Notes under the pieces: generated by a model
What the model was told of the DNA's origin: nothing
The model's input: the letters and a program-made list of their open reading frames with translations, nothing else
Database searches by the model: none
Virus record (IMG/VR): IMGVR_UViG_3300017593_000524
Coordinates: 1-30,198 of that record
DNA: 30,198 nt
Source of the DNA: a virus
Reading direction: 5' to 3' (one strand)
Made by a program: the position numbers and the translations under genes
In this document: positions 1-30,198 of the stretch, one piece after another
How the letters are laid out: each line of letters opens with the position of its first letter
How positions within the stretch are numbered: the first letter of the stretch is position 1

Positions 1-2225
1 GAAGATTCTGTTCCAGAGACCGTGAAGTTGAAGTCTGGAGTTGAATCGTCTATCATTGTCTGGTTTGGCGGGGAGTTGAGAGTTATTGAGATGACTGTAA
101 CTTCTGTGTAATCGACCTCATCTATATAAGCATAATGGTCAGAAGTTTCGTATCTTTCAAAAACAATATATTGTCCGTTAGTGTTTGTTATGTCTAGTGT
201 ATCCCAATCATAAACATACCCTGAACAATCATCACTTCCTATTGTTCCAAGAGAACTTCCCCAATTACCTTCGGTAGGGTCGTTCGTAACGTAAACATTA
301 TATTTACTACTACAATCATTATCCATATACATTCTAATTTGGTCAACTGATTTAGATGAGCCTAAATCGAAAATTATATAATCGTGACAGGTAGTTCCTC
401 CAGTATCGTCTGTATAAGCATATGTTCCCGTATCGTCGTCTATTGAATTGTTTTCATCATACCAAGATACACTATCATTACAATCTGTATTCCACTGTTT
501 GCTAATATACACAGAACTTGGTGTAGTCCAAATTGATGTATAAGAACAGTAGATGGAATATATTCTGTCTTCAGAAGTAAAAGAAGCTGTAGCAGGATAA
601 GTAGGATAAGTCGCATTTTCATACCCTCCTTTATTGCCACCACCAGAATCATACGCTAAAGCAAGTCCTACCGAGGATTCCACAGAACTCATAAAAACCA
701 ACCAATAATTTGTCGCACCAATAAGCGAAGGAGAAGCTGTAAAATTTGCTGTATCCCATAGACTACTACTACCTGCTATTTCTTCTGTTTCACCAACTTT
801 GCTACTGTCAGATTGCTTATAAATTGCTCCTTTCGCATTTCTTCCACCCCAACATCCACCTTGCTGATATGCATAAGAAAGAGAATCAGCAGAACCACCT
901 TCTGGACATTCCTGATAAGTTCCAGAAATTCTATCTCCCATATCTTGATTACTTCCCCCCACCGTATCATATCCAAAAGTCGGGTCAATTCTCACAGGAT
1001 AAACCGCCTTATCCAAGAAATTCTGGTCAATTTCTATTGTTAGAATTCCTTTTTTCTCGTCTATGCTTAAATTTCCCCAAACCCAGTTTCCATTAGAGTC
1101 AATTATCTTCGGTCTGTATATGTGAAACGCCTTTCCAGCCATATAGTTCTTCCCTCCCATTTTAGAATAATCGCCTGATTTGCTCTCGTGGTAAACAGCG
1201 TAAGAGCCTACAACATCTATTGGCCTGTGAGTATGGATAGTTCCGTTCTCGTCCCAGCAGTCAGTTTCATTGCAAGCTAACCCCTTTTCATGTTTTTCCT
1301 CGTTTAGTGGAGGCTGATAATAAAACTTCAGGTTTTTGGTGTCTATTTCAAACTCAATCTTGTTGGAACTCGGTTTTTCGTTTAAGGTAATTTCGTATTC
1401 TATTCCGCTCACGTTTCTGCCTTCTCTTGAAATGTTCAAAGAGTATATGCTAATCTCCTTTTCGGTTTTTAGACCCTTGAGTTTCCTGTATTTGGCGGAG
1501 AACTTGGAAAGTTTTTTTCCAATAATTGAAGGTTTCAAATCCTTTACGAGGCCGAGAGGAAAGTATCCTTTGTCGCTAATTTTGACTTTTATGTGAGTTT
1601 CGTCTCCCCACTTCTTCATTTTGACTTGTGGAATCGTTTTGTTGATTATTACTTTGTGTTCCCCAATATCATCTTTTATATCAGCATAAAATTTCTCTGT
1701 ATCTGAAATTAGAGTTCCTTTATTTACTCCTTTCCAAATTGGGTCTATTTTGTCTCCAAAACTCCATTTAATATCGGAATATGGGTTGTATTTATAGCCA
1801 ACAAACCTAACCAAATAAGTTCTTCCATTCCTGAACACGTAGGAGTATTTAGCCTTGTGGGATTTGTCGCACCAATAGCATCCGCACCACCTTCCGTTGC
1901 AACTCTCGTTCAGTTTTATCTCTCTCCAGCCGTTTCCCCATTTTCTTTCTATTCTCAATAATTTTAACTTCTTGTCGGTTGAGAAAAGCCAGGAGTTGTT
2001 GGGAGAGGGATAAATGTAAATATCCGTGTTCGCCGTGAAATTCAGATAAGCATAGCAGGGGTCGTCTGGAGTTCCCGCACAAACCATGTCCCCTGAATAA
2101 TTGTTTACCGTAATCGCCCCGATGTTCTGGAGGTAGGCGAATAGAAGCATAATTAGAGGAATACTCAACCCTCCTATTATTTTGGCGTATTTTTTAATCC
2201 TGTCTGCTCTGATTCTTCTTGCCAT
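1..2225 (-). CDS. Membrane-anchored adhesin / receptor-binding protein, N-terminal part (runs off left edge)
   Basis: About 741 codons from the ATG at 2225, open to base 1. The start follows a GGAGG ribosome binding site and lies just after the stop of the next gene. A hydrophobic stretch at residues 14-33 after a basic N-terminus is a signal anchor. Then come a Cys-rich patch (WCGCYWC), a region ending in AVYPVRIDPTFGY, a motif I recall from LamG/DUF2341-type surface proteins, and near residues 600-700 a segment resembling a discoidin-like (F5/8 type C) carbohydrate-binding module (DQIRMYMDND, YVTNDP, QYIVFERY). The last residues (ITLNSPPNQT, STPDFNFTV) begin an Ig-like repeat of the kind found in archaeal surface proteins. 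Its place after the capsid genes suggests a virion surface or host-recognition protein. The right edge of the window carries what looks like the end of the same kind of protein. The domain names are from memory; the surface role is an inference. Confidence 0.75.
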   Translation of the reverse strand, partial: MARRIRADRIKKYAKIIGGLSIPLIMLLFAYLQNIGAITVNNYSGDMVCAGTPDDPCYAYLNFTANTDIYIYPSPNNSWLFSTDKKLKLLRIERKWGNGWREIKLNESCNGRWCGCYWCDKSHKAKYSYVFRNGRTYLVRFVGYKYNPYSDIKWSFGDKIDPIWKGVNKGTLISDTEKFYADIKDDIGEHKVIINKTIPQVKMKKWGDETHIKVKISDKGYFPLGLVKDLKPSIIGKKLSKFSAKYRKLKGLKTEKEISIYSLNISREGRNVSGIEYEITLNEKPSSNKIEFEIDTKNLKFYYQPPLNEEKHEKGLACNETDCWDENGTIHTHRPIDVVGSYAVYHESKSGDYSKMGGKNYMAGKAFHIYRPKIIDSNGNWVWGNLSIDEKKGILTIEIDQNFLDKAVYPVRIDPTFGYDTVGGSNQDMGDRISGTYQECPEGGSADSLSYAYQQGGCWGGRNAKGAIYKQSDSSKVGETEEIAGSSSLWDTANFTASPSLIGATNYWLVFMSSVESSVGLALAYDSGGGNKGGYENATYPTYPATASFTSEDRIYSIYCSYTSIWTTPSSVYISKQWNTDCNDSVSWYDENNSIDDDTGTYAYTDDTGGTTCHDYIIFDLGSSKSVDQIRMYMDNDCSSKYNVYVTNDPTEGNWGSSLGTIGSDDCSGYVYDWDTLDITNTNGQYIVFERYETSDHYAYIDEVDYTEVTVISITLNSPPNQTMIDDSTPDFNFTVSGTES

Positions 2226-2227
2226 GT

Positions 2228-2602
2228 TCACTCCTCCATAATCTTATAGTCTTTTCCATTTATTAAAATGTATATTTTCCTCTCCCTTCCCTCTTCCGTG
2301 TATTTTAGGCCTATTCCGTAGCCCTCCAGTTCCTCCCTTACCTCTCCGTTCAGGGAAATTTGGATTTTTTTCCTCCTGAAATTGAGGAGTTCCGGGTTTC
2401 TGATGTCTTTCTCAAATATTTTGTCCCCGTTCAGTATTATTAACGGGTAGGTCAGGTTCACTATAATGTGGTTGTATTCGTTCCTGAAATACACCTTCTC
2501 TATTCTTTTGTCCTTGATTTTTCTGTTGAACCTAATAGGGTCTGAATCCTTTATTCTCTCTCCCTCTCCTATCGCCTCCCATTTGGGTTTTTTCCAGAAC
2601 AT
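2228..2602 (-). CDS. Hypothetical protein, 124 aa, capsid-block
   Basis: Starts at the ATG at 2602 (MFWKKPKW); an upstream TTG is in a T-run and unlikely to be used. It ends two bases before the adhesin start codon, so the two are probably co-translated. The protein is charged and beta-rich (ITV/YIL segments, about 124 residues) with no signal peptide, membrane segment or cysteine cluster. I recognise no family. Its position between a capsid-associated protein and the adhesin suggests a minor virion protein or a chaperone of the adhesin, but this is positional inference only. Confidence 0.6.
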   Translation of the reverse strand: MFWKKPKWEAIGEGERIKDSDPIRFNRKIKDKRIEKVYFRNEYNHIIVNLTYPLIILNGDKIFEKDIRNPELLNFRRKKIQISLNGEVREELEGYGIGLKYTEEGRERKIYILINGKDYKIMEE

Positions 2603-2616
2603 AAAAAAAAACAAAA
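2603..2616 (-). terminator. U-rich tract after the 2630-3148 gene
   Basis: The transcribed strand after the stop at 2630 carries TTGTTTTG followed by nine T. There is no hairpin, as expected for archaeal U-tract termination. It also abuts the next start codon, so termination may be partial. Confidence 0.4.
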
Positions 2617-2629
2617 CAACTAAACAAAT

Positions 2630-3148
2630 TTACGATTCATCGTATTTGAATGTTATCGTGATTGTTCCCACATCACCAGGTGTCGTTACCGTGCTTGGAA
2701 CCACTAACTGCATGACCAGATACTTAGAGTATCCAGGGCTTGATGTTATTCCTCCGCTCGGTGTCAAATCCAATGCCTCGCTCTCGCTGTCCCAAGATGT
2801 CAGGGTTGTTGTCGCCACCGTGGATTCAGAGTTCGTTGGTGTCGCTCCAGTGGTTGTGGTCCCCGCCTTTATGTCGAGGTTGGAGTCGCTCAATGTCCCG
2901 GAAGATTTCCAGGCCTTTATGTTCTCTATCTTGTTGAAAGTTCCGCTGAACCTCAACTTTACCCATCTCTCGTAACTGTAATTTGTCCCAGAATCCGGAA
3001 CGCTGATAGGATACGACTGGTATTGTGTCCCGTCGCTGTCGTATGAGTCCGCGCTCATCAAATTCATATTGTCGGCGTCTCCTGATGACGGGTTCTCAGT
3101 TCCCGCGTCTGTTCCCGTGAATACCTTAACCTCACAATCTGCCGCCAT
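2630..3148 (-). CDS. Probable virion structural protein (decoration or fibre-like), 172 aa
   Basis: Soluble, Ser/Thr/Gly/Asp-rich protein predicted to be almost all beta strand, with no cysteine pair beyond one N-terminal Cys and no membrane segment. It contains a jelly-roll-like pattern (YERWVKLRFSGTFNKIENI, then KYLVMQLVVPSTV and TITITFKYDES at the C-terminus), similar in style to beta-sandwich structural proteins of archaeal tailed viruses. It sits two genes downstream of the major capsid protein and has its own TATA-like element (TAATAAATACT, 3168-3178) about 24 nt from the ATG, consistent with strong independent expression. A capsid decoration protein is the best guess; a tail or fibre protein is possible. 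Confidence 0.6.
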   Translation of the reverse strand: MAADCEVKVFTGTDAGTENPSSGDADNMNLMSADSYDSDGTQYQSYPISVPDSGTNYSYERWVKLRFSGTFNKIENIKAWKSSGTLSDSNLDIKAGTTTTGATPTNSESTVATTTLTSWDSESEALDLTPSGGITSSPGYSKYLVMQLVVPSTVTTPGDVGTITITFKYDES

Positions 3149-3150
3149 AA

Positions 3151-3561
3151 TTATCTACCTTTTTTTGAGTATTTATTAGTTTTCTTTGGCCTTAATCTCA
3201 ATACTTCTTTATATACTTCCTCTGCCCTCTCCTTCCCTATTCCTGGGAGTGCTATTATGTCCTCCAGGGTGGCTGTGTTCACGAAATTGTCGTATGTTTT
3301 GAACCTCTCAACCAAGACTTGTCCCAATTCCGCTCCTATGTGCTTAAACTCCATAAGTTTCTCTATTTCAGAAAGTTCCTTGCTTTCTTTCTCGCTTCCT
3401 TCAAGCAGTTCCAGTGCCTCGTTGTCTATGAAGAATTGGATTGTGTCGTTCAGTTCCACCACTTTCACCTCTCCCTCGTCGAAATGCACCAGTTCGCCGT
3501 TTGGCTGTTTGCCCAAGTTCAGTTTCCTGTTTGCCTTGACTTTCACAACTACTCTCTCCAT
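3151..3561 (-). CDS. Capsid-associated protein with C-terminal helix-hairpin-helix domain, 136 aa
   Basis: The N-terminal 55 residues are beta-rich (MERVVVKVKANRKL, HFDEGEVKVVEL), like the small proteins often found after a capsid gene. An acidic helical linker follows. Residues 100-122 form a clear helix-hairpin-helix motif (EDIIALPGIGKERAEEVYKE) of the non-specific DNA-binding type seen in repair proteins, and the tail is very basic (PKKTNKYSKKGR). A TATA box (3581-3593, minus TTTATAAATACT) lies about 23 nt before the ATG. The protein could bind packaged DNA inside the capsid or act as a head-completion factor. The motif is visible; the role is inferred. Confidence 0.7.
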   Translation of the reverse strand: MERVVVKVKANRKLNLGKQPNGELVHFDEGEVKVVELNDTIQFFIDNEALELLEGSEKESKELSEIEKLMEFKHIGAELGQVLVERFKTYDNFVNTATLEDIIALPGIGKERAEEVYKEVLRLRPKKTNKYSKKGR

Positions 3562-3589
3562 AAATGTAATAGTTTCCAGTATTTATAAA

Positions 3590-3601
3590 AAAGAAAAAAA
3601 A
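3590..3601 (-). terminator. U-tract after the small zinc-ribbon membrane gene
   Basis: Directly after the stop at 3602 the transcribed strand has eight T, a C, then six T, overlapping the TATA region of the next gene. It is typical of archaeal factor-independent termination. Confidence 0.45.
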
Positions 3602-3769
3602 TCAAAGTTCAGCCCCGCAGTTCTTGCATCTCGGTCTCTTTAGAATGAGGTAATACAACACGTATAGAATTCCCCCTATTCCTCCCAGAAAGAGAAGCAA
3701 CAGGAACGCCAGCCAGTTGAATTTCTTCTCCGTCTCCACGTTCTTTTTACAATTAGGGCAGTATCTCAT
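3602..3769 (-). CDS. Small zinc-ribbon membrane protein, 55 aa
   Basis: Starts at the ATG at 3769, where MRYCPNCKK opens the zinc ribbon. CPNC lies at residues 4-7 and CKNC at residues 49-52, so the two halves of one ribbon are split by a hydrophobic hairpin (LAFLLLLFLGGIGGILYVLY, about residues 19-42). A TATA box at about 3799-3808 (GTTTATAAAG on minus) lies 30-39 nt upstream, so the gene is transcribed separately from the capsid gene. Similar ribbon-TM microproteins are widespread in archaea and bacteria without assigned function. It is odd between capsid genes and may be a host-membrane or lysis accessory. Confidence 0.65.
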   Translation of the reverse strand: MRYCPNCKKNVETEKKFNWLAFLLLLFLGGIGGILYVLYYLILKRPRCKNCGAEL

Positions 3770-3798
3770 ATAAATATTAATAAATCCAATAAATAAAA

Positions 3799-3808
3799 CT
3801 TTATAAAC
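3799..3808 (-). promoter_or_regulatory. TATA box for the 3602-3769 gene
   Basis: GTTTATAAAG on the minus strand lies 30-39 nt before the ATG at 3769 and just after the U-tract ending the capsid transcript. Confidence 0.5.
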
Positions 3809-3810
3809 AA

Positions 3811-3829
3811 AAACCAAAAACAAAAAAAA
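3811..3829 (-). terminator. U-rich terminator after the major capsid gene
   Basis: After the TAA at 3836 the transcribed strand carries three T-runs (eight, five and five, separated by G). No hairpin is present. A fresh TATA box follows at once, which supports a real transcript end. Confidence 0.55.
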
Positions 3830-3835
3830 TCAGGA

Positions 3836-4834
3836 TTAAGATGGCTCCGCAGTGTTGTCAATTATTCCAACCAATGCCTTTGGCCTTACAATGCCGACTC
3901 CGTAGCATTTCGCCGCCAATACCTCGAACTTGATTGTATTGTCTATCCTTCCATCCCATGTCTGAACCGGAGAAGCGTCCACAAAGTATCCGCACCTTCT
4001 CGAATCTCCCAATATCGTATAGTTGTCCGGAACCTGACTGCTCACCAGGAATTTCATTCCATATAGTGTGTTGATTCTTGGAAGAGCCGTTCCAACAGGT
4101 GCCGACTCGAACTTTATGAAGGTCTTCATCGTGGTGTCCTGAAGTATTTTTGCCTCGTTCGTTGGGTTGACCAGAATGAAGTTCGGGTCCATGTCATTTT
4201 TGTGTGCCTGACTGATTGCGTTCGTCAATCCTGTGTAACTTATGTCCGTTCCGCTTCCCATATAGACATAGTTGGAGTTGTCTCCGTAGGTAGAATCCCC
4301 TTTGGTTACCGCTTTCTTCATTTCAGTTAAAATGTCGCTGTCAACTTTCTTGGATATGGCGAATCCCATCTCCTCCAACTTGTCGGCTATTACATCGACG
4401 TTCGCCTGTTGAAGCAATTCGTGGGTGAAACTTGTCCTCAAGCCGACCCAACTTGGAGTTATGGTGATTGAGCCGTAGTTCTGGTCGTCCGCTGTTACCG
4501 TCCCGTTGGAGATGGCCTGTGCCGTTAGGTTAACTCCTTTGGGAACTTTTATTCCTGTTGCTCCTCTTAAATTGAAGGGTATTTTCTTGATTACCCCTTC
4601 CGCCAAAAGAATAGGTCTCAACTGCTTTTCCACGAAACCTGCGACAATTGTGGTTGTTAGTGCGGTGTTGTTGCCCAAAGTCAACTGCTCCTTTCTGGTT
4701 TCGAGGTATTCCCTGATGGCCCTGAATCTCTCTGATTGGGTCTTTAAAATTTCGTTAATCATCAATTGGCCCAACATCTCTGTGTTCCTCGTGTATCCGG
4801 GAACTATTCCCCTTCCTAAATTTTCCGCTCTCAT
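3836..4834 (-). CDS. Major capsid protein, HK97 fold
   Basis: 332 residues, a usual size for an HK97-fold capsid subunit without a fused delta domain. The N-terminal 50 residues are helical and charged (N-arm). The core carries typical elements: a mid-protein helix (FTHELLQQANVDVIADKLEE, spine-helix position), DPNFILVNPTNEAKILQD in the P-domain, and a C-terminal beta segment (KFEVLAAKCYGVGIVRPKAL). The gene follows the protease-scaffold gene with a four-base overlap and a good GGTGAT ribosome binding site, and is closed by a U-tract terminator. Order TerL, portal, MuF, protease, MCP is the standard head cassette, so the assignment is firm although the fold is judged by pattern only. Confidence 0.9.
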   Translation of the reverse strand: MRAENLGRGIVPGYTRNTEMLGQLMINEILKTQSERFRAIREYLETRKEQLTLGNNTALTTTIVAGFVEKQLRPILLAEGVIKKIPFNLRGATGIKVPKGVNLTAQAISNGTVTADDQNYGSITITPSWVGLRTSFTHELLQQANVDVIADKLEEMGFAISKKVDSDILTEMKKAVTKGDSTYGDNSNYVYMGSGTDISYTGLTNAISQAHKNDMDPNFILVNPTNEAKILQDTTMKTFIKFESAPVGTALPRINTLYGMKFLVSSQVPDNYTILGDSRRCGYFVDASPVQTWDGRIDNTIKFEVLAAKCYGVGIVRPKALVGIIDNTAEPS

Positions 4835-5085
4835 TTTGATATCACCTCTCTCAACTCATTCAAGTCAAGAGATTCCTGCATTTTAGGAACGTTTTTACTT
4901 GCCACGCTTTCTTCTGCTTCTTCCTCTTTTTCCTCCTCGTCCTGCTTCTCCTTGACTTTCTTTAGTTCTTCCTCTATTTTGTCAAGTCTGCTCACTATCT
5001 TCTCCAGGATGTCTTTGTAGTCCTCCTGTGCTGTTTCTTCCTCCTTTTTTTCTTCTTCCTCTTGCTTGTCTTCCTCTTGTTTCAT
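4831..5085 (-). CDS. Nested scaffold protein from an internal start in the protease gene
   Basis: Same frame as the protease gene; an internal ATG at 5085 (MKQEEDKQEEEE) would give 84 residues made only of the acidic coiled-coil scaffold and the C-terminal peptide next to the capsid gene. A TATA element (TTAATATATACC on minus, 5106-5117) lies 20 nt upstream of this ATG, matching the sequence and spacing of the elements before the portal, tail-tube and 22626 genes. Many tailed phages make scaffold from an internal start in the protease gene (for example lambda Nu3 within C). Here the unusual point is a separate promoter, which is inferred and not shown. Confidence 0.55.
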   Translation of the reverse strand: MKQEEDKQEEEEKKEEETAQEDYKDILEKIVSRLDKIEEELKKVKEKQDEEEKEEEAEESVASKNVPKMQESLDLNELREVISK

Positions 5086-5979
5086 ATTAATATCTTGGTT
5101 TTTCTGGTATATATTAAAAATGTTCTTGTTGTGGGATATTATTTCTCCTATGATTTTGATTGCGGTTAGTGGATTGTCGGTTAATCCCGTGTCCAAAAGG
5201 TGCTTTATGCTCCTGTTCTTGATTGCCGCGCATATCTTCTGGGCGGTTTCCTCGTCGTAGCCTCTTTTTTTCATGTCCCTTACGCACTGGTCCCAAGGAT
5301 ACTCCGCCTCCTTATAAGTATCTTCGAAATATCCGATTTTTTCCAATCTCTCTAATATCTCCTTTCCCTCAAAACTCTCGCTCGGCCACTCTCCCGTTGC
5401 CTTTTTGTGGAGCCAAGCACAGAATCCTTCCGGGCTGTCCTTGTCCTGGTTTTTCTTCACGCAGTCCTGAAAATCCTTGTATCCCGCAAATGGCTCCGCT
5501 ATCTTTCCTTTCTCTCTCTCCCTCTCCTTTAGTAGTTTCTCCAGAGTCGTGACGTTGGTGTCCTTGAATCCGGGAATGGTGACCATGGACAACTCAAGGA
5601 ATTCCTGCAAAAAGACCTCATTGTTTTCTCCGACCTTGTCCACTATTCCTTGAATGCTCACGTTCCTTATATCCCCTCTCTTGATTTTCCTCACGAAATA
5701 CTCCTCCTGCGGGTCTATGTCCGCCTCGTAGTAAAGCCCGTCATCTTTTATCGTGATGTTCTCCGTGGTGTGTCCGATTATTTTTGTCTCGTCGTGGTTG
5801 AACAACAAGGGCTTGTTCTTTAGGGTGTCCGCTATCTCTATGATTCTCTCCTTGTTGTAAGTCGCTCCGTTTCTGCTTCTCTTTCCAAAAGGCAACGCCA
5901 GACCTCTTATTATGACTCCTTTGTCTGTCTCCTCCGCCTTGAAACTCTCTGCCGTTATCCATACCTTTTTTCCTTCCAT
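4831..5979 (-). CDS. Prohead protease fused to scaffold domain
   Basis: 382 residues from the ATG at 5979, five bases after the previous stop. Residues 1-150 match the HK97-type (U35) prohead protease: GLALPFGKRSRNGATY, LLFNHDE with the likely catalytic His62, and RNVSIQGIVD with the likely catalytic Ser108. Residues about 160-260 hold two small Trp/Cys modules (FAGYKDFQDC, YPWDQCVRDMKKRGYDEETA, ICAAIKN), a module I recall from phage head proteins. Residues 300-382 are an acidic coiled coil (poly-Glu/Lys), the scaffold, ending just before the capsid gene. The protease matures the prohead; the scaffold is removed before DNA filling. The scaffold part appears able to be made alone from a nested start (see 4831-5085). 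Confidence 0.88.
   Translation of the reverse strand: MEGKKVWITAESFKAEETDKGVIIRGLALPFGKRSRNGATYNKERIIEIADTLKNKPLLFNHDETKIIGHTTENITIKDDGLYYEADIDPQEEYFVRKIKRGDIRNVSIQGIVDKVGENNEVFLQEFLELSMVTIPGFKDTNVTTLEKLLKEREREKGKIAEPFAGYKDFQDCVKKNQDKDSPEGFCAWLHKKATGEWPSESFEGKEILERLEKIGYFEDTYKEAEYPWDQCVRDMKKRGYDEETAQKICAAIKNRSIKHLLDTGLTDNPLTAIKIIGEIISHNKNIFNIYQKNQDINMKQEEDKQEEEEKKEEETAQEDYKDILEKIVSRLDKIEEELKKVKEKQDEEEKEEEAEESVASKNVPKMQESLDLNELREVISK
5106..5117 (-). promoter_or_regulatory. Internal late-type promoter in the protease gene
   Basis: TTAATATATACC on the minus strand, 20 nt before the internal ATG at 5085; same 10-base core (TTAATATATA) as at 8206, 22644 and 27087. Confidence 0.5.
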
Positions 5980-5983
5980 AATT

Positions 5984-6211
5984 CTATTGCTCTTTTGGGT
6001 TTTTATTAAATCCCACCCACTCATAGTAGTTGTATAGTCCTTTTTTCTCTTTTTTGACCTTCCCTCTCCTCGACATCTTGCCCAACACTATGTATATCCT
6101 CACTATGCTCACCCTTTTTTCTATTTTTTTGACCTCCCTCCAGACCTCCTGGACGTTCAGAGGCCTGTCCGAAGTCTCCAGTATTTTCCTTATTATCTGG
6201 TAGTATGTCAT
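5984..6211 (-). CDS. Winged-helix DNA-binding protein inside the head operon
   Basis: 75 residues from the ATG at 6211 (MTYYQIIRKILE), which overlaps the stop of the MuF gene by four bases (ATGA), so an upstream ATG at 6229 is less likely. The pattern of three helices and a wing (YYQIIRKILETSDRPLNVQE, VSIVRIYIVLGKMSRRGKVK, KEKKGLYNYYEWV) matches a small winged helix-turn-helix as in archaeal regulators. It lies between minor head and protease genes, an unusual place for a transcription factor; it might regulate the late operon or bind DNA during packaging. Confidence 0.65.
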   Translation of the reverse strand: MTYYQIIRKILETSDRPLNVQEVWREVKKIEKRVSIVRIYIVLGKMSRRGKVKKEKKGLYNYYEWVGFNKNPKEQ

Positions 6212-6909
6212 TTTGCTATAATAGTGCATCTACAATTGGGATGCGAACTTTGAACGGGAATGGGGGAGTTCTCATCATCAACGGAGAAGGTCTTTCCGTC
6301 GTAACTCTTGCACAGGGCACAGACCTTTTTGTCCCTTGCGGTCAGCCACATGTATTTTTTTATTCCTGCTTCTCTCATTCCTTGCCTCGTCCCAAGGGCA
6401 CTTGCCTTTATTATTTCGCTCCTCGCTATTAGTTCCGCTCTTGATTCCGTGGTGTTGTCTATGTTTTCCTCTATCTGCTTCGCTATCTGGTCTATGCTCA
6501 TTCCCTCCTCATACCCTTTGGACAGGATTTTTGTTACTTTTTTTGCGAGTTCCCTTGCCAAATTAGACAAATACTCCAACTGGGAGGATTGGAGGATTAA
6601 TAATGCCTGCTTGTTGATTACTTTTCCAAGTTTTATCACTTCTCCTTTGGTGTTTAAAACCCTCTTTCCTCCCTTGTCGAAACTGTCCTCCAATAGTTCC
6701 ATGATTTCCTTCAGTATGGTGGTTGTAAGAAGCCTGTTGAACAGGGTGTACAGGTCCTCCTCAAAACTCTCCTTTCCTATGTATTGGCTGATTAGTTTCT
6801 TTATGAAATCCGTATCGAAGTGCTGGAGAATTATTTGCTTGTATTTGATAATGTTCCCTCTCACCCCGAAATACTTGACCCGGTTGATTTTACTGCGGTT
6901 GATTCTCAT
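6208..6909 (-). CDS. MuF-like minor head protein
   Basis: 233 residues. The C-terminal 45 residues carry the diagnostic phage Mu gpF/SPP1 gp7 signature: ARDKKVCALCKSYDGKTF, then SHPNCRCTII, with paired cysteines and the HPNCRC motif. The N-terminal part is helical, with the usual SRAELIARSEIIKASALG segment before the Cys region. The gene overlaps the 3' end of the portal gene by 20 bases, matching the standard portal-MuF order. Family members sit inside the capsid at the portal and may be ejected with DNA. No fused toxin or enzyme domain follows the motif. Confidence 0.88.
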   Translation of the reverse strand: MRINRSKINRVKYFGVRGNIIKYKQIILQHFDTDFIKKLISQYIGKESFEEDLYTLFNRLLTTTILKEIMELLEDSFDKGGKRVLNTKGEVIKLGKVINKQALLILQSSQLEYLSNLARELAKKVTKILSKGYEEGMSIDQIAKQIEENIDNTTESRAELIARSEIIKASALGTRQGMREAGIKKYMWLTARDKKVCALCKSYDGKTFSVDDENSPIPVQSSHPNCRCTIIAK

Positions 6910-8188
6910 TTTCAGAAGGTAAAAAAGGCAGAGAGGACGGGTTCCTGAATGTGTCCCCCTCTTTTGGCTTTCTGTATCCTAATTCTTTTCTCGCCTCCTC
7001 CAGGCTAATAATTCCTGCCTGGTATTTCCTTAAGACCCTGTTCACTTTGTCGTCCTCCGTGTCGAAACTGAACTCCCCGAATTTCAGTTTCACGTCTGGG
7101 TCCAAGTTGTTCTGGAGTGCTATTTGCTGGAGAACGGGGTTTATTGCATTTGCTATCATTCTCCTTAAGTGTTTCACCCTTAACATGAACAGGTCTTTCT
7201 GGTCGTGTGCCACAGCGTAGTTTGTCTCCTGTCCCAGTATATAGAAACTCGGGGCCAGGGGAAGTGTCTGTTTGGTCTTCAAGTAATCCATGACGGGTGC
7301 CAGATTGACCTCCTTTCCCGCGTAACTCAAATCCTGAATCTCCACCTTTTTGTTCACTATCGGGTTCTCGAAGTCCTCCAGGTTGTTCAAATGGTTCTCG
7401 AGTTCCAATCTTTCTGTATCACTTATGTCCGTCCCGTCCTCGTTAAGGAACCTTATTATTTTTCTCGGGACCGCCTTGTATCTTGAGATTATCGCGTAGG
7501 CCCTCTCCACCTCCCTCAGAATCTTCGCGTCGTTTATTGAACTCGCCAATGGGCTTCTCCCGTATTCCGAGAACGCCCCTATTCCATATTTCAGATGGAT
7601 TAGTCTGTTCGGTTGGATTTCTATTCCCCTTATCCTCTGGGTTCTCCCAAGATAGGTTATTGTGTGCCATCCCACCCTCTCTGTTTGCTCTGGGGTTGGG
7701 ACCTCGAGGATGTATCTCTGGAGTTTTCCGTTCTGCATGTCCTTCCATATCAGTTCGGGAAGGGGGAGTGCCTTGAAACTCAATATCTGGCTCTTGTTGG
7801 TTATGCTTCCTATCTTCTCTATGTATCCGTTTCCCACGATTATGAAGTTCTCCACTGCCTCTGTAAGTGCGAAAATGAACCCCGAACTCTCGAAGAACTC
7901 CTCAAAAAAGTCAACTGTGGCTTTCTGGTTGCTCTCCACACTCAGTTTGTCCCCTATTATGACATCTTTTAAAACTTCCACTCCCGTGACTATCAGGGAG
8001 TTGGTAAGGTATAAATTTCTGCACTCTCTCATCTCCTCGTGGGGGGTAAGAACTTTTTCCTGATAAATGTCCTCTATGAGTTTCTTGCTGAACCCATATT
8101 TTCCGGAGATTAACCGGCTCAGCCAGATTTGTCCTTGAGTGCTTAGTTGCTCCTTTTTTTTGAAAAGTTCCCTAATCCTCTTGAACAT
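6890..8188 (-). CDS. Portal protein
   Basis: 432 residues, the normal portal length. Recognisable portal pattern: N-terminal basic helix, residues 55-130 with the RNLYLTNSLIVTGVEVLKDV helix, a mid-protein GIGAFSEYGRSPLASSINDA segment, and the stem-wing helix region NYAVAHDQKDLFMLRVKHLR followed by ANAINPVLQQIA. The portal forms the dodecameric ring through which TerL packages DNA. It lies directly downstream of TerL with a separate TATA element (8206-8217) 17 nt before its ATG, so it can be transcribed apart from the terminase. The family is judged by pattern and context. Confidence 0.85.
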   Translation of the reverse strand: MFKRIRELFKKKEQLSTQGQIWLSRLISGKYGFSKKLIEDIYQEKVLTPHEEMRECRNLYLTNSLIVTGVEVLKDVIIGDKLSVESNQKATVDFFEEFFESSGFIFALTEAVENFIIVGNGYIEKIGSITNKSQILSFKALPLPELIWKDMQNGKLQRYILEVPTPEQTERVGWHTITYLGRTQRIRGIEIQPNRLIHLKYGIGAFSEYGRSPLASSINDAKILREVERAYAIISRYKAVPRKIIRFLNEDGTDISDTERLELENHLNNLEDFENPIVNKKVEIQDLSYAGKEVNLAPVMDYLKTKQTLPLAPSFYILGQETNYAVAHDQKDLFMLRVKHLRRMIANAINPVLQQIALQNNLDPDVKLKFGEFSFDTEDDKVNRVLRKYQAGIISLEEARKELGYRKPKEGDTFRNPSSLPFLPSENENQPQ

Positions 8189-8205
8189 AATAAGATTAGG
8201 TTTTT

Positions 8206-8217
8206 AGTATATATTAA
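8206..8217 (-). promoter_or_regulatory. Late-type promoter before the portal gene
   Basis: TTAATATATACT on the minus strand, 17 nt before the ATG at 8188. It shares its 10-base core with three other sites and implies an almost leaderless transcript. Confidence 0.6.
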
Positions 8218-8222
8218 TTAAT

Positions 8223-9575
8223 TCAGGTTATTCTCACCTTTGAGAAAACCAGTCTTGGCCTGTGGTAGGCGACCGCGTAGCACAGACTGTCCGCGAAGTC
8301 TGGGGACTTGTCCTCCGGGTCTATTATCTTGATTTTTCCCGAACTCGTGAGTTCGTATCTGATTTTCGTCAGTTGGGATATCAGGTCCCTGTGGTTGGGT
8401 ATCTGTATCCTCCCCTCCTCGAACAGGGTTCTCAGCCTCCAATAGTTCTGGGCCTTCTTGTTGAGGAATCTCTCCCTCTCCATATCCGGGCCTTCCCCTC
8501 CTATTATACGTCTTGTTCGGTAGCCCATTTCCCTCAGTCTTGCCTCCACTCCTGCCCCTATTCCCGTGGCGTCCACATTGACCTTGTATGCCTTGTCTAT
8601 ATATTGGATTGTCCTTCCAACCGTCTGCATTGTGTCCAGTTTGCTCCAATGTATAATTCTCTCTATTTTGTGGTGGTTGTTTTTCATAATTCCTATAGTA
8701 AGAACAGTTAAGTCTATTCCTTTTTCCGCGACATCAAGACCCGCTATTTTCTCTCCCCCCTCTATTTCTTTGGTTAAATCCCTGTTTATTGCTTTCTGTA
8801 TCCACTCATATTTGATTAGTTGGTCCTCGCTCTCCTCCGGGAACTCCGCCTCATAAAGAACCTTGAACTCAATGGGGGTGAGCAGTCTCCTCTGCTCCTC
8901 CACATAATCCTCCTTAATCCTTCCCTCTCTTAATCCTACTTTGTAATCAATATGGATTTTCCTAAAGTTGGGGTCTATCCAATGCTCGTAGAACTGGTTG
9001 TTCTTGTTCCAGGGGTTTCCTATCTCCACCAATATGGCGTCTGGGTTGTCCCCGAGCATTCTACTTATTTTCTGCCTATATACCTCAAAGTCTATCAGGC
9101 AGGCCTCGTCCAATATGATTAAATCCCCTCCCCAGCCCAACAGCCTCTTTGCCTCTCCCTCCGCACTCAGAATCATCAGTTCGCATCCGTTCTTGAAGGT
9201 AAGCCTTTTCTTGCTGACCTCCTTTTTTATCCTCTCCACCCCGCTCACTTCCGCCTCCAACAGGTCCATCAGAACAGAACATTTGAGTATATTCTCAGCT
9301 ATATAGTTTCTAAGTATGTTTGCCTGGTCGTAGATTGGGGCTATTATCAGGATTCTTTTGTTCCCGTTGAACAAGATGTACAGGAGAACTCCTATCGCCA
9401 CCGAAAGGGTCTTCCCGTATCTGGTGAATGCCGAGATTACTATCCGTTTGTTCTCCTGGTATGCTATGCTTCTTATGATTTCCTCCTGTTTCCCGGTCGG
9501 TTCGTGGTCAAAGAACAGTCTGCATATTTCCTTTACTTTTTTACTCCTTATCAGACTTGCCAAATGCTCTATCAT
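8223..9575 (-). CDS. terL: Terminase large subunit (TerL)
   Basis: 450 residues with both TerL domains. ATPase: Walker A-like AFTRYGKT at residues 49-56, Walker B plus catalytic Glu DLIILDEA at 151-158, and a coupling-type segment near IGNPWN (185-190). Nuclease (RNase H fold): Asp281 in IAGLDVAEKG, Asp335 in VNVDATGIG, and Asp429 in DFADSL, the three metal-binding acids. It packages viral DNA into proheads and cuts at the end of a headful. It overlaps the upstream TerS candidate by 35 bases. All key residues are present, so the protein should be active. Confidence 0.95.
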   Translation of the reverse strand: MIEHLASLIRSKKVKEICRLFFDHEPTGKQEEIIRSIAYQENKRIVISAFTRYGKTLSVAIGVLLYILFNGNKRILIIAPIYDQANILRNYIAENILKCSVLMDLLEAEVSGVERIKKEVSKKRLTFKNGCELMILSAEGEAKRLLGWGGDLIILDEACLIDFEVYRQKISRMLGDNPDAILVEIGNPWNKNNQFYEHWIDPNFRKIHIDYKVGLREGRIKEDYVEEQRRLLTPIEFKVLYEAEFPEESEDQLIKYEWIQKAINRDLTKEIEGGEKIAGLDVAEKGIDLTVLTIGIMKNNHHKIERIIHWSKLDTMQTVGRTIQYIDKAYKVNVDATGIGAGVEARLREMGYRTRRIIGGEGPDMERERFLNKKAQNYWRLRTLFEEGRIQIPNHRDLISQLTKIRYELTSSGKIKIIDPEDKSPDFADSLCYAVAYHRPRLVFSKVRIT

Positions 9576-10038
9576 AGGCTTCTTTTATGTCCTTATAGGT
9601 TAGGATTTTCCTCTCGTCCTTTATCTCCACCTTCTCCCCGTATAGGAACTTTCCCACCTTTATTAACTCGTTTATCAGTTCCTTTGCCTTCTCTTTATCT
9701 GCTGGCGTCCTGTCGTATTCCGTGCTCAGAAAACTGATTAAATCTAATAATCTTTTTTGTATCCCATCCCTTCCCTTTAGGTAAAAATCTAAGGTCCTTT
9801 TCTGGATGTGCCTCGGGAACTCCTTCAAGGCGCATCTTCCTCCGTATTTCGTCCTTGACAGGCTCTCCACAAAGCAGGGGAAGAAAGGGCACGTTGCGTT
9901 GCAGTATTTCCTCCTCGCCAGACTCAACGCTTTCCTTCTTCTCTCCGTCCCCTTGTTGCTCTTCTTTGCCGCCTCCGAAGGTGTTAAATTACCGAATATC
10001 TTCTCGCTATCTTCCGTTATCTTCTCGCTATTTACCAT
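9541..10038 (-). CDS. Putative terminase small subunit, Cys-rich
   Basis: 165 residues from the ATG at 10038, with a TATA box (minus CATTTATAAAACC, 10049-10061) just upstream. The gene directly precedes and overlaps TerL, the usual TerS position. The N-terminus (NLTPSEAAKKSNKGTERRRK) looks like a helix-turn-helix; the middle has four cysteines (CNATCPFFPC, then GGRC) that could bind zinc or an iron-sulfur centre; the C-terminal half is helical. Similar Cys-bearing small subunits are known next to TerL in some phages. Role is inferred mainly from position. Confidence 0.6.
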   Translation of the reverse strand: MVNSEKITEDSEKIFGNLTPSEAAKKSNKGTERRRKALSLARRKYCNATCPFFPCFVESLSRTKYGGRCALKEFPRHIQKRTLDFYLKGRDGIQKRLLDLISFLSTEYDRTPADKEKAKELINELIKVGKFLYGEKVEIKDERKILTYKDIKEAYDRAFGKSDKE

Positions 10039-10048
10039 AACTATATAG

Positions 10049-10061
10049 GGTTTTATAAATG
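10049..10061 (-). promoter_or_regulatory. TATA box before the terminase operon
   Basis: CATTTATAAAACC on the minus strand, about 11-23 nt before the ATG at 10038, in the AT-rich gap after the methyltransferase remnant. Confidence 0.5.
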
Positions 10062-10077
10062 TATTATTTGTTAATTG

Positions 10078-10653
10078 CTATAATTTTTTTGCTTTATTTC
10101 CTGTATATTTTTCCCATCTTTCTATTATTACTGAACAATATTTTGGGTCTATTTCCATCATGTAACATATACGGTTCAATTGTTCACAGGCTATAAGGGT
10201 TGAACCTGAACCGCCGAATAAATCTATAATTTTTTCTCCTTCATTACTAAATTTTTTAATAAAGAATTCAATTAATCGCACTGGCTTTTGCGTCGGATGT
10301 ATTCTTTTTTTAGTATCTTCTTTAGACAAACCAAAAATTCCTTTCCATAATACCCTTATTATTTGGCGTTTATGTTTAGTTCTACTCCAACATAGTTCAA
10401 AGTTGCTTCCGTATTGTTTTTCATAGGAGGAATTAGGACTAATTCCTCCTTCTGTTTTATCCCAAACAAACCAACTACCCTTATTTTTATTTGGAATATT
10501 TTCAGCATAATAGTCAGCACCCCACCAAAATTGTTCTTTACAATAATCAAATAATTTTATAAGTGGAGTGGGATTAAATGGGATGTCATCTCCAATTATT
10601 TTTGAATATTTTTTTCCTCGCCCAATACCTTTCATAAAGGTGTCCAGTGTCAT
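10078..10653 (-). pseudogene. Beheaded beta-class DNA methyltransferase (motif IV missing)
   Basis: 191 residues. It has the C-terminal signature of beta-class N4/N6 DNA methyltransferases: HPTQKP at residues 119-124, SAM-binding motif I DLFGGSGS at 144-151, and EIDP at 167-170. In this class the catalytic D/N/S-PPY motif precedes the HPTQKP part, normally just before a segment like GIGRGKKYS. Here that segment is at residues 9-17 but preceded by TLDTFMK, with no PPY in any upstream frame. The lost N-terminus coincides with the 3' end of the upstream peptidase-like gene, which overlaps by 68 bases. The gene is AT-richer than its neighbours, suggesting recent acquisition. It is probably catalytically dead, or an assembly chimera. 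Confidence 0.75.
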
Positions 10654-11143
10654 CTTCGAAAGTTATTTCAGTCGTGCAGGCAAAGAAACCTTTTCTGGCA
10701 AAGTTCTTTATAAAATTGTTTGAAAACTCTGTGCAGTCGAATTCCTCGCTCCATTCCAAATTGTTTGTTCTGTCCTCCAATATGAAATCCCACAGTTCTT
10801 CGTAGGTGGGATTCACCAAGCCTTTTTGGGATTTCAGGTTTTGGTTCCTGTTTTTCAGTTCGGAATATTTTTTACTTAATACGTTGTATTTTTTCCTGAA
10901 ATCCGCATAGTAATCCTGCGTCTTGGAAAGGTTGTCTTGCAGGATAGAGTTGTTTTCTCGGAATTCATTTATTAAGTTGCTGTAGGAAACTATGGAATCC
11001 CGACAGGTATCCTTATACCTTTCGCAGTGTGTCCTGTATTCCTGAAACTCGGCTTTCAGGCGGTTTTCCAGAATAATCTGCTGGGTGTATGCTATAATTA
11101 CACATATCGTCAGGATGACCAAAACTATATTGTATTTACTCAT
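10586..11143 (-). CDS. Membrane-anchored coiled-coil protein with truncated papain-like (transglutaminase-like) domain
   Basis: 185 residues. Residues 4-20 form an N-terminal membrane anchor, residues 25-105 a coiled coil, and residues 112-168 a domain with the pattern PTYEELWDFILEDRTNN, FDCTEF (Cys137) and TFEDDTGH (His168), that is the Cys and His of papain-like folds. In relatives the GH is followed by a conserved strand and an acidic residue; here homology stops at GH and continues as LYERYWARKKIFKNNWR, read out of frame from methyltransferase DNA. The last third of the domain is therefore missing. A GGTGGGAG site precedes the ATG, and an early-type promoter lies at 11179-11194. The layout resembles the lysis candidate at 20803-21411. 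Confidence 0.6.
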   Translation of the reverse strand: MSKYNIVLVILTICVIIAYTQQIILENRLKAEFQEYRTHCERYKDTCRDSIVSYSNLINEFRENNSILQDNLSKTQDYYADFRKKYNVLSKKYSELKNRNQNLKSQKGLVNPTYEELWDFILEDRTNNLEWSEEFDCTEFSNNFIKNFARKGFFACTTEITFEDDTGHLYERYWARKKIFKNNWR

Positions 11144-11178
11144 TTTCTCCCACCATATTCTTATTTTGTTTTAGGATA

Positions 11179-11194
11179 TATAAAACAATATAAA
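11179..11194 (-). promoter_or_regulatory. Early-type promoter element, copy 1
   Basis: TTTATATTGTTTTATA on the minus strand, identical over 16 bases to 12375-12390 and, with two extra bases, to 18393-18410. It lies four bases after the end of the preceding gene and about 36 nt before the ATG at 11143. Confidence 0.6.
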
Positions 11195-11198
11195 CATT

Positions 11199-11432
11199 TT
11201 ATAACTCCTCCATATCTTTGATTTTGATGATTAAATCCGGCTTTCCCTCTCTTGTCTCCACTTTCAGGTATCCCCTGGTTATGGCTTTTATTATAATCTT
11301 TCTTATCGTGTCTATGTTCAGGCCAGTTTTTTTTATTGTGTCCATAGTGGTGAATTTGGCCCCTTTGTCCAGGCAGTTGAAAAAGTCCTTGAATTTGTCC
11401 CACTCCCTCCTGTTCGTTGAGAACCATCCCAT
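11199..11432 (-). CDS. Winged-helix protein, 77 aa
   Basis: Starts at the ATG at 11432, overlapping the stop of the previous gene (TAATG), so translation is coupled. The pattern is a helical N-terminus (WDKFKDFFNCLD), then a helix-turn-helix (FTTMDTIKKTGLNIDTIRKI) and a wing ending in GYLKVETREGKPDLIIKIKD, typical of archaeal winged-helix regulators. There are no enzyme motifs. It may regulate the adjacent early-type promoter, but no target can be named. Confidence 0.65.
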   Translation of the reverse strand: MGWFSTNRREWDKFKDFFNCLDKGAKFTTMDTIKKTGLNIDTIRKIIIKAITRGYLKVETREGKPDLIIKIKDMEEL

Positions 11433-11764
11433 TATTGTTTTTTCTCGAATTCGTTTATATTAAGAATGTATTGCTCCTCGAAGTCTTTTTCCTTGATTAG
11501 TGTTCCCCTCTCCTTCACCCTGTTCGGCGTGGTCTGGTATAGTGTCTCCCCTCCGTCCTTCCTTTTGTAGATTAAGACAATCTTCTCTACCTTTTGCTCG
11601 ATAAGTAAATCTATCAGTTCCCTATTAAAGCCCCATCCTTGGTATTTCACGAAGAAATGTCCGGGAAACCTATATGTTATGAATCTCTTTTTGTCCTCGC
11701 TCAGCCTTCCTATGTTTCTCCCTCTCCAAAAAAATTCGTTCCCTTTTTGCCTGATTGCTTCCAT
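11432..11764 (-). CDS. Hypothetical protein, 110 aa
   Basis: Starts at the ATG at 11764 (MEAIRQKGNEFFWRG), just after a U-rich tract. The protein is charged and mixed alpha/beta (RFPGHFFVKYQGWGFN, LIDLLIEQKVEKIVLIYKRK) with no cysteine or membrane segment. The last part resembles small nuclease-like or DNA-binding folds only in a general way, and I recognise no family. It is co-transcribed with the annealing-like gene upstream and a winged-helix gene downstream, so a role in early DNA metabolism is plausible. Confidence 0.55.
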   Translation of the reverse strand: MEAIRQKGNEFFWRGRNIGRLSEDKKRFITYRFPGHFFVKYQGWGFNRELIDLLIEQKVEKIVLIYKRKDGGETLYQTTPNRVKERGTLIKEKDFEEQYILNINEFEKKQ

Positions 11765-11770
11765 TTTGGG

Positions 11771-11792
11771 AAAAAACAAAAAAACAAAAAAA
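11771..11792 (-). terminator. U-rich tract after the annealing-protein gene
   Basis: Three T-runs of seven, seven and six, separated by single G, follow the stop at 11798. It resembles archaeal U-tract terminators and lies just before the next ATG, so read-through may be needed for that gene. Confidence 0.45.
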
Positions 11793-11797
11793 TAAAT

Positions 11798-12352
11798 CTA
11801 TCCTTCCACCTCTTCTTTGGCGGTCATTCCCACTCCCAAGGCGAATCTGCAAGCCCTTACCACCGCCCTCGTTTCGGCTACCCGAATTTTGTGGGGTCTT
11901 ACCATTATATTAACATTTTCGTCTGTTGCATCTCCGTAAGCCGTGAAAACTTGTTCCTTTTTCCCGTTTCCTTTGATGGTTATTGTTGCCTTGAACAGAA
12001 TTGTTTTCTCCAGGCCTGTCTCTATGAATTCTGTCGTGATGTTCAGTCTGTCCTTGAATTTCTTGTGTGCTTCCTTCAGTAGGGTTTCAAAGTCTATGTA
12101 GTCCTCCATCCTGTCCTTAAAGGAGGATTTTTTTGTGTTTTCCTGTGGGATTAATTTCTGGAGTTCGTCAATCAGGATGCTCGCTTCTTCTGATGTCAGT
12201 TCTTTGAGAACCAAATCCTCTTTTAATCCTATTCTCTTGATGACCTCCTTGAATTTCTCGCTTCCCGTTTTGCCTCTTAAAAATCCTATGTATTTCAGTT
12301 GTTTCTCCGTGACCATTCCTGTATTATTCCCGTTCTCGTATGCTTCTTCCAT
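11798..12352 (-). CDS. Putative single-strand-annealing (Rad52/Erf-like) recombination protein
   Basis: 184 residues. The N-terminal segment (TEKQLKYIGFLRGKTG, then LTSEEASILIDELQKL) is a small helical module often found in phage and archaeal recombination proteins. The C-terminal 75 residues have the pattern seen in annealing proteins: ATITIKGNGKKEQVFTAYG, a beta hairpin, then PHKIRVAETRAVVRACRFAL and GVGMTAKEEVEG. Such proteins anneal complementary single strands during viral replication or recombination. Its neighbour at 12397-12813 is a nuclease candidate, a typical exonuclease-annealase pairing. A 16-base early-type promoter with TATA 19 nt from the ATG drives it as an essentially leaderless message. 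Assignment by pattern, moderate certainty. Confidence 0.5.
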   Translation of the reverse strand: MEEAYENGNNTGMVTEKQLKYIGFLRGKTGSEKFKEVIKRIGLKEDLVLKELTSEEASILIDELQKLIPQENTKKSSFKDRMEDYIDFETLLKEAHKKFKDRLNITTEFIETGLEKTILFKATITIKGNGKKEQVFTAYGDATDENVNIMVRPHKIRVAETRAVVRACRFALGVGMTAKEEVEG

Positions 12353-12374
12353 ATTATAAATTATTTTTGGAGCA

Positions 12375-12390
12375 TATAAAACAATATAAA
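12375..12390 (-). promoter_or_regulatory. Early-type promoter element, copy 2
   Basis: TTTATATTGTTTTATA on the minus strand. The TATA half ends about 20 nt before the ATG at 12352. It lies just after the previous stop codon, as in copies 1 and 3. Confidence 0.65.
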
Positions 12391-12396
12391 TAAATT

Positions 12397-12813
12397 TTAT
12401 ATCTTTTCCTCTAACTCCTTGTATCTTGTCCTTAGGTTTCTTGGGAGTTCCTTGATGTAGATGAAAATTATATCCTTGATAAGAAATGAGTTGAATTGTT
12501 TGAGTTTTTTCTCTTTGGTTTTCTCGTTTCTTTTCTGCTCTATCTCGTATATGATTTGGGTTGAGCAGTCCAAAATATCAAATATCCCCCCTCCCAACTG
12601 GCCCTCTACTAATACCTTGTGTCCTTTTCTTGTCAATATGTCGAACACCATCCATTTGGTAATCCTGTGCTCAAAGTTCTCCTCCGGATTCCAGCAGTTG
12701 TATTTGTTTATGTCCCTCATCTCCAGTTTTCCTCCGAATCCGATGTTCAGGTCCTGTATGAATTGCCACTCTCTGCCTTCTCCATAACTGGTTTTATTTC
12801 GTTTCCATACCAT
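12397..12813 (-). CDS. Putative PD-(D/E)XK-fold nuclease
   Basis: 138 residues from the ATG at 12813 (MVWKRNKTSYGEGREW), which overlaps the end of the upstream gene by 20 bases. The core has the order expected of restriction-like nucleases: an early Glu/His helix (EENFEHRITKWMVFDILTRK), a beta strand with HKVLVEGQLGGGIFDILD (candidate metal-binding Asp), then IIYEIEQKR (candidate Glu and Lys), and a C-terminal strand (IIFIYIKELP). This resembles archaeal resolvase or restriction-type folds. Next to an annealing-like protein it could be the resecting nuclease of a recombination pair. Family by pattern only; the exact ExK is atypical (EIEQK). Confidence 0.5.
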   Translation of the reverse strand: MVWKRNKTSYGEGREWQFIQDLNIGFGGKLEMRDINKYNCWNPEENFEHRITKWMVFDILTRKGHKVLVEGQLGGGIFDILDCSTQIIYEIEQKRNEKTKEKKLKQFNSFLIKDIIFIYIKELPRNLRTRYKELEEKI

Positions 12814-13018
12814 AGTTTTTGATTTTGAAGTATTTTTTATTTTTCCTCTCTCCTTCGGATTTGATGTATCCCTGCTCCTCCAACTCCTTGAAGTATCTCC
12901 TGAGCGCAAGATAGTCTTTGTGCAGAATCAATTGGGCTTGGGAGATGTTGGGCATCTCCCCCTTTTTCAGTGAGTTAAACCATTCTATGAACTCTGATAT
13001 TTTTTTTTTGTTTGCCAT
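12794..13018 (-). CDS. Small winged-helix protein, 74 aa
   Basis: Starts at the ATG at 13018 (MANKKKISEFIEWFNSLKKG). Helix-turn-helix pattern: NISQAQLILHKDYLALRRYF then KELEEQGYIKSEGERKNKKY as the wing. The size and pattern suit a winged-helix regulator or replication initiator fragment. A TATA box (TTTTTTATAAAGT, 13047-13059) lies about 30-40 nt upstream, with a short leader. It overlaps the nuclease gene by 20 bases, so the two are co-expressed. Confidence 0.6.
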   Translation of the reverse strand: MANKKKISEFIEWFNSLKKGEMPNISQAQLILHKDYLALRRYFKELEEQGYIKSEGERKNKKYFKIKNYGMETK

Positions 13019-13046
13019 ACAAAAATATGGAAATCGAACTAAAAAA

Positions 13047-13059
13047 ACTTTATAAAAAA
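13047..13059 (-). promoter_or_regulatory. TATA box for the 12794-13018 operon
   Basis: TTTTTTATAAAGT on the minus strand, 29-41 nt before the ATG at 13018, just downstream of a U-rich terminator. Confidence 0.5.
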
Positions 13060-13061
13060 TT

Positions 13062-13078
13062 AAAAAATCAAAAAAAAA
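13062..13078 (-). terminator. U-tracts after the MarR-like gene
   Basis: The transcribed strand after the stop at 13079 carries nine T then six T, followed directly by a new TATA box. Confidence 0.5.
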
Positions 13079-13453
13079 TCAAATTATGGAGTAGATTTTC
13101 TCCCATTCCTTAAGTGCCTGAATTCCCTTTTCCGTCAGTCTTATATACCTTTTGTTTGTAGGTTTCTCTCTTCCCTTCCTTGTGGTCTTGGTTTTTTTGG
13201 TAATTACCAGTCCTTCCCTCTCAAATTGCTTTATGGTGTTGGAGACAAACGGATAACTGAGTCCTGTTGAGTATCTGATTTCCATTAGGGTCCTCTCCCT
13301 GAAGTCGTTGTTTAGTGCCTTAAGGATTTTGAATTCCTTTTGGCTTATGTAAATGTGTGGTGCCTTCAAGCCTTTGAGTTGCCTGAATAAATAGGTTCGG
13401 TAGTGGTAGGTTTTCCCCTCTCTCCAGCACTCCCAGGTTCTTCTTGTTATCAT
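13079..13453 (-). CDS. MarR-like winged-helix regulator
   Basis: 124 residues from the ATG at 13453 (MITRRTWECWREG), two bases after the previous stop; an ATG at 13465 lies inside the upstream gene and is less likely. From residue 35 it has a clear MarR-type winged helix: ISQKEFKILKALNNDF, recognition helix LSYPFVSNTIKQFEREGLV, a basic wing (TKTTRKGREKPTNKRYI) and RLTEKGIQALKEWEK, the hallmark end of the fold. Probable transcription regulator of the viral early or late genes; no ligand pocket can be judged. Transcription ends in U-tracts. Confidence 0.75.
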   Translation of the reverse strand: MITRRTWECWREGKTYHYRTYLFRQLKGLKAPHIYISQKEFKILKALNNDFRERTLMEIRYSTGLSYPFVSNTIKQFEREGLVITKKTKTTRKGREKPTNKRYIRLTEKGIQALKEWEKIYSII

Positions 13454-13455
13454 AC

Positions 13456-14313
13456 TCAGTAACAAGGGTCCGCTTTCTCTATTATCCTTCCGTCTGGGGT
13501 GGCCACCTCCCAGACAATCACCAGGCCGTAATCGCTCCCCTCGTTATATCCTCCAAGTCCATACGCTCGTAACATCTCGTTGTTACTCGGGTCGTCCCCG
13601 TCGAACATTCCCACTCTTCTAATTGTTACTTCCTTTCCCGTTCTTTTTGCTTCTTCTAATGCCTCTTTCTTTCTTCTTTCATACTCCTCCTGTTTTTTCC
13701 TCCTCTTCTCTTCCCGCTCCGCCGTGTGTTTTTCGTATTGCTCTATTTCTTCTCTGAACATTTCCTCCAACTGCTCGAGCGTGAATTCTTTTCCTTCCTC
13801 ATATTCCTTTGCATCTATGTATTCGTCGAGGTGCCATTTGTCCTTGTTGAATTTTTTAACCGCTTCTTTCAGTTTCTCATATTTCTTCTCTTCTTCCTCC
13901 AACATCTCCCTGTTTGGCATGAACACTTTTGCCGTGTAATACATGTCCAATAGTCTCAGGCTTTCTTCCCTGACGATGAATCTCAACGGAATGGATTCAA
14001 GGAGTTCCCGGTGCAATTGTCTGTTTTTCTTTCTGATTTCCTCCTGCAAATCCACCAGTTTTTTCCAGTCCTCCTCGCTGATTGTGATGTATATGTCCCC
14101 TTTTCTTCCGAAGAGGTTATTGTCAAGGTTGCAGAAATGGATTGTGTATTGGCCTTTGATGTATTTCAGTTTCAATAGTTCCTTAACTCCGTTTACTTCC
14201 GCAGAAAGGTTGAAGTATGTGTCTTTCTTCCCATACTTTTGGATTTCCGTCTTCTCAAGGTCGATTTTCACTTCTATGTCCTTATTTTTCCCTCCTATTA
14301 TTTTATCTATCAT
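13456..14313 (-). CDS. Large coiled-coil hypothetical protein, 285 aa
   Basis: The ATG at 14313 overlaps the stop of the short gene before it. Residues 1-85 are beta-rich (DIEVKIDLEKTEIQ, YFNLSAEVNG, YTIHFCNLDNNLFG, GDIYITISEED). Residues about 85-235 form a long charged coiled coil (for example EEKKYEKLKEAVKKFNKDKW, EKRRKKQEEYERRKKEALEE). The C-terminal 50 residues are a small Gly/Asp-rich domain (DGDDPSNNEMLRAYGLGG, LVIVWEVATPDGRIIE). There is no nucleotide-binding or catalytic motif. I recognise no family. Position in the early/DNA block suggests a replication or host-interaction accessory. Confidence 0.7.
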   Translation of the reverse strand: MIDKIIGGKNKDIEVKIDLEKTEIQKYGKKDTYFNLSAEVNGVKELLKLKYIKGQYTIHFCNLDNNLFGRKGDIYITISEEDWKKLVDLQEEIRKKNRQLHRELLESIPLRFIVREESLRLLDMYYTAKVFMPNREMLEEEEKKYEKLKEAVKKFNKDKWHLDEYIDAKEYEEGKEFTLEQLEEMFREEIEQYEKHTAEREEKRRKKQEEYERRKKEALEEAKRTGKEVTIRRVGMFDGDDPSNNEMLRAYGLGGYNEGSDYGLVIVWEVATPDGRIIEKADPCY

Positions 14314-14410
14314 GTTCCCTTCTAATTATGATAACTTCTCCCTTCCTCTCCACCGAGCATTTGTTCCCGAGTTCCTGCTCGGCTTCATTAAAAAAGGATT
14401 TCGCTGTCAT
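14303..14410 (-). CDS. Micro-ORF of 35 aa between two coupled genes
   Basis: Translation from the ATG at 14410 gives MTAKSFFNEAEQELGNKCSV then ERKGEVIIIRREHDR and TAA. It overlaps both the upstream membrane gene (ATGA) and the start of the 285-aa gene by 11 bases, so it fills the gap exactly. The pattern of helix followed by strand is protein-like. No family recognised. A coupled overlap at both ends is the main evidence that it is translated. Confidence 0.5.
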   Translation of the reverse strand: MTAKSFFNEAEQELGNKCSVERKGEVIIIRREHDR

Positions 14411-14577
14411 TTCTTTTCCCCGTTCCATATCTTCTTCGCTCCGCTGAACACCGATTTCGCCAGCGTGTATATTATCCATAAGACTACTAAAGTGACCAAA
14501 ATGCTCCCCGTTGAATCCAATAAGTGCAGTCCTATCTCTCCAAATGCTTTAATTATACTTATAGTTCCTTCTAACAT
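14407..14577 (-). CDS. Single-pass membrane microprotein, 56 aa
   Basis: From the ATG at 14577 the protein reads MLEGTISIIKAFGEIGLHLL then a hydrophobic stretch (SILVTLVVLWIIYTLA, residues 30-45) and a basic end (SVFSGAKKIWNGEKK). A GGTGAGG ribosome binding site lies just upstream, directly after the three-hairpin RNA candidate. It could be a holin-like or membrane regulatory peptide. Its start codon lies 20 nt beyond the last hairpin of that RNA, so its translation may be affected by the structure. Confidence 0.55.
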   Translation of the reverse strand: MLEGTISIIKAFGEIGLHLLDSTGSILVTLVVLWIIYTLAKSVFSGAKKIWNGEKK

Positions 14578-14596
14578 TATGCCTCACCTTTTTTTT

Positions 14597-14698
14597 GCGG
14601 GAGTTCCACCCGCCACCCGTCTGGAAGGTTGGCGCTTCGCCTTCCTTCATACGGTCTCTCACTTCCCCCGTTCAGCCGTGACTGAGCGGGATTGGAAG
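14597..14698 (-). ncRNA. GC-rich three-hairpin structured RNA candidate
   Basis: A strikingly GC-rich 102-base island between two genes on the minus strand. Read on minus: hairpin 1 has CTTCC pairing GGAAG outside CCCG pairing CGGG and TCAG pairing CTGA (loop TCACGG). Hairpin 2 has ACC pairing GGT and GT pairing AC outside GAAGG pairing CCTTC, symmetric AA/AA, then GGCG pairing CGCC with loop AAG. Hairpin 3 is GCGGG pairing CCCGC with a seven-base loop TGGAACT. About 70% of bases pair. It does not fit tRNA, RNase P, SRP or group II domain V. It could be an intercistronic element, riboswitch-like leader or separate small RNA. The pairs are seen; the function is unknown. Confidence 0.6.
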
Positions 14699-14700
14699 AA

Positions 14701-15057
14701 TCAAAAATCAAAAACAAAACCATGTTCAAGTAATATTTGTTCTGCTATTTCTTTTGTTTCCCTTGAACCAACCACCTCTGCTTCTAATTTGTCGTAGGAA
14801 ATATCCATATCTATTTTCATGATTTCTTTCATTCCTCTTGGACTCACTAAATCTATATAATAGACGATTTCTCTAGCGGCGTAGCCATCTCTGTCGTTCC
14901 AGGTAGGATTTCCATTAGATTGGAACTCCCTAATAATGCTTCTTACATCGTAGCCTGCTTTTTTCAAGCGGGCTATGATTTCTTGAACAGGAGCGTCGTC
15001 GCTCCCCACTTGCAAAGACAGGAAATCCTCCACCAAAAAGCCGTGCATCTCTCTCAT
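14701..15057 (-). CDS. Hypothetical protein, 118 aa
   Basis: A good GGTGAT ribosome binding site precedes the ATG at 15057, and the gene overlaps the stop of the preceding one by four bases. The protein is mixed alpha/beta: LQVGSDDAPVQEIIARLKKA, IIREFQSNGNPTWNDRDGYA, IVYYIDLVSPRGMKEIMKID, AEVVGSRETKEIAEQILLEH. The repeated beta-alpha units suggest a compact two-domain fold of ferredoxin type. No cysteines or catalytic motifs. No family recognised. It is the last gene before the three-hairpin RNA. Confidence 0.6.
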   Translation of the reverse strand: MREMHGFLVEDFLSLQVGSDDAPVQEIIARLKKAGYDVRSIIREFQSNGNPTWNDRDGYAAREIVYYIDLVSPRGMKEIMKIDMDISYDKLEAEVVGSRETKEIAEQILLEHGFVFDF

Positions 15058-15245
15058 TTTTCATCACCTTTCTCTAAAATTTCTATCAGTTTCTCTGCGT
15101 CTAAAATATATCCGCTCCCTGTTTTCTCCCCATATTTTTTCATAATTTGGTCGAATTTTTTTATGGCTTCGGCCTTCTCAAAACTTGAAAAAAAATCCGC
15201 CAAAGCCCGGTCTCCTTCTCCTTTCTTTATCCTTCTCATTCTCAT
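15054..15245 (-). CDS. Small helical protein, 63 aa
   Basis: Starts at the ATG at 15245 (MRMRRIKKGEGDRALADFFS); the N-terminus is basic, the rest helical (FEKAEAIKKFDQIMKKYGEK, LDAEKLIEILEKGDEK). A TATA element (minus ACTATAAATA, 15265-15274) lies about 25 nt before the ATG. It is the first gene of a small operon with the 118-aa gene. It may be a small regulator or an inhibitor of a host protein, but I see no specific signature. Confidence 0.55.
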   Translation of the reverse strand: MRMRRIKKGEGDRALADFFSSFEKAEAIKKFDQIMKKYGEKTGSGYILDAEKLIEILEKGDEK

Positions 15246-15264
15246 ATATATAAATGTTTTTAAA

Positions 15265-15274
15265 ATATTTATAG
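15265..15274 (-). promoter_or_regulatory. TATA box for the 15054-15245 operon
   Basis: ACTATAAATA on the minus strand, about 20-30 nt before the ATG at 15245. Confidence 0.45.
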
Positions 15275-15297
15275 TTTTATTTTCTTGAATATCTTTG

Positions 15298-15329
15298 AAA
15301 TTTTAAAGGTATTCGCGGATTTAAAATTT
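15298..15329. repeat. Perfect AT-rich inverted repeat in an intergenic gap
   Basis: Arms AAATTTTAAA (15298-15307) and TTTAAAATTT (15320-15329) are perfect reverse complements around a 12-base spacer GGTATTCGCGGA. It lies in the 123-bp gap between the 15369-15671 gene end and the promoter at 15265. It could be an operator, an origin-like element or an mRNA-end hairpin. Confidence 0.6.
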
Positions 15330-15368
15330 TTAACTTTAGGAATTTTTATATTTTTTGGTATTTCTAAT

Positions 15369-15671
15369 TCACAATACGAGGCTATTCTTCTTTTGAACTC
15401 TTTTCTTCAGGTAATTGGGAACTTTCACAAATTTCGTATTTTGGGCCTTTGCCGACAATTTTTCTCCCTTCCAGCAGTTTTCACAAATGTAATGGTTTTT
15501 GTAGCCTTCTCTCCAGAATATGTCGTGATAGTATTCCTCTCCCGCTTTGATAATTTTATGGCATTCTCCACATTGTTTTGAGGTGGTTGCTATCCTCTTC
15601 TCCACTTTCTCCCTTGCTTTGCGTCTCTTCTCTTTTTGGTCCCAATATATCCAAACAATTTTCTTGTTCAT
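15369..15671 (-). CDS. Zinc-binding protein, 100 aa
   Basis: Basic N-terminus (KEKRRKAREKVEKRI), then a four-Cys motif: CGECHKIIKAGEEYYHD (residues 34-50) and YICENCWKGEK (about 60-70), the arrangement of a treble-clef or LIM-like zinc domain of the type seen near HNH or DksA-like proteins. The rest is basic. The DNA/RNA-binding role is inferred. It starts right after the stop of the regulator at 15673-16038 (the two genes are separated by one base), so both are expressed from the same promoter. The U-rich gap follows. Confidence 0.6.
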   Translation of the reverse strand: MNKKIVWIYWDQKEKRRKAREKVEKRIATTSKQCGECHKIIKAGEEYYHDIFWREGYKNHYICENCWKGEKLSAKAQNTKFVKVPNYLKKRVQKKNSLVL

Positions 15672-15672
15672 T

Positions 15673-16038
15673 TTAGTAAATTGTTTCTTCCAGTTTTTGA
15701 ATTATATAGTCCTGTAAAGATTTTCCTTCTTTGATTGCCTTTATTTCCAAATCCTCCTTGAAATTCTCTGATATTTCTAATATAATCCTCTCTTTTATGT
15801 CTTTCCTCAACCTCCAATACCCGTACATGTTTTTTATCACCAGATTTTTGCTTGCCAAGTGATTAAGCAAATGGCTGACGGACACAGGATGATAACCGGT
15901 TATTTGTGCCAAATTCTTGATTTTGTATCCTGTCTTGTTTTGCTCCAATTTTTGCAGAATTATGACTTCTGCCTGCGTAAGCCCTTCATAACCCTTCCAC
16001 ACATAATTGTCTTTAGGTCTTCCGTTCTTCTTCTCCAT
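15673..16038 (-). CDS. Regulator with winged helix and C-terminal ribbon-helix-helix-like segment
   Basis: 121 residues. Residues 15-70 form a MarR/archaeal winged helix: YEGLTQAEVIILQKLEQNKT, ITGYHPVSVSHLLNHLASKN, wing NMYGYWRLRKDI. The last 30 residues (DLEIKAIKEGKSLQDYIIQK) read like a ribbon-helix-helix or arc-type end. Having two possible DNA-binding elements in 121 residues is unusual. The TATA box (16058-16068) lies about 25 nt from the ATG and overlapping palindromes lie just upstream (16080-16094), suggesting self-regulation. The genes before and after are small, so this may be a switch regulator of the virus. Confidence 0.65.
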   Translation of the reverse strand: MEKKNGRPKDNYVWKGYEGLTQAEVIILQKLEQNKTGYKIKNLAQITGYHPVSVSHLLNHLASKNLVIKNMYGYWRLRKDIKERIILEISENFKEDLEIKAIKEGKSLQDYIIQKLEETIY

Positions 16039-16057
16039 ATTATTATTATTTTATTAT

Positions 16058-16068
16058 TATATATAAAA
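16058..16068 (-). promoter_or_regulatory. TATA box of the regulator gene
   Basis: TTTATATATAA on the minus strand, centred 25 nt before the ATG at 16038, so the mRNA would be leaderless. Confidence 0.6.
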
Positions 16069-16079
16069 CTTTATTAACA

Positions 16080-16094
16080 AAGTTAACTTAAGTT
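16080..16094. promoter_or_regulatory. Overlapping palindromes upstream of the regulator TATA box
   Basis: AAGTTAACTT (16080-16089) and AACTTAAGTT (16085-16094) are both perfect 10-base palindromes sharing five bases. They lie 12 bases upstream of the TATA box, where an activator or BRE-competing repressor would bind. The 138-bp gap (16039-16176) otherwise holds AT-repeat DNA (AATAATA runs on both sides), no gene. Confidence 0.5.
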
Positions 16095-16176
16095 TCCTTT
16101 TTGTTTTTTTTAGTTAAATTGCACTCTATTAAGAAAAATAATATATAATAATAATATAATAATAAAAAGTAAGTAT

Positions 16177-16422
16177 TCAATAGTTCTTCTTTATTGTTTC
16201 CCCGTAATCTGCTTCTCTTATTAGATTCTCCCTTACTTTAAAGGTCCTTCCGCAGAACAAACACCTCTTAGTCTTTCTTGGGTTAATTCTCTTATTACGA
16301 GGAATATAGGACTGGACACGGGAGCAGAATGGACATTTCAAAAAGAACTTATACTTTAATAATTTGCCGAACTGCTCGGGTTTCCTCACCATAGTCTTTT
16401 CTTCCGGTAATACCTCCTCCAC
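16177..16422 (-). CDS. Zinc-ribbon protein, 81 aa
   Basis: Residues 33-60 hold a zinc ribbon: KCPFCSRVQSYIPRNKRINP then RCLFCGRTFKVREN, two CxxC pairs 17 residues apart. N- and C-terminal parts are charged (MEEVLPEEKTMVRKPEQFGK; READYGETIKKNY). Such ribbons are common in archaeal viruses and bind DNA, RNA or RNA polymerase. It overlaps the previous micro-gene by 37 bases and ends the operon that begins at 18253. The exact target is unknown. Confidence 0.65.
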   Translation of the reverse strand: MEEVLPEEKTMVRKPEQFGKLLKYKFFLKCPFCSRVQSYIPRNKRINPRKTKRCLFCGRTFKVRENLIREADYGETIKKNY

Positions 16423-16496
16423 TCCGGTTTTTTGGCTTTCTCCATCGCCATCAGGAGCCTCTGCTCCCTTTTTGTTAGTGTTTTCACTTTTCTCAT
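16386..16496 (-). CDS. Very basic micro-protein, 36 aa
   Basis: From the ATG at 16496: MRKVKTLTKREQRLLMAMEK then AKKPEWRRYYRKKRLW and a stop at 16386. Net charge is very high, with a helical N-half. It overlaps the previous gene by four bases and the next start by 37 bases, consistent with translational coupling. Could bind nucleic acid or a host factor. Short length keeps confidence moderate. Confidence 0.45.
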   Translation of the reverse strand: MRKVKTLTKREQRLLMAMEKAKKPEWRRYYRKKRLW

Positions 16497-16924
16497 ATTA
16501 ATCTGTAATTTTCCTTTTTGAACCTCTCGAAGTCCTTGTTTTCTATCATCTTTTTTACCTCCTCTCTCCATTTGAGAAGGTCCTCTTTCTGTTGGGACAA
16601 GACCTTCATCGTTTTGTTTATGTGGGCTATCTTGAAATCCGTGAGGTCTAACTCTTTTCTCATTGTGTTTAGTTTCTCTGATATAGGGGTCTTTTCGAAT
16701 TCTTTGATTCTTTTTTTGATTTGCGTGTTCAGGAGTTTTCTGTTCTCCTGCTCCTTTTTTTTGATGGTCTCGACTATTTTGCCGTTTTCAATCAGGTAGT
16801 AGGATTCCGTGCATGGGTTGTAAATTTCTTTTACCTTGTTAGGAAAATATTTCCCGACAATCTGTTTGATTTGCTCATACGATAGTTTTTTTAGTTCCAT
16901 GTCTGAAGATTTTGCTTCAGTCAT
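16493..16924 (-). CDS. Coiled-coil hypothetical protein, 143 aa
   Basis: The start chosen is the ATG at 16924 (MTEAKSSDMELKK), which overlaps the stop of the previous gene (ATGACTGA), while the longer form would start inside it. Residues 10-30 (LSYEQIKQIVGKYFPNKVKE) and 34-45 (CTESYYLIENGKIV) form a small domain; residues 50-143 are a charged coiled coil (KKEQENRKLLNTQIKKRIKE, VLSQQKEDLLKWREEVKKMI). No membrane segment. Function unknown; the operon of very small genes suggests accessory or host-takeover functions. Confidence 0.6.
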   Translation of the reverse strand: MTEAKSSDMELKKLSYEQIKQIVGKYFPNKVKEIYNPCTESYYLIENGKIVETIKKKEQENRKLLNTQIKKRIKEFEKTPISEKLNTMRKELDLTDFKIAHINKTMKVLSQQKEDLLKWREEVKKMIENKDFERFKKENYRLI

Positions 16925-17186
16925 TTTCAGCACCAATCTTAAAACAAATATCTGTAACTGGAATTGAAGAAAGAATCTCTCCTTCTTTGAGTTCATAACC
17001 TTCTTCTGACGTGAAAAACAAGTGAATTGTTTTTGTCAAATCATCGTATCTCAAATCGATAAATTGAGCGTCTTTTGGAAGCGGATTAAGGATTTTGAAG
17101 TAATGCGAATCGTCTTTTAAAGACTCTGTAAAAACTTTCGTACAAATCACCACATGAATGAACCGACACGCTTTTTTTTCACTCAT
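16917..17186 (-). CDS. Hypothetical protein, 89 aa
   Basis: Starts at the ATG at 17186 (MSEKKACRFIHVV), preceded by GGTGATAG as ribosome binding site, not at the in-frame ATG 15 bases upstream. Mixed alpha/beta (FIHVVICTKVF, DAQFIDLRYDDLTKTIHLFF, EILSSIPVTDICFKIG). AT-richer than the structural genes. It overlaps both neighbours by eight bases. No family recognised. Confidence 0.55.
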   Translation of the reverse strand: MSEKKACRFIHVVICTKVFTESLKDDSHYFKILNPLPKDAQFIDLRYDDLTKTIHLFFTSEEGYELKEGEILSSIPVTDICFKIGAEND

Positions 17187-17460
17187 TTTCTCTATCACCA
17201 TTATTAAATTTAATTCTTTTCAACATTAAACCATAAGGTTTTTTGACAAGCACAAAATCTTTATCAATATCATCATCATTTACTGCCACGCGTATGCCAA
17301 AAATGCTGTGAGGAAATTCAAACTTATAAATTAAGTTGGCTTCTCTCATTATTTCCTTCAGCGTTGCTTCACTAAAACAAAAACAAACAATATTGTAACC
17401 TCTCTCTAAATGTTTGTTAATTTCACTGGCTATTTGTATTCTCAAAGAGTTTTCATTCAT
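17179..17460 (-). CDS. Hypothetical protein, 93 aa
   Basis: GGTGAGAG precedes the ATG at 17460, and the gene overlaps the previous stop by four bases. Pattern: LRIQIASEINKHLERG, YNIVCFCFSEATLKEIMREA, FEFPHSIFGIRVAVNDDD, FVLVKKPYGLMLKRIKF. Alternating strands and helices suggest a small ferredoxin-like or thioredoxin-like fold. CFCF (residues 25-28) is a vicinal Cys pair but not CxxC. No family recognised. Confidence 0.55.
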   Translation of the reverse strand: MNENSLRIQIASEINKHLERGYNIVCFCFSEATLKEIMREANLIYKFEFPHSIFGIRVAVNDDDIDKDFVLVKKPYGLMLKRIKFNNGDRENE

Positions 17461-17924
17461 TGTCTCTCACCTTCCTTTAAAACATCAGAAAACCATTTTT
17501 TGATTTTCCGTCGAACTTCATTTAGTGTTTGCCCTATTGCAACACAGATTATGCAATCATCATTTCCACCCTCTTCACGATGATGCACACATCCATAACT
17601 TAAATTGATTTCATCAAGCAATCCCTGAACTGCGGATTTGACATCTTTAAAATCAAATACTCTATCATCTCCATTTGCCTCAGGAAACCATTTTTTGATT
17701 TTCTGTTTAATCTCGTATTGTAAATCTAAAAGAGTTTTATTTGTTAATTCTATTTTATCTATATCTTCAAGCAATCCCTGAACTGCGGATTTAATTCGTT
17801 GCTTAAGTTTATTTATAGTTAATTCAATTGCTCTATCTATATCAGCATAAACTTTAACTGATAAATCTTCTTTTACCCATTTTTTAATCTTATTTTTTTC
17901 CAAATCCAAAGGTTTTTCAGTCAT
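17457..17924 (-). CDS. Internally duplicated protein with Cys/His cluster, 155 aa
   Basis: Start at the ATG at 17924 (MTEKPLDLEKNKIKKW). The motif IKKW occurs three times, and SAVQGLL twice 51 residues apart (IKSAVQGLLEDID, VKSAVQGLLDEIN). The DNA has a perfect 26-base direct repeat at 17614-17639 and 17767-17792, period 153 bases, so the duplication is recent and in frame. After the second copy comes YGCVHHREEGGNDDCIIC, a C-x-H-H-CxxC cluster that could bind a metal. The gene overlaps both neighbours. Unknown family; perhaps an anti-host or structural adaptor with modular growth. Confidence 0.65.
   Translation of the reverse strand: MTEKPLDLEKNKIKKWVKEDLSVKVYADIDRAIELTINKLKQRIKSAVQGLLEDIDKIELTNKTLLDLQYEIKQKIKKWFPEANGDDRVFDFKDVKSAVQGLLDEINLSYGCVHHREEGGNDDCIICVAIGQTLNEVRRKIKKWFSDVLKEGERQ
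17614..17792. repeat. Direct repeat of 26 bases, period 153
   Basis: TCAAGCAATCCCTGAACTGC plus GGATTT occurs at 17614-17639 and again at 17767-17792. Both copies lie in frame inside the 17457-17924 gene. Confidence 0.85.
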
Positions 17925-18111
17925 TTTCAAAATATTTTGTTACAAAATTTTTAAGCAAATCAATGTCAATGATTTTAGCATACTTATTGATGTTTTTCGT
18001 TAATTCATAGTCTTCAAGTGTTTGCATAATAAATTCATCTATATCTTCTATTTCGAGCAGTCTTTCTAACAAATTAAGAATTATTATATCTTGTGTTTTA
18101 GTTTCACTCAT
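17917..18111 (-). CDS. Small acidic helical protein, 64 aa
   Basis: ATG at 18111 (MSETKTQDIIILNLLERLLE) after GGTGAGAG. The protein is helical and acidic (IEDIDEFIMQTLEDYELTKN, IIDIDLLKNFVTKYFEND). It overlaps the upstream and downstream genes by eight bases (start codon embedded in the previous stop). Size and charge recall anti-CRISPR or DNA-mimic-like viral proteins, but no signature supports that. Confidence 0.55.
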   Translation of the reverse strand: MSETKTQDIIILNLLERLLEIEDIDEFIMQTLEDYELTKNINKYAKIIDIDLLKNFVTKYFEND

Positions 18112-18253
18112 TTTCTCTCACCTTAATCCTTTTAACTGAATTGTCTTTACCTAATAAGAGAATATCCGTTACTAAATGCTCTTTGTCAAAGTCGTTCATC
18201 TCATTAATTATTTTTAATTCTTCTTCCATATCTTTCAATTTTTTCTCAGTCAT
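18104..18253 (-). CDS. Small leading protein of the 16-18 kb operon, 49 aa
   Basis: From the ATG at 18253 the translation is MTEKKLKDMEEELKIINEMN, then DFDKEHLVTDILLLGKDNSV, KRIKVRENE and TGA at 18104. GGTGAGAG precedes the start. The start lies 20 nt beyond the closing stem of the structured leader, so initiation may be controlled by that RNA. Helical, charged, no family recognised. It could also serve as a leader peptide for the downstream genes. Confidence 0.5.
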   Translation of the reverse strand: MTEKKLKDMEEELKIINEMNDFDKEHLVTDILLLGKDNSVKRIKVRENE

Positions 18254-18272
18254 TTTCTCTCACCTTCTCCCC

Positions 18273-18358
18273 CAGCCCTCTGCAGTATGGCTCAAGGAAG
18301 TTTCTCCAAGAGCAGGCACCCACAAGGTATTCCCCTGGAGAGACTACCGCGAGGGCTG
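18273..18358 (-). ncRNA. Structured 5' leader RNA (riboswitch-like or small RNA)
   Basis: On minus the element is closed by a perfect eight-pair stem: CAGCCCTC (18358-18351) with GAGGGCTG (18280-18273), extended by CCC pairing GGG. Inside is a second stem (TCTC pairing GAGA, then CAGG pairing CCTG, with ACC pairing GGT at the tip) followed by a single-stranded CTTCCTTGAGCCATACTGCA. It lies 33 bases downstream of the TATA box of an early-type promoter and just before the GGTGAGAG of the first gene. It is GC-rich in an AT-rich background. It matches no riboswitch class I know. The stems are seen; regulatory role is inferred from position. Confidence 0.6.
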
Positions 18359-18392
18359 TTTGGGAAATCCATAAATAATCTTAATTTCCCAA

Positions 18393-18410
18393 TATAAAAA
18401 ACAATATAAA
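18393..18410 (-). promoter_or_regulatory. Early-type promoter element, copy 3, upstream of the structured leader
   Basis: TTTATATTGTTTTTTATA on the minus strand, the 16-base element of 11179 and 12375 plus two T. It lies five bases from the end of the preceding gene. Transcription would start near 18370, giving a leader of about 115 nt before the ATG at 18253. Confidence 0.65.
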
Positions 18411-18415
18411 CAAAA

Positions 18416-18487
18416 CTAAACCTTTTTGGATTTCCTCCTTCTCCTTTGCAGGGCTTTCTCTATTCTCTTGAACTCCTTGTTGTCCAT
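18416..18487 (-). CDS. Basic micro-ORF, 23 aa
   Basis: MDNKEFKRIEKALQRRRRKS then KKV and TAG, starting two bases after the stop of the 75-aa winged-helix gene. It is strongly basic. It sits in-operon and ends right before the early-type promoter. With only 23 codons the support is weak; it may be untranslated 3' sequence. Confidence 0.3.
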   Translation of the reverse strand: MDNKEFKRIEKALQRRRRKSKKV

Positions 18488-18489
18488 GT

Positions 18490-18717
18490 TCAGATTTTCT
18501 CCATATACTCTATTCCCTTCCTTGTGATTTTGTAGCAATGTGCGGAGTCCCTCTCTGCGAGACCCGATATTTCCAACAAGTCGTAATACATCTCCTCCTT
18601 TAAGGTTGCGTATCTTTTTTTCTTTGATTTGTGGCCTTCGTATAGGTCCGACAGGCAAGACCAGGTTTTCAAGTATATCGCTTTCAGTATGTCCCTCTCA
18701 AACTCTTTTTTTATCAT
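18490..18717 (-). CDS. Small winged-helix protein, 75 aa
   Basis: Start at the ATG at 18717 (MIKKEFERDILKAIY), overlapping the stop of the previous gene (ATGA). The pattern (EFERDILKAIYLKTWSCLSD, TLKEEMYYDLLEISGLAERD, CYKITRKGIEYMEKI) has the terminal TRKGxEY motif of PadR/MarR-type winged helices and a compact helix-turn-helix. Likely DNA-binding regulator of 75 residues. Confidence 0.65.
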   Translation of the reverse strand: MIKKEFERDILKAIYLKTWSCLSDLYEGHKSKKKRYATLKEEMYYDLLEISGLAERDSAHCYKITRKGIEYMEKI

Positions 18718-18860
18718 AATTTTTTTTCGAAGATAAATATATTGATTTCTCTCTCCAAATTTTGTAGTCTGTGTTTCTTTACACACTCTTTGCATTTTTC
18801 ACATTCCTCGTAAATTTTTCCGCATATTCCACACCGATATCTGATTTCATTTTTTGTCAT
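18714..18860 (-). CDS. Zinc-ribbon micro-protein, 48 aa
   Basis: Translation from the ATG at 18860: MTKNEIRYRCGICGKIYEEC then EKCKECVKKHRLQ and a helical end. The cysteines are CGIC (10-13) and CEKCKEC (20-26), a knuckle resembling a rubredoxin-like or short zinc ribbon. It overlaps the previous stop by 14 bases and the next start by four, typical of this operon. Function unknown; ribbon-bearing micro-proteins recur in this genome. Confidence 0.6.
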   Translation of the reverse strand: MTKNEIRYRCGICGKIYEECEKCKECVKKHRLQNLEREINIFIFEKKL

Positions 18861-19002
18861 ACTTAACAGGAAAGACTATTTTGTGTATGCTGTCCAGGTA
18901 TTCATACTCTTTTTGGGAGATATCGTATCTCTGCTGGAATTCTATCCTCCCGTCCTCGTGCTTGACCTCAAAAATCACCATCGGGTATCTTCTCTCTTCC
19001 AT
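18847..19002 (-). CDS. Small hypothetical protein, 51 aa
   Basis: The start at 19002 (MEERRYPMVIFEVKHEDGRI) is preferred, because the longer form would run out of frame through the 53-aa gene before it. Remainder: EFQQRYDISQKEYEYLDSIH, KIVFPVKYDKK. Strand-rich then helical. No family recognised. It overlaps the previous gene by 35 bases. Confidence 0.5.
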   Translation of the reverse strand: MEERRYPMVIFEVKHEDGRIEFQQRYDISQKEYEYLDSIHKIVFPVKYDKK

Positions 19003-19129
19003 AATTGTTTTTGTTTTGGGAACATAAAACGGAGTAATAGGCGAGCAGAGTGGCCTCGTAGTTCGAGCATCCATCCTTGATATATTCTTCCCTAATTCTG
19101 TAATAAGCGACCAGACCCTCACTTGCCAT
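18968..19129 (-). CDS. Small hypothetical protein, 53 aa
   Basis: From the ATG at 19129: MASEGLVAYYRIREEYIKDG then CSNYEATLLAYYSVLCSQNK and NNYGREKIPDGDF, stop. It overlaps the HNH gene by 11 bases (its ATG lies inside GAATGGCAAGTGA), and its frame is open while the other reading of the same DNA is less protein-like. Helical. No family recognised. The operon context and coupled start support it. Confidence 0.45.
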   Translation of the reverse strand: MASEGLVAYYRIREEYIKDGCSNYEATLLAYYSVLCSQNKNNYGREKIPDGDF

Positions 19130-19619
19130 TCTCTTTCCCCTCCGGATACAAATCGTTTGGGTGGTTCTTCAGATAATTGTAGGTTCTCGTTCTCGCCACT
19201 ATTTTAAGTATCTCGTCCCACTCGTCCTGCCAATACGGAACTCCCTCTCTTGCCAAAGCATGATGTCTTTCAAGCATGTTGTCGTAGGACTCCTTGTCCC
19301 ACTTGTAGTGCCTTCGGGCTATTATTCCCAAGTCCGGGTGTATGTATTCCGTGTGGTGGTAGTGGCAGAGGGTTATTAGGTTTTCTGGGTGGTTTACCTG
19401 CTTCTCGTCCCACTTCAGATACTCATAGGCATAATAAGCCGGAACAATGTGGTGGACTTCTAACCTATGATTGCTTCTGCATTTCTCCGCCATATCTTTA
19501 TCAACATCAATAAACTGGCATTGGTAGTTGTCTCTCCTCAATACCCACTTCCTCTGTTCCGGGGTTTCCCGCGGGTATTTTTTTCGTTTGTATTTCCCCC
19601 TTCTAATTTTCTTTGACAT
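19119..19619 (-). CDS. HNH endonuclease
   Basis: 166 residues. The N-terminus is basic (KKIRRGKYKRKKYPRE). The HNH core reads WVLRRDNYQCQFIDVDKD, RSNHRLEVHHIVPAYY and HPENLITLCHYHHTEY, with the catalytic HH followed by N and the final H of the His-Asn-His fold. One zinc-ribbon-like Cys pair is degenerate (QCQ, KCRS, LC). The C-terminal 60 residues are helical and aromatic. HNH enzymes nick or cut DNA; in viruses they act in packaging or as homing endonucleases. It lies far from TerL, so a homing or recombination role is more likely. Its start overlaps the previous stop. Confidence 0.85.
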   Translation of the reverse strand: MSKKIRRGKYKRKKYPRETPEQRKWVLRRDNYQCQFIDVDKDMAEKCRSNHRLEVHHIVPAYYAYEYLKWDEKQVNHPENLITLCHYHHTEYIHPDLGIIARRHYKWDKESYDNMLERHHALAREGVPYWQDEWDEILKIVARTRTYNYLKNHPNDLYPEGKENGK

Positions 19620-19864
19620 TATACCACGTCCCGGTATTTGAACTCGATATGGGTTTTGTAGTCAAGAAAGACCTTCCTGATTTCGTTGACCATTACTTCC
19701 TTCTCGAAACTTGAGTATCTGCCGTCCATCACTTCCTTTATTGCGATTTCCCTTATCTTGTCTATCTCGTCCACGTCCTCTGGCTGTCCGTACAGAGCGA
19801 TAATTTCCATCGCCCTCGCGTAGCCTTGCTTTCTCGCCACCCATCTCAAATATTCCTTTTGCAT
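19619..19864 (-). CDS. Small hypothetical protein, 81 aa
   Basis: Start at the ATG at 19864 (MQKEYLRWVARKQGYARAME), three bases after the previous stop. Helical: IIALYGQPEDVDEIDKIREI, AIKEVMDGRYSSFEKEVMVN, EIRKVFLDYKTHIEFKYRDV. Acidic-basic mix, no cysteine. No family recognised. Its stop overlaps the HNH start. Confidence 0.55.
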   Translation of the reverse strand: MQKEYLRWVARKQGYARAMEIIALYGQPEDVDEIDKIREIAIKEVMDGRYSSFEKEVMVNEIRKVFLDYKTHIEFKYRDVV

Positions 19865-19866
19865 AA

Positions 19867-20154
19867 TCAAATAAATGTAAACAACTTCTCCTTCCTCAAG
19901 TCCCTTTTGTAGGTCTTTGCGGTTTCTTTGGAGAGGCATTCTATATAAGCGAGTTGGTCGTCCTTCGTAATCCCGAAAATACAGTAATCCCTTAAAAGAA
20001 TTCCTTGGTTCAGAATGTTTTTGACCTGGTCGTACTGCTCCATGTATTTTCTGTCTCTCGTTTTTTTGTATTTCTCCTTCAGGTTGTCCATTTGGTTCAG
20101 TCCTCTCTTTACAAATTCTTCAAATTCCAGAAACTCGTATTCAGTATCTATCAT
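19867..20154 (-). CDS. Helical hypothetical protein, 95 aa
   Basis: ATG at 20154 (MIDTEYEFLEFEEFVKRGLN) overlaps the end of the upstream gene by 14 bases. Charged helices (DNLKEKYKKTRDRKYMEQYD), then ILLRDYCIFGITKDDQLAYI and ECLSKETAKTYKRDLRKEKL. No family recognised. It follows the lysis-like genes in one operon. Confidence 0.55.
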   Translation of the reverse strand: MIDTEYEFLEFEEFVKRGLNQMDNLKEKYKKTRDRKYMEQYDQVKNILNQGILLRDYCIFGITKDDQLAYIECLSKETAKTYKRDLRKEKLFTFI

Positions 20155-20377
20155 CCTTCAAAAATTTTCCGTTCACATAACCATAATAACCCTCTTTCCT
20201 TGCCGTCTCCACTCCGTTGAATATGATTATCCTGTCGTCGTTCACATACTTCTCTCTTATCTCGTCAAGGATTTTTCCCATCTCCCCAAGAGATTCTAGA
20301 GCATTCCGATAGTGAATATTCGCTCTCTCGATTAAACTCCTCAATTCTTTTTTTTCCTGGTATTCCTTGAGGCTCAT
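20141..20377 (-). CDS. Small hypothetical protein, 78 aa
   Basis: ATG at 20377 (MSLKEYQEKKELRSLIERAN), five bases after the holin-like gene. Helices IHYRNALESLGEMGKILDEI and REKYVNDDRIIIFNGVETAR, then a short strand (EGYYGYVNGKFLKDDRY). No family recognised. First of the 20.4-18.4 kb small-gene operon. Confidence 0.55.
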   Translation of the reverse strand: MSLKEYQEKKELRSLIERANIHYRNALESLGEMGKILDEIREKYVNDDRIIIFNGVETARKEGYYGYVNGKFLKDDRY

Positions 20378-20382
20378 TTTGA

Positions 20383-20562
20383 TTATTTTTCAACCTTTGC
20401 TATTCCCTTTCTCAATCCCATTACCGCAAGCCCCATCAAGAGCATTTGCCAGCCCTCTGTCTGCATTCCCTGGGCCATTACATAGATTCCCATCAAAACC
20501 ATTGACATTCCGATTATGTATGACTTGTATCCAGCCAAGAACTCTCCTTCTTTCTTTCTCAT
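20383..20562 (-). CDS. Holin-like small membrane protein, 59 aa
   Basis: From the ATG at 20562: MRKKEGEFLAGYKSYIIGMS then MVLMGIYVMAQGMQTEGWQM, LLMGLAVMGLRKGIAKVEK. Two hydrophobic helices (about residues 13-30 and 38-52) with a basic start and end; the pattern GYKSYIIG ... GLAVMGLRKG is one I know from phage holin-like proteins, where it places helices around a short loop. A TATA element (minus TTTAATAAATAT, about 20580-20592) lies near -25. It completes the lysis cassette after the coiled-coil membrane protein. Holin function is inferred. Confidence 0.6.
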   Translation of the reverse strand: MRKKEGEFLAGYKSYIIGMSMVLMGIYVMAQGMQTEGWQMLLMGLAVMGLRKGIAKVEK

Positions 20563-20569
20563 AATTAAT

Positions 20570-20821
20570 TTACAGCACGATATTTATTAAAAACATTATA
20601 ACCGAAATTACACCTATTCCTATTCCAAGGTAGTAGTATAATTTGGTGTTCAGTTTGTTTATCTTAAGGTCCTGGTTTGAGAGTTCTTTCTCGTGCCTCT
20701 GCAGGGTCCCGTTGATTTGTTTCAGATGTTCCTCGTTTTTGCTCGTGGATACCAATATCTTGTCTATTTTTTTCTCCATCCTCTCCATCCTCTCCCATAG
20801 TCTTATATTATTGTTAGCCAT
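20570..20821 (-). CDS. XhlA-like coiled-coil membrane protein, 83 aa
   Basis: The N-terminal 60 residues are a charged coiled coil (ERMERMEKKIDKILVSTSKN, LKQINGTLQRHEKELSNQDL, KINKLNTKL) and the C-terminal 20 are one membrane helix (YYYLGIGIGVISVIMFLINI). This is the architecture of hemolysin XhlA-type proteins, which assist holins in bacterial phages. It overlaps the end of the peptidase-like gene by 19 bases and is followed eight bases later by the holin-like gene. Role in archaeal lysis is inferred. Confidence 0.6.
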   Translation of the reverse strand: MANNNIRLWERMERMEKKIDKILVSTSKNEEHLKQINGTLQRHEKELSNQDLKINKLNTKLYYYLGIGIGVISVIMFLINIVL

Positions 20822-21411
20822 ATTGGTTTATACATTCTGCCTGCCTTTTCCAAAGGAATCAGTTTGTCGTTCTGGGGCTCTATTATGTATAGTTTCTTGT
20901 CATCCAGGATTACGATGTTAAAAGCATGCCTGTTTCCGCAGGCGAACCCAAGAGTTGTGGATGCCCACTTTCCCTGAGAGGTTACTCCCCACAATCTTAT
21001 GGCGAAGTCATCGCAGTCATATATTTCGGATATGTATTTCAGTTTGTCCACATTCGTGTCGCTAAGCAGTTTTGCGACATCCTCCTTTTTGGGAAGGTAA
21101 TAGAAATGGTCTAAAAGGTATATTTGTGCCTTGTTTCCTGCATAATTTTCCAGGATTTGCCTCAGTCTAATGTTTGAAATTCTTTTGTCGAGTTTAGGCT
21201 CTGGAAGTCTGGTTATTCTGGATTTTAGATTTTCTATCTCTTCTCTTTGGTTGTCTATGATTTGCTTCAGGAACATAATGGTCTTGATTTTGTCTTTCAG
21301 GTCCTTTTTCAGGTTTACTAAATCCTCTCTCAAAGATAAGTAATTAATTTCCAGTCGGTCTAACCTCTCTCGGTATTCTCTGCAGGCCCATCTCTTTAGC
21401 CACTTGAACAT
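20803..21411 (-). CDS. Papain/transglutaminase-like putative lysin with coiled-coil N-terminus
   Basis: 202 residues. Residues 15-70 are a coiled coil. The C-terminal 85 residues have the Cys-His arrangement of papain-like folds: YDCDDFAIRLWG (Cys133), GNRHAFNIVILDD (His162), and LYIIEPQNDK with the third polar residue. I recall this pattern from phage and Agglutinin_C-like (MOA-type) proteins. The gene sits at the start of the lysis cassette, after the last tail gene, where phages keep their endolysin. It could cleave a pseudomurein or protein cell wall, or be a virion hydrolase. No signal peptide is visible. Moderate confidence. Confidence 0.55.
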   Translation of the reverse strand: MFKWLKRWACREYRERLDRLEINYLSLREDLVNLKKDLKDKIKTIMFLKQIIDNQREEIENLKSRITRLPEPKLDKRISNIRLRQILENYAGNKAQIYLLDHFYYLPKKEDVAKLLSDTNVDKLKYISEIYDCDDFAIRLWGVTSQGKWASTTLGFACGNRHAFNIVILDDKKLYIIEPQNDKLIPLEKAGRMYKPIWLTII

Positions 21412-21412
21412 A

Positions 21413-22264
21413 TTACCATACTTGAACCGCGTATCCGTATATAATCGGGGTTTCGTTTGTTGAGGTTGTGCTTAGGTTGATTTTTATCACCAAATCCTTA
21501 TCGTCATTATCGCAGGATATAACTTCCTCTATGTCTTGTCCTGTTTTTTCAAAAGTTGTCCCTCCGTCTGTGCTTATGTCGAATGTTATGCTCGTGTTTG
21601 ATGTGTTTTCCGCCTTGTATTCGAGCATGACTTCCGCTATGTTTATGGCGAAAGTTTTTGAGTTTGTCTGTATGACAGAATTTGAGAATTCCGCCTTGTA
21701 TATATACACATTTTTTACATAACATGTTTTTGTTGTTTCCGTAGAAGACTTTATGAATCTCACACTATTGGATTTGATTGGTGTGAAGGTTTTTGTATAT
21801 GTAGAGTACCCTGTTCCTGGATATATCGTTCCAACACTCCTCCACTGAGAACCTATTGTATCATACACCTCCACCTGAATATACACGCCAGTCTCAGTGG
21901 TTTTGGCATCAAAAACTACCTTAGAAATCCAACTTTCCGTTATGCTTACGGTTTTGATGATGCATCCTTCGTCATAGTAACAACTCCCTTCAGATAGACT
22001 CGAAAATGAGGCTGTTGATTCTGGAGAACTCTGGCAGATGTATGCCTGAAGATTGCTCGAATGTGTCGCGGTTGTGTTTCCCGTGTCTATTGTGTTGTTG
22101 TATCCGTTTGAATCCGAAAATACATCCACCTGTGCGTAAGGATACTCCAAATCCGACACTCCGGACTCCTTCAACAGGGTAATGCCTATAAGAGATTTAA
22201 GCAGATTTATCCCTAAATATCTCACATCTTTTTCCTCGCTCCCGCTTCCACTTATCAGGCTCAT
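21413..22264 (-). CDS. Baseplate / tail-tip beta-rich protein, 283 aa
   Basis: Overlaps the previous gene by four bases. The protein is Ser/Thr-rich and almost all beta strand: YPYAQVDVFSDSNGYN, two or three jelly-roll-like segments (ISKVVFDAKTTETGVYIQVE, YTKTFTPIKSNSVRFIKSS, FAINIAEVMLEYKAENTSN), and a C-terminal DKDLVIKINLSTTSTNE. The middle resembles a carbohydrate-binding F5/8-like sandwich. Last structural gene before the lysis block, so receptor binding or baseplate distal part is likely. No catalytic residues seen. Confidence 0.6.
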   Translation of the reverse strand: MSLISGSGSEEKDVRYLGINLLKSLIGITLLKESGVSDLEYPYAQVDVFSDSNGYNNTIDTGNTTATHSSNLQAYICQSSPESTASFSSLSEGSCYYDEGCIIKTVSITESWISKVVFDAKTTETGVYIQVEVYDTIGSQWRSVGTIYPGTGYSTYTKTFTPIKSNSVRFIKSSTETTKTCYVKNVYIYKAEFSNSVIQTNSKTFAINIAEVMLEYKAENTSNTSITFDISTDGGTTFEKTGQDIEEVISCDNDDKDLVIKINLSTTSTNETPIIYGYAVQVW

Positions 22265-22626
22265 GTTTCAGACACAGTAATCGTAACTTTAACGTCTATC
22301 CAGACCTCCTTGGTGTCGGTTTTTGAGATTGAGGTGAAAGTGTTTCTCGTCCACATGCTCCCCCCAGAACTCTGGTCGAATGTCCCAACTTCCTGAAGGG
22401 TGTTTCCGTTCGCTTCGGTTGAGTTTACCCACATGCTCACTATCCGGTAATTCGTTCCGCTTGTTGTCTCCTGCCTTGCTTTCCTCAACACTTCGCTTCC
22501 CAAGGAAGTGTCCGAACTTGAAGGGGTTGTATTGTCAGTCCCAACCGCAACATATAGGAAATCGTCCGATATCTGTTGTTTGACTTGGTCCCTCACCTCG
22601 TCCAAGAAGGTTTGCGTCAACACCAT
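22261..22626 (-). CDS. Tail fibre/baseplate protein, 121 aa
   Basis: Pattern YVAVGTDNTTPSSSDTSLG then EVLRKARQETTSGTNYRIV is common in baseplate or fibre-attachment proteins of phages and haloviruses, with a C-terminal strand (VWIDVKVTITVSET). It has its own late-type promoter (22644-22655) 17 nt before the ATG, so it and the next gene may be expressed more strongly than the baseplate genes. Precise family uncertain. Confidence 0.6.
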   Translation of the reverse strand: MVLTQTFLDEVRDQVKQQISDDFLYVAVGTDNTTPSSSDTSLGSEVLRKARQETTSGTNYRIVSMWVNSTEANGNTLQEVGTFDQSSGGSMWTRNTFTSISKTDTKEVWIDVKVTITVSET

Positions 22627-22643
22627 AATTAGTTATCGAATCT

Positions 22644-22655
22644 CATATATATTAA
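22644..22655 (-). promoter_or_regulatory. Late-type promoter before the 22261-22626 gene
   Basis: TTAATATATATG on the minus strand, 17 nt before the ATG at 22626, with the same 10-base core as the portal, tail-tube and scaffold elements. Confidence 0.55.
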
Positions 22656-24067
22656 TAACCGGAATCCTCATAGTGGGTGGAGTAGGATGTTCCCTGCCAG
22701 TTCCATTTTTTGTTGTTATTCCACTTTCCGTTTTCCCCGGGATGGTTCCACACAAAAGTGTCACCTATATCCCTCGTCTGGACCTTGATTTTGCAGGTCA
22801 TTTCCACCTTCAAATCATTGGTGACTATCAGATATTCCTGAACCGTGCTTTCCCTTGAAAAAAGGTCTATCAGTTCGCTTATTTTCTCCTCCATCGACTT
22901 GTTCATGTCAAGGAAGTTCGCTATCTCGCTTCCCACATAGATGTAGGTGAGATTTTGAGGGATTTTCCATACAATCTTGTGGATTAGCATGTTCTGGTCT
23001 ATTCCGTTGTAGGAGTCCGTCACCTTGTTCGTGCTTCCCACCTTGTAGTCCGTGTTTATCCCCTTCACCACCAGGCAATTCGTTCTTATTGGCTCCGAGT
23101 AGGTCTCAAGGAGTTTGTTCACGAGTTGCCTCCCGTCCTCATACCTGTTAATCCAGGTTGCGGAGACCTTTTTCGCGTGGATTCCGTAAGTTGAAATGCT
23201 TGAAGGGTTGGAGCGGCTTATCAGAATCGGTAGGGAATATGTGTAGTAAATCTCCACGTTGTTCGTCCCGCTCAATGGTGCGGTTGTAAAGGTCACGGTT
23301 TTGTTCTCCTCGTCCACCTCGAAATCCCCTCCTTCGCTTCCCTCCAGTTGTCCCGTCTTTTCCGTTCCGTCCACCACGGCCCTCACGTTTCCTGTGGGCT
23401 TGTAGGTTAAAGTGAATGTTTTCGTGCTTCCGTCCCCGCTGAATGTCTCCTTCGTGTTGAAATCCTGGCTTCCCCCTTTTAGGACTATGTAGTTCATCAG
23501 TTTCTTCGGGTCTTCCTTCCATCTGTCCTTTAATATACAATTACTTCCCACCACCAAATCCGATGCAGAAGAACTCGCAGACCCTCTTTCCTCGAAATAT
23601 GCGTTCTTGTTCTCGTCCGTCCTGAACTGCCAATTCAGGACCTCGCACATCTTCTCTATTATCTCGGAAATAGGCCTGTCCCTTATCACCACCCTTTTCA
23701 GGGTGATTCCCGAACTTCCCGAACTCGCATAGGTGAGGGAGGATTCATTGTCAATCAAATCCTGAACTATATACTCAGGGGATTTGTTCTCATATACCTC
23801 TCTTACTATCTTCCTTTTCAGTTCCCCCCCGTAACTCTCTATTTTCAGTTCAAGATATTTGTGATAATCCTTCGAATAAACATAACCTCCGAAAAGTTTC
23901 GTGGAGTCCTTGTATATGCTTACCTCGTCCCCTATCGTGAAATCGTCCCTGTGCTCTCTCGACAGTTTCACTTTTGCTATGTCCACCGCTTTCTCGCACT
24001 CTTTGGTTATAATTGCCTCTGAAATGTCGTAGTTTGTGGTCCCCTTTTTCAGGTAGAACTCAGTCAT
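22652..24067 (-). CDS. Baseplate hub / gp37-like tail protein, 471 aa
   Basis: N-terminal 120 residues resemble the baseplate hub fold (gpD or gp27 type): FYLKKGTTNYDISEAIITKE, DFTIGDEVSIYKDSTKLFGG, YVYSKDYHKYLELKIESYGG. A middle segment has a beta-sandwich insert with KTFTLTYKPTGNVRAVVDG and NNVEIYYTYSLP. The C-terminus is Trp/Asn-rich (WNHPGENGKWNNNKKWNWQG). Such proteins form the tail tip, attach fibres and sometimes pierce the envelope. Gene order TMP, small protein, hub is standard for siphoviruses. Confidence 0.75.
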   Translation of the reverse strand: MTEFYLKKGTTNYDISEAIITKECEKAVDIAKVKLSREHRDDFTIGDEVSIYKDSTKLFGGYVYSKDYHKYLELKIESYGGELKRKIVREVYENKSPEYIVQDLIDNESSLTYASSGSSGITLKRVVIRDRPISEIIEKMCEVLNWQFRTDENKNAYFEERGSASSSASDLVVGSNCILKDRWKEDPKKLMNYIVLKGGSQDFNTKETFSGDGSTKTFTLTYKPTGNVRAVVDGTEKTGQLEGSEGGDFEVDEENKTVTFTTAPLSGTNNVEIYYTYSLPILISRSNPSSISTYGIHAKKVSATWINRYEDGRQLVNKLLETYSEPIRTNCLVVKGINTDYKVGSTNKVTDSYNGIDQNMLIHKIVWKIPQNLTYIYVGSEIANFLDMNKSMEEKISELIDLFSRESTVQEYLIVTNDLKVEMTCKIKVQTRDIGDTFVWNHPGENGKWNNNKKWNWQGTSYSTHYEDSGY

Positions 24068-24068
24068 T

Positions 24069-24506
24069 TTAACTCGCGGAACCCACTTTCAGGGAAAAAA
24101 CCGCCTCGTCCTTCATCGGGTCATCCGCCATTGCCCTTATGTCTATTCTCTCTATTATCACGGTGAATGTCTCGTCCCCATAGGTGAATGTCCAGTCTGT
24201 TGTCATTCCGGGGGAGAATATCGCGGTTGAGGTGTTCCCTCCCACTCCCACCAAATATTGCCTTTGTTCGTCTTTGGTTTTTATGTTATCCCCTCCTGTG
24301 CTCAAGTCCGTGTCGCTGTCGTATAATTGAGAAGAAAAGGTTATTTTCATATTTTGTCCCGTTAATCGCATTATTATCTTCTCCGCCGCGGTTCCCTCCG
24401 GAAAGTCCAACTCGAAGGTCTGCTGGTCTGTTGAGATTACAAGATTGTCCACTCCGCGTAAAGTCAGTTCCTTCCCGTTTTCGTTGTTCTTGATTTTTAT
24501 TGCCAT
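24069..24506 (-). CDS. Distal tail protein candidate, 145 aa
   Basis: The start at 24506 (MAIKIKNNENGKELT) is preferred, as GGTGGTGA ahead of it can serve as ribosome binding site and the alternative ATG lies inside the tape-measure gene. Beta-rich: LTLRGVDNLVISTDQQTFEL, IIMRLTGQNMKITFSSQLYD, WTFTYGDETFTVIIERIDIR. It lies between tape measure and hub, the position of distal tail proteins. Alternatively a second tail-tube-like ring protein. Confidence 0.6.
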   Translation of the reverse strand: MAIKIKNNENGKELTLRGVDNLVISTDQQTFELDFPEGTAAEKIIMRLTGQNMKITFSSQLYDSDTDLSTGGDNIKTKDEQRQYLVGVGGNTSTAIFSPGMTTDWTFTYGDETFTVIIERIDIRAMADDPMKDEAVFSLKVGSAS

Positions 24507-24508
24507 TT

Positions 24509-25720
24509 TCACCACCTCGTTCTCCTGTCCAGTTCGTCAGATATCTTGTTGACCAGGACAGGAATCAAGTCGTCATCCATGAATCCCGTCACGTGAATGT
24601 GGATGTTGTTTATGTTTGTTCCCGCTCCGTTTTTTGTCCCTATTATGGTGTCCTTCGGGTTGGTTTTGTATACCCTTCCTCCGCTTATTATGAAGTCGTC
24701 CAGTCCCGCCGCCTTTTTTGTCCAGTCCACCGCTCCTCCTATCCAATCGCTTATTGCCCCTCCTATGCCGAATATCTTGTCCTTTACCCAGTCGTATATG
24801 GCCCTTCCGAGGTTCGAGAGAACATCAAGACCCTTCAGGATTGTCCCTGTAATAGAGTCCCAAATCCAATGGCCAAAACTTGCCAGAATGTCTATTCCTT
24901 TGGACAGACTTTTGGTCACGACATCCCACAGCCATTTGGCAAGATTGTAGTGCCACACCCATATTTTAATGAGTTGCTCCCACAACCATCCTCCGAAATC
25001 AAAAGTCCAGTTCCATATTGTCTGGAGTTGTTCCCACAACCAGCCTCCGAAATCCTTTGTCCAGTTCCAGATTCCTATTAATTTGTCCCAAATCCAGGCC
25101 CCGAAATCCTTCGTGGTTTTCCAGAACTCCAACAGTTTCATCCATACCAAATGTCCTATATCCACATTTTTTCCGAAAAGCCGAAATAAAATCTCTGTAA
25201 TCGGGATAATCGGAAACATAAACCTAATCAGATTCTCCGGGGTTATTAGTCCTTTCAGCCACTCCCCTATGTTCTTGGCCCCCTCAAACAATCCGCTAAT
25301 TGCTTGGGATATGTTCCCTATCGGGTCCTGCCAGAACTTATACCACATCACCATCAGCCTCAAAAGGAATATCAAGACAGGCCTCAACAGTTTGTAGGCC
25401 ATCATCACGAAAGGCAAAAAGAAAAGGGAGATTATCTTGCTTATCATGTCGAAAATCGCGATGAGGGGTTTCAGACTCATTATGGACTTTATGATTAATC
25501 CTATCCCTCCGAGCATTGCCCCCATCTTTCCGAGCATTCCGAGGGATATTTTTTTGTGTTCTCCTACCTCCTCGGCCACTTCCGTCATCGCACCTATTTC
25601 TGGAGCAGTTGCCCCTGCCATTGCCCTTCCTCTGCCAAGTCCTACTTTTGCCTCAATCTCCCCTTTGAACTCTCTCAAGTTTTTTGGAATTAACCTGACA
25701 AAAAGCGGCAACTCTACCAT
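24509..25720 (-). CDS. Tape measure protein, short, with Trp-rich repeats
   Basis: 403 residues. N-terminal basic region, then two or three hydrophobic helices (residues 60-130: GMLGKMGAMLGGIGLIIKSI, ISLFFLPFVMMAYKLL). Residues about 205-285 hold tandem repeats: IWDKLIGIWNWTKDFGGW, LWEQLQTIWNWTFDFGGW and LWEQLIKIWVWHYNLAKW. The C-terminal end (GRVYKTNPKDTIIGTKNG, NINNIHIHVTGFMDDD) is the usual TMP end. By the rule of about 1.5 Angstrom per residue the tail is roughly 60 nm. It follows the frameshifted tail-chaperone gene directly, as expected. Trp repeats may interact with the host membrane during DNA entry. Confidence 0.85.
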   Translation of the reverse strand: MVELPLFVRLIPKNLREFKGEIEAKVGLGRGRAMAGATAPEIGAMTEVAEEVGEHKKISLGMLGKMGAMLGGIGLIIKSIMSLKPLIAIFDMISKIISLFFLPFVMMAYKLLRPVLIFLLRLMVMWYKFWQDPIGNISQAISGLFEGAKNIGEWLKGLITPENLIRFMFPIIPITEILFRLFGKNVDIGHLVWMKLLEFWKTTKDFGAWIWDKLIGIWNWTKDFGGWLWEQLQTIWNWTFDFGGWLWEQLIKIWVWHYNLAKWLWDVVTKSLSKGIDILASFGHWIWDSITGTILKGLDVLSNLGRAIYDWVKDKIFGIGGAISDWIGGAVDWTKKAAGLDDFIISGGRVYKTNPKDTIIGTKNGAGTNINNIHIHVTGFMDDDLIPVLVNKISDELDRRTRW

Positions 25721-26201
25721 TTTCTATTCCTTTCTCTTTCTTGTTTTTTCAATACTTCGGTGTGTATCTCCTGGATGAGGTCAAGTATCTCCGCGTCCTC
25801 TTTGTCCATGTCCTTAGTGTAACCTATCTGAAGAAGGTTGTAGGTCTCCATTGCCCTCCTGACTTTCCTGTCCGTGCAGTATCCGAAGTTCACTATTCTG
25901 TTGATTTCCTGTTTCCGAATGAATTTTTTTTTTCCTCTCCCAACCCAAAATAATGGGCAAATCTGCTGAATATCTCGTCAAAACTCTCCGCTGTCAGTTG
26001 GCTTATGTCCATTCCGTTTGTTGCTGTTCTTACCACCTCGTTCATTAACTCTCCTGCCTTTATTCTGCCTTTCAGTTCCCTTCCCTCTTGGGTGTATTCT
26101 ATGGCTTTGTCTATTATTTTGTTTCTCTCCTCTCCGCTCAGGAAGTCCTTTATCTCTATCTCCTTCTCCTCCCCATTGACCAGTTTGACCTTTACTTTCA
26201 T
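25714..26201 (-). CDS. Tail assembly chaperone GT (frameshift product)
   Basis: A ten-T run on plus (25924-25933) gives A-AAA-AAA slippage on the transcript. A -1 shift there continues into the frame that reads FIRKQEINRIVNFGYCTDRK then VRRAMETYNLLQIGYTKDMD and EDAEILDLIQEIHTEVLKKQ, ending at 25714, where it overlaps the tape-measure start by seven bases. The fused protein has about 163 residues. This is the conserved siphovirus G/GT arrangement (lambda gpG-gpGT), in which the short and long forms bind the tape measure and tail tube. The frame is seen; the shift itself is inferred from family knowledge. Confidence 0.7.
25893..26201 (-). CDS. Tail assembly chaperone G (zero frame)
   Basis: 102 residues from the ATG at 26201 (MKVKVKLVNGEEKEIEIKD); a longer form starting in the tail-tube gene is unlikely. 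Pattern: FLSGEERNKIIDKAIEYTQE, KAGELMNEVVRTATNGMDIS, ESFDEIFSRFAHYFGLGEEK, then a short tail past the slip site (KNSFGNRKSTE). It matches the helical N-half of lambda-type gpG-like proteins. It starts three bases after the tail-tube gene. Confidence 0.7.
   Translation of the reverse strand: MKVKVKLVNGEEKEIEIKDFLSGEERNKIIDKAIEYTQEGRELKGRIKAGELMNEVVRTATNGMDISQLTAESFDEIFSRFAHYFGLGEEKKNSFGNRKSTE
25924..25933 (-). promoter_or_regulatory. Probable -1 ribosomal frameshift site
   Basis: Ten consecutive A on the transcript (zero frame GAA AAA AAA AAT) at the end of the G gene; -1 reading opens a 72-codon extension ending at the tape-measure start. Confidence 0.65.
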
Positions 26202-26203
26202 GT

Positions 26204-27067
26204 TCAGGATACTCCGCTCACGGAAATTCCAAGTGCGTTTCCGCTTATTTTCGCAGTTCTTACCTCTCCGTCCGCTCCTTTGTCCGAGTCCAAATCGTTT
26301 ACCCTGCATCCTGTTATGGTTATGTCCCCGTTCGCAGTCTCTATTACGATGGTTACATCGCTCCTGCTGTCCTGTATCGTTGAGCCTCCCATGACCTGCG
26401 TCCAGGCGGTGTTGTCCGTTATTTCTATCGTCATGTCGAAGGTTATGTTCTTCAGTTTTTCTATTATTTCGCTTGGTTTTCTCTTGTCTCCGTCAGATAC
26501 ATTTTCTATCCCTCTTATTGCCTCCAGGTCCCTGTTGTATTTTAGGGTCGTTGTCTCAAGGCTTCCGACATAACTTCCCCCTATCTTGACTTTCGCGTCG
26601 AGGAAGTTCAACGGGTCAACGGAAGGCATAGAATAGGAAATTGTTCCGGATTTCACCTCCGCACTCTTGCCCATGAAGTCAACGGACAGTTTGACCTCCT
26701 CACCTTTGGTTATCTCAAGGGTGAAACTGCCGAACTTCGCCCCTGTGATTTCTATGTAGTTGCTGTCATCCGTGTTCATCTGTATTGTGTGTTCTGGAAG
26801 GGTGTCCGTGAATGTCACGCTTCCCGAGGAATAACTTCCGAATATCTTCAGTATCTCCAGGCTTGTCGGGAAGGTGTCTATGCTTCCTGTTATCTCCACT
26901 ACCCTGTCAAGGTGGTATTGGTAGGCTGTTCCTCCTCCTACTCCTGCTCTTGTCTCCATTCTGTTGTCTATCCTGTGGCTCGCTGATTGTATGAATCCAA
27001 AACTCACCTCACTGCTTCCGCTATCCAGGATTTTTACCTTATCCGAGATTCCAGTTGTTCTTGTCAT
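26204..27067 (-). CDS. Major tail tube protein
   Basis: 287 residues, larger than the 150-200 common for tube proteins, suggesting an extra C-terminal domain. Beta-rich, with the tube-type repeats HRIDNRMETRAGVGGGTAY, DRVVEITGSIDTFPTSLEIL, IEITGAKFGSFTLEITKGEE and VKLSVDFMGKSAE, then a second domain (NITFDMTIEITDNTAWTQVM). Position between tail terminator and chaperone genes is diagnostic. A late-type promoter (27087-27098) with GGTGAT lies 19 nt ahead. It polymerises around the tape measure to form the tail. Confidence 0.8.
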   Translation of the reverse strand: MTRTTGISDKVKILDSGSSEVSFGFIQSASHRIDNRMETRAGVGGGTAYQYHLDRVVEITGSIDTFPTSLEILKIFGSYSSGSVTFTDTLPEHTIQMNTDDSNYIEITGAKFGSFTLEITKGEEVKLSVDFMGKSAEVKSGTISYSMPSVDPLNFLDAKVKIGGSYVGSLETTTLKYNRDLEAIRGIENVSDGDKRKPSEIIEKLKNITFDMTIEITDNTAWTQVMGGSTIQDSRSDVTIVIETANGDITITGCRVNDLDSDKGADGEVRTAKISGNALGISVSGVS

Positions 27068-27086
27068 AATATATCACCTTTCAGAT

Positions 27087-27098
27087 AGTATATATTAA
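27087..27098 (-). promoter_or_regulatory. Late-type promoter before the tail tube gene
   Basis: TTAATATATACT on the minus strand, 19 nt before the ATG at 27067. It shares all 12 bases with the portal site at 8206. Confidence 0.65.
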
Positions 27099-27556
27099 GT
27101 CTCACCCCTCTCCAGAATGGCCTCCGCCTCCAGAATCATGTAATAATATCCGTCCCTCCTCAACACAGCCTGATTTTCAATAGTTATTCTCCAGCAGGTG
27201 GTGAAAGAGGATTGGTTATTCATTATGGCTTTTATAATTTCATTTGCTATGTAATCCGCCACGAATTCCGCACTTTCCTTTTCCCCGTCTCCGTCTATGT
27301 CTATTTTATCACTCTCTCTAACCAAAACGGTAATCTGGAACCTTGCGTTGTGCCTTCTGTGTGTGGTTCCAATTGCTAAAGCCTCAAGAGGAGAAGAAAT
27401 ATATGTAATTCCGATTCTAGGAGTTCCTGCGTCGTATCTCGGGAATCCGGGAAAAATCCAGTTGAGTCCCCTCTCTCTCCTCAAGGAAATAGGGTCTGTG
27501 ATATTATTTCTCAATATGCTCACAATCTCGTCCACCACTTGCTCTATTCTCACCAT
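27095..27556 (-). CDS. Tail terminator protein
   Basis: 153 residues. N-terminal helix (IEQVVDEIVSILRNNITDPI), then the alternating strands of the gpU/tail-terminator fold (PRIGITYISSPLEALAIGTT, HNARFQITVLVRESDK), a helix (EFVADYIANEIIKAIMNNQS) and a final strand pair (YYMILEAEAILERGET). GGAGGT precedes the ATG at 27556. It sits between the connector and the tail tube, the expected place. It forms the hexamer capping the tail. Confidence 0.7.
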   Translation of the reverse strand: MVRIEQVVDEIVSILRNNITDPISLRRERGLNWIFPGFPRYDAGTPRIGITYISSPLEALAIGTTHRRHNARFQITVLVRESDKIDIDGDGEKESAEFVADYIANEIIKAIMNNQSSFTTCWRITIENQAVLRRDGYYYMILEAEAILERGET

Positions 27557-27600
27557 AATTTACCTCCACTTGAGGTTTCCCCAATAATTAGATTAACCTT

Positions 27601-27741
27601 TTAAATATTTATAAAAAAGTTTTTCTCCACTTTCTTGAGGCATTCCTCACACAAAGGACACACCCATTTTTTTCCCTTTATTTTGATTTTTTTCCCGCAC
27701 AGGATACATATCCCCTCCAGACTTATTTCTTCTTTCTGCAT
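27601..27741 (-). CDS. Zinc-ribbon micro-protein among tail genes, 46 aa
   Basis: Translation from the ATG at 27741: MQKEEISLEGICILCGKKIK then IKGKKWVCPLCEECLKKVEK and NFFINI. Cysteines form CILC (residues 12-15) and CPLCEEC (28-34), a zinc ribbon. It overlaps the stop of the connector gene by 19 bases and its own stop lies in TATA-like DNA (TTTATAAATATT) that may serve the tail terminator gene. Function unknown. Confidence 0.55.
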   Translation of the reverse strand: MQKEEISLEGICILCGKKIKIKGKKWVCPLCEECLKKVEKNFFINI

Positions 27742-28061
27742 TCTTTGGCAAAATATTTTTTCGCGTTATACATGGCTGGCCTCAGAAAAGGCAGGGTTGT
27801 CTGGGGCTGTCCTCCCCTTTTGGCCTTTGCTGGCCACATCTTTCTCGGAGGCATGTCATACAGAAACTCCACAAAAGGGGCATAAAAGACATTAGAGCCT
27901 ATAACCACGCTGTCCTTGTCCCTCTGGGTTGTTATACTGCTCCTCAACCTTCCAGTAACGACAGGGCATCTCTCCTTTGCCTCTGCCTCTATCTTGTAGC
28001 CCACTCTCATCAGTAGTTTCATTATCTCCTCCTTGAACCTGCTCTCGAACTCTCTCACCAT
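27723..28061 (-). CDS. HK97 gp10-like neck protein
   Basis: 112 residues. Family pattern: VGYKIEAEAKERCPVVTGRL, RSSITTQRDKDSVVIGSNVF, YAPFVEFLYDMPPRKMWPAK, TTLPFLRPAMYNAKKYF. The GRLRxSI then VxYAxxVExG-like order and PFLRPA end are diagnostic. It connects head and tail in siphoviruses. It overlaps the previous gene by seven bases. Confidence 0.82.
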   Translation of the reverse strand: MVREFESRFKEEIMKLLMRVGYKIEAEAKERCPVVTGRLRSSITTQRDKDSVVIGSNVFYAPFVEFLYDMPPRKMWPAKAKRGGQPQTTLPFLRPAMYNAKKYFAKECRKKK

Positions 28062-28591
28062 ATCGAATTCACGTCCTTGTATCTGTCCACATAGGTCAGT
28101 ATGGTCCCGCTCTGGTTTATGGTTTGGATTGTCTCCTTAATCAGTTCCTTGATTTGGTCCATTCTGGCCTGCTTGACATCGCTGTCCGTCAGGATGTTCC
28201 TGTGGGTGAGGAGGAACAATTCCGTGTATAGAAGTTCCAAATCGGCGAAAATCCTCGGAATGTAATAAACCTCCACCACATCCCTGTAATAAAATGTCTC
28301 GTCGGATGTAAAGGTTATGACCCCCGTGCTCGTGTTCACGGAATAGTTGGATGAACTAACATCGTCCCCGTTCTTCCTTATCTTCTCCACGCTTATTATC
28401 TCGGAATGCTTGAGGTTTATCGTGTTCTCGTCCGTGTCCGTGACTACGAACCTCTCCACCACATACCTGCCAACTTTAGCCTTCATTGTTCTGTTGGCCC
28501 TCTCCATCTCCTGCTGGATTTCCTCATCTCTTATTATCTCTTCGCTCAAATCCAGCCTGTCCCTCACGTCCTGAATCCTGTTGTATGTCAT
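28055..28591 (-). CDS. Head-tail adaptor (gp6-like)
   Basis: 178 residues from the ATG at 28591 (MTYNRIQDVRDRLDL), overlapping the previous stop by four bases. N-terminal helices typical of gp6/gp15 adaptors (EEIIRDEEIQQEMERANRTM), a central beta insert (INLKHSEIISVEKIRKNGDD, YSVNTSTGVITFTSDETFYY), and C-terminal helices (LELLYTELFLLTHRNILTDS, MDQIKELIKETIQTINQSG). It closes the portal channel. The beta insert is a common variation. Assignment by pattern and order. Confidence 0.65.
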   Translation of the reverse strand: MTYNRIQDVRDRLDLSEEIIRDEEIQQEMERANRTMKAKVGRYVVERFVVTDTDENTINLKHSEIISVEKIRKNGDDVSSSNYSVNTSTGVITFTSDETFYYRDVVEVYYIPRIFADLELLYTELFLLTHRNILTDSDVKQARMDQIKELIKETIQTINQSGTILTYVDRYKDVNSIW

Positions 28592-28905
28592 ATTTCGGCC
28601 CTCTTTTTCACGCACAAAATATCTACTTTCGCCACATAGGAAATTCCTCCTATCACCAACTCAACCTCATAGATGTAGTTTCCCTCCAAATCCTCGGTGT
28701 CCGAATCCGTCAAATCCACATACACTTTTCCGTCCGTTCCGTCTGTTGAGAAAGTCATATCCTTGTTGATTACATAACTGCTGTCTCCTATGTGCTTGAC
28801 CACCCTGAATTTCTTGGAGGTTGCGGAGGAAATGTCCTTTACCGCTCCGTCCTCCTTGATTGTGAATTCCAATCTTTTTCCCTCTCCCTGAAAGATATTA
28901 ACCAT
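28588..28905 (-). CDS. BppU-like Ig-fold baseplate protein, 105 aa
   Basis: A compact beta sandwich (GEGKRLEFTIKEDGAVKDIS, SKKFRVVKHIGDSSYVINKD, GTDGKVYVDLTDSDTEDLEG, NYIYEVELVIGGISYVAKVD) with the pattern of the N-terminal domain of phage baseplate BppU proteins. In Lactococcus phages it joins receptor-binding proteins to the baseplate. Here it stands alone beside a repeat fibre, so it may be an adaptor for the surface proteins. Confidence 0.65.
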   Translation of the reverse strand: MVNIFQGEGKRLEFTIKEDGAVKDISSATSKKFRVVKHIGDSSYVINKDMTFSTDGTDGKVYVDLTDSDTEDLEGNYIYEVELVIGGISYVAKVDILCVKKRAEI

Positions 28906-28925
28906 AATTATTTATTTTTTCCATA

Positions 28926-29660
28926 TTAATTAGTTTCTCCCGCCTCTATGCTCTCCGAAGTGTCTATGTGTCCTATTATCCCTTCTGATGTGTCTATCTC
29001 CCCCTCTAAAGACTTCTTTGAGAAGGAGGAACTATAAATAATTATACAGGCATTCGTTGTCTTCGTAAAGGAGGATGTGTAAACCACCCTTGCCACCAAA
29101 TTTTTTGTTTTGGTTATGGTGTAAACTATTCTTGAGGTCAGATTCTTGGTTTTCGTATATGAGATTTTTACCCTTGACAATGTGTTCTTTGTCTTTGCGA
29201 ATGTTATCTTTACCCTTGACATGAGGTCCTTGGTCTTGGTGAAGGTATATACGACCCTCGCTGTCAGTTCCTTGGTTTTTGTTATGGTATAAACAAGTCT
29301 TGAGGTCAGGTTTTTGGTCTTCTCTATGCTCCTCAAAATTCTTGCGGTCAGGTCTCTTGTCTTGAAATAGGTATAGACTATTCTTGCGGTTAGTTCCTTT
29401 GTTTTGATGAATGTTATCCTGATTCTTGAGGTCAGGTCTTTGGTTTTCTCTATGCTCCTCAATATCCTTGAGGTCAGGTCTTTTGTTTTTGTGTAGGAAT
29501 AGACTATTCTTGCTGTCAAGTCTTTGGTCTTGGAGAAAATGATTTTAATCCTTGAGGTCAGGTCTTTTGTTTTGGTAAATATTTTCAGTATTCTGGCTGT
29601 CAGGTCTTTGGTTTTCTTTCTTATTACCCAAAAAATCCCTCTCCCACTCCTCTCCGCCAT
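28926..29660 (-). CDS. Fibre-like protein with 14-residue repeats
   Basis: 244 residues. From about residue 15 to 205 it is built of a 14-residue unit, consensus KTKDLTSRIVYTFT, in 13 or so copies: TKTKDLTSRIKIIF, SKTKDLTARIVYSY, TKTKDLTSRILRSI, EKTKDLTSRIRITF, and so on. The DNA repeats with a 42-base period. Regular alternation of polar and beta-branched residues suggests a beta-helix or triple-stranded fibre. The N-terminus (MAERSGRGIFWVIRKK) may be the anchor; the C-terminus ends in an acidic part (DTSEGIIGHIDTSESIEAGE). Its place between adhesin and BppU-like protein suggests a tail fibre or spacer. Confidence 0.75.
   Translation of the reverse strand: MAERSGRGIFWVIRKKTKDLTARILKIFTKTKDLTSRIKIIFSKTKDLTARIVYSYTKTKDLTSRILRSIEKTKDLTSRIRITFIKTKELTARIVYTYFKTRDLTARILRSIEKTKNLTSRLVYTITKTKELTARVVYTFTKTKDLMSRVKITFAKTKNTLSRVKISYTKTKNLTSRIVYTITKTKNLVARVVYTSSFTKTTNACIIIYSSSFSKKSLEGEIDTSEGIIGHIDTSESIEAGETN
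28926..29660 (-). repeat. Tandem 42-base repeats within the fibre gene
   Basis: Variants of the 42-base unit GTCTTTGGT..AGGTC on plus recur about thirteen times between roughly 29050 and 29620, each encoding 14 residues. Confidence 0.75.
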
Positions 29661-29661
29661 G

Positions 29662-30198
29662 TTAGGTTATCTGGAAATATAGGTCAAAATATCCTGGTTG
29701 CGGGTTTGTTCCGTAGTCCGCCCAACAACTCATATAAAAATAACTATTCTGTGATAATGCCCCGTGAATCTGCTGGTAGGAGGAAGTAATCTCAATAGAA
29801 TCCGCATAGGTGTAGTCGTCATCGCATTTCAGGGTTATGTCCGTGAATGTCTGGTTCAATTTCATCTCCACTTTTGTCCCGTCCGCCGTTCCGTTGTTGG
29901 TTATCCTGAATATGGCTTGTGAGTTCCCTGCGTCCTGGTTTGTTGGCTCGCATTCTGTCTGTCCCGCCTCGCATCTGAATTCCAATGAGTTAGTATCGTT
30001 GAATAGTATCCATTCTGTCCCGTTCCATATCTCTATCTTTATGTCTGGTTTCCCCACTATAATTTCCCTCACTTCACTCTCCCCTTCATTCCCTGCTGTA
30101 TCATTCGCCCATCCGTAATAAGCGTAAGTCCCGTCTTCCAGGTCCGTTAAATTGTTGTAAAATCTCCATTGGGTTGAGTTGTATTTCTGGAATTCCGA
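29662..30198 (-). CDS. Surface protein / adhesin, C-terminal part (runs off right edge)
   Basis: Open from base 30198; about 178 codons to the stop at 29662. There is no start codon here: a GTG at 30072 is internal to the longer frame. It begins in an Ig-like repeat (YNSTQWRFYNNL, DGTYAYYGWANDTAGNEGES), the same style as the end of the fragment at 1-2225, then a second beta-rich segment (IKIEIWNGTEWILFN, CEPTNQDAGNSQAIFRITNN, YFYMSCWADYGTNPQPGYFD). Nothing follows but the fibre gene. Most simply it is the end of the adhesin that begins at 2225, separated by missing sequence. The join is inferred. Confidence 0.65.
   Translation of the reverse strand, partial: SEFQKYNSTQWRFYNNLTDLEDGTYAYYGWANDTAGNEGESEVREIIVGKPDIKIEIWNGTEWILFNDTNSLEFRCEAGQTECEPTNQDAGNSQAIFRITNNGTADGTKVEMKLNQTFTDITLKCDDDYTYADSIEITSSYQQIHGALSQNSYFYMSCWADYGTNPQPGYFDLYFQIT

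Follow-up and report, generated by a model that had tools for sequence, protein, structure and literature searches.

The stretch analyzed here (the window) is the whole virus record IMGVR_UViG_3300017593_000524, 30,198 bases long, in which all clearly coding genes are found on the minus strand. A run of overlapping genes is interrupted there by a GC-rich island, and a second structured island lies elsewhere in the record. The features considered below, all on the minus strand, are as follows.

15247 to 15271: A+T-rich promoter-like boxes from a pattern scan, TTTAAAAA at 15264 and TTTATATA at 15254
14701 to 15057: 118-aa open reading frame (ORF) upstream of the island, with no family and no relatives found
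14700 to 14719: T-rich tract TTTTGTTTTTGATTTTTGAT spanning the stop codon of the 118-aa ORF, 15 T in 20 bases, archaeal terminator-like
14597 to 14698: GC-rich three-hairpin island, 63% GC, predicted to fold, no Rfam match
14662 to 14698: predicted hairpin 1, arms CUUCC/GGAAG, CCCG/CGGG and UCAGU/GCUGA, -17.6 kcal/mol (plus strand -20.4)
14617 to 14654: predicted hairpin 2, interrupted by an AA/AA internal loop, -16.2 kcal/mol (plus strand -18.1)
14597 to 14613: predicted hairpin 3, 5-bp stem and 7-base loop, -8.0 kcal/mol
14583 to 14596: unpaired A8 followed by the Shine-Dalgarno sequence GGTGAG of the ORF starting at 14577, read from the sequence
14407 to 14577: 56-aa ORF that opens the downstream block and has a single hydrophobic, membrane-like stretch, codon score in the coding range
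13063 to 13082: T-rich tract behind the wHTH gene 13079-13465, closing the downstream block, 16 T in 20 bases
18273 to 18358: second GC-rich structured island, predicted branched fold closed by CAGCCCUC/GAGGGCUG

The segment 14597-14698 is the most GC-rich stretch of 102 bases in the record, at 63% against a mean of 41% (standard deviation 7%), which confirms the position and the GC contrast noted in an earlier reading by a model that had seen the sequence only. It fills a gap of 123 bases (14578-14700, 57% GC), whereas the other gaps of at least 15 bases have a pooled GC content of 23% and range from 6 to 34%, with the single exception of 18254-18489 at 43%. It is also the only sizeable gap within the run of overlapping same-strand genes. 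Upstream, the ORFs 15245-15054 and 15057-14701 overlap, and downstream so do all of 14577-14407, 14479-14303, 14313-13456 and 13465-13079, with products of 56 aa, 58 aa and 285 aa and a winged-helix protein. The start codon of a 63-aa ORF beside the promoter-like boxes is uncertain. No Pfam or PHROGs match was obtained for the 56-aa ORF, and a single-sequence AlphaFold model of the 118-aa product was uninformative (pLDDT 44). The sequence-only reading had placed the island between two coupled genes; it does lie between genes of one same-strand operon, but its two neighbors do not overlap each other and are set apart by the 123-base gap. The proposed proximity to the ribosome binding site of a membrane micro-protein was borne out, with GGTGAG directly downstream of the island and a hydrophobic stretch in the 56-aa ORF. 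The same GGTGAG also precedes 18253 and 18111, and GGTGA precedes 15057 and 4834.

Three adjacent minus-strand hairpins had been described for the island, and all were recovered, among them the hairpin with the AA/AA internal loop at 14654-14617 (GAAGG AA GGCG AAG CGCC AA CCTTC, closed by CCGT/ACGG) and the one with a 5-bp stem and 7-base loop at 14613-14597. The record has about 28 places with a hairpin of this AA/AA class, defined by 11-base arms and no more than 2 mismatches. What is exceptional about the island is its GC content together with three stems in a row and the position in a gap, and no single hairpin. Against dinucleotide shuffles, the minus-strand fold of the 102 bases reached moderate significance (z -2.5, P about 0.017); the plus strand folded better (-47.8, z -4.4, P about 0.002). 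On the minus strand hairpin 1 carries one C.A mismatch, which becomes a U-G pair in the plus-strand version, where nine pairs run unbroken, and a U-G pair at its loop end on the minus strand is lost on the plus strand. In the centroid of a 136-nt fold, A8-GGTGAG lies outside the hairpins and is mostly unpaired. A candidate pseudoknot between the hairpin-1 loop UCAC and a GUGA was dropped as it comprised four pairs only. Strong folds are found in other parts of the record as well. The segment 14905-15006, inside the 118-aa gene that precedes the island, is predicted to fold strongly into several hairpins on either strand (-41.6 and -36.3 kcal/mol). The record's only perfect 9-bp short-loop stem is at 10425, inside a methyltransferase gene, and the strongest minus-strand shuffle z-score (-6.7) belongs to the region 10400-10500.

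Of the only 15 minus-strand tracts with at least 13 T per 20 bases, 11 are located at gene 3' ends, which together account for 12% of the record. This concentration fits archaeal T-tract termination. The tract at 14719-14700 has the sequence marks of an archaeal internal operon terminator, being T-rich and located at a gene 3' end within an operon, and it is partly coding sequence of the upstream gene. A TATA pattern scan of 14300-15000 gave no match on either strand.

The second island overlaps the best-folding 102-base stretch of the minus strand (18263-18365, -48.6 kcal/mol) and is placed between the promoter-like motif TTTATATTGTTTT (18410-18398) and the GGTGAGAGAAAATG of a 49-aa ORF at 18253. 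Its TATA-like promoter spans 18410-18391, and the ORF begins with GGTGAG-ATG at 18253. The 13-base motif TTTATATTGTTTT occurs exactly three times in the record (11182-11194, 12378-12390 and 18398-18410), always on the minus strand and each time closely trailed by a second TATA-like box; 0.26 matches would be expected with up to one mismatch allowed. From this pattern, the three sites probably represent a viral promoter family. The two islands are not alike in sequence and are alike in placement, each combining a T-rich tract, a GC-rich structure of about 100 bases, GGTGAG and a tiny ORF. At the second island, a short frame starts from an ATG about 26 bases past the TATA box (MDFPNSPRGSLSRGIPCGCLLLEKLP) and is possibly a leader peptide.

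The explanation that we favor, with middling confidence, is that the island, situated at a partial internal terminator, is an intercistronic leader structure that sets expression of the genes downstream. Such a control element was one of three options raised by the sequence-only reading, and it fits best with a compact same-strand operon, a T-tract upstream, an open GGTGAG downstream and no consensus promoter nearby. We favor it because the island occupies the only sizeable gap among overlapping genes and is far richer in GC than other gaps, because the T-tract sits at the stop codon while the TATA scan of 14300-15000 was blank and the gap carries no coding signal, and because the second island is similarly placed. 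Counted against it are the modest minus-strand energy, the better fold of the plus strand and the partly coding nature of the T-tract. The minus-strand operon would probably begin at the promoter-like boxes near 15250 and end with the T-tract at 13082. At the T-tract of the 118-aa gene, RNA polymerase may partly end, or the transcript may be partly cleaved, which would yield two expression levels. Read-through transcripts, or a downstream cleavage product, would then start with the hairpins, which may guard the 5' end against 5'-3' decay and prevent upstream sequence from pairing with the ribosome site. The membrane micro-protein block could thereby be expressed at its own level. In a more specific and, to our mind, improbable version, the island would be an exonuclease-blocking viral leader in archaea: cleavage at the T-tract and hairpins that stop 5'-3' decay would turn the output of one promoter into two separately stable mRNAs, with 18273-18358 as a second such leader on a primary transcript.

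The host bears on this picture, and the sequence-only reading had called the virus archaeal. TATA-like boxes, T-tracts at gene ends and TerL relatives in archaeal metagenome-assembled genomes (MAGs) are in line with that; a contig labelled Syntrophomonadaceae, which holds the best match to the major capsid protein (MCP) among cellular genomes (40% identity), is not. The TerL relatives were found on MAG contigs labelled Bathycorpusculum, Woesearchaeota and Nanoarchaeota and on one labelled Syntrophomonadaceae. Weak MCP matches are present in 42 of 257 genomes of the Bathycorpusculum class, whereas no other genome in the order of the Syntrophomonadaceae contig has the MCP. Because of this difference, the sequences point to a tailed virus that likely has an archaeal host. 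The Syntrophomonadaceae-binned contig (L078) carries a colinear head module (TerL, portal, Mu F, protease and MCP at 39-40%) and is possibly a misbinned virus, given that its order is otherwise devoid of the MCP. As for the record itself, it starts and ends inside an apparent single large repeat-rich virion gene (1-2231 and 29662-30198) whose ends do not join in frame; with both ends inside one apparent gene, it is probably a circularly permuted genome minus a short piece. An ORF at 28926-29660 is made of repeated units such as KTKDLTSRI and perhaps encodes a fibrous or tail-associated protein.

We looked for known RNAs and for relatives of the locus. The island had been described as unassigned, and this held: at the gathering cut-off Rfam gave no match in the whole window, at a permissive threshold the island gave chance scores only (the best, flpD, at 19 bits versus 40), and ARAGORN found no tRNA or tmRNA. 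TerL and MCP scans gathered 81 related loci, and none of these has a gene related to any of those between 13079 and 18860. Protein scans combined with tblastn or genome searches returned no usable relative of four operon genes. One weak hit in one of the 257 genomes (L100, E 0.003) was taken as chance, as it matches a cellular frame that, from its motifs, we take to be methyltransferase-like. The close relatives L008 and L010 (from IMG samples 3300021483 and 3300005265), mostly 93-96% identical in head genes, are short and end before the operon. One-sequence covariance models of both islands were run against about 1.06 Mb of related loci, and that of 14597-14698 also against 36 whole virus records and the 257 genomes; they recovered nothing beyond the window itself and one chance-level match. 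Some gaps of TerL relatives do contain GC islands, none of them similar to 14597-14698. The related viral contigs in which compensatory changes were to be sought thus yielded no homologous locus of the island in about 80 TerL-related loci.

These searches bear on a second option of the sequence-only reading, a free-standing non-coding RNA. Such a trans-acting viral RNA of about 100 nt, cut from the operon mRNA or made from a non-consensus promoter, would act on the host or the virus, for example in defence or packaging. The strong GC contrast and the compact three-stem shape speak for it, and there is a precedent in Acidianus bottle-shaped virus, where a putative non-coding RNA has been proposed to serve packaging (PMC5882107). 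It is possible, but with no promoter consensus nearby on the minus strand, no Rfam match and no relative found by model or by DNA, we consider it unlikely.

The better fold of the opposite strand, with its nine unbroken pairs in hairpin 1, raises another reading, in which the functional entity would be a plus-strand antisense RNA, or a DNA hairpin or cruciform bound by protein, and the minus-strand fold only its mirror. Against it, each strand gains one wobble pair at a place that is mismatched on the other, and the pattern scan of 14300-15000 showed no TATA match on the plus strand, in a record whose clearly coding genes all lie on the minus strand. We rate this reading as quite improbable.

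A small coding sequence was considered as well. Two frames are open through the gap and are placed like real overlapping genes. One, at 14729-14577, has 50 aa and ends on a stop that overlaps the following start codon (TAATG); the other, of 33 aa, begins at ATG 14650 after a weak Shine-Dalgarno-like AAGTGAGAG. Their codon scores (-0.36 for the gap part of the former and -0.13 for the latter) fall at or under the range that most genes occupy, 14729 has no Shine-Dalgarno sequence in front of it, and 63% GC is far above the GC content of the virus's genes. Across all frames of the gap no coding signal was detected (best frame -0.36, compared with a coding 5th percentile of -0.09), and codon usage in the gap does not resemble that of the virus's genes, so that a small protein gene here is very unlikely.

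Finally, a small repeat that is mobile or was acquired recently (derived from a MITE, a REP element or the host), the remaining option of the sequence-only reading, would agree with the foreign-looking composition but is the least credible, as the island is single-copy in the record and flanked by no direct repeats, only by a 9-nt A/T inverted pair, its exact hairpin-2 core pattern is absent from IMG/VR and GTDB contigs, blastn gave no match in phages and plasmids, and its matches in the 257 genomes (class of a Bathycorpusculum MAG) span 17-29 bases at E-values expected by chance. The several copies, terminal inverted repeats and target duplications of a mobile repeat, MITE or REP element were thus not seen in the record or in these genomes of what is only a candidate host class.

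Returning to the intercistronic leader, several known systems offer partial parallels. In Methanococcus maripaludis, internal termination lowers the expression of downstream operon genes and so sets operon gene levels (PMC10450193). The viral locus resembles these internal operon terminators (ioTTS) in having, within an operon, a T-rich tract at the end of one gene and a further block of genes after it; unlike them, the viral tract precedes three GC-rich hairpins, and the words "hairpin" and "stem-loop" are absent from that paper (PMC10450193). E. coli has RNA structures that guard operon segments against decay (PMC5927463). Here too, stable stems would mark the boundary of operon segments with possibly different levels, but the E. 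coli structures are bacterial and mostly within coding regions, whereas the island is non-coding and probably archaeal. It is accepted that GC-rich gaps mark structured RNA in AT-rich genomes, and searching for such gaps is an established discovery route (PMC6429828). The island shares with such gaps its setting in an AT-rich, short-gap genome, yet it is an orphan for which no homologues were found and no structural family can be defined. Racr RNA anti-CRISPRs are likewise short structured RNAs in virus genomes; they mimic a single CRISPR repeat and often lie directly behind a promoter (PMC10651486), whereas the island consists of three different hairpins, has no promoter match and gave no CRISPR-repeat-like multi-copy match in the 257 genomes of what is only a candidate host class.

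Overall, the island is plausibly a candidate of a known kind, an orphan without a family. To our knowledge, few structured RNAs are known from archaeal viruses, and the island is a clean case on which to test the discovery of RNAs by GC islands in this group. Should it prove real, this uncultured and probably archaeal tailed virus would have two structured leader elements, of which the island is one, and the island would illustrate how the genes of a very compact viral operon come to be expressed at different levels.
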